From the NCBI GenBank assembly GCA_903944085.1, contig CAJAQO010000049.1, forward strand, positions 1 through 42,976: DNA of 42,976 nt, read 5' to 3'. The position numbers were made by a program, and so were the translations under genes. Below are positions 1 to 42,976 of the stretch, in pieces (the stretch's first letter is position 1; each line of letters opens with the position of its first letter). Under the pieces are notes generated by a model. That model was not told the DNA's origin and ran no database searches. It worked only from the letters and a program-made list of their open reading frames with translations. The DNA is from an uncultured Verrucomicrobia subdivision 3 bacterium. Its GTDB lineage: Bacteria; Verrucomicrobiota; Verrucomicrobiia; Limisphaerales; UBA11358.

Positions 1-147
1 GTCATCGAGACGGTAATGTCCGTCACTGACACGGTAAAGTCAGTGATCGACTTAGTTAAGTCCGTCATCGAGACGGTAATATCCGTGACGGAGACGGTAA
101 AGTTGGTGACAGACACGATAATGTCCGTGAGGGAAACGGTTATTTCA
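1..147. repeat. Seven tandem degenerate 21-bp repeats
   Basis: Seven units of exactly 21 bp run from the window edge at 1, 22, 43, 64, 85, 106 and 127. Each starts GTCA or GTGA and most carry ACGGTAA in the middle. Differences between units are substitutions only, with no indels, so one frame stays open as a heptapeptide repeat (V-x-x-T-V-x-S). There are no spacers, so it is not a CRISPR array. The array may continue to the left of the window. Confidence 0.9.
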
Positions 148-234
148 CATGGTTTGATTCCCACATTTCTCAGCGACATTACCCAGTCAACGCCATTTTT
201 GGCCGCAGGCAAACCGCCCAAAAACCGTTTCTGA
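1..234 (+). CDS. Partial ORF with heptapeptide repeats, unknown function
   Basis: The frame is open at the left edge and stops at 232-234. Residues 1-49 are seven heptads of the type V-(I/T)-(E/D)-T-V-(M/K)-S, which would form an amphipathic helix with Val at fixed positions. A non-repetitive tail of 28 residues follows. An ATG at 16 lies inside the repeat, so any real start is probably upstream of the window. I do not recognise a family. The ORF could simply be a by-product of a 21-bp minisatellite, because multiples of 3 keep a frame open. Coding status is unproven. Confidence 0.25.
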   Translation, partial: VIETVMSVTDTVKSVIDLVKSVIETVISVTETVKLVTDTIMSVRETVISHGLIPTFLSDITQSTPFLAAGKPPKNRF

Positions 235-338
235 AACCCCTCGGCAAGGGCAACCAGTTGTCCGGCAAAAGGTTGCTATTTTGAGTGCTGTTAAAATGGG
301 ATAATAACGCTTCCGCAGCATCATTATTATAACTGCAT

Positions 339-546
339 CTGACGCCGGTTCCCAACGCAGTGGGTTACGAGATGCAAATCTGCCTCGGCACCAGTGCCTG
401 GACGACGGTGATGTTCTCCCCGCCGGCGCGCACGATCACGCTGACCGGCTTGACGACCGGCACGGTGTATCAGGTGCCGGCGCGCGCTGGGCGGCAGCAC
501 CGGTCAGAGCGACTGGTCCAAGCCCGGCTCCAGCATGGTGGACTGA
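339..546 (+). pseudogene. Fibronectin type III domain remnant, frameshifted
   Basis: Positions 339-484 read as the end of an FnIII domain: TPVPNAVGYEMQICLG, then TITLTGLTTGTVYQV and ARA. The frame then breaks near 485-492. In another frame the expected ending continues as GGSTGQSDWSKPGSSMVD and stops at 544-546. Restoring two bases (ARA-V-GGS) would rejoin both halves, so a 2-nt deletion is the simplest reading. An in-frame stop lies just before 333, so only the last domain survives. Similar FnIII proteins with a 'YEVQIC...WS.P..MV' ending are known to me from soil Verrucomicrobia (recollection). Nothing else is evident in 235-338 or 547-796. Confidence 0.65.
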
Positions 547-796
547 GTCCTTGCGGACGGCCACGATAAGGTCGCTACTTGCGCAGGGCCACCAGTTCAA
601 AACCACAAAAAGGGGAAAGCTGAAAACTGAAATCAGCCGCCAAAGGCAAGGCCGGGACGGGAAACTGTTCCGGCCGCTTTTAACCGGCGCAAGCTCTGGA
701 ACGGCAGCCACACCGTGGGCTGCCATCGGCTCCGCAGCCAAACAGCACAAAGATGCGATGGCTATTTTTCCCTTTGCCGGCATATTGTTTCACAAC

Positions 797-3700
797 ATGG
801 TGAGACTTTTCCAGAAGCAGAAAACGGGTGGCCGCCGGTGGCTGGTTTTGCTTTTCGCCAGCCTGTTGCTGAATTGTAGTTATCGTGCCGCTGCGGTGCT
901 CGCCAATGCGTGGCACATCCCGGATAACACCGCCGACCTCGGCTTAAACATGCGGAATCCCGAATTTGAAATCGGGACCAACACGATCGTCACCATTTAT
1001 AGCGGGGAACAAAAATTCAACAATGCGTTCGGCACCGCGAACCAGACCGGCGGCTGGGTGTTTTTCAAGGGTGCGACGCAAAGTTCGTGGAGCAGCAATG
1101 CCCTGGGCTTTTACCTCAACGGCAGCGGCTCGATTGGCAACAACCAATATTGGTCGGCAGCTTTCAACACCACGAACTTTGGCGCGAATGAAGTCATTCA
1201 ATATTATTTCTATCTGACTTTCGATGGCGTGAACGGCGTGCAGAACACTTATCTCTCTGGTGCTGACGGCGGCAGCGGTGTCACCGCAAGCCAGTCCACC
1301 GCCGCCGCGTCGCCGTTCACCATTCGCAACCGCGCGGCGTGGCTGTGGCATAATAACAACCGTGTGATCAGCGCGGGGGCCGACGCCAGCCATTTCAACT
1401 GCGCGTTCTGGATGAAAGTTGGCTATCTCGCCAAAAATGATTCGCCCGCCTCCAGTTGGATTGATCATGCCGTAATTTATTACACGACCAACGGTGCGCC
1501 GCCCGCCGGTGCGCTCGGCGTGGCCGGAGCGGACACGTTCGCCGCGCCGCTGATTTTTGATCATCCGGAAAACGATTCCAGCGTGGCCGGCGATGCGATG
1601 TGGTGGGCCGGTTCGGTCAGCAATCTGCCGCTTTACGCGGCGATCAATTACAAGATCGGCGCGTGGAATAGTGCGAACAATGAAGAGAAATTTGGCGACT
1701 ACAACGCCGGCACGCCGAATGCCATTTTCAGCCTCACCAACGGCACCGTTGGCGATCCGGTGCTCACTGTCAACGGCGTTAACGCCGATTACACAACCAC
1801 ACATGTTTTCGTGAACGAGTTGAACGGCGATGTTATTCCGCTGACGATTTTGTTTTCGCCGAACACGAACAACGTCGTCGAGGCCGACGTGTTTTCCAAT
1901 GTGAACCGCCGCAGCCGCGCCATGCTGGATGCGAACGGTGACGGCATTGAAGACGGCATCATTCCGCCGGACGGCAACGCCATCGCCACCGGCGACGACA
2001 ATAATTATTACAAGGCTTATGCGATGACCGCGCTCGGCGGTGGTCAGTTTTCATTCACGCTCAACGCGACGAATACCGGCGCGTATCGCATCACCGCGCG
2101 CTACAAAATTGCCGGCAACACCAACTGGTTTTGGTATGCGGGTGGCAGCACGGGCCGGCGCGACCATTGCGTCGTCGCCACGCCGACGAAGGCGCGCAAT
2201 ATGGTGATGTATGAGCTGAACGCGATGAATATGGATGCGCAGGGCACGAACCAAAGCGATCGCAGCACGTTCACTGATTTGTATAACGGCCCCGGCGCGC
2301 GGCCTTACGACGCGGTGACGAACCGTGTTAATTTAAATTATTTTCAGAACCTTGGCGTGAACTGGCTGTGGTTCCAGCCGATTCATCCGATTGGCGTTTT
2401 GAATCGCCAGACCGATCCCAATTCCGGCCAGCCCTATTCGGTCGGCAGTCCGTATTCAGTGAAAAACTTTTTCCAGGTGAATCCATTGTTGAGCAAGGCC
2501 AACACGCGCGACGCGGCCCTGCAAGAATTCACAAACTTTGTGGCGGCGGCGGATGCGGCGGGCGTGAACGTGATGCTCGACGAGCCATTCAATCATTCCG
2601 CGTGGGACGCGGAACTGGACGCGAGCGGCATTTATTATTTCAAGACCAACGCGCAGCCGACCGATTTAATCAGCGCATCCGAGGCGCGTTTTTATTCCCG
2701 CGCCGGCGAATACGACCAGCGCGCCTCCAGCGCCGCGAACCTGGCGCAGGCGCCGGATCGTTATGATTTCGGAAAATGGACCGACGTGGCGGACATTTAT
2801 TTTGGCCGCTACGCCGCGCTGGTGGCCAATGCGTCGCAATCCGGCAATTACACGAGCGAAGGCGACTGGTTTGATTACACCATCGGCAGCGAAAACAGCA
2901 CGGGCGGCGGCAATGGGCATTTCGATGCGATCACGCAAAATGTCTGGCGCTATTTTTCCGATTGCATTCTTTACTGGCTGGACCAAACCGGCTGTCCGCA
3001 GGGCACGCCTGCGAATCAAACTTTCAAAGGCATTGACGGGTTGCGCGCGGATTTCGGCCAGGGGCTGCCACCGCAATGCTGGGAATACATCATCAACAAG
3101 GTCCGCTCGCGCAAATGGGATTTTGTGTTCATGACCGAATCGCTGGATGGCGGCGCGGTGACGTATCGCTCCAACCGGCATTTTGACGTGCTGAATGAAA
3201 ACCTGATTTTCTCACTGCAATCGGCGGCGACGGCCAGCGATTACCGCAGTGCCTTCGACAGTCGCCGCAGCAGTTACGGCCAGGGATTGTTGCTGCTGAA
3301 CAATGTTTCGCATGACGAACAAAGTTATTCGGATCCGTATGCCGCGCTCATCCGTTACCTGGCGTGCAGCACGATTGACGGCGTGCCGATGACTTTTTAC
3401 GGCGAGGAACTCGGCATCTCGACGTATTTTGGTTTCAATCTGTATCAATCGAATTTCGGCAAAACGATTCCGCACTTCATGGTCTATAATTCACTCCAGC
3501 CGGCGTGCAATCCCGCCAACCGGAATTTTGGACTCGATCAGCTCTGGCCGGTTTATGCCGGCGCGAATCAGGCGCGCAATTTCAGCGCGGCGTTGAAAAG
3601 TTCGAATCGTTATTACCTGAATCAAATTGGCAGCGAAACGCCGCAGCCGAACATTTTTTCCGTCGCGAAATACGAAACCGCCAACGGCGCGCCGAATTTC

Positions 3701-4528
3701 AACGATGTCATTTTTGCGTTCACCCCGCTCGACCGCAACAATTCGCAAAGCGGTGCTTTTGACGTGAACATCACGCAAAATGGTTCAAACTTGTTTGGCA
3801 TCCAACTAACCCGCATTTACAACGTGAAAAACATCGCCGCCTATCTTGGCGCCGATCCGAACCGCCGCAATGATTGGTTGTGGAACGCGGGGGCCGGCGT
3901 CGCCGGCAGCAACCTGCTTGCAAATGGAATTTCGGTTTGGCTGAACCCGGTGCCGGCAACGGACGCCGGTTGGATCGGTTCGCCGTTTGAGCCGCAATTT
4001 CTGAAGCTTTACGACGTGACGCCGCCGCCCGCGCCCGCCGCCATCAGCATCGGCGGGACGAATAATTTTCTTTTCACCAACGTCGTGACGTTCACCTGGT
4101 CGGCGGTCAGCGACGTTCAAGGCGGCGTGAGCGGCTATCACGTTTGGGTTGGCACGGCAGTCGGCGGCTCAAATGTTTTCAACGGCGTCGTCAGCGGAAC
4201 TTCCTTGACGTTGACGAATTCGTTCGGGACGCACCTCTTCGCGACGGTAAGCGCGGTCAACAACGCCGGCATTGAAGGTTCGCCGCGCAGCAGTGCCCGC
4301 ATCGCGCTGGTAAATCCGGCGTGGGTGCCGCTGGCGAGCATGGCGGCGAACAATCTTTTGAACTGGTCGAGCGTTTCCGGCGAGACGTATCAGGTCTGGG
4401 CCACGACCAATCTGACGCAGCCGTTCACGCCGTTCGGCGGCCCTATGTTGGCGACCGCCGCCACGCTTACCCTGACCAACAACCCGACCAATGCGGCGCG
4501 TTTCTTCAGAATTCAATTTTCCCCCTGA
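797..4528 (+). CDS. Secreted GH13 alpha-amylase-family glycoside hydrolase
   Basis: A 1243-residue exported enzyme predicted to cleave alpha-glucans. The ATG at 797 gives a signal peptide with a QKQKTGGRR n-region, a WLVLLFASLLL core and cleavage near AAAVLA. The longer frame back to a TTG at 551 lacks such a start, and an ATG at 758 is an alternative. Residues about 35-450 are beta-rich and probably carbohydrate binding. The GH13 barrel follows: region I VMLDEPFNH (about 590-600), region II GLRADF with nucleophile Asp752, region III MTES with acid/base Glu781, and region IV SHDEQ with Asp840. Residues about 1075-1170 resemble FnIII (TPPPAPAAI...). The C-terminus carries the 'GETYQVWATTNL...RFFRI' tail typical of secreted verrucomicrobial proteins. 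It converges on the glucanotransferase gene. Fine specificity cannot be read. Confidence 0.88.
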   Translation: MVRLFQKQKTGGRRWLVLLFASLLLNCSYRAAAVLANAWHIPDNTADLGLNMRNPEFEIGTNTIVTIYSGEQKFNNAFGTANQTGGWVFFKGATQSSWSSNALGFYLNGSGSIGNNQYWSAAFNTTNFGANEVIQYYFYLTFDGVNGVQNTYLSGADGGSGVTASQSTAAASPFTIRNRAAWLWHNNNRVISAGADASHFNCAFWMKVGYLAKNDSPASSWIDHAVIYYTTNGAPPAGALGVAGADTFAAPLIFDHPENDSSVAGDAMWWAGSVSNLPLYAAINYKIGAWNSANNEEKFGDYNAGTPNAIFSLTNGTVGDPVLTVNGVNADYTTTHVFVNELNGDVIPLTILFSPNTNNVVEADVFSNVNRRSRAMLDANGDGIEDGIIPPDGNAIATGDDNNYYKAYAMTALGGGQFSFTLNATNTGAYRITARYKIAGNTNWFWYAGGSTGRRDHCVVATPTKARNMVMYELNAMNMDAQGTNQSDRSTFTDLYNGPGARPYDAVTNRVNLNYFQNLGVNWLWFQPIHPIGVLNRQTDPNSGQPYSVGSPYSVKNFFQVNPLLSKANTRDAALQEFTNFVAAADAAGVNVMLDEPFNHSAWDAELDASGIYYFKTNAQPTDLISASEARFYSRAGEYDQRASSAANLAQAPDRYDFGKWTDVADIYFGRYAALVANASQSGNYTSEGDWFDYTIGSENSTGGGNGHFDAITQNVWRYFSDCILYWLDQTGCPQGTPANQTFKGIDGLRADFGQGLPPQCWEYIINKVRSRKWDFVFMTESLDGGAVTYRSNRHFDVLNENLIFSLQSAATASDYRSAFDSRRSSYGQGLLLLNNVSHDEQSYSDPYAALIRYLACSTIDGVPMTFYGEELGISTYFGFNLYQSNFGKTIPHFMVYNSLQPACNPANRNFGLDQLWPVYAGANQARNFSAALKSSNRYYLNQIGSETPQPNIFSVAKYETANGAPNFNDVIFAFTPLDRNNSQSGAFDVNITQNGSNLFGIQLTRIYNVKNIAAYLGADPNRRNDWLWNAGAGVAGSNLLANGISVWLNPVPATDAGWIGSPFEPQFLKLYDVTPPPAPAAISIGGTNNFLFTNVVTFTWSAVSDVQGGVSGYHVWVGTAVGGSNVFNGVVSGTSLTLTNSFGTHLFATVSAVNNAGIEGSPRSSARIALVNPAWVPLASMAANNLLNWSSVSGETYQVWATTNLTQPFTPFGGPMLATAATLTLTNNPTNAARFFRIQFSP

Positions 4529-4547
4529 CCGTGACCGCACCGGTCAG
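4525..4547. terminator. Hairpin spanning two convergent stop codons
   Basis: CTGACCG at 4525-4531 pairs perfectly with CGGTCAG at 4541-4547 across a 9-nt loop. The stem includes the TGA of the amylase and the TGA of the opposing glucanotransferase. There is no long T-tract on either side, so termination strength is uncertain. Confidence 0.4.
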
Positions 4548-7207
4548 CGGCCTGATTCGGCCAGCAATTGTCGCAGTTGCAAATTGAATTCGTCCGCTTG
4601 CAGGAGCTTTTCCAGTGTCCGGTGCATCCGGTAACGCCAGTAGTAATTGGGAATGGCCGGCACGTTGATGCGCTCGTCCGCCACTTTGGCGCGACGCAAA
4701 CCGCCGTCCATGCCGAGCAGATCCTGCAATTGAAAGATGCTCCACATCGCCGGCGAGGCGAGATGCTGCCGCACGATGCTTTGCACAATCCACGGTTCCG
4801 CCGTCGTCGTCGCCTCACCCGCCAGGCCAAGTTCGCGGTTGAAGAATTTCTGCGTCAACTCGCGATCCTCCTCCCACCAGCCGCGGATCGTGCTCATGTC
4901 ATGGGTCGAGGGCGTGACCACGCTCAAATACGGCGCGTCCGCCGGTCGGGAAAACTCCACGCCGAGCGCCTTGGGCATCCGCTGGATTTCCAGGCTCAAA
5001 AAGCCGAGGTCGCGCATCACTTCTGGCACACACGCGGGAACCAGGCCCAAGTCCTCGCCGCAGATGAGCATGTTGGTGACCCGCTTGAGCGCGGGCAACT
5101 TTTGCATCGCCTCGCGCATCCAGAAATTGTCCTGCCGCCGGAAAAAATAATCCACATACAATTCGCGCAATTTCGCCTGCGCGTCCGGCGGAAGCAATTT
5201 GAACGATGACGTTTGTTCCATCGCAAACCGGAAATGAAATTTCCCCTCAACCTCCAGCAGAATCACGTTGCTGATCAAATCGAACAAACCGGTTTTCAAT
5301 TTCGCGGTGCGCTCGTTTGGTTCCCGCGTGGCAAACTGCTTTTCCACCTGCCGCTGCGTGGCAAATTCCAGCTTCAACGAATAATTTCCGTGGCCGGTCG
5401 CCAGCAAAAATTCGCGCCGGACAAATTCTGCTTCGCCGCCGAAAATTTCATGCAGCACCGCGTCGGTGATGAACGGCCGGGTCAAACGGTCGCGGTCAAA
5501 ATGAATTCCGCGCGCGGCAAATTCACTTTGTTCCATCGCAATCGCCGGCACAAAATAACCGAGAATGCCTTCGACTGCGTGCGCCGGACTGCTCCAGATG
5601 CGGAAGAATCCGAGGATGTGGTCAATGCGAAACGCCTCGAAATAATAGCCCATCTGCGCGAACCGCTGTTTCCACCAGGCGAAACCGTCGGCGGCCATGC
5701 GCGGCCAGTTGTAAGTCGGAAAGCCCCAGTTCTGCCCCTTGGCAGCGAACGCGTCCGGCGGCGCACCCGCCTGCAAGTCCAGGTGAAACAGCTCCGGCGA
5801 CTGCCACGCATCCGCACCGTGCCGATAGACGCCAATGGCGATGTCACCTTTTAAAACCAGGCCGGCGGCGTGAACATGCGCCGTGGCGTCCTGAAGCTGC
5901 AAATGCAGATGAAACTGCACAAAAAAGTGGAAAGCAATATCATCGTTGTCCGTGGCAAGCGCGGCGATTGCCGGCGCGGCATATTTTTGGTGTTCCGGCC
6001 ACCGGCTGAAATCCGCCGTGCCGAATTGGTCGCGCAGAAAACAAAATGCCGCGTATGGCACGAGCCAGTGTTGGTTCTCGGCGAAAAATTGCTTGTAATC
6101 TTTGCGGCGGAACGTCGCGGCCTTTTGCGACGGAAAAATTTTGCGCAAAAAATCCAGTTTCACCTGCATCACCGCTTCGTAATCCACGGCCTCAAGCGCG
6201 TTGAGGCGCTGCCGTTCCGGCTCCAGTTCCTGTAATCTTTTTTTATTTTTCGCGTCGGCGACGCCGGCGAGATTCAAATAAAGCGGGTGCAGTGCGAAGG
6301 CGGAAATGGCGGCGTAGGGATAGGAATCTTTCCAGGTGCCCGTGGCGCTGGTGTCGTTGATGGGCAGCAGTTGGATGAGTTTCAGACCGGTTTTTTTGCC
6401 CCAGTCTGCCAGAAGTTTCAGATCGGCAAATTCGCCGACGCCGAAACTGTGCTCGCTGCGCAAACTAAAAACGGGCATGGCCACGCCCGCGCCGTGCCAA
6501 GGCTCCAGCGGCAGTCGGGCAAAGCCGTCGTTGATGATGGTGTGGCAACCGGGTTTGATTTCGTCCCGCAACAGCCGGTTCGCGCCGTCTTCGTAGCGGA
6601 TGAAAGATTTTTTTTCGACATCAAACACGCCATATTTATAGGCCAGCGGGAACGGTTGTCCGCGCAAGTCCAGCTTGACGGAAAAATAATTTTCGTCCGG
6701 CTGACGGTCCAGCAGCACGGGCGTCTGCCGGCTCCAATTTCCCAGCCCCGCCCCTTCGCCGAGCAGACAGAGTGTCTGATTTTTTTTCAGCAGCGGGGTT
6801 TTGACGCGGAAGGTGTGCGAAGGATCCAGCGGCGCGACGTTTTTGACGGCGGTGAAATTTTCCGCCAGCAGAACTTTTTTGAACGGCTCGGTGTAAAAAA
6901 CATTTTCCACGAATCCGGCATGGTTCCAGGAATCCAGCACGAGCAGCTCTGCGGCGCCGTGGCTGTCTGGAATGAGCCGGCGGTCGCGGCCCCAGTCGGT
7001 GGTCTGGGTGCCGTCCGCGAGGCGCAGCACGTAGGCATAAACCAGTGGTGAGCCGGCGGCATGAGCCGGCAGCGGCACGGTCACCTGCCAGCATTCGTGA
7101 TCCAGGTATTGCAATGGCACGGGATGACCGGGCAGGGGAGCACTGCCCGCGAGCCAAAGTGACTGGCCGGGTTGCGTGTGGAAGCGGAGCCGGAACGTAA
7201 CGGTCAT
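4544..7207 (-). CDS. malQ: 4-alpha-glucanotransferase with two CBM20 domains (DPE2-like GH77)
   Basis: An 887-residue amylomaltase that would transfer glucan chains from maltose or maltodextrins in the cytoplasm; there is no signal peptide. Residues 1-110 and about 120-230 are two starch-binding CBM20-like domains (LWLAGSAPLPG and CLLGEGAGLGNW motifs). The GH77 core has the nucleophile Asp529 in FRIDHILGF, acid/base Glu718 in CGEDLG and Asp770 in STHDMS. The nucleophile-to-acid distance is 189 residues, against about 47 in Thermus amylomaltase. The large insert and twin CBM20 match the plant DPE2 type. The ATG at 7207 (MTVTFRLRF) was chosen because the CBM20 fold begins there; no clear ribosome site is seen, and an in-frame ATG also exists at 7336. 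It probably acts with the secreted amylase. Confidence 0.92.
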   Translation of the reverse strand: MTVTFRLRFHTQPGQSLWLAGSAPLPGHPVPLQYLDHECWQVTVPLPAHAAGSPLVYAYVLRLADGTQTTDWGRDRRLIPDSHGAAELLVLDSWNHAGFVENVFYTEPFKKVLLAENFTAVKNVAPLDPSHTFRVKTPLLKKNQTLCLLGEGAGLGNWSRQTPVLLDRQPDENYFSVKLDLRGQPFPLAYKYGVFDVEKKSFIRYEDGANRLLRDEIKPGCHTIINDGFARLPLEPWHGAGVAMPVFSLRSEHSFGVGEFADLKLLADWGKKTGLKLIQLLPINDTSATGTWKDSYPYAAISAFALHPLYLNLAGVADAKNKKRLQELEPERQRLNALEAVDYEAVMQVKLDFLRKIFPSQKAATFRRKDYKQFFAENQHWLVPYAAFCFLRDQFGTADFSRWPEHQKYAAPAIAALATDNDDIAFHFFVQFHLHLQLQDATAHVHAAGLVLKGDIAIGVYRHGADAWQSPELFHLDLQAGAPPDAFAAKGQNWGFPTYNWPRMAADGFAWWKQRFAQMGYYFEAFRIDHILGFFRIWSSPAHAVEGILGYFVPAIAMEQSEFAARGIHFDRDRLTRPFITDAVLHEIFGGEAEFVRREFLLATGHGNYSLKLEFATQRQVEKQFATREPNERTAKLKTGLFDLISNVILLEVEGKFHFRFAMEQTSSFKLLPPDAQAKLRELYVDYFFRRQDNFWMREAMQKLPALKRVTNMLICGEDLGLVPACVPEVMRDLGFLSLEIQRMPKALGVEFSRPADAPYLSVVTPSTHDMSTIRGWWEEDRELTQKFFNRELGLAGEATTTAEPWIVQSIVRQHLASPAMWSIFQLQDLLGMDGGLRRAKVADERINVPAIPNYYWRYRMHRTLEKLLQADEFNLQLRQLLAESGR

Positions 7208-7363
7208 GGAAAAGTTTATCAGGCATGGAGGGTGGGTGTAAACCCGCACGAAAATGCGAAAAAGCTCATAAACTTCCTGAGCTTGGATTTTCTGGCGTTT
7301 GCCCGCGCCGCCTTTTTGACTTGAACCTGATTCCATTTCACTTGCGGGAATTTCTCAAAAAGC

Positions 7364-7392
7364 CTGTCAATTCTGCTTACACCATTTAGAAT
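7364..7392 (+). promoter_or_regulatory. Candidate sigma70-type promoter for MFS gene
   Basis: CTGTCA (7364-7369), a 17-bp spacer and TAGAAT (7387-7392) lie 18 bp upstream of the ATG at 7410. It sits in the 202-bp divergent gap between the glucanotransferase and the transporter. The -35 is weak, so this is a prediction only. Confidence 0.35.
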
Positions 7393-7409
7393 GCGCACTC
7401 ATTGCAAAT

Positions 7410-8660
7410 ATGAATCGCAAACCGTCCTTGCTCGTCATTTTCCTCACGGTCTTCATTGACCTGATCGGCTTCGGCATCGTGGTGCCGCTGGTGCCGATGT
7501 ATAGCCGGCATTATGGCGCGAGCGGCTGGCTCATCGGGGCCATCATCGCGTCGTTCTCGGCGATGCAATTCATTTTTTCGCCCATCTGGGGCCGGCTGTC
7601 CGACCGCTACGGCCGCCGGCCGATCCTGCTCATCAGCACTGCCTGCGCGTCGGTGTCGTATGTGATTTTTGCGATTGGCTCCGGATTTGAAAATCACACC
7701 CTCGCGCTTTGGACGCTGCTCATCTCGCGCGTGTTCGCGGGCGCGTGCGGCGGCAACATCACCGTGGCGCAGGCTTACGTTGCCGATATTTCCAAACCGG
7801 AGGAACGCTCCAAAAGAATGGGACTGATCGGCATGGCGTTTGGCCTCGGATTTATTTTCGGCCCGGCCATCAGCGGCGTGATGCTGAAATTTTTCGGCGA
7901 AACCGGTCCCGGCTGGGCGGCGGCGGGGCTGTGCGCGTTCAATTTCATTCTCGCCTTCTCCATTCTCGTCGAGAGTTGGAAGCCGGCGGCCAATCCGGTC
8001 GCGCCGCGTCCGCGTTTCGCGCAATGGGGCCATACGCTGGCGCAGCCAAAAATCGGTCTGCTGATTTTAATTTTCTTCCTCGCCACGTTTGCCTTCAGTT
8101 GTTTTGAAAGCACGTTGCCGCTGCTGGTCAGCGATAATTTTAATCTCGGCCTGGCCAAAGACGCGGCGGCTCCCGCCAGCAGCGTGATTTCGTTGTTTGT
8201 CTTCTGCGGCCTGATCGCCGCGTGCGTGCAAGGCGGCTTGATCGGCCGGCTGGTGAAAATGTTTGGCGAACCGAAATTGATTTGCGCGAGCCTCGTAATG
8301 ACCGGCGCAAGCCTGGTGCTGCTGCCATTGATTCATGGCGATGGCCCGTTGCGCTGGTCGGCGGTGCTGCACTTCGCGGACACGCCGTGGATCAAGATGC
8401 TCGCCGCGCTGGTGCTGCTTTCCGTCGGCTCCAGCCTGTCGCGGGCGCCGGTGTTCGGGATGCTGTCCAACCTCACGCCGGCGAACGAGCAGGGTGCGAC
8501 CATCGGCGTGGCCCAAAGCGCCGGCAGCCTTGCGCGCATCGTCGGGCCGCTGTTCGCCGCGTCAATCTATGTTCACATCGCGATGCTGCCGTATTTGATT
8601 TGCGGTTCCATCGCGATCGCGACGGGTCTGCTCACCGTGCGTTCGCTGACGGCAAAATAA
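7410..8660 (+). CDS. MFS transporter, TetA/DHA1-like
   Basis: A 416-residue major facilitator with about 12 hydrophobic segments. TM1 (FLTVFIDLIGFGIVVPLVPMY) carries the D-x-x-G-F-G-I-V-x-P pattern of TetA-like drug:H+ antiporters. The loop between TM2 and TM3 has motif A, GRLSDRYGRRP, and TM4-TM5 shows FGLGFIFGPAISG (motif C). It is transcribed divergently from the glucanotransferase, so an efflux rather than sugar-uptake role is likely on sequence grounds. The substrate is unknown. Confidence 0.88.
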   Translation: MNRKPSLLVIFLTVFIDLIGFGIVVPLVPMYSRHYGASGWLIGAIIASFSAMQFIFSPIWGRLSDRYGRRPILLISTACASVSYVIFAIGSGFENHTLALWTLLISRVFAGACGGNITVAQAYVADISKPEERSKRMGLIGMAFGLGFIFGPAISGVMLKFFGETGPGWAAAGLCAFNFILAFSILVESWKPAANPVAPRPRFAQWGHTLAQPKIGLLILIFFLATFAFSCFESTLPLLVSDNFNLGLAKDAAAPASSVISLFVFCGLIAACVQGGLIGRLVKMFGEPKLICASLVMTGASLVLLPLIHGDGPLRWSAVLHFADTPWIKMLAALVLLSVGSSLSRAPVFGMLSNLTPANEQGATIGVAQSAGSLARIVGPLFAASIYVHIAMLPYLICGSIAIATGLLTVRSLTAK

Positions 8661-8661
8661 A

Positions 8662-8691
8662 TTTGGCCGCAGAAGAAATGCTGCGGCCAAA
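8662..8691. terminator. Perfect 11-bp stem-loop after MFS gene
   Basis: TTTGGCCGCAG (8662-8672) and CTGCGGCCAAA (8681-8691) are perfect inverted repeats around an 8-nt loop, starting right after the transporter stop. An A/T-rich stretch follows on both strands, so it could work in either direction between the convergent genes. Confidence 0.6.
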
Positions 8692-8718
8692 GTATTGCGT
8701 GAAGTATTTTTGAAGAGA

Positions 8719-8760
8719 GCGGCGGACTGATTTCACACCCGGAATTGATCAGCCCGCCGC
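8719..8760 (-). terminator. 13-bp stem-loop downstream of EF-hand gene
   Basis: GCGGCGGACTGAT (8719-8731) and ATCAGCCCGCCGC (8748-8760) form a 13-bp stem. The single mismatch becomes a G-U pair in RNA from the minus strand, which points to the EF-hand transcript. It begins 28 bp after that gene's stop. There is no U-tract. Confidence 0.45.
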
Positions 8761-8787
8761 CTTGCCGTTCACAAGAACGGAAGTCGG

Positions 8788-9402
8788 TTACTGGCCCGGC
8801 GGCGGTCCGGCCGGCGGATTGTTGCCACCGTTACCACCGGGCGGCGGACCCGCCTGGTCATCGTCGGGCGGCGGGCCACCGGCGTCGTTGCCGCCCGGGC
8901 CATCCTGCGGCGGCGGACCGGGCCGCTTGCCGAGGTATTCATCGCGCGTCAACTGCCCGTCGCCATTTTTGTCGAGCGATTTCAGCGCGGCGGGCGCGTT
9001 GGCGATTTCGCTGGCGTCAATCACGCCGTCGCCGTTCGCATCGAGCGCTTTGATGATCAACGGCAGCGGCGGGCGTTTCGCGTCCGCCGGTGCGTCCGGC
9101 GGCAGCGGCGGCAGGTATTCATCGGCCGTCAATTTGCCGTCGCCATTTTTGTCCAGTGTCAGCAACTGCGCGCTGGCGTTGGCAATTTCATTGGAATCAA
9201 TAATGCCGTCGTGATTGACGTCCAGCACCGAAACAATCGGCAAGGGCGGGTGACGATGGTGTCCGCCGGGGCCGCCCCGGCCACCGGGACCGCCGGGACT
9301 GCCGCCGCCGGGCGGGCCGTCGTTGTTGTCTTGGGCGCTGGCGAGCAGCGCGGTAGTGCCCAGCGCAACGAGCGCCAGAAGGATTGCATTTTTCATTTTC
9401 AT
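8788..9402 (-). CDS. Secreted EF-hand calcium-binding protein, Pro/Gly-rich
   Basis: A 204-residue exported protein. The ATG at 9402 ([24 protein letters not shown]) has GAAAGG about 6 nt upstream and gives a clean signal peptide. Four EF-hand loops follow in two pairs: [36 protein letters not shown] and [12 protein letters not shown]. All keep the D-x-N-x-D-G and final Glu ligands for Ca2+. A Gly/Pro-rich stretch ([12 protein letters not shown]) precedes them and another ends the protein. It has its own promoter with the same regulatory box found before the YHYH and regulator genes. The role in the locus is unknown; calcium or another divalent ion is the likely ligand. Confidence 0.85.
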
Positions 9403-9509
9403 AATTTGCCTTTCGTGTTGTTTGTTTGTGGGTGTAAATTTTTTAACGATCAGTTCCGTGATTTCATTTTTTATTTGCTGTCCGGTGATGCGATCGTTTA
9501 CATGGCGCA

Positions 9510-9543
9510 AATCTACCGCAAGCAACCTTAAGTGAATATTAAG
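9510..9543 (-). promoter_or_regulatory. PmrA-like box and -10 for the EF-hand gene
   Basis: Read on the minus strand: CTTAAT-ATTCA-CTTAAG (9543 to 9527), 11 bp, then TAGATT (9515 to 9510). The downstream half-site takes the place of the -35. The half-sites, 11-bp gap and TAGAWT element recur at the YHYH promoter. A leader of about 100 nt would precede the ATG at 9402. Confidence 0.7.
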
Positions 9544-9561
9544 CTGAAAAGATTCCTTAAA

Positions 9562-11394
9562 TTATTTTTCAGCCGGAATGGTGGCGCTTGTCGGAATATA
9601 TTGCGCGTCCGTCAGCGTTTTCAAAAAAGCCACCAGCGCGCGCTTGTCCGCTGCCATCAACGGCACGCCGCCATCGGGATGCTTGGCCAGATTCGGATCG
9701 AGCGTCGCGCTGCGGACCACTCCTGTCGAGTAATGCTCGATCACCTCTGCCAAAGTGCGAAAACGTCCGTCGTGCATGTAAGGCGCGGTCAGCGCGATAT
9801 TGCGCAGCGACGGCACCGCAAACTTGCCGCGATCCGACGCCTTGCCGGTGACCTGCTCACGGCCGAGGTCTTTGAACGCGCCGTCCGAACCGTTGTTCGC
9901 GAAGCTCTGGCTCTGGAACAGCGGCCCGCCGTGGCAGTGAAAACAATCCGCGCCAAACTGTCCGCGCCGCGGATCGTATTCGGTGGAAAATAATTCAAAG
10001 CCGCGCTGCTCGTCTGGCGTGAATTTTTCCTCGCCGCGCAAAACCCGGTCGAACTTGGCGTTGAACGACGTGAGCGTGAGCAGATAATTTTCCAGCGCGA
10101 GCGAAATTTTTTCCGCCGTGATTTCCGGCGAGCCGAACGCGGCGGCAAACAGGCTGGTGTAATCCATTTCCGCTTTCCGCTTTGCGCTTTCCGCTTTTTC
10201 AGATTTCAGTTTCGCCACCAGATTCGTCAGCGACTGGTGCATCTCGATGGGATTCTGAATCGGCAGCAACACCTGCGCGCGCAAGCTTTTCGCTCGGCCG
10301 TCCCAGAAAAATTCCTTTTTCCACGCGAGATTGAACAGCGGCATGGAATTGCGCGGGCCAAATTCGCCTTCCGCACCGCGCGCCGTCCGGCGGTTATCCG
10401 CAAATGCTTTTTCCGGCAGATGACAATCGGCGCACGACTGCGCGTCGTTGATGGAAATGCGCTTGTCAAAAAAAAGCGTTTTGCCGAGTTCAACGCGTTC
10501 GACGGTGAGCGGATTATCGCGCGGCAAATCGGGAATTGGAAACGTTTCGCTCATCTGGAACGGATACGGCGTGAATTTTTCCGGCAGATAAAGCGGCTTC
10601 GGGTGCGCCACGGCAATTTCCGCGTCGGTCAGCGAGGTGATTTTGTGAACGCGAAACGCGCCCGCGAGATTCACGACCAGCGCGGCGGAAATCGGATCGC
10701 CATCCCGCGAGTGCGTCGAGGATCCGTCTTTGCCGAAAGCAAGCGGGCGCGGCGCGTTCAGCAATGTCGCCAGGTCAAAATCCAGTTCCAGCTTGGTTTC
10801 GTTGGTGATGGTGAGCGGCGCGGCGAGCGTGATGCGTGTGGCGTTCGTGTCGCGGGCGAGATGATAAGCCCAGCCGTCGAGTTGCCCGGCGGCGTTGCGC
10901 CACAAGCCTTCGAGCGCGAGAAAAATAAATCCGCCCTGCCAGCTCCAGTGCAAGCCGTTGAGATTGGGATTGAGCGGATGGCTGGCGGGAAACTGGGCGA
11001 TATCCGCGTGGTTTAGATTGGTGTTCAAGCCGACGAGAAAACGCACGGAACAAAATTCGTTCGCCGGAATTTTATCGAGCCAGATGGAATTCCGGTTCTG
11101 GTCGAAATCGAGCCACGCGACGGCGTTGGAAATTTCCAGCCACGAGCCGTCGCTGCGTTGCAACGCGAAATCGCTGACGAGATAGCTCACGCGCGTGATG
11201 GAAAATGTTTCGCCGGCCGAAGTTTGGTAGCGCAGCGAAGCCGGCTGGAGATTTTCACCGGAAACTTTCGGTGTGATTTTAATTTGCAGCGTGGCACCAA
11301 AGACCAAATTCCAATGTCCGGAAAAAATCCAAAGTCCAAGCATCAACGGTCGTGACAGGCTGCGAGGCTTGATTTGTTTAACTTGAAAGTTCAC
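9562..11394 (-). CDS. MbnP-like domain fused to MbnH/MauG-like di-heme peroxidase
   Basis: A 610-residue exported fusion. Residues about 35-250 match the MbnP-type copper-binding family: LRYQTSAGETFSITRVSYLVS, then HPLNPNLNGLHWSWQGGFIF and LEG. Residues about 285-605 are a bacterial cytochrome c peroxidase/MauG-type domain with two c-heme sites, CADCH (321-325) and CFHCH (484-488), and the APYMHDGRFRTLAEVIEHY segment. In known systems MbnH oxidises a Trp of its separate partner MbnP to kynurenine, which creates a copper site; here both parts are one chain (the function is inference). The GTG at 11394 is the likely start, giving a Lys/Arg n-region before the hydrophobic LMLGLWIFSG core, but no clear ribosome site is seen. 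It lies 33 bp after the YHYH gene and is probably co-transcribed with it. It contains two heptamer arrays. Confidence 0.85.
   Translation of the reverse strand: MNFQVKQIKPRSLSRPLMLGLWIFSGHWNLVFGATLQIKITPKVSGENLQPASLRYQTSAGETFSITRVSYLVSDFALQRSDGSWLEISNAVAWLDFDQNRNSIWLDKIPANEFCSVRFLVGLNTNLNHADIAQFPASHPLNPNLNGLHWSWQGGFIFLALEGLWRNAAGQLDGWAYHLARDTNATRITLAAPLTITNETKLELDFDLATLLNAPRPLAFGKDGSSTHSRDGDPISAALVVNLAGAFRVHKITSLTDAEIAVAHPKPLYLPEKFTPYPFQMSETFPIPDLPRDNPLTVERVELGKTLFFDKRISINDAQSCADCHLPEKAFADNRRTARGAEGEFGPRNSMPLFNLAWKKEFFWDGRAKSLRAQVLLPIQNPIEMHQSLTNLVAKLKSEKAESAKRKAEMDYTSLFAAAFGSPEITAEKISLALENYLLTLTSFNAKFDRVLRGEEKFTPDEQRGFELFSTEYDPRRGQFGADCFHCHGGPLFQSQSFANNGSDGAFKDLGREQVTGKASDRGKFAVPSLRNIALTAPYMHDGRFRTLAEVIEHYSTGVVRSATLDPNLAKHPDGGVPLMAADKRALVAFLKTLTDAQYIPTSATIPAEK
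10171..10198. repeat. Four 7-bp repeats (CGCTTTC) inside the MbnP-MbnH gene
   Basis: CGCTTTC, CGCTTTG, CGCTTTC and CGCTTTT follow each other without gaps at 10171, 10178, 10185 and 10192. On the coding strand they give the charged stretch KSEKAESAKRKAE. In related peroxidases this loop before the 'Y..LFAAAFG' motif is normally shorter (family knowledge), so it looks like an in-frame insertion. Confidence 0.7.
11297..11342. repeat. CCAAANT heptamer array at the signal peptide of the MbnP-MbnH gene
   Basis: CCAAAGA, CCAAATT and CCAATGT are contiguous 7-mers at 11297-11317. After an 11-bp interruption come CCAAAGT and CCAAGCA (11329-11342). On the minus strand they encode the hydrophobic run LGLWIFSGHWNLVFG, the core of the signal peptide. 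Confidence 0.6.
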
Positions 11395-11427
11395 CGGAGC
11401 GGGGAGTTTGGGTGCTGGCCTTTTGAA

Positions 11428-13212
11428 TCACGGGTTGATCGTGAAGGCGCTGCTGAAAGTGTAGGGCGGCGGACCGGAGGTGAATGTCACCACGACGTTT
11501 TGGGTTCCGAGTGCGTTGGTGGTGGCAATATGGAAATTCGCGAGCACAGTTCCTTGGACCGCGTAAGATGAACTCGTGGCCGTCGTCGCTCCGAGCGTGA
11601 CGCTGGTGATCGGCGCGTTGGCTGGCGGCGACGGCGGGGTGCCGGGCAGCGTGATGCTCAAGGTGATGTTTGTGCCCGAACCGCGACTGACCACGCCGCT
11701 GCCCGGCACCGCATACGTTGCCGCGCCGCCGCCCGTGCCGCCGCCCGAACTGACGGCGTCATAATTTGCGAGCGCCGTTCGCGCGACCCGGTAGAAATTA
11801 TAATTGTCGGCGGCATTGCTGGTATAGCTCGCCGAATTTAAAATGGCGGCAGCGTTGGTTGATTGGGTTGTCCAGGTTGAAAAATTCGTCGTGGATTGCA
11901 CGGTGTAGGTGCCGCCTTCGGTGGCGCTCCAAGTCAAAGTGACCGTGCCGTTTTTCACCGCGGGCGCACTAAGCAAGGGACGGGCGCTTGGCCCGCCGAG
12001 AAAATTCGTCACCACGTTTTCCGAAATGCTCGTGATCGCACCACCGGTCACGCTGCCGTAGTAACCGCGTCCGATGTTGTAAGGAAACACGGGCGTGCCG
12101 TCGCTGGCGATGGCGACGAAATAAGCATAAGTCCCGCCCGGAAATTCCGGCGTGACACACCACCGGCCATTGTATTCATCGAGGTCATAAGTATTCGTGC
12201 CGGGCGCAATGCCATGGTCGCCGAGATAATCGTTGTCTTCCATATAGCGTCCCAGCGGATAGCTCGTGCTGACGGCTGGGCCGGTGACAATGTTGGATGC
12301 GACTCCGAACAGGCGAACGGCCCATTGCGGAATCGTCGAACGTCCGTTGGCCGTGAGATTGCTTGTGCCGTATGCGCCGTTGCGGAGCACATAGCCGGAA
12401 ATCATCCGGCGGATGCCGCTGCTGGCATCGTTGGAAATGCTGTAACCATAAGGCCCGTAAATCGGAAAGCCATCCGCCACCCAGCCGAGAATCGGCGAAT
12501 GTTTCGTCGGCGCGTTGGTGGATTCGGTAAACGTCTTCGTATTTGCATTGTAATCCACATGATCGCCGATCAGATAACGCAGCGCCGGCGGATTCGCGTG
12601 GTAATGATAAGTGCCGGTATTCTGTTGGTGCGCGTTGCCCGCGTCAAACGTCGGGCCTTCGTTCACATACGCGTCGCGGTTCCAATAATAAGTGGTGTTC
12701 CCGGCGCTGACTTCCGCCGAGCCGTTCCACGCAAACGCGTCCCAACTGTTGAACATCTCCACGCCGTCCACGAAGATGCCGATCTGTCCGCCGCCGCTGA
12801 TGGTTTTCGTGGCCGGCACGCTGTTCGTGCGCGGCAGGCGGTAAAGAACTTTCTGGTTCACCGGCAGGTTCGGAAACGAGCCGTTCTGCCACGGACCCAT
12901 CGTGTAGCCTGCCAGCCCGGTGCTGCGCACATAGACCGAGTTTGCCGAGGAATACACTTCCTGCACGCCGCAATACGCCGGCGCCGACTGGGTTTGTGTG
13001 CCATTGCTCCAGGTCGTCAGCGCCGTGCCGGCGCTTTTCATCGCGTTATTGGTGTAGATGCGCGCGTATTGGCCGGAATAAGCAGTGAACCAGCCGTTCG
13101 TGCGCGGATCGGCGGCTCGCGTTGAAATGGCGAAGAGGAAAACCATTCCCGCCAGCCGCCGGAGGCAATGGAGCCGGTTGTTTTTGCTGCGAACCTGGAT
13201 TTGTGTTTTCAT
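11428..13212 (-). CDS. Secreted YHYH-domain protein
   Basis: A 594-residue exported protein of unknown biochemical role. The n-region (KNNRLHCLRRLAG) and MVFLFAISTRA core form a signal peptide ending near residue 33. The name-giving Tyr-His-Tyr-His is at residues 202-205 in GTYHYHANPP, followed by LGWVADGFPIYGPYGY and the DEYNGRWCVTPEFPGGTYAYF block of the same family (PF14240). The His/Tyr-rich motif suggests metal binding, which is unproven. Residues about 420-500 carry the 'GGTYTVQSTTNFSTW...YNFYRVAR' domain also present at the end of the amylase. The predicted promoter puts the transcript start almost on the ATG at 13212, so the mRNA may be leaderless, or translation may begin at Met23. 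It is first gene of a likely two-gene operon. Confidence 0.85.
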   Translation of the reverse strand: MKTQIQVRSKNNRLHCLRRLAGMVFLFAISTRAADPRTNGWFTAYSGQYARIYTNNAMKSAGTALTTWSNGTQTQSAPAYCGVQEVYSSANSVYVRSTGLAGYTMGPWQNGSFPNLPVNQKVLYRLPRTNSVPATKTISGGGQIGIFVDGVEMFNSWDAFAWNGSAEVSAGNTTYYWNRDAYVNEGPTFDAGNAHQQNTGTYHYHANPPALRYLIGDHVDYNANTKTFTESTNAPTKHSPILGWVADGFPIYGPYGYSISNDASSGIRRMISGYVLRNGAYGTSNLTANGRSTIPQWAVRLFGVASNIVTGPAVSTSYPLGRYMEDNDYLGDHGIAPGTNTYDLDEYNGRWCVTPEFPGGTYAYFVAIASDGTPVFPYNIGRGYYGSVTGGAITSISENVVTNFLGGPSARPLLSAPAVKNGTVTLTWSATEGGTYTVQSTTNFSTWTTQSTNAAAILNSASYTSNAADNYNFYRVARTALANYDAVSSGGGTGGGAATYAVPGSGVVSRGSGTNITLSITLPGTPPSPPANAPITSVTLGATTATSSSYAVQGTVLANFHIATTNALGTQNVVVTFTSGPPPYTFSSAFTINP

Positions 13213-13218
13213 GCGGGC

Positions 13219-13252
13219 ATTCTACGCGGAGCTACCTTAAGCAAACATGAAG
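13219..13252 (-). promoter_or_regulatory. PmrA-like box and -10 for the YHYH operon
   Basis: On the minus strand: CTTCAT-GTTTG-CTTAAG (13252 to 13236), 11 bp, then TAGAAT (13224 to 13219). Half-site spacing, the GT after CTTAAG and the distance to the -10 are the same as at 9510-9543. The -10 ends only 6 bp before the ATG. Confidence 0.72.
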
Positions 13253-13289
13253 CTAACTATTATTTGCGCTGGGGTGGTCAGTTTTCGGC

Positions 13290-13323
13290 CTTCATCTTGC
13301 CTTAAGGTTGACGGTGCGATGAT
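13290..13323 (+). promoter_or_regulatory. PmrA-like box upstream of the response regulator
   Basis: CTTCAT-CTTGC-CTTAAG at 13290-13306 on the plus strand, followed by GT as in the other two boxes. The -10 at the matching distance (GATGAT, 13318-13323) is poor. It lies 68 bp before the regulator ATG and suggests autoregulation. Together with 13219-13252 it makes a divergent regulatory region. Confidence 0.62.
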
Positions 13324-13374
13324 GCCGCGCTGGCGATTGCCTGCCATCCGTGCTAAAACTCCGCCAGCCTGAAC

Positions 13375-14025
13375 ATGAGAATTCTCGTTGTCGAAGACGA
13401 ACCAGATTTACTCGCGAGCCTTGCCCAGGCTCTGCGCGAGGAAGGCTACGCCGTGGACACCGCCGACAACGGCGACGACGGTTTCTTCAATGCCGAAGGC
13501 ACCGATTACGACGCCATCGTGCTCGACGTGATGCTGCCCGGCTTGGACGGCTGGGAAATTCTTAAGCGCCTCCGCAAAACCAAAAAAACACCCGTGCTGA
13601 TGCTCACCGCGCGCGACCAGACGCGGGATCGCGTTAAAGGCCTCGACACCGGCGCGGATGATTACGTCGTCAAACCGTTTGATCTCGAAGAAGTGTTCGC
13701 CCGCCTCCGCGCCATCATTCGTCGCAGCGCCAATAAGACGACGAACATTTTTGAAATTGGCGAGGTGAAAATTGACACCGCCGCGCGCCAGGTTTTCTTC
13801 AAAAACAAAATGGTTGAAATCACCGCCCGCGAATATGCGCTGTTGGAATTTCTCGCGCTGCATCGTGGCGAAGTCGTCACCCGCACGCAGCTTTACGAAC
13901 ATCTTTTTGACGAGAACGAAAGCTCGCTGTCCAACCTGCTCGACGTCCACGTTTCCAATGTCCGCAAAAAGCTCGGCGCGGAATTTATCGCCACGCGGCG
14001 CGGCCACGGCTATTGCATCGAATGA
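13375..14025 (+). CDS. OmpR-family response regulator (PmrA/QseB/CusR-like)
   Basis: A 216-residue transcription factor. The receiver spans 1-115 with acidic residues Asp8/Glu9, phospho-acceptor Asp51 in IVLDVMLPG, the LTAR switch Thr78 and Lys100 in YVVKPFD. The winged-helix DNA-binding domain is at about 125-216 and ends in LDVHVSNVRKKLGAEFIATRRGHGYCIE. Its stop overlaps the kinase start by 4 bp. OmpR-family proteins of this branch bind direct repeats with one half-site per helical turn, and such repeats stand before this gene, the YHYH operon and the EF-hand gene. Those are therefore its likely targets (inference). Confidence 0.93.
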   Translation: MRILVVEDEPDLLASLAQALREEGYAVDTADNGDDGFFNAEGTDYDAIVLDVMLPGLDGWEILKRLRKTKKTPVLMLTARDQTRDRVKGLDTGADDYVVKPFDLEEVFARLRAIIRRSANKTTNIFEIGEVKIDTAARQVFFKNKMVEITAREYALLEFLALHRGEVVTRTQLYEHLFDENESSLSNLLDVHVSNVRKKLGAEFIATRRGHGYCIE

Positions 14026-15527
14026 AGATGTTTAAATCCATCAAATGGCGTTTGCAACTCTGGTATGGGCTGATTCTGGTTGCCGTTTTGGCGGGCTTTG
14101 GCGTCACGGCCTATCAGCTTGAACGGAACCGGCAGTTTGGTCGCATTGACCAAGAATTACATCGCCGGATCGGCATGCTGGCCAATGCGCTGCATCGTCC
14201 GCCGCCGCGCCGGCCGGAGCAGGAATTTTTTCGGCCACCGCGGGATCAGATGCGGGACGATGGGCCGCCCATGGTGCCGGGAAATCGTCCGCTGCTGGAA
14301 TTTCGTCTGCCGGCGGAGAACGCCCAGCTTTTTGGCACCAACGATCCCAACGGTTTTTATTTCCGGATTATCCAAGTCATTGAACATGGCCGGCAGGAAA
14401 TTGCCCGCTCGGACAACTATCACGATTTGGCGGAGCCGGCGGCGGCTGTTCAATTCGATCATTTTTTTGACCGGCAGAATCACGTTGATTCGGGTCCGGA
14501 CAATCCGCCGGCCAAACTGAAGACGATGGATTATCACGCTGAACGCATCACCGCAGACTTTCTGCCGTCCGGCGAATTTATTGAAGTCGGCTGCTCCGTC
14601 ACTCCCGAACTGAAGGAACTTCAGCACACCGCTTTGAACCTCACGCTCATTGGCGGATTGATTTTGCTCGTCGGCCTCGCGGGCGGCTGGTGGTTGGTCG
14701 GGCACGCTCTGCGGCCGATATCCGAAATCAGCGCGACGGCGGTGAAAATTTCCGCCGGCGATCTGGCGCAGCGCATCAACGTCGCCGAGGCGGAAAGCGA
14801 ACTCGGCCAGCTTGCGGCGGTTTTGAACTCCACTTTCGCGCGGCTGGAAACGGCCTTCGCACAGCAGAAACAATTTGCCGCCGACGCGGCGCACGAATTG
14901 CGAACGCCGGTTTCCGTGATGCTCACGCAAACGCAGACCGCGCTCAACCGCGAGCGCGATGCCGCCAGCTACAAGCTGACCGTCGAGGCCTGTCAGCGCG
15001 CGGCGCAGCGGATGCGCAAGCTGATCGAGTCGCTGCTGGCGCTCGCGCGATTTGACGCCGGACAGGAAATTTTAAACCGGCAACGCTTTGATTTTTCCAA
15101 AACGATTGGTGACAGCGTCAACCTGGTGCAGCCGCTGGCGGACGAACGCGGCGTGAAAGTTTCCGTCGCGGCGGAACCGCTCGAAATCACCGGCGATTCC
15201 GAACGGCTGGCGCAAGTCGTCACCAACCTGCTGACGAATGCAATTCAATACAACCGTCCCGGCGGCGAAGTGCGCGTGAAACTGGAATCGCAAAACGGCC
15301 TCGCCGTGCTGGCCGTTGCCGACACCGGGCTGGGCATCGCGGCGGAAGATTTGCCGCGCGTGTTCGGACGATTTTTCCGCGCCGACCAGTCGCGCACCGG
15401 CGCCGGCAATGCCGGGCTTGGCCTCGCGATTTCCAAGGCCATTATCGAAGCTCACGGTGGCGCGATTGAGGTGGCCAGCGAAATGAATTCCGGGACGACG
15501 TTTACGGTCCGACTCCCGAAAGATTGA
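14022..15527 (+). CDS. Sensor histidine kinase, CusS/QseC-like
   Basis: A 501-residue membrane kinase. The ATG at 14022 overlaps the regulator's TGA (ATGA), which beats the upstream TTG at 14013. TM1 is about residues 10-28 and TM2 about 203-226. Between them is a roughly 175-residue periplasmic sensor rich in Pro, Arg and His (PPPRRPEQEFFRPPRDQMRD, FDHFFDRQNHVD, MDYH). HAMP follows (LRPISEISATAVKISAGDLAQRI), then the H-box DAAHELRTP with His291, the N-box NLLTNAIQYN, and ATP-binding DTGLGIA and NAGLGLAI. The gene pair sits next to the MbnP-MbnH/YHYH operon. The ligand is unknown; a metal ion is a reasonable guess from context. Confidence 0.92.
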   Translation: MKMFKSIKWRLQLWYGLILVAVLAGFGVTAYQLERNRQFGRIDQELHRRIGMLANALHRPPPRRPEQEFFRPPRDQMRDDGPPMVPGNRPLLEFRLPAENAQLFGTNDPNGFYFRIIQVIEHGRQEIARSDNYHDLAEPAAAVQFDHFFDRQNHVDSGPDNPPAKLKTMDYHAERITADFLPSGEFIEVGCSVTPELKELQHTALNLTLIGGLILLVGLAGGWWLVGHALRPISEISATAVKISAGDLAQRINVAEAESELGQLAAVLNSTFARLETAFAQQKQFAADAAHELRTPVSVMLTQTQTALNRERDAASYKLTVEACQRAAQRMRKLIESLLALARFDAGQEILNRQRFDFSKTIGDSVNLVQPLADERGVKVSVAAEPLEITGDSERLAQVVTNLLTNAIQYNRPGGEVRVKLESQNGLAVLAVADTGLGIAAEDLPRVFGRFFRADQSRTGAGNAGLGLAISKAIIEAHGGAIEVASEMNSGTTFTVRLPKD

Positions 15528-15528
15528 T

Positions 15529-16764
15529 TCAACGCAGAAACATCTCCGCTGCGGCGTCGGCGAAACGCAAGCCCTGGTGCGTCAGGTGAAATCTTTCCGC
15601 GTCGCGCACGGCCCAGCCGCGCGCGGTCAATTGCTCCATTTCCGATGCCCATTCGTTCTGCAAATCAAAACCGGTTGCGCGCTTGAATTCTGCGAACGGC
15701 CAGCCGGCGTTCATGCGCAAACCGAACGCGGCGATCTCGCCGGCCCGGCGCAGCGGCGACAGTTCCTCACTCGACTCAATCGCGCGTTTTCCTTTTTCCA
15801 ACTGCTCGCAGTAAAGCTGCGTGTTGGCCCAGTTTTTCGTCCGCACGCCGCGCACATAGCCGGTGGCGCTGGGGCCGAGGCCGTGATAGGAGCCGCCGCG
15901 CCAGTAGTTGACGTTGTGTTTGCAGGCGAGGGAGGGAATCGCTGGAAAAGTGTTCAGTTTCAAGTGTTCAGTGTTCAGTGGCGTTGCCTTGTTTGGCTGA
16001 ACACTTGAAACTGAACACTTGAAACTTTCTGTGCGCGCGAAGTTGGCGATTTCGTATTGGTGAAATCCGGCGGCGGTCGAGCGGCTGATCAATGCCTCAT
16101 ACATTTCGCAGGCGAGTTCTTCGTTCACGGAAAATTCACCGGCCTTGAGCTGTTCAAAGAGCGGCGTGTCATCTTCGTAAATCACTTCGTAGCTCGAAAG
16201 ATGTTCGCTTTGCATGGCCATCGCCTCGTTCAACGTCGCGCGCCAGATTTCCATCGTCTGACTCGGAATGGCAAACATCAGATCGAGATTCACGTTGTCA
16301 AAACCGGCGCGGCGCAGGATGTCGAAGGACTTGAAAACCTGTTCGCGCGAGTGGATGCGGCCCAGCCGGTCGAGCAATTTTTCATCCAGCGACTGCACGC
16401 CCATCGAGATGCGGTTCACGCCGAAATCGCGAAGCAGCTTGCACTTGTCGGCGGAGACAGTGGCGGGATTGCTTTCGATGGTGAATTCCTCCGCGCCGAG
16501 CAGATTCAATTTTTCCATCGCGCGCAGGATGGTTTCCCACTGGCGCAAATTCAAAATGGACGGCGTGCCGCCGCCGAAGAAAATGGTTTTGGGCTTGAGG
16601 TCGGCGGCGAGGATTTCCAGTTCGCGCACGAGCGCGGCGGTGTAGCGGTTGACGAGTTCGCCGCTGGACGCCTCGGAATAAAAGGCGCAATACTCGCATT
16701 TCTGCGCGCAAAACGGGACGTGAACATAGAGGCTCGTGACGGGAGCCGTGGATGATGCCAGCAT
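15529..16764 (-). CDS. hemW: HemW-type radical SAM heme chaperone with an in-frame repeat insertion
   Basis: A 411-residue protein of the HemN/HemW family. The radical-SAM cluster motif is CAQKCEYC near residue 20, followed by FFGGGTPS. The heme-binding HNVNYW motif marks HemW rather than true HemN. HemW transfers heme to apoproteins, which fits the neighbouring cytochrome-type peroxidase. Between 'YEIANFAR' and 'KHNVNYWRGG' there are about 30 extra residues (SFKCSVSS...NTEHLKLNTF). They are encoded by the palindromic repeat at 15948-16020 and kept in frame. The stop lies 1 bp from the histidine kinase stop (convergent). Whether the insertion is tolerated is unknown; the motifs on both sides are intact. 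Confidence 0.9.
   Translation of the reverse strand: MLASSTAPVTSLYVHVPFCAQKCEYCAFYSEASSGELVNRYTAALVRELEILAADLKPKTIFFGGGTPSILNLRQWETILRAMEKLNLLGAEEFTIESNPATVSADKCKLLRDFGVNRISMGVQSLDEKLLDRLGRIHSREQVFKSFDILRRAGFDNVNLDLMFAIPSQTMEIWRATLNEAMAMQSEHLSSYEVIYEDDTPLFEQLKAGEFSVNEELACEMYEALISRSTAAGFHQYEIANFARTESFKCSVSSVQPNKATPLNTEHLKLNTFPAIPSLACKHNVNYWRGGSYHGLGPSATGYVRGVRTKNWANTQLYCEQLEKGKRAIESSEELSPLRRAGEIAAFGLRMNAGWPFAEFKRATGFDLQNEWASEMEQLTARGWAVRDAERFHLTHQGLRFADAAAEMFLR
15948..16020. repeat. Palindromic heptamer repeat inside hemW (24-bp perfect arms)
   Basis: The left arm 15948-15971 and right arm 15997-16020 are perfect 24-bp inverted repeats with a 25-nt loop. The arms are built of 7-nt words: GTGTTCA, GTTTCAA, GTGTTCA, and TGAACAC, TTGAAAC, TGAACAC on the other side. 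The RNA would form a very stable hairpin within the coding region. Confidence 0.9.
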
Positions 16765-16815
16765 GGCTGCAGGTTAGCGCAGCCGTTGGGGGACGCGAAT
16801 GAAATTCGCCGGCGT

Positions 16816-17025
16816 TCAGGCGCGCGGGGCGCGCTGGACGTTTTGCGCTTTCAAGCCCTTGTCGCCGGGCACCGCATCGAAAGTCACGATTTCGCCCTCG
16901 ATCAAGGTTTTGAAACCCGCCCCAATGATGGACGAATGATGCACAAAGACATCGTGCCCGGCGTCGTCGGCGATGAAGCCAAAACCCTTCTTGTTGTCAA
17001 ACCACTTCACTTTGCCACTGGCCAT
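16816..17025 (-). CDS. Cold-shock domain protein
   Basis: A 69-residue single OB-fold RNA-binding protein of the CspA family. It starts [18 protein letters not shown] (RNP1 KGFGFI) and has RNP2 as VFVHHS. The ATG at 17025 has AGGAG five nt upstream, so the longer frame starting at 17049 is not needed. Length matches the family (about 65-70). A candidate promoter at 17138-17166 gives a leader of about 105 nt containing a strong hairpin, consistent with the leader-controlled expression known for csp genes. Confidence 0.95.
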
Positions 17026-17048
17026 AACTGCTCCTGATTTGCGAGGCA

Positions 17049-17091
17049 TCCGAAAAATGAAAACGGACCCGGCTGGTTCAGCCGCGTCCGT
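17049..17091 (-). terminator. Terminator-like hairpin in the csp leader
   Basis: Arms ACGGAC (17063-17068) with GTCCGT (17086-17091) and CGGCT (17070-17074) with AGCCG (17080-17084) form one stem with a single internal mismatch. On the minus strand it is followed by TTTTCATTTTT. It lies between the predicted csp promoter and the csp start. It could end the glt operon transcript, attenuate csp, or both. Confidence 0.6.
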
Positions 17092-17137
17092 GAAACATCA
17101 CTTTTCCCAATTGTTCATGCTTCGGTGTTGTGCGCCG

Positions 17138-17166
17138 ACTATGAAAACAATTGATGCGGCAGTCAA
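17138..17166 (-). promoter_or_regulatory. Candidate promoter for the cold-shock gene
   Basis: On the minus strand: TTGACT (17166 to 17161), a 17-bp spacer and CATAGT (17143 to 17138). It lies just past the stop of the pseudo-receiver gene and would start a leader of about 105 nt before the csp ATG. Confidence 0.55.
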
Positions 17167-17175
17167 GGGAAAGTT

Positions 17176-17547
17176 TTAATCCAAGTGCAACGCCTGATCA
17201 ATCAATTGGTCGAGATGGTTGATGACGGCGGTTTCGCTGACGGTCACATTGGCGCCCGCCGCCTGGGCTTCGGTGAGCAGATTGGGCAAATTTTCCGGTG
17301 CAAATCCGATGATCGGCAGATGCAAAGTATCCGGCGCAGTTTTCAGTTTGGCAATCGTGCTACAGACCTCGCCCGGCGTGGCCAGGTCAACGAACAGCAG
17401 CAACGGTGATTCGCGCTGGACGGTGGCGACGAGCCGGGCGGCGTTGTTGAGCGCGAGCACGCGATAATTCAAATCCTGCAGCCGGTTCACCAACTGGCTG
17501 CCGGGCATGAGGCGTTCGTAGAAAACAATCGCGAGCGGTTGCAACAT
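17176..17547 (-). CDS. Stand-alone pseudo-receiver domain protein
   Basis: A 123-residue protein with a CheY-like fold pattern: LAIVFYERL (beta1), PLLLFVDLATPG (beta3), LPIIGFAPEN (beta4) and NVTVSETAV (beta5). The Asp in LLFVDL aligns with the phospho-acceptor. The N-terminal acidic pair and the beta5 Lys-Pro are missing, so normal phosphotransfer is unlikely. It starts 15 bp after the gltD stop and is probably the last gene of the gltB-gltD operon. The function is not known; it may be a protein-protein regulator. Confidence 0.7.
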   Translation of the reverse strand: MLQPLAIVFYERLMPGSQLVNRLQDLNYRVLALNNAARLVATVQRESPLLLFVDLATPGEVCSTIAKLKTAPDTLHLPIIGFAPENLPNLLTEAQAAGANVTVSETAVINHLDQLIDQALHLD

Positions 17548-17562
17548 AAAATTGCCCGGGAA

Positions 17563-19047
17563 TCAGGGCAAATCCGTCGCGCCCATCAAATAGCGGTCGC
17601 ATTCGCGCGCCGCGCCGCGGCCTTCGTTGAATGCCCACACGACCAGGCTCTGCCCGCGCCGGCAGTCACCGGCGGCGAAGACGCCCTTGAGGTTCGTGGT
17701 GTATTTCTCGAACTCGGCCTTGGCGTTTGAGCGCGGGTCGCGTTCGATGCCGAGCGATTCAAGCAACGGCTGTTCGGGTCCAAGAAAACCCATCGCCAGC
17801 AAGACGAGCTGCGCGGGCAAAACTATTTCCGTGCCGGGAATATTTTTCGGAATGAACTGGCCCTTGTCATTCTTCGTCCACGCCACTTGAACCGTGTGAA
17901 CGGCTTTGACGTGGCCGTGCGCGTCGCCTTCAAATTTCGTCGCGGTCGTGAGATAGACGCGCGGGTCGGCGCCAAATTTCGCAGCGGCTTCTTCCTGGCC
18001 GTAATCCATTTTGTAAGTCTTCGGCCATTCGGGCCACGGATTGTCCTTGGCGCGTTCCAGCGGCGGCTTCGGCAAAATTTCCACCTGCACGAGTGACTTG
18101 CAGCCGTGCCGCATCGAAGTGCCGACACAATCCGTGCCGGTGTCGCCGCCGCCGATGACGACAACGTCCTTGCCGTCGGCAGAAATGAAATTGCCGTTCT
18201 TGTGCTGATCCAAAACCGCCTTCGTATTCGCCGTGAGAAAATCCATCGCGAAATGAATGCCCTTGAGCTGGCGGCCTTCAATCGGCAAATCGCGCGGCTT
18301 CGTCGCGCCAGTGGCGAGGATGACCGCGTCAAAATCTTTCAACAACTTTTCCGCCGGCAGATTGTTGCCGACTTCGGTTTTGCAGACGAAGGTGACGCCT
18401 TCTTTTTCCAACTGTTCGATGCGGCGCAGCACGACTTCTTTTTTGTCGAGCTTCATGTTGGGGATGCCATACATGAGCAGGCCGCCCGGACGATCGGCGC
18501 GTTCAAAGACGGTGACCAGATGACCGGCTTTGTTCAACTGCGCGGCAGCAGAAAGTCCCGCCGGGCCGGAACCGATGACGGCGACCTTTTTGCCGGTGCG
18601 TTGCTTCGGCGGGTGCGGCTTGATCCAGCCGTTTTGCCAGCCGTGATCGGCGATTTCGCACTCGATGTTTTTGATCGTGACGGCGGGATTATTCATGCCA
18701 AGCACGCACGAGCCTTCGCACGGTGCCGGGCAGACGCGGCCGGTGAACTCGGGGAAATTATTCGTTTTGTGCAGACGCTCCAGCGCTTCCTGCCAGAGAC
18801 CGCGATAAACCAAATCGTTCCATTCGGGAATCAAATTGTGAATCGGGCAGCCGCTGGCCATGCCGCTGACGAGCTGGCCGGTGTGGCAAAACGGTATGCC
18901 GCAATCCATGCAGCGCGCGCCCTGTTTCTTCAGGTCGGCTTCGGGCAGGTGGATATGAAATTCCTGCCAGTCGGCCACGCGCCCGAGCGGCGAGCGGTCC
19001 TTTGGCACTTCACGTTGAAACTCTAAAAATCCAGTGGGTTTTCCCAT
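17563..19047 (-). CDS. gltD: Glutamate synthase small subunit
   Basis: A 494-residue NADPH-dependent subunit that feeds electrons to GltB for glutamate synthesis from glutamine and 2-oxoglutarate. The N-terminal cysteines for two 4Fe-4S clusters are visible ([21 protein letters not shown]). The FAD site is [12 protein letters not shown] near residue 155 and the NADPH site is [11 protein letters not shown] near 297. The C-terminal FAD block is [18 protein letters not shown]. The ATG at 19047 lies 4 bp after the stop of the GxxExxY gene, which separates it from gltB in the same direction. Translation may now depend on readthrough from the inserted gene. Confidence 0.97.
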
Positions 19048-19051
19048 GATA

Positions 19052-19492
19052 TTATGATCTTGTCAGGTTAATGTTTTCTATTTCGTCCGCCGATTGCGCG
19101 GATTCGCGCAGATTCAAAACTCTTCGTTTGTATTCCAAACTGGGAGCGCCAAAGTTAAACAAGAGCGCTCGCTGTTTTCCAGTGGCCTTCATTTCATTGA
19201 TGACCTGCGCCTCGTCGGCCCCGGTCAACTGGTTGATGGCTTTCAACTCAACCAGCACCTCTTCATAACAAACAAAATCCGCGCGATAACTGCAGGCCAG
19301 TTTTTCACCTTTGTAAACCACCGGCAATGGCCCTTCGCGCTGAAATGGAATGCGTCTGGCTGTCATTTCAATCGCCACGGATTCCTGATAAACCGCTTCC
19401 AAAAATCCATGTCCCAACTCACGATGGACTTCCATCGCCGCGCCAATGATCGCAAAGGTCTCCGGGTCGCGTTGGTTGTCTGCTGATTTCAC
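19052..19492 (-). CDS. GxxExxY protein (PD-(D/E)xK-like), copy 1
   Basis: A 146-residue protein of the GxxExxY family. The signature is G29-F-L-E32-A-V-Y35, after [15 protein letters not shown] nuclease-like D72...E82-x-K84 (RADF...LVELK) suggests the PD-(D/E)xK fold (inference). The start is GTG at 19492. The last residues ([12 protein letters not shown]) are read from the terminal inverted repeat of the cassette, so the ORF runs through the element end. Its stop is 4 bp before gltD. The position, in the same direction between gltB and gltD, indicates insertion into an existing operon. Confidence 0.85.
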
Positions 19493-19617
19493 AGAATCAA
19501 AACTTTCTTATCCGCAGATTACGCTGATTTACGCAGCTTAAAAGCCCGTTCAATTAAATCAACGGCCCTGCCTTACTCTTGTTTTAAAAATCTGCGTTCA
19601 TCTGCGCAATCGGCGGA
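19086..19617. mobile_element. GxxExxY cassette 1 with imperfect inverted repeats
   Basis: The 29-bp ends at 19086-19114 and 19589-19617 are inverted repeats with 24 of 29 bases matching. The outer 14 bases (TCCGCCGATTGCGC) are identical, and the similarity runs a few bases further outward (TATTT). A related word array, CGCAGATTA-CGCTGATTTA-CGCAG, lies inside at 19513-19536. The body is the GxxExxY gene. No transposase, recombinase or clear target duplication is seen, so mobility is inferred from the ends and from the split operon. Confidence 0.6.
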
Positions 19618-19625
19618 CAAATAAA

Positions 19626-22600
19626 TCAATGGCCGCCCTTCACGTTTTCCTCGAACGCGGCCATGACGGCTTCGTCGCCGGTCAAGCCCTGCGACTGCAC
19701 TTTTTTGAGCGACAGCAAAACGCGCTTGTAATCCTGGGGCATGACCTTGACGAATTTCGGCACGAAATTTTTCCAGTCCGCGAGCATCTTCGCCGCGCGC
19801 TGGCATTTTGTATAAGTCTGATACTTTTGAATCAATTTCCAGACCTCTTCAATTTCATCAGCGTCCGCCAATTTTTCCAGGCCGACCAATTCCATGTTGC
19901 AACGCGTGTGAAAATCACCCGCCTCATCCAGGACGTAAGCGACGCCGCCGCTCATGCCGGCGGCGAAATTGCGCCCAGTCTTGCCGAGAATCACGACGCG
20001 TCCGCCGGTCATGTATTCACAACCATGATCGCCGATGGCTTCGACCACGGCGTTGACGCCGGAATTGCGGACGGCAAAGCGTTCTCCCGCCATGCCGCAC
20101 ACGAAAATCTCGCCCGCCGTCGCGCCGTAAAGCGCCACGTTCCCAATGATGATGTTATCCTGCGAAGCAAACGTCGAACCTTTCGGCGGATACACGATTA
20201 ATTTTCCGCCGCTCAAGCCTTTGCCGAAATAATCGTTCGCGTCGCCTTCGAGTTCGTGCGTCATGCCGCGCGGCATGAACGCGCCAAAACTTTGTCCGGC
20301 GCTGCCGTTGAATTTCAGATGCACCGTGTCTTCCGGCAAGGCCGCCGGCCCGTGCTTCTTGGTGATTTCGCTGCCGACAATCGTGCCGACGACGCGGTTC
20401 ACGTTGATGATCGGCAGTTCGGCGCGGACTTTTTCGCCACGCTCAATCGCCGGTTTGCAGATGTCGAGCAGCTTGGTCACGTCGAGCGATTTTTCCAAGC
20501 CGTGGTCCTGATCCTGCGAGCGGAAACGGCCGACTTCAGCGCCCATGTCCGGGCGGTGCAAAATCGGCGTGAGATCGAGGCCGTTGGCCTTCCAATGCTC
20601 AATCGCTTTCCACGGAAATAATTTGTCGGTGCGGCCAACCATGTCTTCCAGCTTGCGGAAACCGAGCTTGGCCATGATCTCGCGCAATTCCGTGGCGATG
20701 AAGCGCATGAAATTCACAACATGTTCAGGCTCGCCGGTGAAGCGTTTGCGCAAACGCGGGTCTTGCGTAGCAACGCCGACGGGGCAGGTGTTCAGATGAC
20801 AGACGCGCATCATGATGCAGCCCATCACGACGAGCGGCGCGGTGGCAAAACCAAATTCCTCCGCGCCGAGCAGCGCGGCAATCGCCACGTCGCGGCCGGT
20901 TTTCATCTGGCCGTCCGCCTCAACGTAAATGCGGCTGCGCAGATTGTTCAGCACCAGCGTCTGGTGCGCCTCGGCTAAGCCGAGTTCCCAAGGTCCGCCG
21001 GCGTGCTTGATGGATGAAAGCGGCGATGCGCCCGTGCCGCCGTCGTGTCCGGAAATCAGAACCACGTCCGCGTGCGCCTTGGCGACACCCGCAGCGATCG
21101 TGCCGACGCCGACTTCGGCGACCAGCTTCACGCTGACCCGCGCGTTGCGGTTGGCGTTTTTCAAATCGTGGATCAGCTCCGCCAAATCCTCGATAGAATA
21201 AATATCGTGGTGCGGCGGCGGTGAAATCAAACCAACACCCGCCGTCGTGCCGCGCGTTTTGGCGATGTCTGGGAAAACTTTTTTGCCGGGGAGTTCGCCA
21301 CCTTCGCCGGGCTTCGCGCCCTGCGCCATCTTGATTTGCAGTTCGCGCGCGTTGACGAGGTAATGGCTCGTCACGCCGAACCGTCCGCTGGCGACCTGCT
21401 TGATCGCGGAATTTTTGGAATCGCCGTTCGCTTCGAGAACATAGCGCGCCGGGTCTTCGCCGCCTTCGCCAGTGTTGGATTTGCCGCCGAGACGGTTCAT
21501 TGCAATGGCCAGCGTTTCGTGCGCTTCCTTGGAAATCGAGCCGTAGCTCATCGCGCCGGTCTTGAAACGCTTGACGATTTCCTCGACCGATTCGACTTCC
21601 TCAATCGGCAGCGGTTTCTCGGCATAATTGAAATCCAACAAGCCGCGCAACGTGCAAAGATTCTTCGACTGGTTGTTCACCAGTTCGGCGTATTCGCGGT
21701 AAATTTTTTCGCTGCCGAGCCGGCAGGCCGTCTGCAATTTGTGAATCGTCTGCGGATTGAACAGGTGATATTCGCCGCCGTCGCGCCATTGATATTGGCC
21801 GCCGGCATCGAGTTCGGTGACTTCTTCGCGCGGGAACGCGCGGCGATGACGCGCCAGCGCTTCCGCCGCGATGACATTCAGGCCGACGCCTTGGATGCGC
21901 GAGGGCGTCCAGGTGAAATATTTTTCCACGACCTCGCTGTTGAGGCCGACAGCTTCAAAAATCTGCGCGCCGCGATAGCTTTGCACCGTCGAGATGCCCA
22001 TCTTGGCCATCGTTTTCACGACGCCCTTGATGGCGGCCTTGATGTATTTCTTGATCGCTGTCTTGTGATCGGTTTTTTCCAACAGACCTTCGTTGATCAG
22101 ATCGTCAATCGTCTCGTAAGCGAGATACGGATTGATGGCGCTGCAGCCATAGCCGATGAGCAGCGCGAAATGATGCACCTCGCGCGGCTCGCCGGATTCG
22201 AGCACGAGGCCGGTGCGACCGCGCGTGCCGTTGCGAATCAAGTGATGATTCAAACCGGCGGTGGCCAGCAATGCCGGGATGGGCGCGAGTTCGGGCGAAA
22301 TGCCACGGTCGGACAAAATCAAAATATTGACGCCCGACTTGATGGCGGCGTCGGCGTCGGCAAATAATTTTTCCAGCGCCGCTTCGAGACTTTTCACCCC
22401 GCCGTCCGGGTTGAACAAAATCGAAAGTGTTGCGGACTTGAAGCTGGGCTGTTCGATGAACCGCAGCTTGTCCAATTCATCGTCGGTGAGAATCGGTTGC
22501 TCCAGCCGGATGACCGAGCAGCTTTCCGCTTTCGGTTCGAGCAAACCGCTGCGCGAGCCGACCATGGTGAACGTCGAGGTGACGAGTTCCTCACGGATCG

Positions 22601-24248
22601 GATCAATCGGCGGGTTGGTGACCTGCGCGAACAACTGCTTGAAATAATTGTAAAGCAACTGCGGCTTGTTCGAGAGCACCGCGAGCGGCGTGTCCGTGCC
22701 CATCGAGCCGAGCGGCTGCACGCCGGTATTCGCCATCGGGCCGACGATGAAACGCAAATCTTCAAACGTGTAGCCGAACGCCTGCTGCTGCTGCAAAATT
22801 TTCCGGTGCGCCGGCTCCGTGTGCTGCTCGGGTTCGGGCAGGTTTTGGAGAAGGATGTGATGCCGATCCAGCCACTGCTGATACGGATGCGCGCTGGCAT
22901 ATTTCTTTTTCAGTTCTTCGTCCGCGATGATGCGGCCTTCGTGCGTGTCCACCAGAAACATTCTTCCCGGCTGCAACCGGCCTTTGACGGCGATGCGTTC
23001 GGGCGCAATCGGCAGCACGCCGGCTTCGGACGCCATGATGACCACGTCGTCTTTCGTGACGTAATAGCGTGACGGGCGAAGACCATTTCGGTCGAGGCAC
23101 GCGCCGATGCGGATGCCGTCGGTGAACGCCATCGAGGCCGGGCCGTCCCACGGTTCGATGAGGCAGGAATGAAATTCGTAAAACGCACGACGCTCGGCGT
23201 CCATGCTTTCGTGATTTTCCCACGGTTCGGGAATCATCATCATCATGGTGTGCGGCAGCTCGCGGCCGGCCATGACGAGCAGTTCCACGCAATTGTCAAA
23301 CTGCGCGGAGTCGCTGCCGTCGGTATTGATGACGGGAATGACTTTCCTGATGTCGTCGCCCAGCACTGACGATTTGAAATTCGACTGCGCCGCCTTCATC
23401 CAATTCACGTTGCCACGCAGCGTGTTGATTTCGCCGTTGTGCGCGATGAACCGGTTGGGATGCGCGCGATCCCAGCTCGGAAATGTGTTCGTCGAAAAAC
23501 GCGAATGAACCATCGCCATCGCCGTGGTCATCGTCGCGTCGTTCAAATCGGGATAATATTTTCCGACCTGTTCCGACATCAACATGCCCTTGTAAATCAG
23601 CGTGCGCGCCGACAGGCTGGAAACGTAAAACCAGTTTCCGCCCGCAAATGTTTTGCCGTAGCGGATGCGCTGCTCGGCGATTTTGCGGATGACGAAAAGT
23701 TTTCGCTCAAACGCCTCGTCGTCTTTGATCGCCGGATTGCGGCCGACAAAAACCTGGGCCATGAACGGCTCGGCGGCGACGGCGGTTTTGCCGAGTGAAG
23801 AATTATCCACCGGCACATCGCGCCAGCCCAGCAGCGTCTGGCCTTCATCGGCAATAATTTTGGCGAGTTCTTTTTTGATCGCCTCGCGTTCGGCGGGAAC
23901 TTGCGGCAGGAACAACTGGCCGACACCATATTGTCCAGCAGCCGGAAGCTGGAAGCCGCGCCTGATCGCCTGCGCCGTGAGAAATTCATGCGGCACCTGG
24001 ATCAGGATGCCCGCGCCGTCGCCGGTGTTGGCCTCGCAGCCGCACGCGCCGCGATGATCGAGGTTGACAAGAATCTGCAATGCGTCGCTCACCAACTGAT
24101 GGGACTTCTTGCCCTTCATGTTGACGACGAAGCCGAGGCCGCAAGCGTCGTGCTCAAACTGCGGGTCGTAAAGTCCTTGTTTCGGCGGCGCGGAAATCGG
24201 AGTTTCTGCGGGCCGGTTATTAGTATTGTTCGTTGCGTTGCTGGTCAT
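19626..24248 (-). CDS. gltB: Glutamate synthase large subunit
   Basis: A 1540-residue enzyme subunit. The first 35 residues (Asn/Pro-rich) are probably removed to expose Cys36 in HDACGLGF, the nucleophile of the class II glutaminase domain (36 to about 430). A central domain follows, then the FMN-binding synthase domain (about 830-1200, [16 protein letters not shown] and [11 protein letters not shown]). The 3Fe-4S cysteines are 1144, 1150 and 1155 in [17 protein letters not shown]. The C-terminal beta-helix is GXGXG type. It makes two glutamates from glutamine and 2-oxoglutarate with GltD. The stop is 8 bp from the GxxExxY cassette, so insertion did not truncate it. Confidence 0.98.
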
Positions 24249-24521
24249 CGTTCGGCTGAAAGCCTGCGTTCCTTTATTTTTTACTCAATTTTCATCCATG
24301 CGCAATAAATGTTTTCAAAAATTGTGTTGATTTCACCATTAGCCGTCAGTTTTTTTAACGCGTTTGCATAAGCGGACAATTCCTGCGGTCGCTCAGTTGT
24401 TCAGTTTGGCTGGCAATCGAGTGGATAATCGGCGGGCAAGCAACTGAAAGCTGCATTTCATGTGCTGAACGCAAAAGGCATCGCTTCGCCGTCCCGGCCG
24501 GAACAATTGTTGGGATGGATT
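24249..24521. other. Intergenic region upstream of gltB
   Basis: 273 bp between the gltB start and the bshA stop, both on the minus strand. It must hold the gltB promoter and the end of the bsh operon. I found no convincing -10/-35 pair, terminator, RNA gene or repeat in it. Confidence 0.5.
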
Positions 24522-25649
24522 TTACGCGCAGACGCGGCGGTAAAGGGCTTCGTAGTGCGGCACGATGATTTCAGCGGAAAAATATTCACGGGCGCGGGCT
24601 TTGGCCGCACGGCCCAAAGTGGTTCGCAAGGTTGGCTGCTGAATCAATTCTTCGGCGGCGTCAACCAATTGGCCGACATCGCCGAAGCGCATGAGCCGTC
24701 CGCTGACGCGATCCTGCATCACTTCGGGAATTCCGCCGATCTGCGGCGCGATGCTGGGACAGCCAAAACACATCCCCTCCAAAATGCTCAGGCAGAAGCT
24801 TTCTGATTCAGAAGTAAACAAACCAAAGTCGGCCGCTTGCAGATAATCTTCAATCTCCAGAACATTTTCCCGCACGATCAACCGGTCTTCCAATCCGAGC
24901 CGGCGCATGTCGGCAGCGAACGGCGCAAAACTTCCACCGGCAAGAATCAGGAGCTTGAAAGCGTCGCGCGGCCGGATGCGGGCGGCGGTTTCGAGCAGCA
25001 AATCAATGCGCTTCACCGGCCGCAGATTGGAGGCATGGAAGATCAGCACCTCGTCGCGCAAACCCAGTTCGCGGCGCACCTCCTCGCGCGAACGCCGCGG
25101 CGGACGCGGTTCAAAAAAATTGTGGATGACTTCCATCGGACCGTCAAAACCGAGCACGCGCTGTGTTTCCTGTTTCAAAAAATGGGAAACCGTCGTGACC
25201 GCATCGGAGTGCGTCAAGGCATGATGAATGGCCGGGCCGTAGCCCGGATCAGCGCCAAGCAGCGTGGTGTCCGTGCCGTGCAGCGTGGTGACGACGCGCG
25301 GCTGTTGCGCCACCGGTAGCATCGAGCGCGCGAGAATCGCGGCGGTGGCATGCGGCACGGCGTAATGAACATGAAGAATGTCGAGCTGATGGTCGCGGCT
25401 CACTTCCGCCATTTTCACCGAGAGCGGCAGCGTGTAATCAGGATATTTAAAAAGGCCGTAATCGTTGATCACGACCGGATGAAAAAAAAGGCGTGGCTCA
25501 TCCGCCGGTATTCGAAACGGACGTTCGTAGCTGATGAAGTGAACGTCATGTCCGCGCCGCGCCAGTTCCACGCCCAGCGCCGATGCCAGAATGCCACTGC
25601 CGCCGACGGACGGATAGCAAGTGATTCCAATTTTCAATGGACGTTCCAT
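24522..25649 (-). CDS. bshA: BshA, N-acetyl-alpha-D-glucosaminyl L-malate synthase
   Basis: A 375-residue GT4 glycosyltransferase for the first step of bacillithiol synthesis, joining UDP-GlcNAc and L-malate. It begins MERPLKIGITCYPSVGGSGILA and shows HVHYAVPHA, TLHGTDTTLLG, ASNLRPVKR and the donor-site block SESESFCLSILEGMCFGCP. The length matches BshA (about 375-380). The ATG at 25649 is 1 bp from the bshB stop. It is last gene of the long minus-strand operon. Confidence 0.95.
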   Translation of the reverse strand: MERPLKIGITCYPSVGGSGILASALGVELARRGHDVHFISYERPFRIPADEPRLFFHPVVINDYGLFKYPDYTLPLSVKMAEVSRDHQLDILHVHYAVPHATAAILARSMLPVAQQPRVVTTLHGTDTTLLGADPGYGPAIHHALTHSDAVTTVSHFLKQETQRVLGFDGPMEVIHNFFEPRPPRRSREEVRRELGLRDEVLIFHASNLRPVKRIDLLLETAARIRPRDAFKLLILAGGSFAPFAADMRRLGLEDRLIVRENVLEIEDYLQAADFGLFTSESESFCLSILEGMCFGCPSIAPQIGGIPEVMQDRVSGRLMRFGDVGQLVDAAEELIQQPTLRTTLGRAAKARAREYFSAEIIVPHYEALYRRVCA

Positions 25650-25650
25650 G

Positions 25651-26385
25651 TCAAAACCGTCGTGCGCTTTTGCCCGTAAAGGCGAGGGATTCAAACACCA
25701 GCGGCTCGTTGGGGAACAGGGCGTTGGCGTAGCCAATGCCAGCTCGCGCGCCGAGCAACCGTGCGCGCGTGAGCTGCAATTCGACGTAGTTGCGGGTGGA
25801 TGTTTGCGACGCATGGGCCTGCATCGCCGCCGTCCAGGTCGCAACGGTATTTGGATTGGAAATATCAATCAGGATGGGCGTGATGTCGCGTGGTTCGGCT
25901 TCGGGTGTCACTGCGTAAAAAAACAACTGCTCAATCGCGTGCGGTTTTTGACGGCGCAATTCTTTCAAGCCGCCGAAGCGCGCCAGCCGGGCGGCGTCGC
26001 GGACCAGTTTGCCAAGCCGCGAGTGATCGGGATGCTGGTTTTCGACAACGCTTGGCGCCAGCACGGCACCGGGACGAATGCGCCGGAAAATTTCCGCCAG
26101 CTTGATTGCGTGCGCCGCGCGAATTTCCAAATGCGCATCGCCGTCGAGTTCCACGAATTCAATCGTCGCACCGAGCAGTTCGGCGGCCGTTTTTGCCTCG
26201 GCGGTGCGCTGTTTGGGCGTGCCGTGCGTGCCCGCCTCGCCGCGTGAACAAATGACGAAATGCGCCTTGCGCCCGTTGCTGGTCTCGCGCGCGATGACGC
26301 CGCCGCAGCCGAATTCGATATCGTCGGGATGCGCGCCGAAAGCCAGCAGCGGTGCGAGTTCAGGAAAGTTCGGTGTAGGCTTCAT
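25651..26385 (-). CDS. bshB1: BshB1-type PIG-L deacetylase
   Basis: A 244-residue zinc-dependent deacetylase that would remove the acetyl group from GlcNAc-malate, the second step of bacillithiol synthesis. The zinc motif AHPDDIEFGCGG and the second site NQHPDH are intact, with the typical RGEAGTHGTP and ARRAGI-like (GARAGIGYANAL) blocks. The ATG at 26385 gives MKPTPNFPELAPLLAFGAHPDD; this start overlaps the BshC-like gene by 26 bp. No clear Shine-Dalgarno is visible, so translation coupling is likely. Confidence 0.93.
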   Translation of the reverse strand: MKPTPNFPELAPLLAFGAHPDDIEFGCGGVIARETSNGRKAHFVICSRGEAGTHGTPKQRTAEAKTAAELLGATIEFVELDGDAHLEIRAAHAIKLAEIFRRIRPGAVLAPSVVENQHPDHSRLGKLVRDAARLARFGGLKELRRQKPHAIEQLFFYAVTPEAEPRDITPILIDISNPNTVATWTAAMQAHASQTSTRNYVELQLTRARLLGARAGIGYANALFPNEPLVFESLAFTGKSARRF

Positions 26386-27133
26386 CGGATCGGTCAATGG
26401 CGTCGCGGGTGATGAACGTGATTTCAGGGGTTTGTTCGGTGCGAAGATAATCTTTCTCGCCCGCACCGGCAATGTAATGTGTGCAATGCAACACGGATTG
26501 CATCCACCGCAGCCGCGAATCCCGCGTCGGGCTGATTTGCTCCTTGGCGAACGGCACCAGCGGCAGCGTCACAAACGAATCGCCGCCTTCATGCAATTTC
26601 AAAGCCCCGTCAATGAAGCGGGCGCGGACGATTTCGCCGGCGTGCGGCACATCCGCAAAAAATTCTGAAATCTCGCAGGCTGCGCGGCGAAAATCCGGAT
26701 CGCTCGAGCGGGCCACGCGGATGCCGTCGAGCAAACCCATCCGGCGATACATCGCCAGGCAAAAATCGGCGACGTTGGTGGCGGCAACATTTTTGAAAAC
26801 TTCGATGGCTGGATGGTCAAGATAGTTTGGCAATTGCAAAACGGTTTTGGCCGGCCAGTCGGCGGCGATTTTTTTGAGATGCAGCGGCGTGAACTTGCGC
26901 TGGATTTTATTGGCAAACGCGAAGTTGAGCTGCGCCGGCTCGTTTGTCGTGCGATGGCGCAGAATGGTTCTTGTTTCGCGCGGATCGTGATCGCTGTCGT
27001 GAAAAAAGAAAACGATTTCGCCGCCGATTTCTTTTTGCAGCCGCCGCGCCGTCTGGATTTTTGCAAACAGAAAGCGCTTCGGGAAAAATCCGCATGGCTG
27101 CTGGCCGAAACAGATGACAGGCGCGTTGCTCAT
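26360..27133 (-). CDS. Half-length BshC-like protein
   Basis: A 257-residue protein in the bshC position. Its N-terminus resembles the cysteine-adding enzyme BshC: GQQPCGFFPKRFLFAKIQTA, then KEIGGEIVFFFHDSDHDPRET, like the BshC pattern QQPGL...K...A..L..E.....VFW...DHD..E. Usual BshC is about 540 residues with a C-terminal coiled coil; here the protein ends after about 257. It may be a compact enzyme for the last step of bacillithiol synthesis, or a related protein of different use. The ATG at 27133 overlaps the symporter stop by 4 bp. The call rests on motif likeness and context. Confidence 0.6.
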   Translation of the reverse strand: MSNAPVICFGQQPCGFFPKRFLFAKIQTARRLQKEIGGEIVFFFHDSDHDPRETRTILRHRTTNEPAQLNFAFANKIQRKFTPLHLKKIAADWPAKTVLQLPNYLDHPAIEVFKNVAATNVADFCLAMYRRMGLLDGIRVARSSDPDFRRAACEISEFFADVPHAGEIVRARFIDGALKLHEGGDSFVTLPLVPFAKEQISPTRDSRLRWMQSVLHCTHYIAGAGEKDYLRTEQTPEITFITRDAIDRSDEAYTELS

Positions 27134-28857
27134 GTGGCGGTGATGCGGGTGGTTTTGCCGGGCAGCATGGTTTGAAGCATCAGGCTTAACACCACGCACG
27201 CGGCGCAGCCGATGAGGTTATACCAGAGGTAGGAAATATCGAGCGCCGGGAAGCGATGGCGCAAAAGATAAAGCGCGAAGATCAATGCTTGCGCCGTGAT
27301 CGCCGCCCAGAACACCGCCGTGCCACCGACGTGTTTCAGAAAAAATGCCACCAAGAAAATTCCCAGCACGACGCCGTAGAAAATTGAGCCGATGATGTTG
27401 ATGGCTTCGATCAGATTTTCGGCGAAGCCCGCGAAGAGCGCGAACGCAATGGCCACAAATCCCCAGAACGCGGTGAACCATTTGGCGGCGCGGACATTGC
27501 GCGCCTCGTCGTGCGCGGCGAGCGGACGAAAATGCCGCCAGAGATCAATCGTCGTCGTGGTGCCGAGCGCGTTAAGCTCGCCGGATTTCGAGCCAAGCGC
27601 GGCGGCGATCATCACGGCAATCAGCAGGCCGATGATGCCGTGTGGCAACTGGTCGAGGATGAAGCCGATGAAAACGTAGTCGGAATCTTTGGTTTTGGCG
27701 AGCGGATCGGCGGCAGTGAGTGCCGTTCTGGCTTCATCGCGCACAGCCTCCGTTGCGGCCTCGGCTTCCAGCATGGCGGCGCGAGCAGCCGGTTCGTTTA
27801 CCGCGTTGGCGTGTTTTCGGGCCTCGAGCCAGTCGCGGATTTTTTCCTGCTTCACCGCGTGCAGCGCGGCGTTCTTTGCTTCCAAAGCGTGAAAAGTTGC
27901 GGCGTTTGAGCCGGTCGCGTGTTGTTGCCACTCGACGCGATTGTAAAAAACCGGCGCGGGTTGAAATTGATAAAACACAAACAGCAGTGCGCCGAGCAGC
28001 AGGATGGAAAACTGCATGGGAATTTTCAGCAGCGCATTGAACATCAAGCCGAGCCGACCTTCACGCAACGCCGCGCCGCCGATGTAGCGCTGCACTTGCG
28101 ACTGATCGGTGCCGAAATAGGAGAGCGACAAGAACAGGCCGCCAAAAAGTCCGGTCCAGAGCGTGTATCTCCGGTCGGGATTCAGCGAAAAATCAACGGC
28201 CTGAAGTTTGCCCATCGCGCCCGCGATGTGCGCCGCGCCGCTGAAGCCGAGGCCGGCCGGAAGCCGCGCGAGCAGAATCAAAAATGCCGTGATCATGCCG
28301 CCGAAGATGATGCCCATCTGCCATTTTTGCGTGAGACTCACGGCTTCGCTGCCGCCGGTGACGGTGTAAATAATCACCAGCAGGCCCGTGCCAATAATCG
28401 TCAAATCCAGCCGCCAGCCAAGCACGGTGGCCAGAATAATTGCCGGCGCGTAAATCGTGACACCCGCAGCAAGGCCGCGTTGCAACAGGAAAAGCCCCGC
28501 GCCGAGCAGGCGCGTTTTGGCGTCGAAGCGCTGGCCGAGAAATTCGTAGGCGGTGTAAACGCCGAGCTTTCGATAGATTGGCAGAAAAACCGCGCACACG
28601 ATGATGAGCGCGAGCGGCAGGCCGAAATAATTTTGCACAAAACCGATGCCGCTTTCAAAACCTTGTCCAGGAATTGAAAGAAACGTGATCGCGCTCGCCT
28701 GCGTGGCCATCACCGAAATGCCGATGGTGCCCCAACGCGTCGTCTGGCTGCCCTTGAGGTAAGTGTCGAGATGGTTGGTGTGGCGCGTGTGCCAGGCACC
28801 GTAAGCGGCGATGCCGATCATTGTTACCAGCAGCACAATCCAGTCGAATGCGTTCAT
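27130..28857 (-). CDS. Sodium:solute symporter family transporter
   Basis: A 575-residue membrane protein of the SSS family with about 13 hydrophobic segments. Family features include QASAITFLSIPGQGF in TM2, YEFLGQRFDAKTRLLGAG and YTVTGGSEAV in TM5, and SLSYFGTDQSQVQRYIGG. Between TM8 and TM9 is a hydrophilic insert of about 85 residues (ALEAKNAALHAVKQEKIRDW...) with coiled-coil character. The substrate is unknown. It is coupled by 4-bp overlaps to the 51-residue membrane protein upstream and the BshC-like gene downstream, so a product or precursor of this operon may be the cargo (inference). Confidence 0.9.
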   Translation of the reverse strand: MNAFDWIVLLVTMIGIAAYGAWHTRHTNHLDTYLKGSQTTRWGTIGISVMATQASAITFLSIPGQGFESGIGFVQNYFGLPLALIIVCAVFLPIYRKLGVYTAYEFLGQRFDAKTRLLGAGLFLLQRGLAAGVTIYAPAIILATVLGWRLDLTIIGTGLLVIIYTVTGGSEAVSLTQKWQMGIIFGGMITAFLILLARLPAGLGFSGAAHIAGAMGKLQAVDFSLNPDRRYTLWTGLFGGLFLSLSYFGTDQSQVQRYIGGAALREGRLGLMFNALLKIPMQFSILLLGALLFVFYQFQPAPVFYNRVEWQQHATGSNAATFHALEAKNAALHAVKQEKIRDWLEARKHANAVNEPAARAAMLEAEAATEAVRDEARTALTAADPLAKTKDSDYVFIGFILDQLPHGIIGLLIAVMIAAALGSKSGELNALGTTTTIDLWRHFRPLAAHDEARNVRAAKWFTAFWGFVAIAFALFAGFAENLIEAINIIGSIFYGVVLGIFLVAFFLKHVGGTAVFWAAITAQALIFALYLLRHRFPALDISYLWYNLIGCAACVVLSLMLQTMLPGKTTRITAT

Positions 28858-29009
28858 GCGAACCAGCGCGAGAAAAGTGTGAGCAGCGCCACGACTAGCA
28901 CGAAAAAAGCGAACACAAAAACGTAAATCCTCCGCCAGGTGCGGAAGCCCGGCACGCCGGTCTCTTCAGTTTCACGCGCGGATTGTTCCGTAGCGTCAGG
29001 TTTGTTCAT
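28854..29009 (-). CDS. 51-residue single-span membrane protein
   Basis: A small protein starting MNKPDATEQSARETEETGVPGFRTW in its hydrophilic N-half, then one transmembrane segment (IYVFVFAFFVLVVALLTLFSRWF). Both ends overlap neighbours by 4 bp (ATGA with the PIG-L stop, TGA with the symporter start), which supports it being a real, translated gene. Longer upstream frames only reach into the PIG-L coding region and are not needed. It is likely an accessory subunit of the symporter; no family is recognised. Confidence 0.75.
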   Translation of the reverse strand: MNKPDATEQSARETEETGVPGFRTWRRIYVFVFAFFVLVVALLTLFSRWFA

Positions 29010-31501
29010 TTGCCGAGAGAAATCAAATTGGCAAACAGACGGTAAGCGCCCGGCACGCCGGCGGGCAGTTCGCGGAAAAACACGAGCCCGGTATAAACGA
29101 TGTTGCCTTTGCCGTAAGGCGCGACGAGCAGGCCACCGTTGAGCGGCGCTTCGCCGGGATCGCTGCACGCCAGAATCGGCGTGAAATGTTCGTCCCACTG
29201 GTTCGGAAAATAAATGCCGCGTTCCTGAATCCAGCCGTCAAAATCCGCGTTGTTGATTTTGTTCGGCGTATTCAGCACCGGATGTTCCGGCGTGAGAAAT
29301 GTCACTGACGCGGTTTCGTCGGTGACGCGGTCATTGGACAAGCGCAGGCTGTAAGGCGCAAATTCGTCCGGTTTGAAATCGTTGCTGGGCCGGTTGTATT
29401 GCTCGATGAGATTGCCGCCGGCGGCGACGAATGCAACCAGTGCCGGCATGTGCGAATCAAGGTCCGTGCGGACGTTGAACGCGCGCACGCCGATCACCAC
29501 AGCGTCAAGATCTTTCAGCCGGTTAGTCGTGAGATCGTCGCCGCTAAGCAGCGTGACGTCATAACCCATTTCCCGGATGGCATCGGCCACGGTGTCGCCC
29601 GCGCCGGAAATGTAGCCGACTTTTTTGCCGCGAATCGCGAGGTCCAGGCTGACAGCTTTCATGCGCGCGGGTGGTTGCAGCAGTTGCATCGGGATGTGCG
29701 GATAGCTGATTTCGATGCGCTGATTGTCGTAGATTTTCCCGCCAATGCTGGCGCGGGCGGTGAAACTCGCCGTGGTCGCTTGCGCGGGGGCGACAACTTT
29801 AAAGGAAAATTTTTCGCGCTGGCCGGCGGACGCGAGTGAAAACGGCTGTTTCTCCGGCGTGACTTTCCAGCCGGCCGGTGCAGCCAGCAAAAGTTCGCCT
29901 TGCGAATTCGCGCGGGCGGCGGTGATTTCGACGTTCACTTCCTGAACCGAACCGGGTGCGAATAATTTCACCGCCGGGTCGCAGCGCAGCGAAACTGGCG
30001 GAATGACTTTCAGCGCGCGGCGCGCTTCAAATTTCCCGGATTCGGTGCCGGCTTGGACCGGCTCCACTTGAATCGGCAAAAGCTGTCCGCCCAAGCCGCC
30101 GATTTGAAATACGTTCATGATCGAAAGCGCCGGCGGATTTTCCGCGCGGCCAATCAGTCTCGCCTCGTCCACGCGAAACATTCCTATGGTCGGTTCTTCA
30201 CGCAGCCAATACGGTTCGGTCAAAGGCGTGTTGGAAGAAACGGTAAAAGTTACTTCCCGACTCAAGCTCTCGCCCGGTCTTAAAAACATTCCGGGTGCCG
30301 AACTGTGCGGCTGGCCGGCCCAAAACACGGGCACCTTTGCTTGCACGCGCGCTGTGCTGTGCAATTGAATTTCCTCGCCGGCAACCACCTCTGCTTGCGG
30401 GGTCGTCATCACGATGGAAAGGCCAAGGCAGTCCTGCAAAATCTGATCGAGCTGCCGGCGCTTGACTTCCAGCAGCGGGTCGTCCGGCAATGATTTCAGA
30501 CTTTTTCGCACCGCGAGCAGCGCGCCCACGCTGGCGGAAGGATTTTGCGGATCAAATTTGGCGATGATTTCATCCGCTTGCTTGCCGATGTCCGCGCCGC
30601 TGGGAATGCGCGACCAAGTCGTGTCCACGCCGTCCATGATGTCGTTGGTCGCCGGCGCGCCGTCGAGCACGAGAAAATTCGCCGTGCGTGCGCCGCCGCC
30701 GATGCCGTTGAAATTGCCAAAGCCCTGGCTCTTGTGCATTGCCCGGCTGCGGGAGGCAATTTCGCCGAAGGCCATTTCCAAGACCGGATCGTTGCCGCTG
30801 ATTTCGACGTGCGGGCCGGCGGGAGAATTTCCACCGCCACCGCGTCCGCCGAAGCGCTGATTTTGGAGCAGGCGCTTGGGTCGCCACGGTTTCAAATAAT
30901 CAAGTTGATCGGGAAACGCTTTTGGATCGCCGGCGAGTTTGAAGGCTTCGCCGGCGAGCACGGCGGACGCCACATGATGACCATGTTGGCCCGGCGTTTG
31001 GTTGGTGGAAAAACCGGCGATCACCACGTCCGGCTGGAACGTGCGGATGACGCGCACCACATCCGCGAGCACTTGCTGTTTGTCCCAAATGCGCAGCGTT
31101 TCGCGATAATCTTTGGAGTAGCCAAAATCCATCGCGCGGGTGAAAAACTGTTCGCCGCCGTCGAGCCGGCGGGCGGCGAGCAATTCCTGCGTGCGGATGA
31201 CGCCAAGTTCCTCGCCAAACTCCGCGCCGAGCACGTTTTGGCCGCCGTCGCCGCGCGTGATTGAGAGATACGCCGTGCGGTAATGCCTCCCGCGCGCGAG
31301 GAACGTGATGAGTTGCGTGTCCTCGTCATCGGGATGCGCGGCGATGTAAAGCACCGTGCCCACCTCGCGGAAATTTTTCAACTCCTGAAGAATGGCCGCC
31401 GAGTTGGTTGGCAGCTCCGCGCCGGCGGCCACGCTGACACACGCCAGCGCGGCCAGACCCGCACATTGGCGAACCATTTGGAGCAACAACCCGGCTTTCA
31501 C
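29006..31501 (-). CDS. Secreted PIG-L family deacetylase, large multidomain
   Basis: An 831-residue exported protein. The start is GTG at 31501, overlapping the previous stop (GTGA), and gives the signal peptide KAGLLLQMVRQCAGLAALACVSVAAGA. The PIG-L domain (about 35-300) has AAHPDDEDTQ and GQHGHH zinc-ligand motifs. The middle (about 380-620) is beta-rich, like bacterial NEW3/Ig-type modules. The C-terminal 200 residues (KVGYISGAGDTVADAIREMGYDVTLL...LVAPYGKGNIVYTG) resemble a class I amidotransferase-like fold without an obvious catalytic triad. It would deacetylate an N-acetyl sugar compound outside the cytoplasm. The operon also encodes the cytosolic deacetylase BshB. Confidence 0.85.
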   Translation of the reverse strand: MKAGLLLQMVRQCAGLAALACVSVAAGAELPTNSAAILQELKNFREVGTVLYIAAHPDDEDTQLITFLARGRHYRTAYLSITRGDGGQNVLGAEFGEELGVIRTQELLAARRLDGGEQFFTRAMDFGYSKDYRETLRIWDKQQVLADVVRVIRTFQPDVVIAGFSTNQTPGQHGHHVASAVLAGEAFKLAGDPKAFPDQLDYLKPWRPKRLLQNQRFGGRGGGGNSPAGPHVEISGNDPVLEMAFGEIASRSRAMHKSQGFGNFNGIGGGARTANFLVLDGAPATNDIMDGVDTTWSRIPSGADIGKQADEIIAKFDPQNPSASVGALLAVRKSLKSLPDDPLLEVKRRQLDQILQDCLGLSIVMTTPQAEVVAGEEIQLHSTARVQAKVPVFWAGQPHSSAPGMFLRPGESLSREVTFTVSSNTPLTEPYWLREEPTIGMFRVDEARLIGRAENPPALSIMNVFQIGGLGGQLLPIQVEPVQAGTESGKFEARRALKVIPPVSLRCDPAVKLFAPGSVQEVNVEITAARANSQGELLLAAPAGWKVTPEKQPFSLASAGQREKFSFKVVAPAQATTASFTARASIGGKIYDNQRIEISYPHIPMQLLQPPARMKAVSLDLAIRGKKVGYISGAGDTVADAIREMGYDVTLLSGDDLTTNRLKDLDAVVIGVRAFNVRTDLDSHMPALVAFVAAGGNLIEQYNRPSNDFKPDEFAPYSLRLSNDRVTDETASVTFLTPEHPVLNTPNKINNADFDGWIQERGIYFPNQWDEHFTPILACSDPGEAPLNGGLLVAPYGKGNIVYTGLVFFRELPAGVPGAYRLFANLISLGK

Positions 31502-32355
31502 TTCAACGTGGATAGCAGATCGTTGTTCAATTTCACGTAAGCCGCATCTTTCGCTTGCGTCGCCAACTCGAGCGAACGGTTGGCGGCGGCGATGGCTCCG
31601 TCTTTGTCGCCGAGCTTGGCATGAATTTTCGCCTTCAGATGCACGACGTAATAAGCCTCGCGCTCGGCGATGGCGGCGTCCACCCATTTGCTCGCTTTCT
31701 GCAAGTCCTGCCCGTGATCGAAGTAAAACATCGCGGCTTGGAAATACGGTTTCTGCTTGGCGTCCGACGCCATGACCGCCTCGATTTGCGGCACCAGCTT
31801 GCTGGTCAGCTCGATGTCAATTTTGATCGGCACCACCGTTTTGTCCCACACGAGATTCAGCAAAGCCGACTCGTCGCGGATGTAATTGAACTCGATGGTG
31901 AACGTCTCGATCGTCGTATTCGACAACTCAACCGGCTTGGTTTTGAAACGCACCACGTCCTCTTGCTCGTCGTATTGCGTGCCGGATTTGCCGACGCCCT
32001 TGTTGAGAATGATCGTCCACTCGTTTTCGCCGGGAATCGTGTAAAGCGCGTAGCTGCCGGCAGCCACGTCCGTGCCGTTCAGCTTCACCGCCGTGCTGAA
32101 CGTGATTTTGGTGGCGGCGTTTGCGCCGGTGCGCCAGACGGCACCGAAGGGAACGACGTTGCCGAAAATCTCGCGATCCTTTTTGCTCGGACGGGAGTAA
32201 ACGATTTCAATGTCCGTCACGCCGACGCGCTGTTTGAGCGTGCAAGCCGGGCTGGGCGCGGGGAATTCCACCTTGGGCGTCTGCGCGGCCAAACTCGATG
32301 CCAGCATCAAGCCACCCGCCAGCCCCAGGAAGGCCCGCCGCAAATTTGTTTTCAT
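31498..32355 (-). CDS. Secreted DUF2911 protein with C-terminal helical repeats
   Basis: A 285-residue exported protein with signal peptide MKTNLRRAFLGLAGGLMLA (to about residue 24). The DUF2911 domain (about 30-170) shows VYSRPSKKDREIFG, VPFGAVWRTGANAAT and AGSYALYTIPGE. The last 100 residues look like two TPR-like helical hairpins (AAMFYFDHGQDLQKASKWVDAAI...DGAIAAANRSLELA). The domain has no assigned activity. It is paired with another DUF2911 gene 18 bp upstream and overlaps the PIG-L gene by 4 bp. Confidence 0.88.
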   Translation of the reverse strand: MKTNLRRAFLGLAGGLMLASSLAAQTPKVEFPAPSPACTLKQRVGVTDIEIVYSRPSKKDREIFGNVVPFGAVWRTGANAATKITFSTAVKLNGTDVAAGSYALYTIPGENEWTIILNKGVGKSGTQYDEQEDVVRFKTKPVELSNTTIETFTIEFNYIRDESALLNLVWDKTVVPIKIDIELTSKLVPQIEAVMASDAKQKPYFQAAMFYFDHGQDLQKASKWVDAAIAEREAYYVVHLKAKIHAKLGDKDGAIAAANRSLELATQAKDAAYVKLNNDLLSTLK

Positions 32356-32373
32356 GATTTGAACGTGCTGAAA

Positions 32374-32931
32374 TTACTTCTGCACGGTGAACGCGGCCGA
32401 ATATTGCGTGTCTTCCCACATCAGCTTGACCAGGCCGCCGCCGGCGGGATTCTTGGCCACGGCGATCGCAAACTGATCCGCCGTTTTATCCAGGGCTTCC
32501 TTCTTCAAATCCACCCGCGCGAGATCCTGCTTCTCGTCATAGGAGCCGGGACCGACGCCCCATTGGCCGACCTGCTTGTTGATGATCAATTTGGCCGTGC
32601 CGTCTTCCGCCGGCAACGTCCAGAGCGTGTAAGCACCTGCGGGAACCGTGGTGTCGCCGAACACTATGGGCTTTTGTGCGATGAGCAACGTGGCTTCATC
32701 CGCGCCGGTGCGCCAGACTTTGCCAAAGGGCACCAGGCCGCCCCAGATTTTGCGCATTTCGCCGGTTTTGGGATCTTTGGTGTAAGGCCGGCCGTAAACA
32801 ATCGTGACGCGGGTGCCGTCAATGACCGCACCGGTCGTTTCGTGCGGGCTGACGCGTTGACGTTGGGCCATCAGCGACAGGGTGCTGGCGGCGATGGCGG
32901 CGATGGTGAGGTAGGCTTTTAGATTTTTCAT
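32374..32931 (-). CDS. Secreted DUF2911 protein
   Basis: A 185-residue exported protein, probably the first gene of the operon that leads to bshA. The ATG at 32931 gives MKNLKAYLTIAAIAASTLSLMAQ as signal peptide; an in-frame ATG at 32958 would only add MMARPNRKY. DUF2911 motifs VYGRPYTKDPKTGEMR, LVPFGKVWRTGADEAT and AGAYTLWTLPAE are present. Compared with its neighbour it lacks the helical C-terminal part. Function is unknown. Confidence 0.88.
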   Translation of the reverse strand: MKNLKAYLTIAAIAASTLSLMAQRQRVSPHETTGAVIDGTRVTIVYGRPYTKDPKTGEMRKIWGGLVPFGKVWRTGADEATLLIAQKPIVFGDTTVPAGAYTLWTLPAEDGTAKLIINKQVGQWGVGPGSYDEKQDLARVDLKKEALDKTADQFAIAVAKNPAGGGLVKLMWEDTQYSAAFTVQK

Positions 32932-33064
32932 ATATTTGCGGTTGGGTCTTGCCATCATCCATCAGGCGATGAGGTTTGTCTAGCCGGACGTTTTGATTTT
33001 GGCCAAAGTTACCGCGGCCTCGGAGATTTGAGCGCCGGTTGAAATTACCGGGGTTCAGATTGCT

Positions 33065-33086
33065 TAGGGCCTGTTAACACGCCCTA
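33065..33086. repeat. 22-bp near-palindrome with central GTTAAC
   Basis: TAGGGC-CTGTTAACAC-GCCCTA; 20 of 22 positions are self-complementary. It stands upstream of the DUF2911/bsh operon and just at the end of a small minus-strand ORF remnant. It could be an operator or the end of a decayed insertion element. Confidence 0.55.
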
Positions 33087-33209
33087 GAACACTGCCGGAA
33101 ATTCCGCGGCGTCATCGGGCACCCATTTCATTGTCGGACGCGGCTGAACAGGCTCACCAATTTTGGCGATGATTTTCTTGTTGCCGAACGGTGAATTACA
33201 AAGTATTCT
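33084..33209 (-). pseudogene. Possible transposase C-terminal remnant
   Basis: A 41-codon minus-strand frame between stops reads FGNKKIIAKIGEPVQPRPTM, then KWVPDDAAEFPAVF. The 'KPVQ.PT..WV' pattern recalls the tail of some IS4/IS1634-type transposases (recollection, not proven). There is no start codon or upstream body, and the stop falls inside the near-palindrome at 33065-33086. Apart from this, the gap 32932-33240 holds no gene I can support. Confidence 0.25.
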
Positions 33210-33240
33210 TAATTAAAGAATCCAACGAAAACATTGTTAC

Positions 33241-34077
33241 ATGAAACCCATGTCGTCATCTAATGCGGCTCGCCACGCTTTCACCCTGATCGAACTGCTG
33301 GTGGTCATCGCCATCATCGCCATCCTGGCGGCCATGCTGCTGCCGGCGCTGTCCAAAGCCAAGGCGAAGGCGATTAAGATACAAGATATGAATAATCTTC
33401 ATCAGCAAGGAATCGCGTTGGCGGTTTACGCCGTGGATTTCAAGGACAAGCAGCCGGCGGCGGCAAATAACGGCCTGGACAGCGCGAATTGGGCTTGGGA
33501 TGTCCCTTTCACTGCCGGGGAAATGATGCTCTCAACCATGGGCAAATCAAAGAAGGCTTTTTATGACCCCGGGACTTCGCCGCGTTTTACCGACCTTGAG
33601 AACTGGCAGGATGTGACCGCCGCCGAACGAAATCTTTGGGATTACGGCGATAATACTTGGCCGCCGCAGAACAGCACCGGTGGTTTCCATATCGGCGGAT
33701 ACACTTTTACCTTTGCCGGTCCCCTCAGCAAATTAGATCAAACCAACCAGAATGTAACCCTGCATGATGAACCGATCCACCATGAAGCGGCGCAGCCAGT
33801 GCTTCCGGCCGGCATCACGCCGCAATCGGTTTCGGACCGGGTGCTCGTGGCTTGTGCCACGATTTCCAACAGCTCCGGCGATCAGCAAGGACCGTCCGTC
33901 GGCACCTATAATTGGACGGAAATTGTGGGCGGGTTTTACAAAAACCATCTCAGTCCGCACATGAAAGGTCCAATTCCTGATGGCGGTTCGGTTGGCTTCA
34001 AAGATGGCCACGTCCAATGGCGCAAATTCCAAGACATGCAGGAACGCGCCTACACCGCCACCGGCTTCTGGTTTTAG
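33241..34077 (+). CDS. Type II secretion/type IV pilin-like protein, H-X9-DG type
   Basis: A 278-residue pseudopilin-like protein. The N-terminal methylation motif is A13-FTLIELLVV with Glu18 at +5, followed by the long hydrophobic helix ([20 protein letters not shown]). The -1 residue is Ala rather than the usual Gly. The C-terminus [15 protein letters not shown] matches the H-X9-DG group that is greatly expanded in Verrucomicrobia, Lentisphaerae and Planctomycetes. It would be exported and processed by a prepilin peptidase; the cargo or pilus role is unknown. A strong terminator follows, so it is a single-gene unit. Confidence 0.92.
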
Positions 34078-34094
34078 CAATATTTCAAGGTTCC

Positions 34095-34125
34095 AGCGTC
34101 CGGCCTTCGGGCTGGACGCTTTTTT
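34095..34125 (+). terminator. Rho-independent terminator after pilin-like gene
   Basis: An 11-bp stem (34095-34105 with 34110-34120, one mismatch) around a TTCG tetraloop, followed by TTTTTT. It is 17 bp past the stop at 34077. Confidence 0.92.
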
Positions 34126-34164
34126 GTTTTCCCGGTTTGTCTATTCACTGTTAATCTTGCCGCC

Positions 34165-35130
34165 ATGCGAATTTTATCCGGCATCCAGCCCAGCGGCACG
34201 CTGCACCTCGGAAATTATTTCGGGATGATGCAGCCCGCCATCGCGCTTCAGGAAAAAGGCGAGGCGTTTTATTTCATTGCGGATTATCACTCGATGACCT
34301 CGCTGTTCGACGCGGAACAGCGGCGACAAAATTCCCTCGACGTCGCGCTGGATTTCCTCGCGTGCGGACTTGACCCGAAAAAATCCGTGTTCTTCAAACA
34401 GTCCGACGTGCCGGAAGTGACCGAGCTGGCGTGGCTGCTGACCACGTTGACGCCCATGGCGATGCTGGAAAATTGCCACAGTTACAAAGACAAACTGGCG
34501 CGCGGCCTTTCGCCGAATCACGGCATCTTCGCCTACCCGGTGTTGATGGCCGCGGATATTTTGCTTTACGATTCCAACCTCGTTCCCGTCGGCAAGGACC
34601 AGAAGCAGCACGTCGAAGTCACGCGCGACATTGCCATCAAATTCAATCACACCTACGGCGAAACGTTCGTCATTCCCAAGGAGCAGATTCGCGAAGACAC
34701 GGCGGTCGTGCCCGGCCTCGACGGCGAAAAAATGAGCAAGAGCTACGGCAACGCGCTGGAAATTTTCGGCGAGGAAAAGCCGCTGCGCAAAAAAGTCATG
34801 GGCATCAAAATGGATTCGCGCACGCCGGAGGAGCCGAAGCCGGACGCGAATCAAAATCTCGCCATCCAGTTGCTCAAGCTCGTCGCGCCCGCCGAAGTCG
34901 CGGCGGATTTTGAAAACCGCCTGCGCGCCGGCGGCCTCGGCTACGGCGACTTGAAGAAGAGTTTGTTTGAAAATTACTGGAATCATTTCGCCGAAGCCCG
35001 GAAAAAGCGCGCCGAACTCGCGGCCAATCTGGATTACGTCAACGGTGTTTTGAAAGACGGTGCCACGAAGGCGCGCGCGCTGGCGCAAACAGTTTTGAAG
35101 CGGGCGCGAAAAGCGAGCGGATTGGAATAA
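34165..35130 (+). CDS. trpS: Tryptophan--tRNA ligase
   Basis: A 321-residue class I aminoacyl-tRNA synthetase that charges tRNA-Trp. The HIGH-type motif is HLGN at 14-17 in SGIQPSGTLHLGNYFG, and the KMSKS loop is EKMSKSYGN near residue 190. TrpRS-specific blocks such as LLTTLTPMAMLENCHSYKDK and PVLMAADILLYDSNLVPVGKDQ are present. The length is normal. The gene ends 6 bp before the second GxxExxY cassette. Confidence 0.98.
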   Translation: MRILSGIQPSGTLHLGNYFGMMQPAIALQEKGEAFYFIADYHSMTSLFDAEQRRQNSLDVALDFLACGLDPKKSVFFKQSDVPEVTELAWLLTTLTPMAMLENCHSYKDKLARGLSPNHGIFAYPVLMAADILLYDSNLVPVGKDQKQHVEVTRDIAIKFNHTYGETFVIPKEQIREDTAVVPGLDGEKMSKSYGNALEIFGEEKPLRKKVMGIKMDSRTPEEPKPDANQNLAIQLLKLVAPAEVAADFENRLRAGGLGYGDLKKSLFENYWNHFAEARKKRAELAANLDYVNGVLKDGATKARALAQTVLKRARKASGLE

Positions 35131-35136
35131 TAAATC

Positions 35137-35576
35137 TCACGCAAAGCCGCAAAGGCGCAAAGATTTTATGACCGAAAATGAAATCGCCAAAGTAATCGTG
35201 GACGCGGCGTTCAAAATCCACACGAAACTTGGCCCGGGTTTGCTTGAATCGGTCTATGAAGCGTTGCTCGCGTATGAATTGAAGCAGCGTGGGTTGCTGG
35301 TCGTCCGCCAGCAGTCAATCCCGGTGATTTACGAAACGGTCCAGCTTGAAGAAGGTTTTCGCGCGGATTTGATTGTCGAAGGCAAGGTCATCGTTGAATT
35401 GAAATCCGTCGAAGTCATTGCGCCGGTTCACAAGAAACAAGTGCTGACCTATCTGCGCCTGACCAATCTTAAGCTCGGACTGTTGATCAATTTTGGTGAA
35501 GCTCTGATCAAAGATGGAATCTCCAGAATTGCAAATGGTCTTTGAAGTCGCTTTGCGTCTTTGCGTCTTTGCGTGA
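35137..35576. mobile_element. GxxExxY cassette 2 with near-perfect 26-bp inverted repeats
   Basis: The left end 35137-35162 and right end 35551-35576 are inverted repeats with 24 of 26 bases matching. They are made of 8-nt words (ACGCAAAG, CCGCAAAG, GCGCAAAG; inverted CTTTGCGT on the right). The 440-bp body carries one GxxExxY gene. It sits between trpS and the methyltransferase gene, with no transposase and no clear target duplication. Confidence 0.65.
35168..35545 (+). CDS. GxxExxY protein (PD-(D/E)xK-like), copy 2
   Basis: A 125-residue GxxExxY-family protein. The signature is G24-L-L-E27-S-V-Y30 after VDAAFKIHTKLGP. A nuclease-like D67...E77-x-K79 (RADLIV...IVELK) is present, then the HKKQVLTYLRLTNLKLGLLINF block. 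It is clearly a paralogue of the product of 19052-19492 but diverged in sequence and in its flanking repeats. The ATG at 35168 is 5 bp after the left inverted repeat; the stop is 5 bp before the right one. The biological role of the family is not established. Confidence 0.88.
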   Translation: MTENEIAKVIVDAAFKIHTKLGPGLLESVYEALLAYELKQRGLLVVRQQSIPVIYETVQLEEGFRADLIVEGKVIVELKSVEVIAPVHKKQVLTYLRLTNLKLGLLINFGEALIKDGISRIANGL

Positions 35577-35585
35577 CACTTCTTT

Positions 35586-36806
35586 ATGACGCACAATATG
35601 ACGCCCGCAACTCGCCTGCGCCTGCGCATCACGGCGGCGGCGGAATCCATCGTGCGCGGCGGACATCCGTGGCTTTTTGCCGACAGCATTCATGAATCAA
35701 ATCGCGCCGGGCAACTGGGCGAACTCGCGGTCATCTTCGACCGCAAAGACAAGTTTCTCGCCGTCGGTATGTTCGATCCCGATTCGCCGATTCGCGTCCG
35801 CATTTTGCACGCGGGCAAGCCGCAGAATCTTGATGCCGCGTGGTGGCAGGCGCGGCTCGCGCAAACGCTCGCGCGTCGCGCGGGGCTGTTTGATGCGACA
35901 ACCACCGGCTATCGTCTGATTCACGGCGAAAGTGACGGCTGGCCCGGCCTCGTGCTGGACCGTTACGCGACGACGCTCGTGCTGAAAATTTACACCGCCG
36001 CCTGGCTGCCGCGATTGAAGGAAATTCTTTCGCTATTCCAAAAAAATATTTCCTATGAACGCATCGTTCTTCGCTTGAGCCGGAATATTCAATCAACGGC
36101 AGAAAAACAATTTCGATTGGGCGATGGCCAAACTATTTTTGGTGCGGCACCGGCAGGCGCGGTGATTTTTTCCGAGAACGGCGTGCGGTTTGAAGCCGAC
36201 GTTTTGCGCGGACAGAAAACCGGCTTTTTTCTCGACCAGCGCGAAAATCGCCGCGAAGTGGAAGCGTTTGCAAACGGACGGCGCGTGCTGAATGCCTTTA
36301 GTTTTTCCGGCGGTTTTTCCGTCTATGCCGCGCGCGGCGGCGCGAAATCCGTGACCGACTTGGACATCAGCGCCCACGCGCTGGATTCGGCAAAACGAAA
36401 TTTTGCGCTGAACCAAAATTTCCCCGGTGTGGTGAGCTGTCGCCATGAAATTGTTCAAGCCGACTGCTTCGACTGGCTGGAAAAAACGGCGGATAAATTT
36501 GATCTGATCGTGCTCGATCCGCCGTCGCTGGCCAAGCGCGCCGCCGAGCGCGAAGGCGCGATTCGCGCCTACGAACGGCTCAACGCTCTCGGTATTGCGC
36601 GCCTGGCCCGCGATGGAATTCTCGTGGCCGGCTCGTGCTCCGCGCAGGTTTCGTCGCCGGAATTTTTTGATGCCGTGCGCCGCGCGGCGATGAAGTCAGG
36701 CCGAAAATTTAGCGAGCTAAAAACCTTGCAGCATCCGCCGGATCACCCGGCCGGCTTCAAGGAAGCCGAGTATTTGAAGGTGATTTACCTCAAATTCGCG
36801 ACTTAA
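35586..36806 (+). CDS. Class I SAM-dependent rRNA methyltransferase, RlmI-like
   Basis: A 406-residue protein of the RlmI/YwbD group (23S rRNA m5C methyltransferases). The N-terminal PUA domain begins near [12 protein letters not shown]. The central EEHEAD-like part contains [14 protein letters not shown]. The SAM-binding domain has [34 protein letters not shown] and the catalytic-type [11 protein letters not shown], with GSCSAQVS further on. ATG at 35586 or in-frame ATG at 35598 could start it. It begins 10 bp after the inverted repeat of cassette 2, so its promoter may lie within or before that element. Confidence 0.9.
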
Positions 36807-36844
36807 TCTTTGCGCGCCGCCGCGCCTTCCGACAACATCCGCGC

Positions 36845-38107
36845 ATGCTTCCGCAACGCTGGCTCCGCATCATCCCGGTCGCGCTGGTCATGTATACGAT
36901 TTCGTATGTGGACCGCACGAACGTCTCGCTGGCGCTGGACCCGAAAATTTCCACGATGCTGCGCGACCTGGCGATGGACGACCGGATGAAAGGCCAGGCG
37001 GCGGGAATTTTTTTTCTCGGCTATGTTTTGTTGCAAATGGCCGGCGGTCATCTCGCCGGAAAATGGAGCGCGAAAAAACTCGTCAGCCTGTGCCTGATTT
37101 TCTGGGGCGTGTGCGCCGTCGGCTGCGGTTTGGCAAAAACTTTTTACCAGTTTGAAATCGCGCGGTTCCTGCTGGGCGTTTCCGAAAGCTGTGTTTTTCC
37201 GGCGACCGTCGTTTTGCTGGCACATTGGTTTCCCAGCGCCGAACGCGCGCGGGCCAATGCGTTTTGGAACCTGTGCCAGCCGCTCGCTGTCGTCGCGTCC
37301 GCGCCGGTCACCGGCTGGCTGCTCGGCGCGTTCGGCTGGCAAACCATGCTGATGCTGGAAGGCGCGCTGCCGTTCATCTGGCTGCCGGTCTGGTGGATTT
37401 TCATCAGCGACCATCCGCGCGAAGCCACGTGGATTTCACCGGCGGAAAGAAATTTTTTGGAGACCACGCTGCAAAGCGAAGGCGAGCAGTTGGAGCCGCC
37501 GGCAAAAATTCCCTTCTGGCGCCGGCTCGCGCGTCGCGAAATTCTGGTGATGATCATCATGAATTTTCTGCACAACTCGGCCGCCTACGGCTGCATGGCG
37601 TTTTTCACGGATGGCTTGAAGTTGAAAAATTTTAGTCCGGTGCAATACGGATTTTTGTTCGCCGCGCCGTATGCCGTCACCGCCGTCATCATGGTGCTCA
37701 ATTCATGGCACTCCGACAAAACCCGCGAACGGCGCGGCCATGTGGCGCTGGTTTATACGTTGAGCGGCGTGAGTTTGATTTTGAGCGTGCTGACGAAAGA
37801 TCATTTTTGGCTGTCTTACACTTTTATGTGTCTCGCCATTCCCGGCCCGTTTGCCGCGCTCGCGCCGTTTTGGGCGATCCCGACCGAGACTCTGCCGCGC
37901 CAGGTTTTCGGCCCGGTCATCGGTCTCGTCAACGCGCTGGGCAACACCGGCGGATTTTTTGGACCTTACATCGTCGGCTGGCTCAAGACGGAATACCACA
38001 GCACCGCGATTCCGTTCAACGCACTGGGAATCGGGATGCTGCTCGCCGCCGGCTTGGCGTTTCTGCTGCCGAAAAGTGCCGGACAGGCGCGCGCCAAAAC
38101 TGGATGA
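36845..38107 (+). CDS. MFS transporter, anion:cation symporter-like
   Basis: A 420-residue 12-TM carrier. YTISYVDRTNVSLALDPKI in TM1, FFLGYVLLQMAGGHLAGKWSAKK and RFLLGVSESCVFPATVVLLAHWFP match the ACS group of the MFS, which takes up organic anions such as hexuronates and dicarboxylates. It starts 38 bp after the methyltransferase gene and faces the esterase gene. The substrate cannot be set from sequence. Confidence 0.88.
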   Translation: MLPQRWLRIIPVALVMYTISYVDRTNVSLALDPKISTMLRDLAMDDRMKGQAAGIFFLGYVLLQMAGGHLAGKWSAKKLVSLCLIFWGVCAVGCGLAKTFYQFEIARFLLGVSESCVFPATVVLLAHWFPSAERARANAFWNLCQPLAVVASAPVTGWLLGAFGWQTMLMLEGALPFIWLPVWWIFISDHPREATWISPAERNFLETTLQSEGEQLEPPAKIPFWRRLARREILVMIIMNFLHNSAAYGCMAFFTDGLKLKNFSPVQYGFLFAAPYAVTAVIMVLNSWHSDKTRERRGHVALVYTLSGVSLILSVLTKDHFWLSYTFMCLAIPGPFAALAPFWAIPTETLPRQVFGPVIGLVNALGNTGGFFGPYIVGWLKTEYHSTAIPFNALGIGMLLAAGLAFLLPKSAGQARAKTG

Positions 38108-38165
38108 GTGGATAATTGGATTGTTGGGTTCCCGCTTTACGCAACTTCATTAATCCAACAATCCA
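38101..38165. repeat. TGGAT 8-mer array with 11-bp inverted repeat, likely terminator
   Basis: TGGATGAG, TGGATAAT, TGGATTGT and TGGGTTCC follow each other from 38101. TGGATTGTTGG (38117-38127) pairs perfectly with CCAACAATCCA (38155-38165). It lies between convergent genes, overlapping the end of the transporter gene, and may act as a two-way terminator although there is no T-tract. Confidence 0.6.
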
Positions 38166-38172
38166 CGCTGGT

Positions 38173-38922
38173 TCAGCGCGAGTGTTGCAGGAACCAGTCG
38201 AACAATTCCGGGTTGGAGTAAGTTTGCGTCCAGCAGTCGTGCTGGGCTTCGGGATAAACGGTGAACTTCACTTCGCGCACGCCGCTTTTTTTCAACAGAT
38301 TCACCATGCGCTCGGATTCTTCCAGCGGCACGACCGGGTCTTTCGCGCCGTGAAACGCCCAGACGGGCAGGGTGGCGAGCTGGGTTTTGTCCGCGAGCAG
38401 TGGCGTGATGAATTCACCGCCGCCGCAGATCGGCGCGATGGCGGCAAATTTTTCAGGATGGCTCAAGCCGAGGCTCCACGTCCCGAAGCCGCCCATGCTC
38501 AAGCCGGTGAGATAAACGCGGTGCAAGTCAACGGCGTATTGGTTTTCGATTTCGTCGAGCAATGCCAGCAGCAAATCATTCGACCAGATTTTGCCTTCCG
38601 GACATTGCGGCGAGACGACGATGAAAGGAAAGTTGTTTGCGGTGGTGTCAATTTTCGGCGGCCCATGTTTGGCGACCTGCCAGATGTTGGTGCCGCGTTC
38701 GCCCGCGCCGTGCAGAAATAAAATCAGCGGCCAGCGTTTCGCGGCATCGGTGCCGTAGCCCGCCGGCAAAAACAGCAGGTAGTCGGCGGCCAAAACTTGT
38801 TTGCGTTCGAGGTGGAATTTTTGGGCGGTCTGGCCGGGTTTCATGGCAATTGAATTTTTGGTCGTGGTGCAGGCGGCAAGTCCGAGCAGCAGGGTGAAAC
38901 AAAGGGCGATTGTGATTTTCAT
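38173..38922 (-). CDS. Lipoprotein alpha/beta-hydrolase (esterase/phospholipase type)
   Basis: A 249-residue lipoprotein with lipobox LAAC at about residues 15-18 after MKITIALCFTLLLG. The alpha/beta-hydrolase fold is shown by LILFLHGAGERGTN (oxyanion region), the nucleophile elbow GLSMGG, Asp in GAKDPVVP and His in AQHDCW. This pattern is common in the prolyl-oligopeptidase-like 'phospholipase/carboxylesterase' and feruloyl-esterase-like groups. It is the last gene of the pheA operon, 16 bp after kdsD. The substrate is unknown. Confidence 0.87.
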   Translation of the reverse strand: MKITIALCFTLLLGLAACTTTKNSIAMKPGQTAQKFHLERKQVLAADYLLFLPAGYGTDAAKRWPLILFLHGAGERGTNIWQVAKHGPPKIDTTANNFPFIVVSPQCPEGKIWSNDLLLALLDEIENQYAVDLHRVYLTGLSMGGFGTWSLGLSHPEKFAAIAPICGGGEFITPLLADKTQLATLPVWAFHGAKDPVVPLEESERMVNLLKKSGVREVKFTVYPEAQHDCWTQTYSNPELFDWFLQHSR

Positions 38923-38938
38923 AACTGTTTTGACGCGG

Positions 38939-39946
38939 CTACATGATTTTCAGTTTCGGCAAATCCTGCGAGTCCACCAGGCCGACCGGTTCGCGCTTCG
39001 CATTGACGACGATCAAATCGTCAATGTTTCGCTCGTTGAAAATTTTCAGCGCCTCGACGGCGAGGGCGTCGTCGCGGACACAAATCGGATGGCGCGTCAT
39101 CACTTTTTTCAGCGGCTGGGAAAGCAAATTGTCATCGTCCGCCATGCGCCGGCGGAAATCGCCGTCGGTGAAAACGCCGGCCAACTTACCGCGAGCGTCA
39201 ACGACCGCCAGGCTGCCGGACTTGGCGTGCGTCATCACCAGCAACGCTTCCTTCACGGAAATATTTTCCGGCGCCACCGCATTGCGTTCGCCGGTGCGCA
39301 TGATGTCGCCGACCTTGAGCAGCATCGCGCGGCCGATCGCGCCGCTGGGATGATATTTGGCAAAATCCTTTTGCGTAAAGCCGCGCGTGGCGAGCACGGA
39401 CATCGCCAGCGCGTCGCCCAGCACGAGCATCGCCGTGGTGCTGCTCGTCGGCGCGAGGTTGAACGGACACGCTTCTTTCGGAACCCGGACGCTGAGCGCC
39501 AGCTCGCTGTGTTTGGCGAGCGAGGATTTCAAATTGCCGGTGAACGAAATGATTTTGATGGAAAATCGTTTCAGCGCGGGCAGCAAATTCAGCAATTCCT
39601 CCGACTCGCCGGAATAGCTCAAGGCGAGAATCACGTCGCCATCATTGATGATTCCCAGATCGCCGTGCAGCGCGTCCACGCTGTTGAGGACGACGGCGGT
39701 GGAACCGGTGCTGGTGAGCGTGGCGGCGATTTTCGCGCCGACGTTGCCGGATTTGCCGATGCCGATGATGACGATTTTTCCGCGCCGCTTCAGCGTTTCA
39801 ACGACGGTTCCGACCGCGGCATCAAACGAGGAGTCCAGTTGCGCGCGGACGGCTTTGAGGGCGGCGAGTTCGATGTCGAAAACTTTTCGGGCTTGGGCAA
39901 TGGGCGTCACAGCCGGGAGCTTGCCCGCAAAAGCACCGGATTTCAA
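38939..39946 (-). CDS. kdsD: Arabinose-5-phosphate isomerase (KdsD/KpsF)
   Basis: A 335-residue enzyme converting ribulose 5-phosphate to arabinose 5-phosphate for Kdo synthesis, so an LPS-type outer membrane is implied. The SIS domain (about 40-180) has IGIGKSGNVGAKIAATLTSTG, LSYSGESEELL and NLAPTSSTTAMLVLGDALA. Two CBS domains follow (about 210-335: SGSLAVVDARGKLAGVFTDGD and RNIDDLIVVNAKREPVGLVD). The TTG at 39946 or the GTG at 39910 may start it; neither has a good ribosome site. It is 12 bp after the cNMP-binding gene. Confidence 0.94.
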   Translation of the reverse strand: MKSGAFAGKLPAVTPIAQARKVFDIELAALKAVRAQLDSSFDAAVGTVVETLKRRGKIVIIGIGKSGNVGAKIAATLTSTGSTAVVLNSVDALHGDLGIINDGDVILALSYSGESEELLNLLPALKRFSIKIISFTGNLKSSLAKHSELALSVRVPKEACPFNLAPTSSTTAMLVLGDALAMSVLATRGFTQKDFAKYHPSGAIGRAMLLKVGDIMRTGERNAVAPENISVKEALLVMTHAKSGSLAVVDARGKLAGVFTDGDFRRRMADDDNLLSQPLKKVMTRHPICVRDDALAVEALKIFNERNIDDLIVVNAKREPVGLVDSQDLPKLKIM

Positions 39947-39958
39947 CCGCGAAGAGTT

Positions 39959-40666
39959 TTACCGGATTTCCGTGCTCGCGTTGTATTGCTGGGTGACGCG
40001 CGTCAGCCGCTTGTTGTCGGCGCGGATGCGCGCGGCCAACGTGCGCGCGGTGGCCTGCAAAAACGGCGTGGCCAGCGCCGGCGCTTCGCGCGTGAGCCGG
40101 TCGAAGTTGACGGCGGAAATTTTCAGCAGCGTGCTGTCCGCGTTGGCGACGACATCCGCCGAGCGCGGACCGTGATCGAACAAGGCCATGTCGCCAAAAA
40201 AATCGCCGGGACCGAACGTGGCGAGGATGGTTTCCTTGCCGCCGACCATCGAGCGTGCGCGAAGTTCGCCGGCCAAAACAAGAAACATCGAGTCGCTGGT
40301 GTCGCCCTGGTTGAACAGCACCGACCACTGGCTGACTTCCTGCAGTTCCATGTATTCCGCGAGGTGCGCGAGCTGCGCGTCTTTCAAGTCGGCCAGAATT
40401 TTGATGCGGCGCAGCGAGCCTGGTTTGATGCCGACGCGACACGTTGCGTCCGGCACGGCGGTGAGTTTGAGGCTGAAATGATCTTTCAACTCGGGAATAT
40501 CCGCCGCGCGCTGCCAGTTGCCGGCGCTGCGCGAAAAAATCCAGGTGTCCGGCACCACCCGTTCGTCATTAATCCAGTCAATCAAGACCGGCAATTCAAC
40601 CGGGCCGTAGGGAGAATCATCAACTCCCCAGATAAAATAAATATTTCCGGATTCTTGCAGCTCCAT
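39959..40666 (-). CDS. GYF_2-like plus cyclic-nucleotide-binding domain protein
   Basis: A 235-residue cytoplasmic protein. Residues 1-60 fit the GYF_2 (DUF4339) pattern: IYFIWGVDDSPYGPVELPVL, W...AG.W..A.DIPEL. Residues about 85-205 are a cNMP-binding beta-roll with LFNQGDTSDSMFLVLAGELR and the phosphate cassette FGDMALFDHGPRSADVVA. No DNA-binding helix-turn-helix is seen, so it is not a CRP-type activator. The ATG at 40666 was chosen because the GYF_2-like domain starts there. It lies in the operon between pheA and kdsD; the partner is unknown. Confidence 0.8.
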   Translation of the reverse strand: MELQESGNIYFIWGVDDSPYGPVELPVLIDWINDERVVPDTWIFSRSAGNWQRAADIPELKDHFSLKLTAVPDATCRVGIKPGSLRRIKILADLKDAQLAHLAEYMELQEVSQWSVLFNQGDTSDSMFLVLAGELRARSMVGGKETILATFGPGDFFGDMALFDHGPRSADVVANADSTLLKISAVNFDRLTREAPALATPFLQATARTLAARIRADNKRLTRVTQQYNASTEIR

Positions 40667-40710
40667 AGCTGCATTTATAACTTGTATTAGCTGACATTGA
40701 AAGGAAAAAA

Positions 40711-41772
40711 TCAATCCACGTTCGGATACGAGCCGAGGATTTTGACAAAGTTGCAATGTTTGCCGAGGTGCGCAATCGCCTTGGCTACTTTCGCGTCCTG
40801 AAAATGTCCGGCGCAATCAATGAAGAAAAAATATTCCCACGCCTTGCGCTTGCTGGGGCGGGATTCAATCTTCGTCATGTTGATCTTGAATTTGCGGAAC
40901 ACGGCAATGGCCTCGTGCAGCGCGCCGGCGCGGTCGGCCACGCTCAACATCAGGCTCGTGCGGTCGTCGCCGGTGGGCGGGCTGCACTGCCGGCCGAGCA
41001 CGATGAAGCGCGTGACGTTGACGGTGTTGTCCTGGATGTCCTGCGCGAGAATTCGCAGCCCGTATTTTTCCGCCGCCAGCGCGCCGCCGAGCGCGGCGGC
41101 GAATTTTTCCTGCGCGGCCATTTCCGCCGAGCGCGCGTTGGACGAGGTTTCGATGATTTCCACGCGCGGCAGATTTTTGGCGAGCCAGCCGCGGCATTGC
41201 GCGAGCGACTGCGGATGCACGTAAAGTTTTTTGATTTTGGCCAGCGGCGCGTTGCTCATCAGGCATTGCTGGATGTGCAAAACGATCTGCGAAACCACTT
41301 TCAAATCGCTGTCCACAAACATGTCGAGCGTGTGCGTGACGACGCCCTCGGTGGAATTTTCCACCGGCACCACGCCGTAATCCGCCGTGCGCTTGCTGAC
41401 GTCGGTGAAGACGTCGCCGATGGTTTTTTGCGCGGCGTAATTCAAACTCGCGCCGAATTTTTGAATGGCCGCCTGGTGCGTGAACGTCGCCTCCGGCCCG
41501 AAATACGCAATGACCATGGTTTTTTCCAGTGCGAGCGCGCTGGACATGATTTCGCGGTAAATGGAGCGGAGCTGTTCATCGGTGATCGGTCCGGAGTTCG
41601 ACTTGCAGATGCGGTCGAACACGGCGCGCTCGCGGTGCGGCGCGTAAATTTCCTCGCCGGCCGCCAGTTTGATTTCGCCGATGGCCAGCACGTGCTGGGT
41701 GCGTTCGTTGAGCAGTTTGACGATCTGCGCGTCCAACTGGTCAATCGCCTGACGATGTTCGGAAAGGCTCAT
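40711..41772 (-). CDS. pheA: Bifunctional chorismate mutase/prephenate dehydratase
   Basis: A 353-residue enzyme for phenylalanine synthesis. Chorismate mutase type II lies at about 1-88 (IDQLDAQIVKLLNERTQHVL, and R-x-x-x-IYREIMS). Prephenate dehydratase lies at about 88-265 with YFGPEATFTHQAA, YGVVPVENSTEGVV and NVTRFIVLG. The ACT regulatory domain at about 275-353 has the phenylalanine-site ESRPSK motif. It starts the operon with the cNMP-binding gene. A heptamer array lies immediately before the ATG. Confidence 0.96.
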   Translation of the reverse strand: MSLSEHRQAIDQLDAQIVKLLNERTQHVLAIGEIKLAAGEEIYAPHRERAVFDRICKSNSGPITDEQLRSIYREIMSSALALEKTMVIAYFGPEATFTHQAAIQKFGASLNYAAQKTIGDVFTDVSKRTADYGVVPVENSTEGVVTHTLDMFVDSDLKVVSQIVLHIQQCLMSNAPLAKIKKLYVHPQSLAQCRGWLAKNLPRVEIIETSSNARSAEMAAQEKFAAALGGALAAEKYGLRILAQDIQDNTVNVTRFIVLGRQCSPPTGDDRTSLMLSVADRAGALHEAIAVFRKFKINMTKIESRPSKRKAWEYFFFIDCAGHFQDAKVAKAIAHLGKHCNFVKILGSYPNVD

Positions 41773-41775
41773 TTC

Positions 41776-41810
41776 AAGAATTAAGAATGATGAATTAGGA
41801 ATGAAGAATC
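41776..41810. repeat. GAATKAN heptamer array upstream of pheA
   Basis: GAATTAA, GAATGAT, GAATTAG and GAATGAA are gapless 7-mers from 41778, followed by GAATC. They begin only 6 bp before the pheA start on the opposite strand, where a ribosome site would be expected. Confidence 0.75.
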
Positions 41811-41941
41811 AAACCTTGTTTCACTCTTGAACAGATTGCATGGCCAAGGTTTGTTGCGCATTCAACTGTAATCACCAGATCGCGCGTCAGCGCGGAATGC
41901 GACGCGTCCGCGTGATCCTGTTACTTTTAAAAAATAAAAAG

Positions 41942-41966
41942 CCCTCGCGTCAATTGAACACGAGGG
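41942..41966 (-). terminator. Rho-independent terminator of the small secreted protein gene
   Basis: CCCTCGCGT (41942-41950) and ACACGAGGG (41958-41966) pair with one mismatch around a 7-nt loop. On the minus strand the stem is followed by CTTTTTATTTTTT. It is 20 bp past the stop of the gene at 41986. Confidence 0.82.
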
Positions 41967-41985
41967 TTGGCTAAATTAACCCAGC

Positions 41986-42333
41986 TCAATGGGTATCTTC
42001 GTAAAGGCGATAATAAAGGGCTTTTCTGAGCGAAACATACGATGTTTGCAGGTCTTGTTGGGCTTGAGCTTTGTGCCCACCAAAATTGTCTGCCGCGTCA
42101 TCCAAGGCTTTCATGGCAGCTTTAATGTCACGCAAGGCTTTGACAATATTGGGATGACTCTGCTCTTCTATCTTCATCAGTTCACGCTCACTGGGGCTCG
42201 GAATCTTGGACCCAATGATTACTTCAATGTTGATTTTCTGTTTTACTTCAACCTTGATTTGGTCTGCCAGCAAAACGCTGTTTGCCATGACGGCAACGGC
42301 AATTGTCAGAAGTGCAAGTTTAAGATTTTTCAT
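41986..42333 (-). CDS. Small secreted helical protein, unknown function
   Basis: A 115-residue protein with a clear signal peptide (MKNLKLALLTIAVAVMANSV, cleavage near LLA-DQ). The mature part starts with a charged beta-like stretch (KVEVKQKINIEVIIG) and then is largely alpha-helical (NIVKALRDIKAAMKALDDAA...AQQDLQTSYVSLRKALYY). There are no cysteines or known motifs. It has its own terminator and more A/T-rich codon use than its neighbours, and no operon partner. I do not recognise a family. Confidence 0.75.
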   Translation of the reverse strand: MKNLKLALLTIAVAVMANSVLLADQIKVEVKQKINIEVIIGSKIPSPSERELMKIEEQSHPNIVKALRDIKAAMKALDDAADNFGGHKAQAQQDLQTSYVSLRKALYYRLYEDTH

Positions 42334-42501
42334 AGTGAACTTTTTGGTTTTGGTATTTTAAGCTTGTTCAGCATTTATTACGGATTACGAAGGGACAACG
42401 AGTTGTTAGCAGGATGATTCTGGAATTGCAACAGCAAATTTCCCACTTGAAAATTTCCACTCCGGCCAGCCGCGCACATGCGAAATTTCTGGCCCGTCTT
42501 C

Positions 42502-42612
42502 TTACGCGGTCTTGATCCAAAATTTGATGGCGTCCTGCCGCGTCGCGCCGTGCGCCATGTAGCCGGGCAGTTCCGGCACGTCCACGACATAGGCGTCATC
42601 TTCCGGTATTTT
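42502..42612 (-). pseudogene. HicB-like antitoxin remnant
   Basis: The minus-strand frame reads KIPEDDAYVVDVPELPGYMA, HGATRQDAIKFWIKTA and stops at 42502. HicB-type partial-RNaseH domains read '..W.AEVPELPGCMAHG.T.QEAL.NA..AI..WI.TA', so about 7-8 residues are missing between GATRQ and AIKFW. The usual N-terminal strand and any partner HicA gene are absent. It is probably a decayed fragment. Confidence 0.5.
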
Positions 42613-42678
42613 AAAATTACATCGAATTTCTTTGGATTTTATGCAAAAGACTATAGGGCGGGACCCTGCAAAAACGGC

Positions 42679-42783
42679 GGCGGCCATTTTGAAATCGGGG
42701 GAACGACTTTCGGAATCGGGGGAGCCGCTTTTAAAACCGGGGGAGGTGCTTTCAAAACCGGGGGACCCAGCTTCAAATCCGGG
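42679..42783. repeat. Five tandem degenerate 21-bp repeats
   Basis: Units start at 42679, 42700, 42721, 42742 and 42763. Most have the form GGA-N5-CTT-N-(A/G)AA-(A/T)CC-GGG, and the last two bases before each unit are always GG. All differences are substitutions. All plus-strand frames give heptapeptide repeats; one reads G-x-x-F-x-x-G. The length and period equal those of the array at 1-147, but the sequence is unrelated. Confidence 0.88.
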
Positions 42784-42861
42784 GGAAACGGCGGCTGAAC
42801 TGGGCGCCGGCGGAATGGGGCCGGGGAATTGCGGATCAATCCGCTCGCACGGTTTAATTCA

Positions 42862-42889
42862 TTGACTTTGCCCGCGAAAAATTTATGCT
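42862..42889 (+). promoter_or_regulatory. Strong sigma70-type promoter for the last gene
   Basis: TTGACT (42862-42867), 16-bp spacer, TATGCT (42884-42889). It is the best promoter match in the window, giving a leader of about 65 nt before the ATG at 42962. Confidence 0.7.
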
Positions 42890-42912
42890 CCGCGTTCCTA
42901 AATTTATGCGGG

Positions 42913-42931
42913 AAACTGCCCGTGGCAGTTT
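42913..42931 (+). promoter_or_regulatory. Perfect leader hairpin
   Basis: AAACTGCC (42913-42920) and GGCAGTTT (42924-42931) pair perfectly around CGT. It lies between the promoter and the start codon with no T-tract after it, so it is more likely an RNA control element or stabiliser than a terminator. Confidence 0.5.
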
Positions 42932-42961
42932 GTCACCCGCCCCCGGAAGGAAGTGAGTGTA

Positions 42962-42976
42962 ATGACAGAGATTAAA
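42962..42976 (+). CDS. Start of a truncated gene, possibly ribosomal protein bS21
   Basis: An ATG at 42962 is followed by Thr-Glu-Ile-Lys before the window ends. GGAAGGAAGTGA lies 6-17 bp upstream as a strong ribosome site, and a strong promoter with leader hairpin precedes it. MTEIK fits the N-terminus of bS21 (rpsU) in some Verrucomicrobia by memory, but five residues cannot decide it. Confidence 0.5.

Follow-up and report, generated by a model that had tools for sequence, protein, structure and literature searches.

A conserved MbnP–MbnH-like fusion protein in Verrucomicrobiota and its possible role as a self-maturing copper protein

The window analysed here, a 42,976-nucleotide stretch of DNA from an uncultured Verrucomicrobia subdivision 3 bacterium, encodes a real and conserved fusion of an MbnP-like domain with an MbnH-like di-heme domain, a variant of the MbnP/MbnH pair which occurs across Verrucomicrobiota lineages. 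We interpret the fusion as an envelope copper protein that matures itself and has a putative kynurenine/Cu(I) site, and give this reading a probability of roughly 0.6. A first-pass annotation, made from the sequence alone, had proposed that the domains of both activities are joined in one polypeptide, and this is borne out by a single 610-residue frame, an arrangement repeated in 28 of the 29 places in the genus where MbnP occurs. The features of the protein are as follows.

9562..11394, minus strand: fused MbnP/MbnH-like open-reading frame (ORF), a single frame without interruption, GTG start, 610 aa
11296..11394, minus strand: probable signal peptide, residues 1–33 (sequence inspection)
10633..11292, minus strand: MbnP-like domain, residues 35–254 (Pfam match over 35–214 and structural match to 7l6g over 32–252)
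10939..10947, minus strand: WxW motif, W150-S-W152 (conservation and alignment with the WNW of 7l6g)
10861..10863, minus strand: His178, candidate copper ligand (conservation)
10711..10713, minus strand: His228, candidate copper ligand (conservation)
10543..10632, minus strand: inter-domain linker, residues 255–284 (spacing between profile matches)
9589..10542, minus strand: MbnH/MauG-like di-heme domain, residues 285–602 (profile, sequence and structure matches)
10420..10434, minus strand: heme motif 1, CADCH, residues 321–325 (conservation of Cys and His)
10303..10305, minus strand: W364, the Trp of an FWDGR motif (conservation; Trp in 6e1c too)
9931..9945, minus strand: heme motif 2, CFHCH, residues 484–488 (conservation of Cys and His)
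9730..9732, minus strand: Y555, MauG/MbnH-type tyrosine at the expected distal-ligand position (conservation; Tyr in 6e1c)
9679..9681, minus strand: His572, in LDPNLAKH (conservation)

The N-half, taken for MbnP-like in the annotation on account of an HWSWQGG block (residues 149–155), matches the Pfam MbnP family (PF20243) over residues 35–214 with an E-value of 4.6e-32 (111.9 bits against a cut-off of 27), and the C-half, there called a two-heme MauG/MbnH-type enzyme, carries two CxxCH motifs and matches CCP_MauG (PF03150; E 1.2e-52, 178.9 bits against a cut-off of 25.6), so by the Pfam thresholds both are family members. In NCBIfam the top match of the N-half was MbnP_like_WxW (E 5.3e-9, below the curated cut-off), its score against the MbnP family copper-binding protein TIGR04052 was 35.8 bits where the cut-off is 140, and the best match of the C-half was the MbnH family di-heme enzyme TIGR04039 (E 4.8e-69, 233 bits, below the cut-off of 362.85). 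As both domains fall below the NCBIfam cut-offs, the fusion is best described as a variant, not a strict member of either family. An AlphaFold2 model of the whole chain (mean pLDDT 88.2, pTM 0.85) placed the predicted N-domain on the solved MbnP structure 7l6g (Z 18.3 over 206 residues) and the predicted C-domain on the solved MbnH structure 6e1c (Z 31.3 over 304 residues), the C-domain fitting MauG and bCcP structures about equally (Z about 27), so that MbnH is its best counterpart both by sequence and by fold. A profile of the MbnP domain found 7l6g as a weak match (E 0.0075) in which W150-x-W152 aligned with the WNW of that structure. The N-domain alone gave a single chance match (E 2) when searched against the PDB with phmmer, and a viral fold library gave no match at E 0.001. 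The model shows a low-confidence helix at residues 15–25, within the signal region, and inspection of the 610-residue sequence revealed no second signal peptide. The linker is of narrow length: in 57 of 74 fused ORFs the MbnP and CCP_MauG profile matches are 28–30 residues apart.

Conservation was followed in 70 fused and 56 separate MbnP domains, and for the di-heme domain in 70 fused and 80 separate rows; truncated or broken sequences (L029, L048, L124, L129 and L133) and four duplicates were left out of the 70 fused rows. W150, which we equate with the Trp that becomes kynurenine in MbnP, is present in all 70 fused proteins and 50 of 56 separate MbnPs, W152 in 68 of 70 and 45 of 56 (the two fused exceptions, L044 and L128, have Pro there and keep the first Trp). 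The candidate ligands H178 and H228 are both invariant in the fused rows and occur in 55 and 35 of the 56 separate MbnPs, respectively, and D233 is likewise found in 70 of 70 fused rows. In the di-heme domain the Cys and His of both CxxCH motifs, W358, Y539 and Y555 are each present in every fused row, as is W364 (59 of 80 separate MbnH rows), which presumably lies between the two hemes. The Y555 column, compared with 6e1c and the fused rows, holds the Tyr and not the Met at the distal position, as expected of the MauG/MbnH type, where this residue is presumably the distal heme ligand in place of the Met of a classical peroxidase. The annotation had named two findings that would count against it, loss of the modified Trp position and assignment of the N-domain to an unrelated family, and neither was encountered: the position is there and the profiles place the domain in MbnP. 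The N-domain has one Cys (C115) and lacks the four-Cys motif given in the molecule name of 7l6g, the fused MbnP domains carrying 0–3 Cys each.

Other columns of the alignment were variable between fused and separate proteins. His572 is found in all 70 fused rows and in two of 80 separate MbnH rows (L057 and L063). The His228 column is empty in 18 separate MbnPs, mostly flavobacterial (L058, L064, L065, L068, L070, L076, L077, L079, L086, L087, L092, L095, L098–L101, L104 and L109), in which Val replaces the second WxW Trp in 11 cases and Phe or Met replaces the first in six; these have another His after the loop, in GGYH or QGYH, and adjoin MbnH genes with intact motifs. The copper site may have moved in these 18 proteins. 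Several operons hold one MbnP and two MbnH-like genes (for example L059, L060, L069, L073, L082 and L085, also L096, L102 and L106–L108), with the FWDGR Trp replaced by Arg in the first MbnH, which suggests different jobs for the paired enzymes.

The genome containing the window is 95.91% complete in 335 contigs and has one MbnP match and one CCP_MauG match, both of which are the fused ORF; the only MbnP partner found for the enzyme domain is thus its own kind. No match to MbnB, of methanobactin biosynthesis, was found in this genome, which makes methanobactin unlikely in the organism and agrees with the annotation, where no methanobactin precursor was seen nearby; across the genus, no genome out of 49 had MbnB above the cut-off, with weak matches in eight. 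MbnP is present in 27 of these 49 genomes, at 29 places; 28 of these encode the two domains in a single frame, and the remaining one is interrupted by a contig end. Such recurrence in many separate assemblies excludes an assembly artefact. Every CCP_MauG match lies inside the fused frame in 16 of the 27 MbnP-bearing genomes, the other 11 encoding further MauG-type proteins, and among the 22 genus genomes without MbnP two had a CCP_MauG match, one of them below the cut-off.

The annotation had suggested searching for more fusions, and many were found, for example the 28 in the genus and 22 intact ones in a draw of 387 genomes from the phylum. MbnP occurred in 22 genomes of this draw, therefore the gene is not common in the phylum; the 24 further genes comprised the 22 intact fusions, one with a broken frame (L124, the same as L133) and one that was shortened (L129). 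In the latter, from a distant genome of the same phylum, the shortened MbnP is followed by a transposase-like ORF, with a YHYH-domain gene still upstream. In a scan of genome contigs, the best 80 of 585 loci included 25 fused and 55 non-fused, the latter made up of 53 separate MbnP and MbnH pairs and two loci with MbnH alone in the stretch examined. Among the 25 fused loci, one is truncated (L048) and two (L030 and L037) have MbnP domains identical to those of genus loci; 23 are labelled with a Verrucomicrobiota taxon and two only as 'bacterium'. The nearest of the best 80 loci, L030, shares 84% identity and comes from an uncultured Verrucomicrobia subdivision 3 bacterium. The fusion is not an isolated case; where Verrucomicrobiota genomes have MbnP, it usually takes this form. 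The 395 genomes of the Bacteroidota-side phylum to which the genome of L058 belongs (97 with an MbnP match) yielded no fusion, nor did 40 Sumerlaeota genomes, where the three with MbnP all encode it separately from MbnH; in both phyla MbnP and MbnH are two adjacent genes. A 517 aa frame (G666), the sole one above 500 aa in the Bacteroidota-side set, proved to be MbnP with an extra frame ahead of it and a separate MbnH after. Plasmid records matched in 367 cases, two of which (Deinococcus) covered at least 80% of the query, each match spanning several annotated genes.

The genes next to the fusion in the window are the following.

11428..13212, minus strand: YHYH-domain protein, directly upstream, 33-base gap (PF14240, E 5.6e-40)
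8788..9525, minus strand: EF-hand protein, directly downstream (profile match)
13375..14025, plus strand: response regulator, divergent (heavy-metal family TIGR01387, 226.3 bits, below the 279.2 cut-off)
14013..15527, plus strand: sensor kinase (heavy-metal family TIGR01386, 279.8 bits, below the 292.55 cut-off)

The YHYH gene and the fusion probably share an operon. Among loci with a flank of 1.1 kb or more, a YHYH gene precedes the fusion on the same strand in 23 of 26 from the genus, in seven of 19 from the best 80 of 585 and in three of 22 from the phylum draw (one of these weak); all three Sumerlaeota loci (L057, L142 and L143) have one as well. A YHYH protein thus accompanies MbnP/MbnH in two phyla, perhaps as a further component of the same copper system; titles and abstract openings of the YHYH papers listed (15 of 26) gave no link to copper. 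We scanned the ORF that follows the fusion at 13 of the 25 fused loci from the best 80 of 585. It was of galactose-oxidase type (kelch and GO-like E-set domains) in five (L040, L041, L043, L047 and L054), these five having been chosen partly for look-alike ORFs or a di-heme region; the other eight belonged to other families (L046, L035, L039 and L049) or had no match (L032, L050, L051 and L055). All five galactose-oxidase-like ORFs contain RNYHS and none matches the pattern used for the later His, though TH motifs are visible by eye in L041, L043, L047 and L054. The following ORFs of L041 and L043 reach about 2000 residues in the stretch examined, with lectin or PA14 domains, PKD domains and a second di-heme-like region. 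These neighbours hint at copper.

As to the origin of the fusion, the fused rows form a tight cluster in the tree. In a tree of 132 of the 150 di-heme rows the Sumerlaeota L057 fell inside the fused rows, a placement that would make the Sumerlaeota genes a fusion split again; this was set aside, as with more data a fused-only tree was equally good. A fused-only clade was not rejected with 50 rows (AU p 0.347), and with 65 rows, both domains and three Sumerlaeota pairs, the fused-only tree had a log-likelihood 0.02 higher (p 0.507). Since holding the fused rows to one clade costs nothing relative to the free tree, a single fusion event fits, without being proven. The L057 MbnH gene has a signal-like start followed by PTPFRMG...FPADNP, which resembles the end of the linker in the fusion. 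The fusion could therefore have formed when the stop of MbnP and the signal of MbnH were lost.

The mechanism we propose begins with a chain that would be exported through its N-terminal signal and then loaded with two hemes c. Its MauG/MbnH-type domain, oxidised by hydrogen peroxide or an equivalent, would pull electrons from W150 in the MbnP domain of a chain of the same kind, turning it into kynurenine, and Kynurenine-150 together with His178 and His228 would form the Cu(I) site. With enzyme and substrate tethered and equal in number, the enzyme would act about once per chain. The protein would probably serve to capture or store copper for copper enzymes of the envelope, with no need of methanobactin; in the window's genus it would do so alongside the YHYH protein and perhaps under the heavy-metal-type two-component system. 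More specifically, we suggest, tentatively and at slightly below even odds, that a single event joined an enzyme to a protein substrate which it modifies only once, and that the Verrucomicrobiota lineages carrying the fusion retained it, the kynurenine copper ligand being written by electron transfer within the chain, in cis as the annotation had suggested, and independently of methanobactin. For the self-maturing reading speak the fits to both solved structures, the invariance of W150, H178, H228 and D233 where the second Trp varies, the conserved heme motifs with W358, W364 and Y555, the single copy in the window's genome, the narrow linker, the placing of WxW in two models (below), the copper site of CorA and MopE, and the galactose-oxidase-like neighbours. 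Against it count the further MauG-type proteins in 11 of the 27 MbnP-bearing genus genomes, the scores below both NCBIfam cut-offs, the separate MbnPs that have lost the Trp or the His228 column beside an intact MbnH, and, from the CorA work, the second-sphere kynurenine and the suggestion of non-enzymatic Trp oxidation.

Maturation could also proceed between chains, in dimers or chance encounters, with the di-heme domain of one copy oxidising the W150 of another and the fusion serving to fix stoichiometry and co-export. The pairs studied so far act between two proteins, and a swapped arrangement is compatible with the narrow linker. Against this stand, indirectly, two predicted monomers in which the WxW loop already rests against the di-heme part of the same chain: in the structural comparison of the fusion model, 20 of 50 rows started at residues 149–152, and for a second model, of a 44% identical protein, 19 of 50 started at 138–140, where W138 and W140 are its WxW. 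These alignment ranges hint that WxW occupies the place on the di-heme body which, in bacterial cytochrome c peroxidases, is taken by N-terminal residues, both models being free of heme and copper and overlapping in their input (the second alignment has 25 rows, each of which also occurs in the first). We consider maturation between chains unlikely, though it deserves consideration. A further reading is that the MbnP domain binds copper or docks the protein, W150 being left alone by a di-heme domain that acts as a peroxidase or on another substrate, such as the YHYH protein. The frequent YHYH gene upstream in the genus (23 of 26 loci) and in the three Sumerlaeota operons speaks for such an activity, as does the loss of the Trp in some MbnPs beside an MbnH that is still intact; six MbnPs without the first Trp adjoin intact MbnH genes, therefore an intact MbnH alone does not prove oxidation at the W150 position. 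However, W150 is invariant in the fused proteins where W152 varies, and YHYH, near only a minority of the fused loci in the wider sets, is unlikely to be a general substrate, which leaves this second reading quite improbable. That the MbnP and MbnH domain assignments are themselves mistaken is very improbable, for although CCP_MauG is a broad family and the fit of bCcP to the C-domain equals that of MauG (Z about 27 for both), the C-domain is closest to MbnH and the N-domain is MbnP by both profile and fold, which rules out an unrelated N-domain.

The self-maturing fusion resembles several known systems. MauG, which acts on pre-methylamine dehydrogenase, is likewise a di-heme enzyme with a fold match of Z about 27, and oxidises protein Trp residues at a distance, in a two-protein arrangement whose product is TTQ, not kynurenine. 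The MbnP/MbnH pair of Methylosinus trichosporium OB3b (7l6g and 6e1c, a 'metallo-mystery pair') has the same folds, the WxW, two hemes and the distal-position Tyr; the first WxW Trp of MbnP is reportedly converted to kynurenine by MbnH. The window's protein differs from the OB3b pair in being one polypeptide, with no MbnB found in its genome, a single N-domain Cys and scores below the NCBIfam cut-offs. The Sumerlaeota YHYH-MbnP-MbnH operons (L057, L142 and L143) have the gene order of the window and their rows adjoin the fused ones in trees, however, they encode MbnP apart from MbnH, and MbnH has a signal-like N-terminus of its own. MopE/SACCP and CorA/CorB of gamma-proteobacterial methanotrophs have a Cu(I) site like the one proposed here, but are separate proteins. 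In the accessible part of PMC3912023, the copper site of CorA and MopE is described as two His with kynurenine close by and a di-heme peroxidase gene adjoining, the kynurenine of CorA, 2.9 Å from the copper, being termed a second-sphere ligand; the same part of that paper mentions a knock-out of the di-heme partner in another methanotroph, from which non-enzymatic Trp oxidation was suggested. MbnP had no marked sequence similarity to MopE or CorA according to excerpts of a 2013 paper (PMC3621798).

Among the papers listed, no MbnP–MbnH fusion appears in titles or abstract openings, a scope outside which lie Manesis 2021 and Kenney 2019, the papers likeliest to mention one. The words 'fused' and 'fusion' do not occur in the main texts of PMC3621798 and PMC6405878, and the available portions of PMC3912023, PMC12607021, PMC9601215 and PMC9426467 contain no report of a fusion.

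Studies of how MauG-type enzymes oxidise Trp over a long range have dealt with two proteins that first have to meet. A natural 1:1 fusion removes this encounter step, and would thereby allow heme-to-Trp hole transfer, and action within or between chains, to be studied in one construct, in which one could also approach the sequence of events, from the loading of hemes to the oxidation and the binding of copper. If the proposed reading is true, kynurenine-copper chemistry would extend beyond methanotrophs and methanobactin, into the Verrucomicrobiota.
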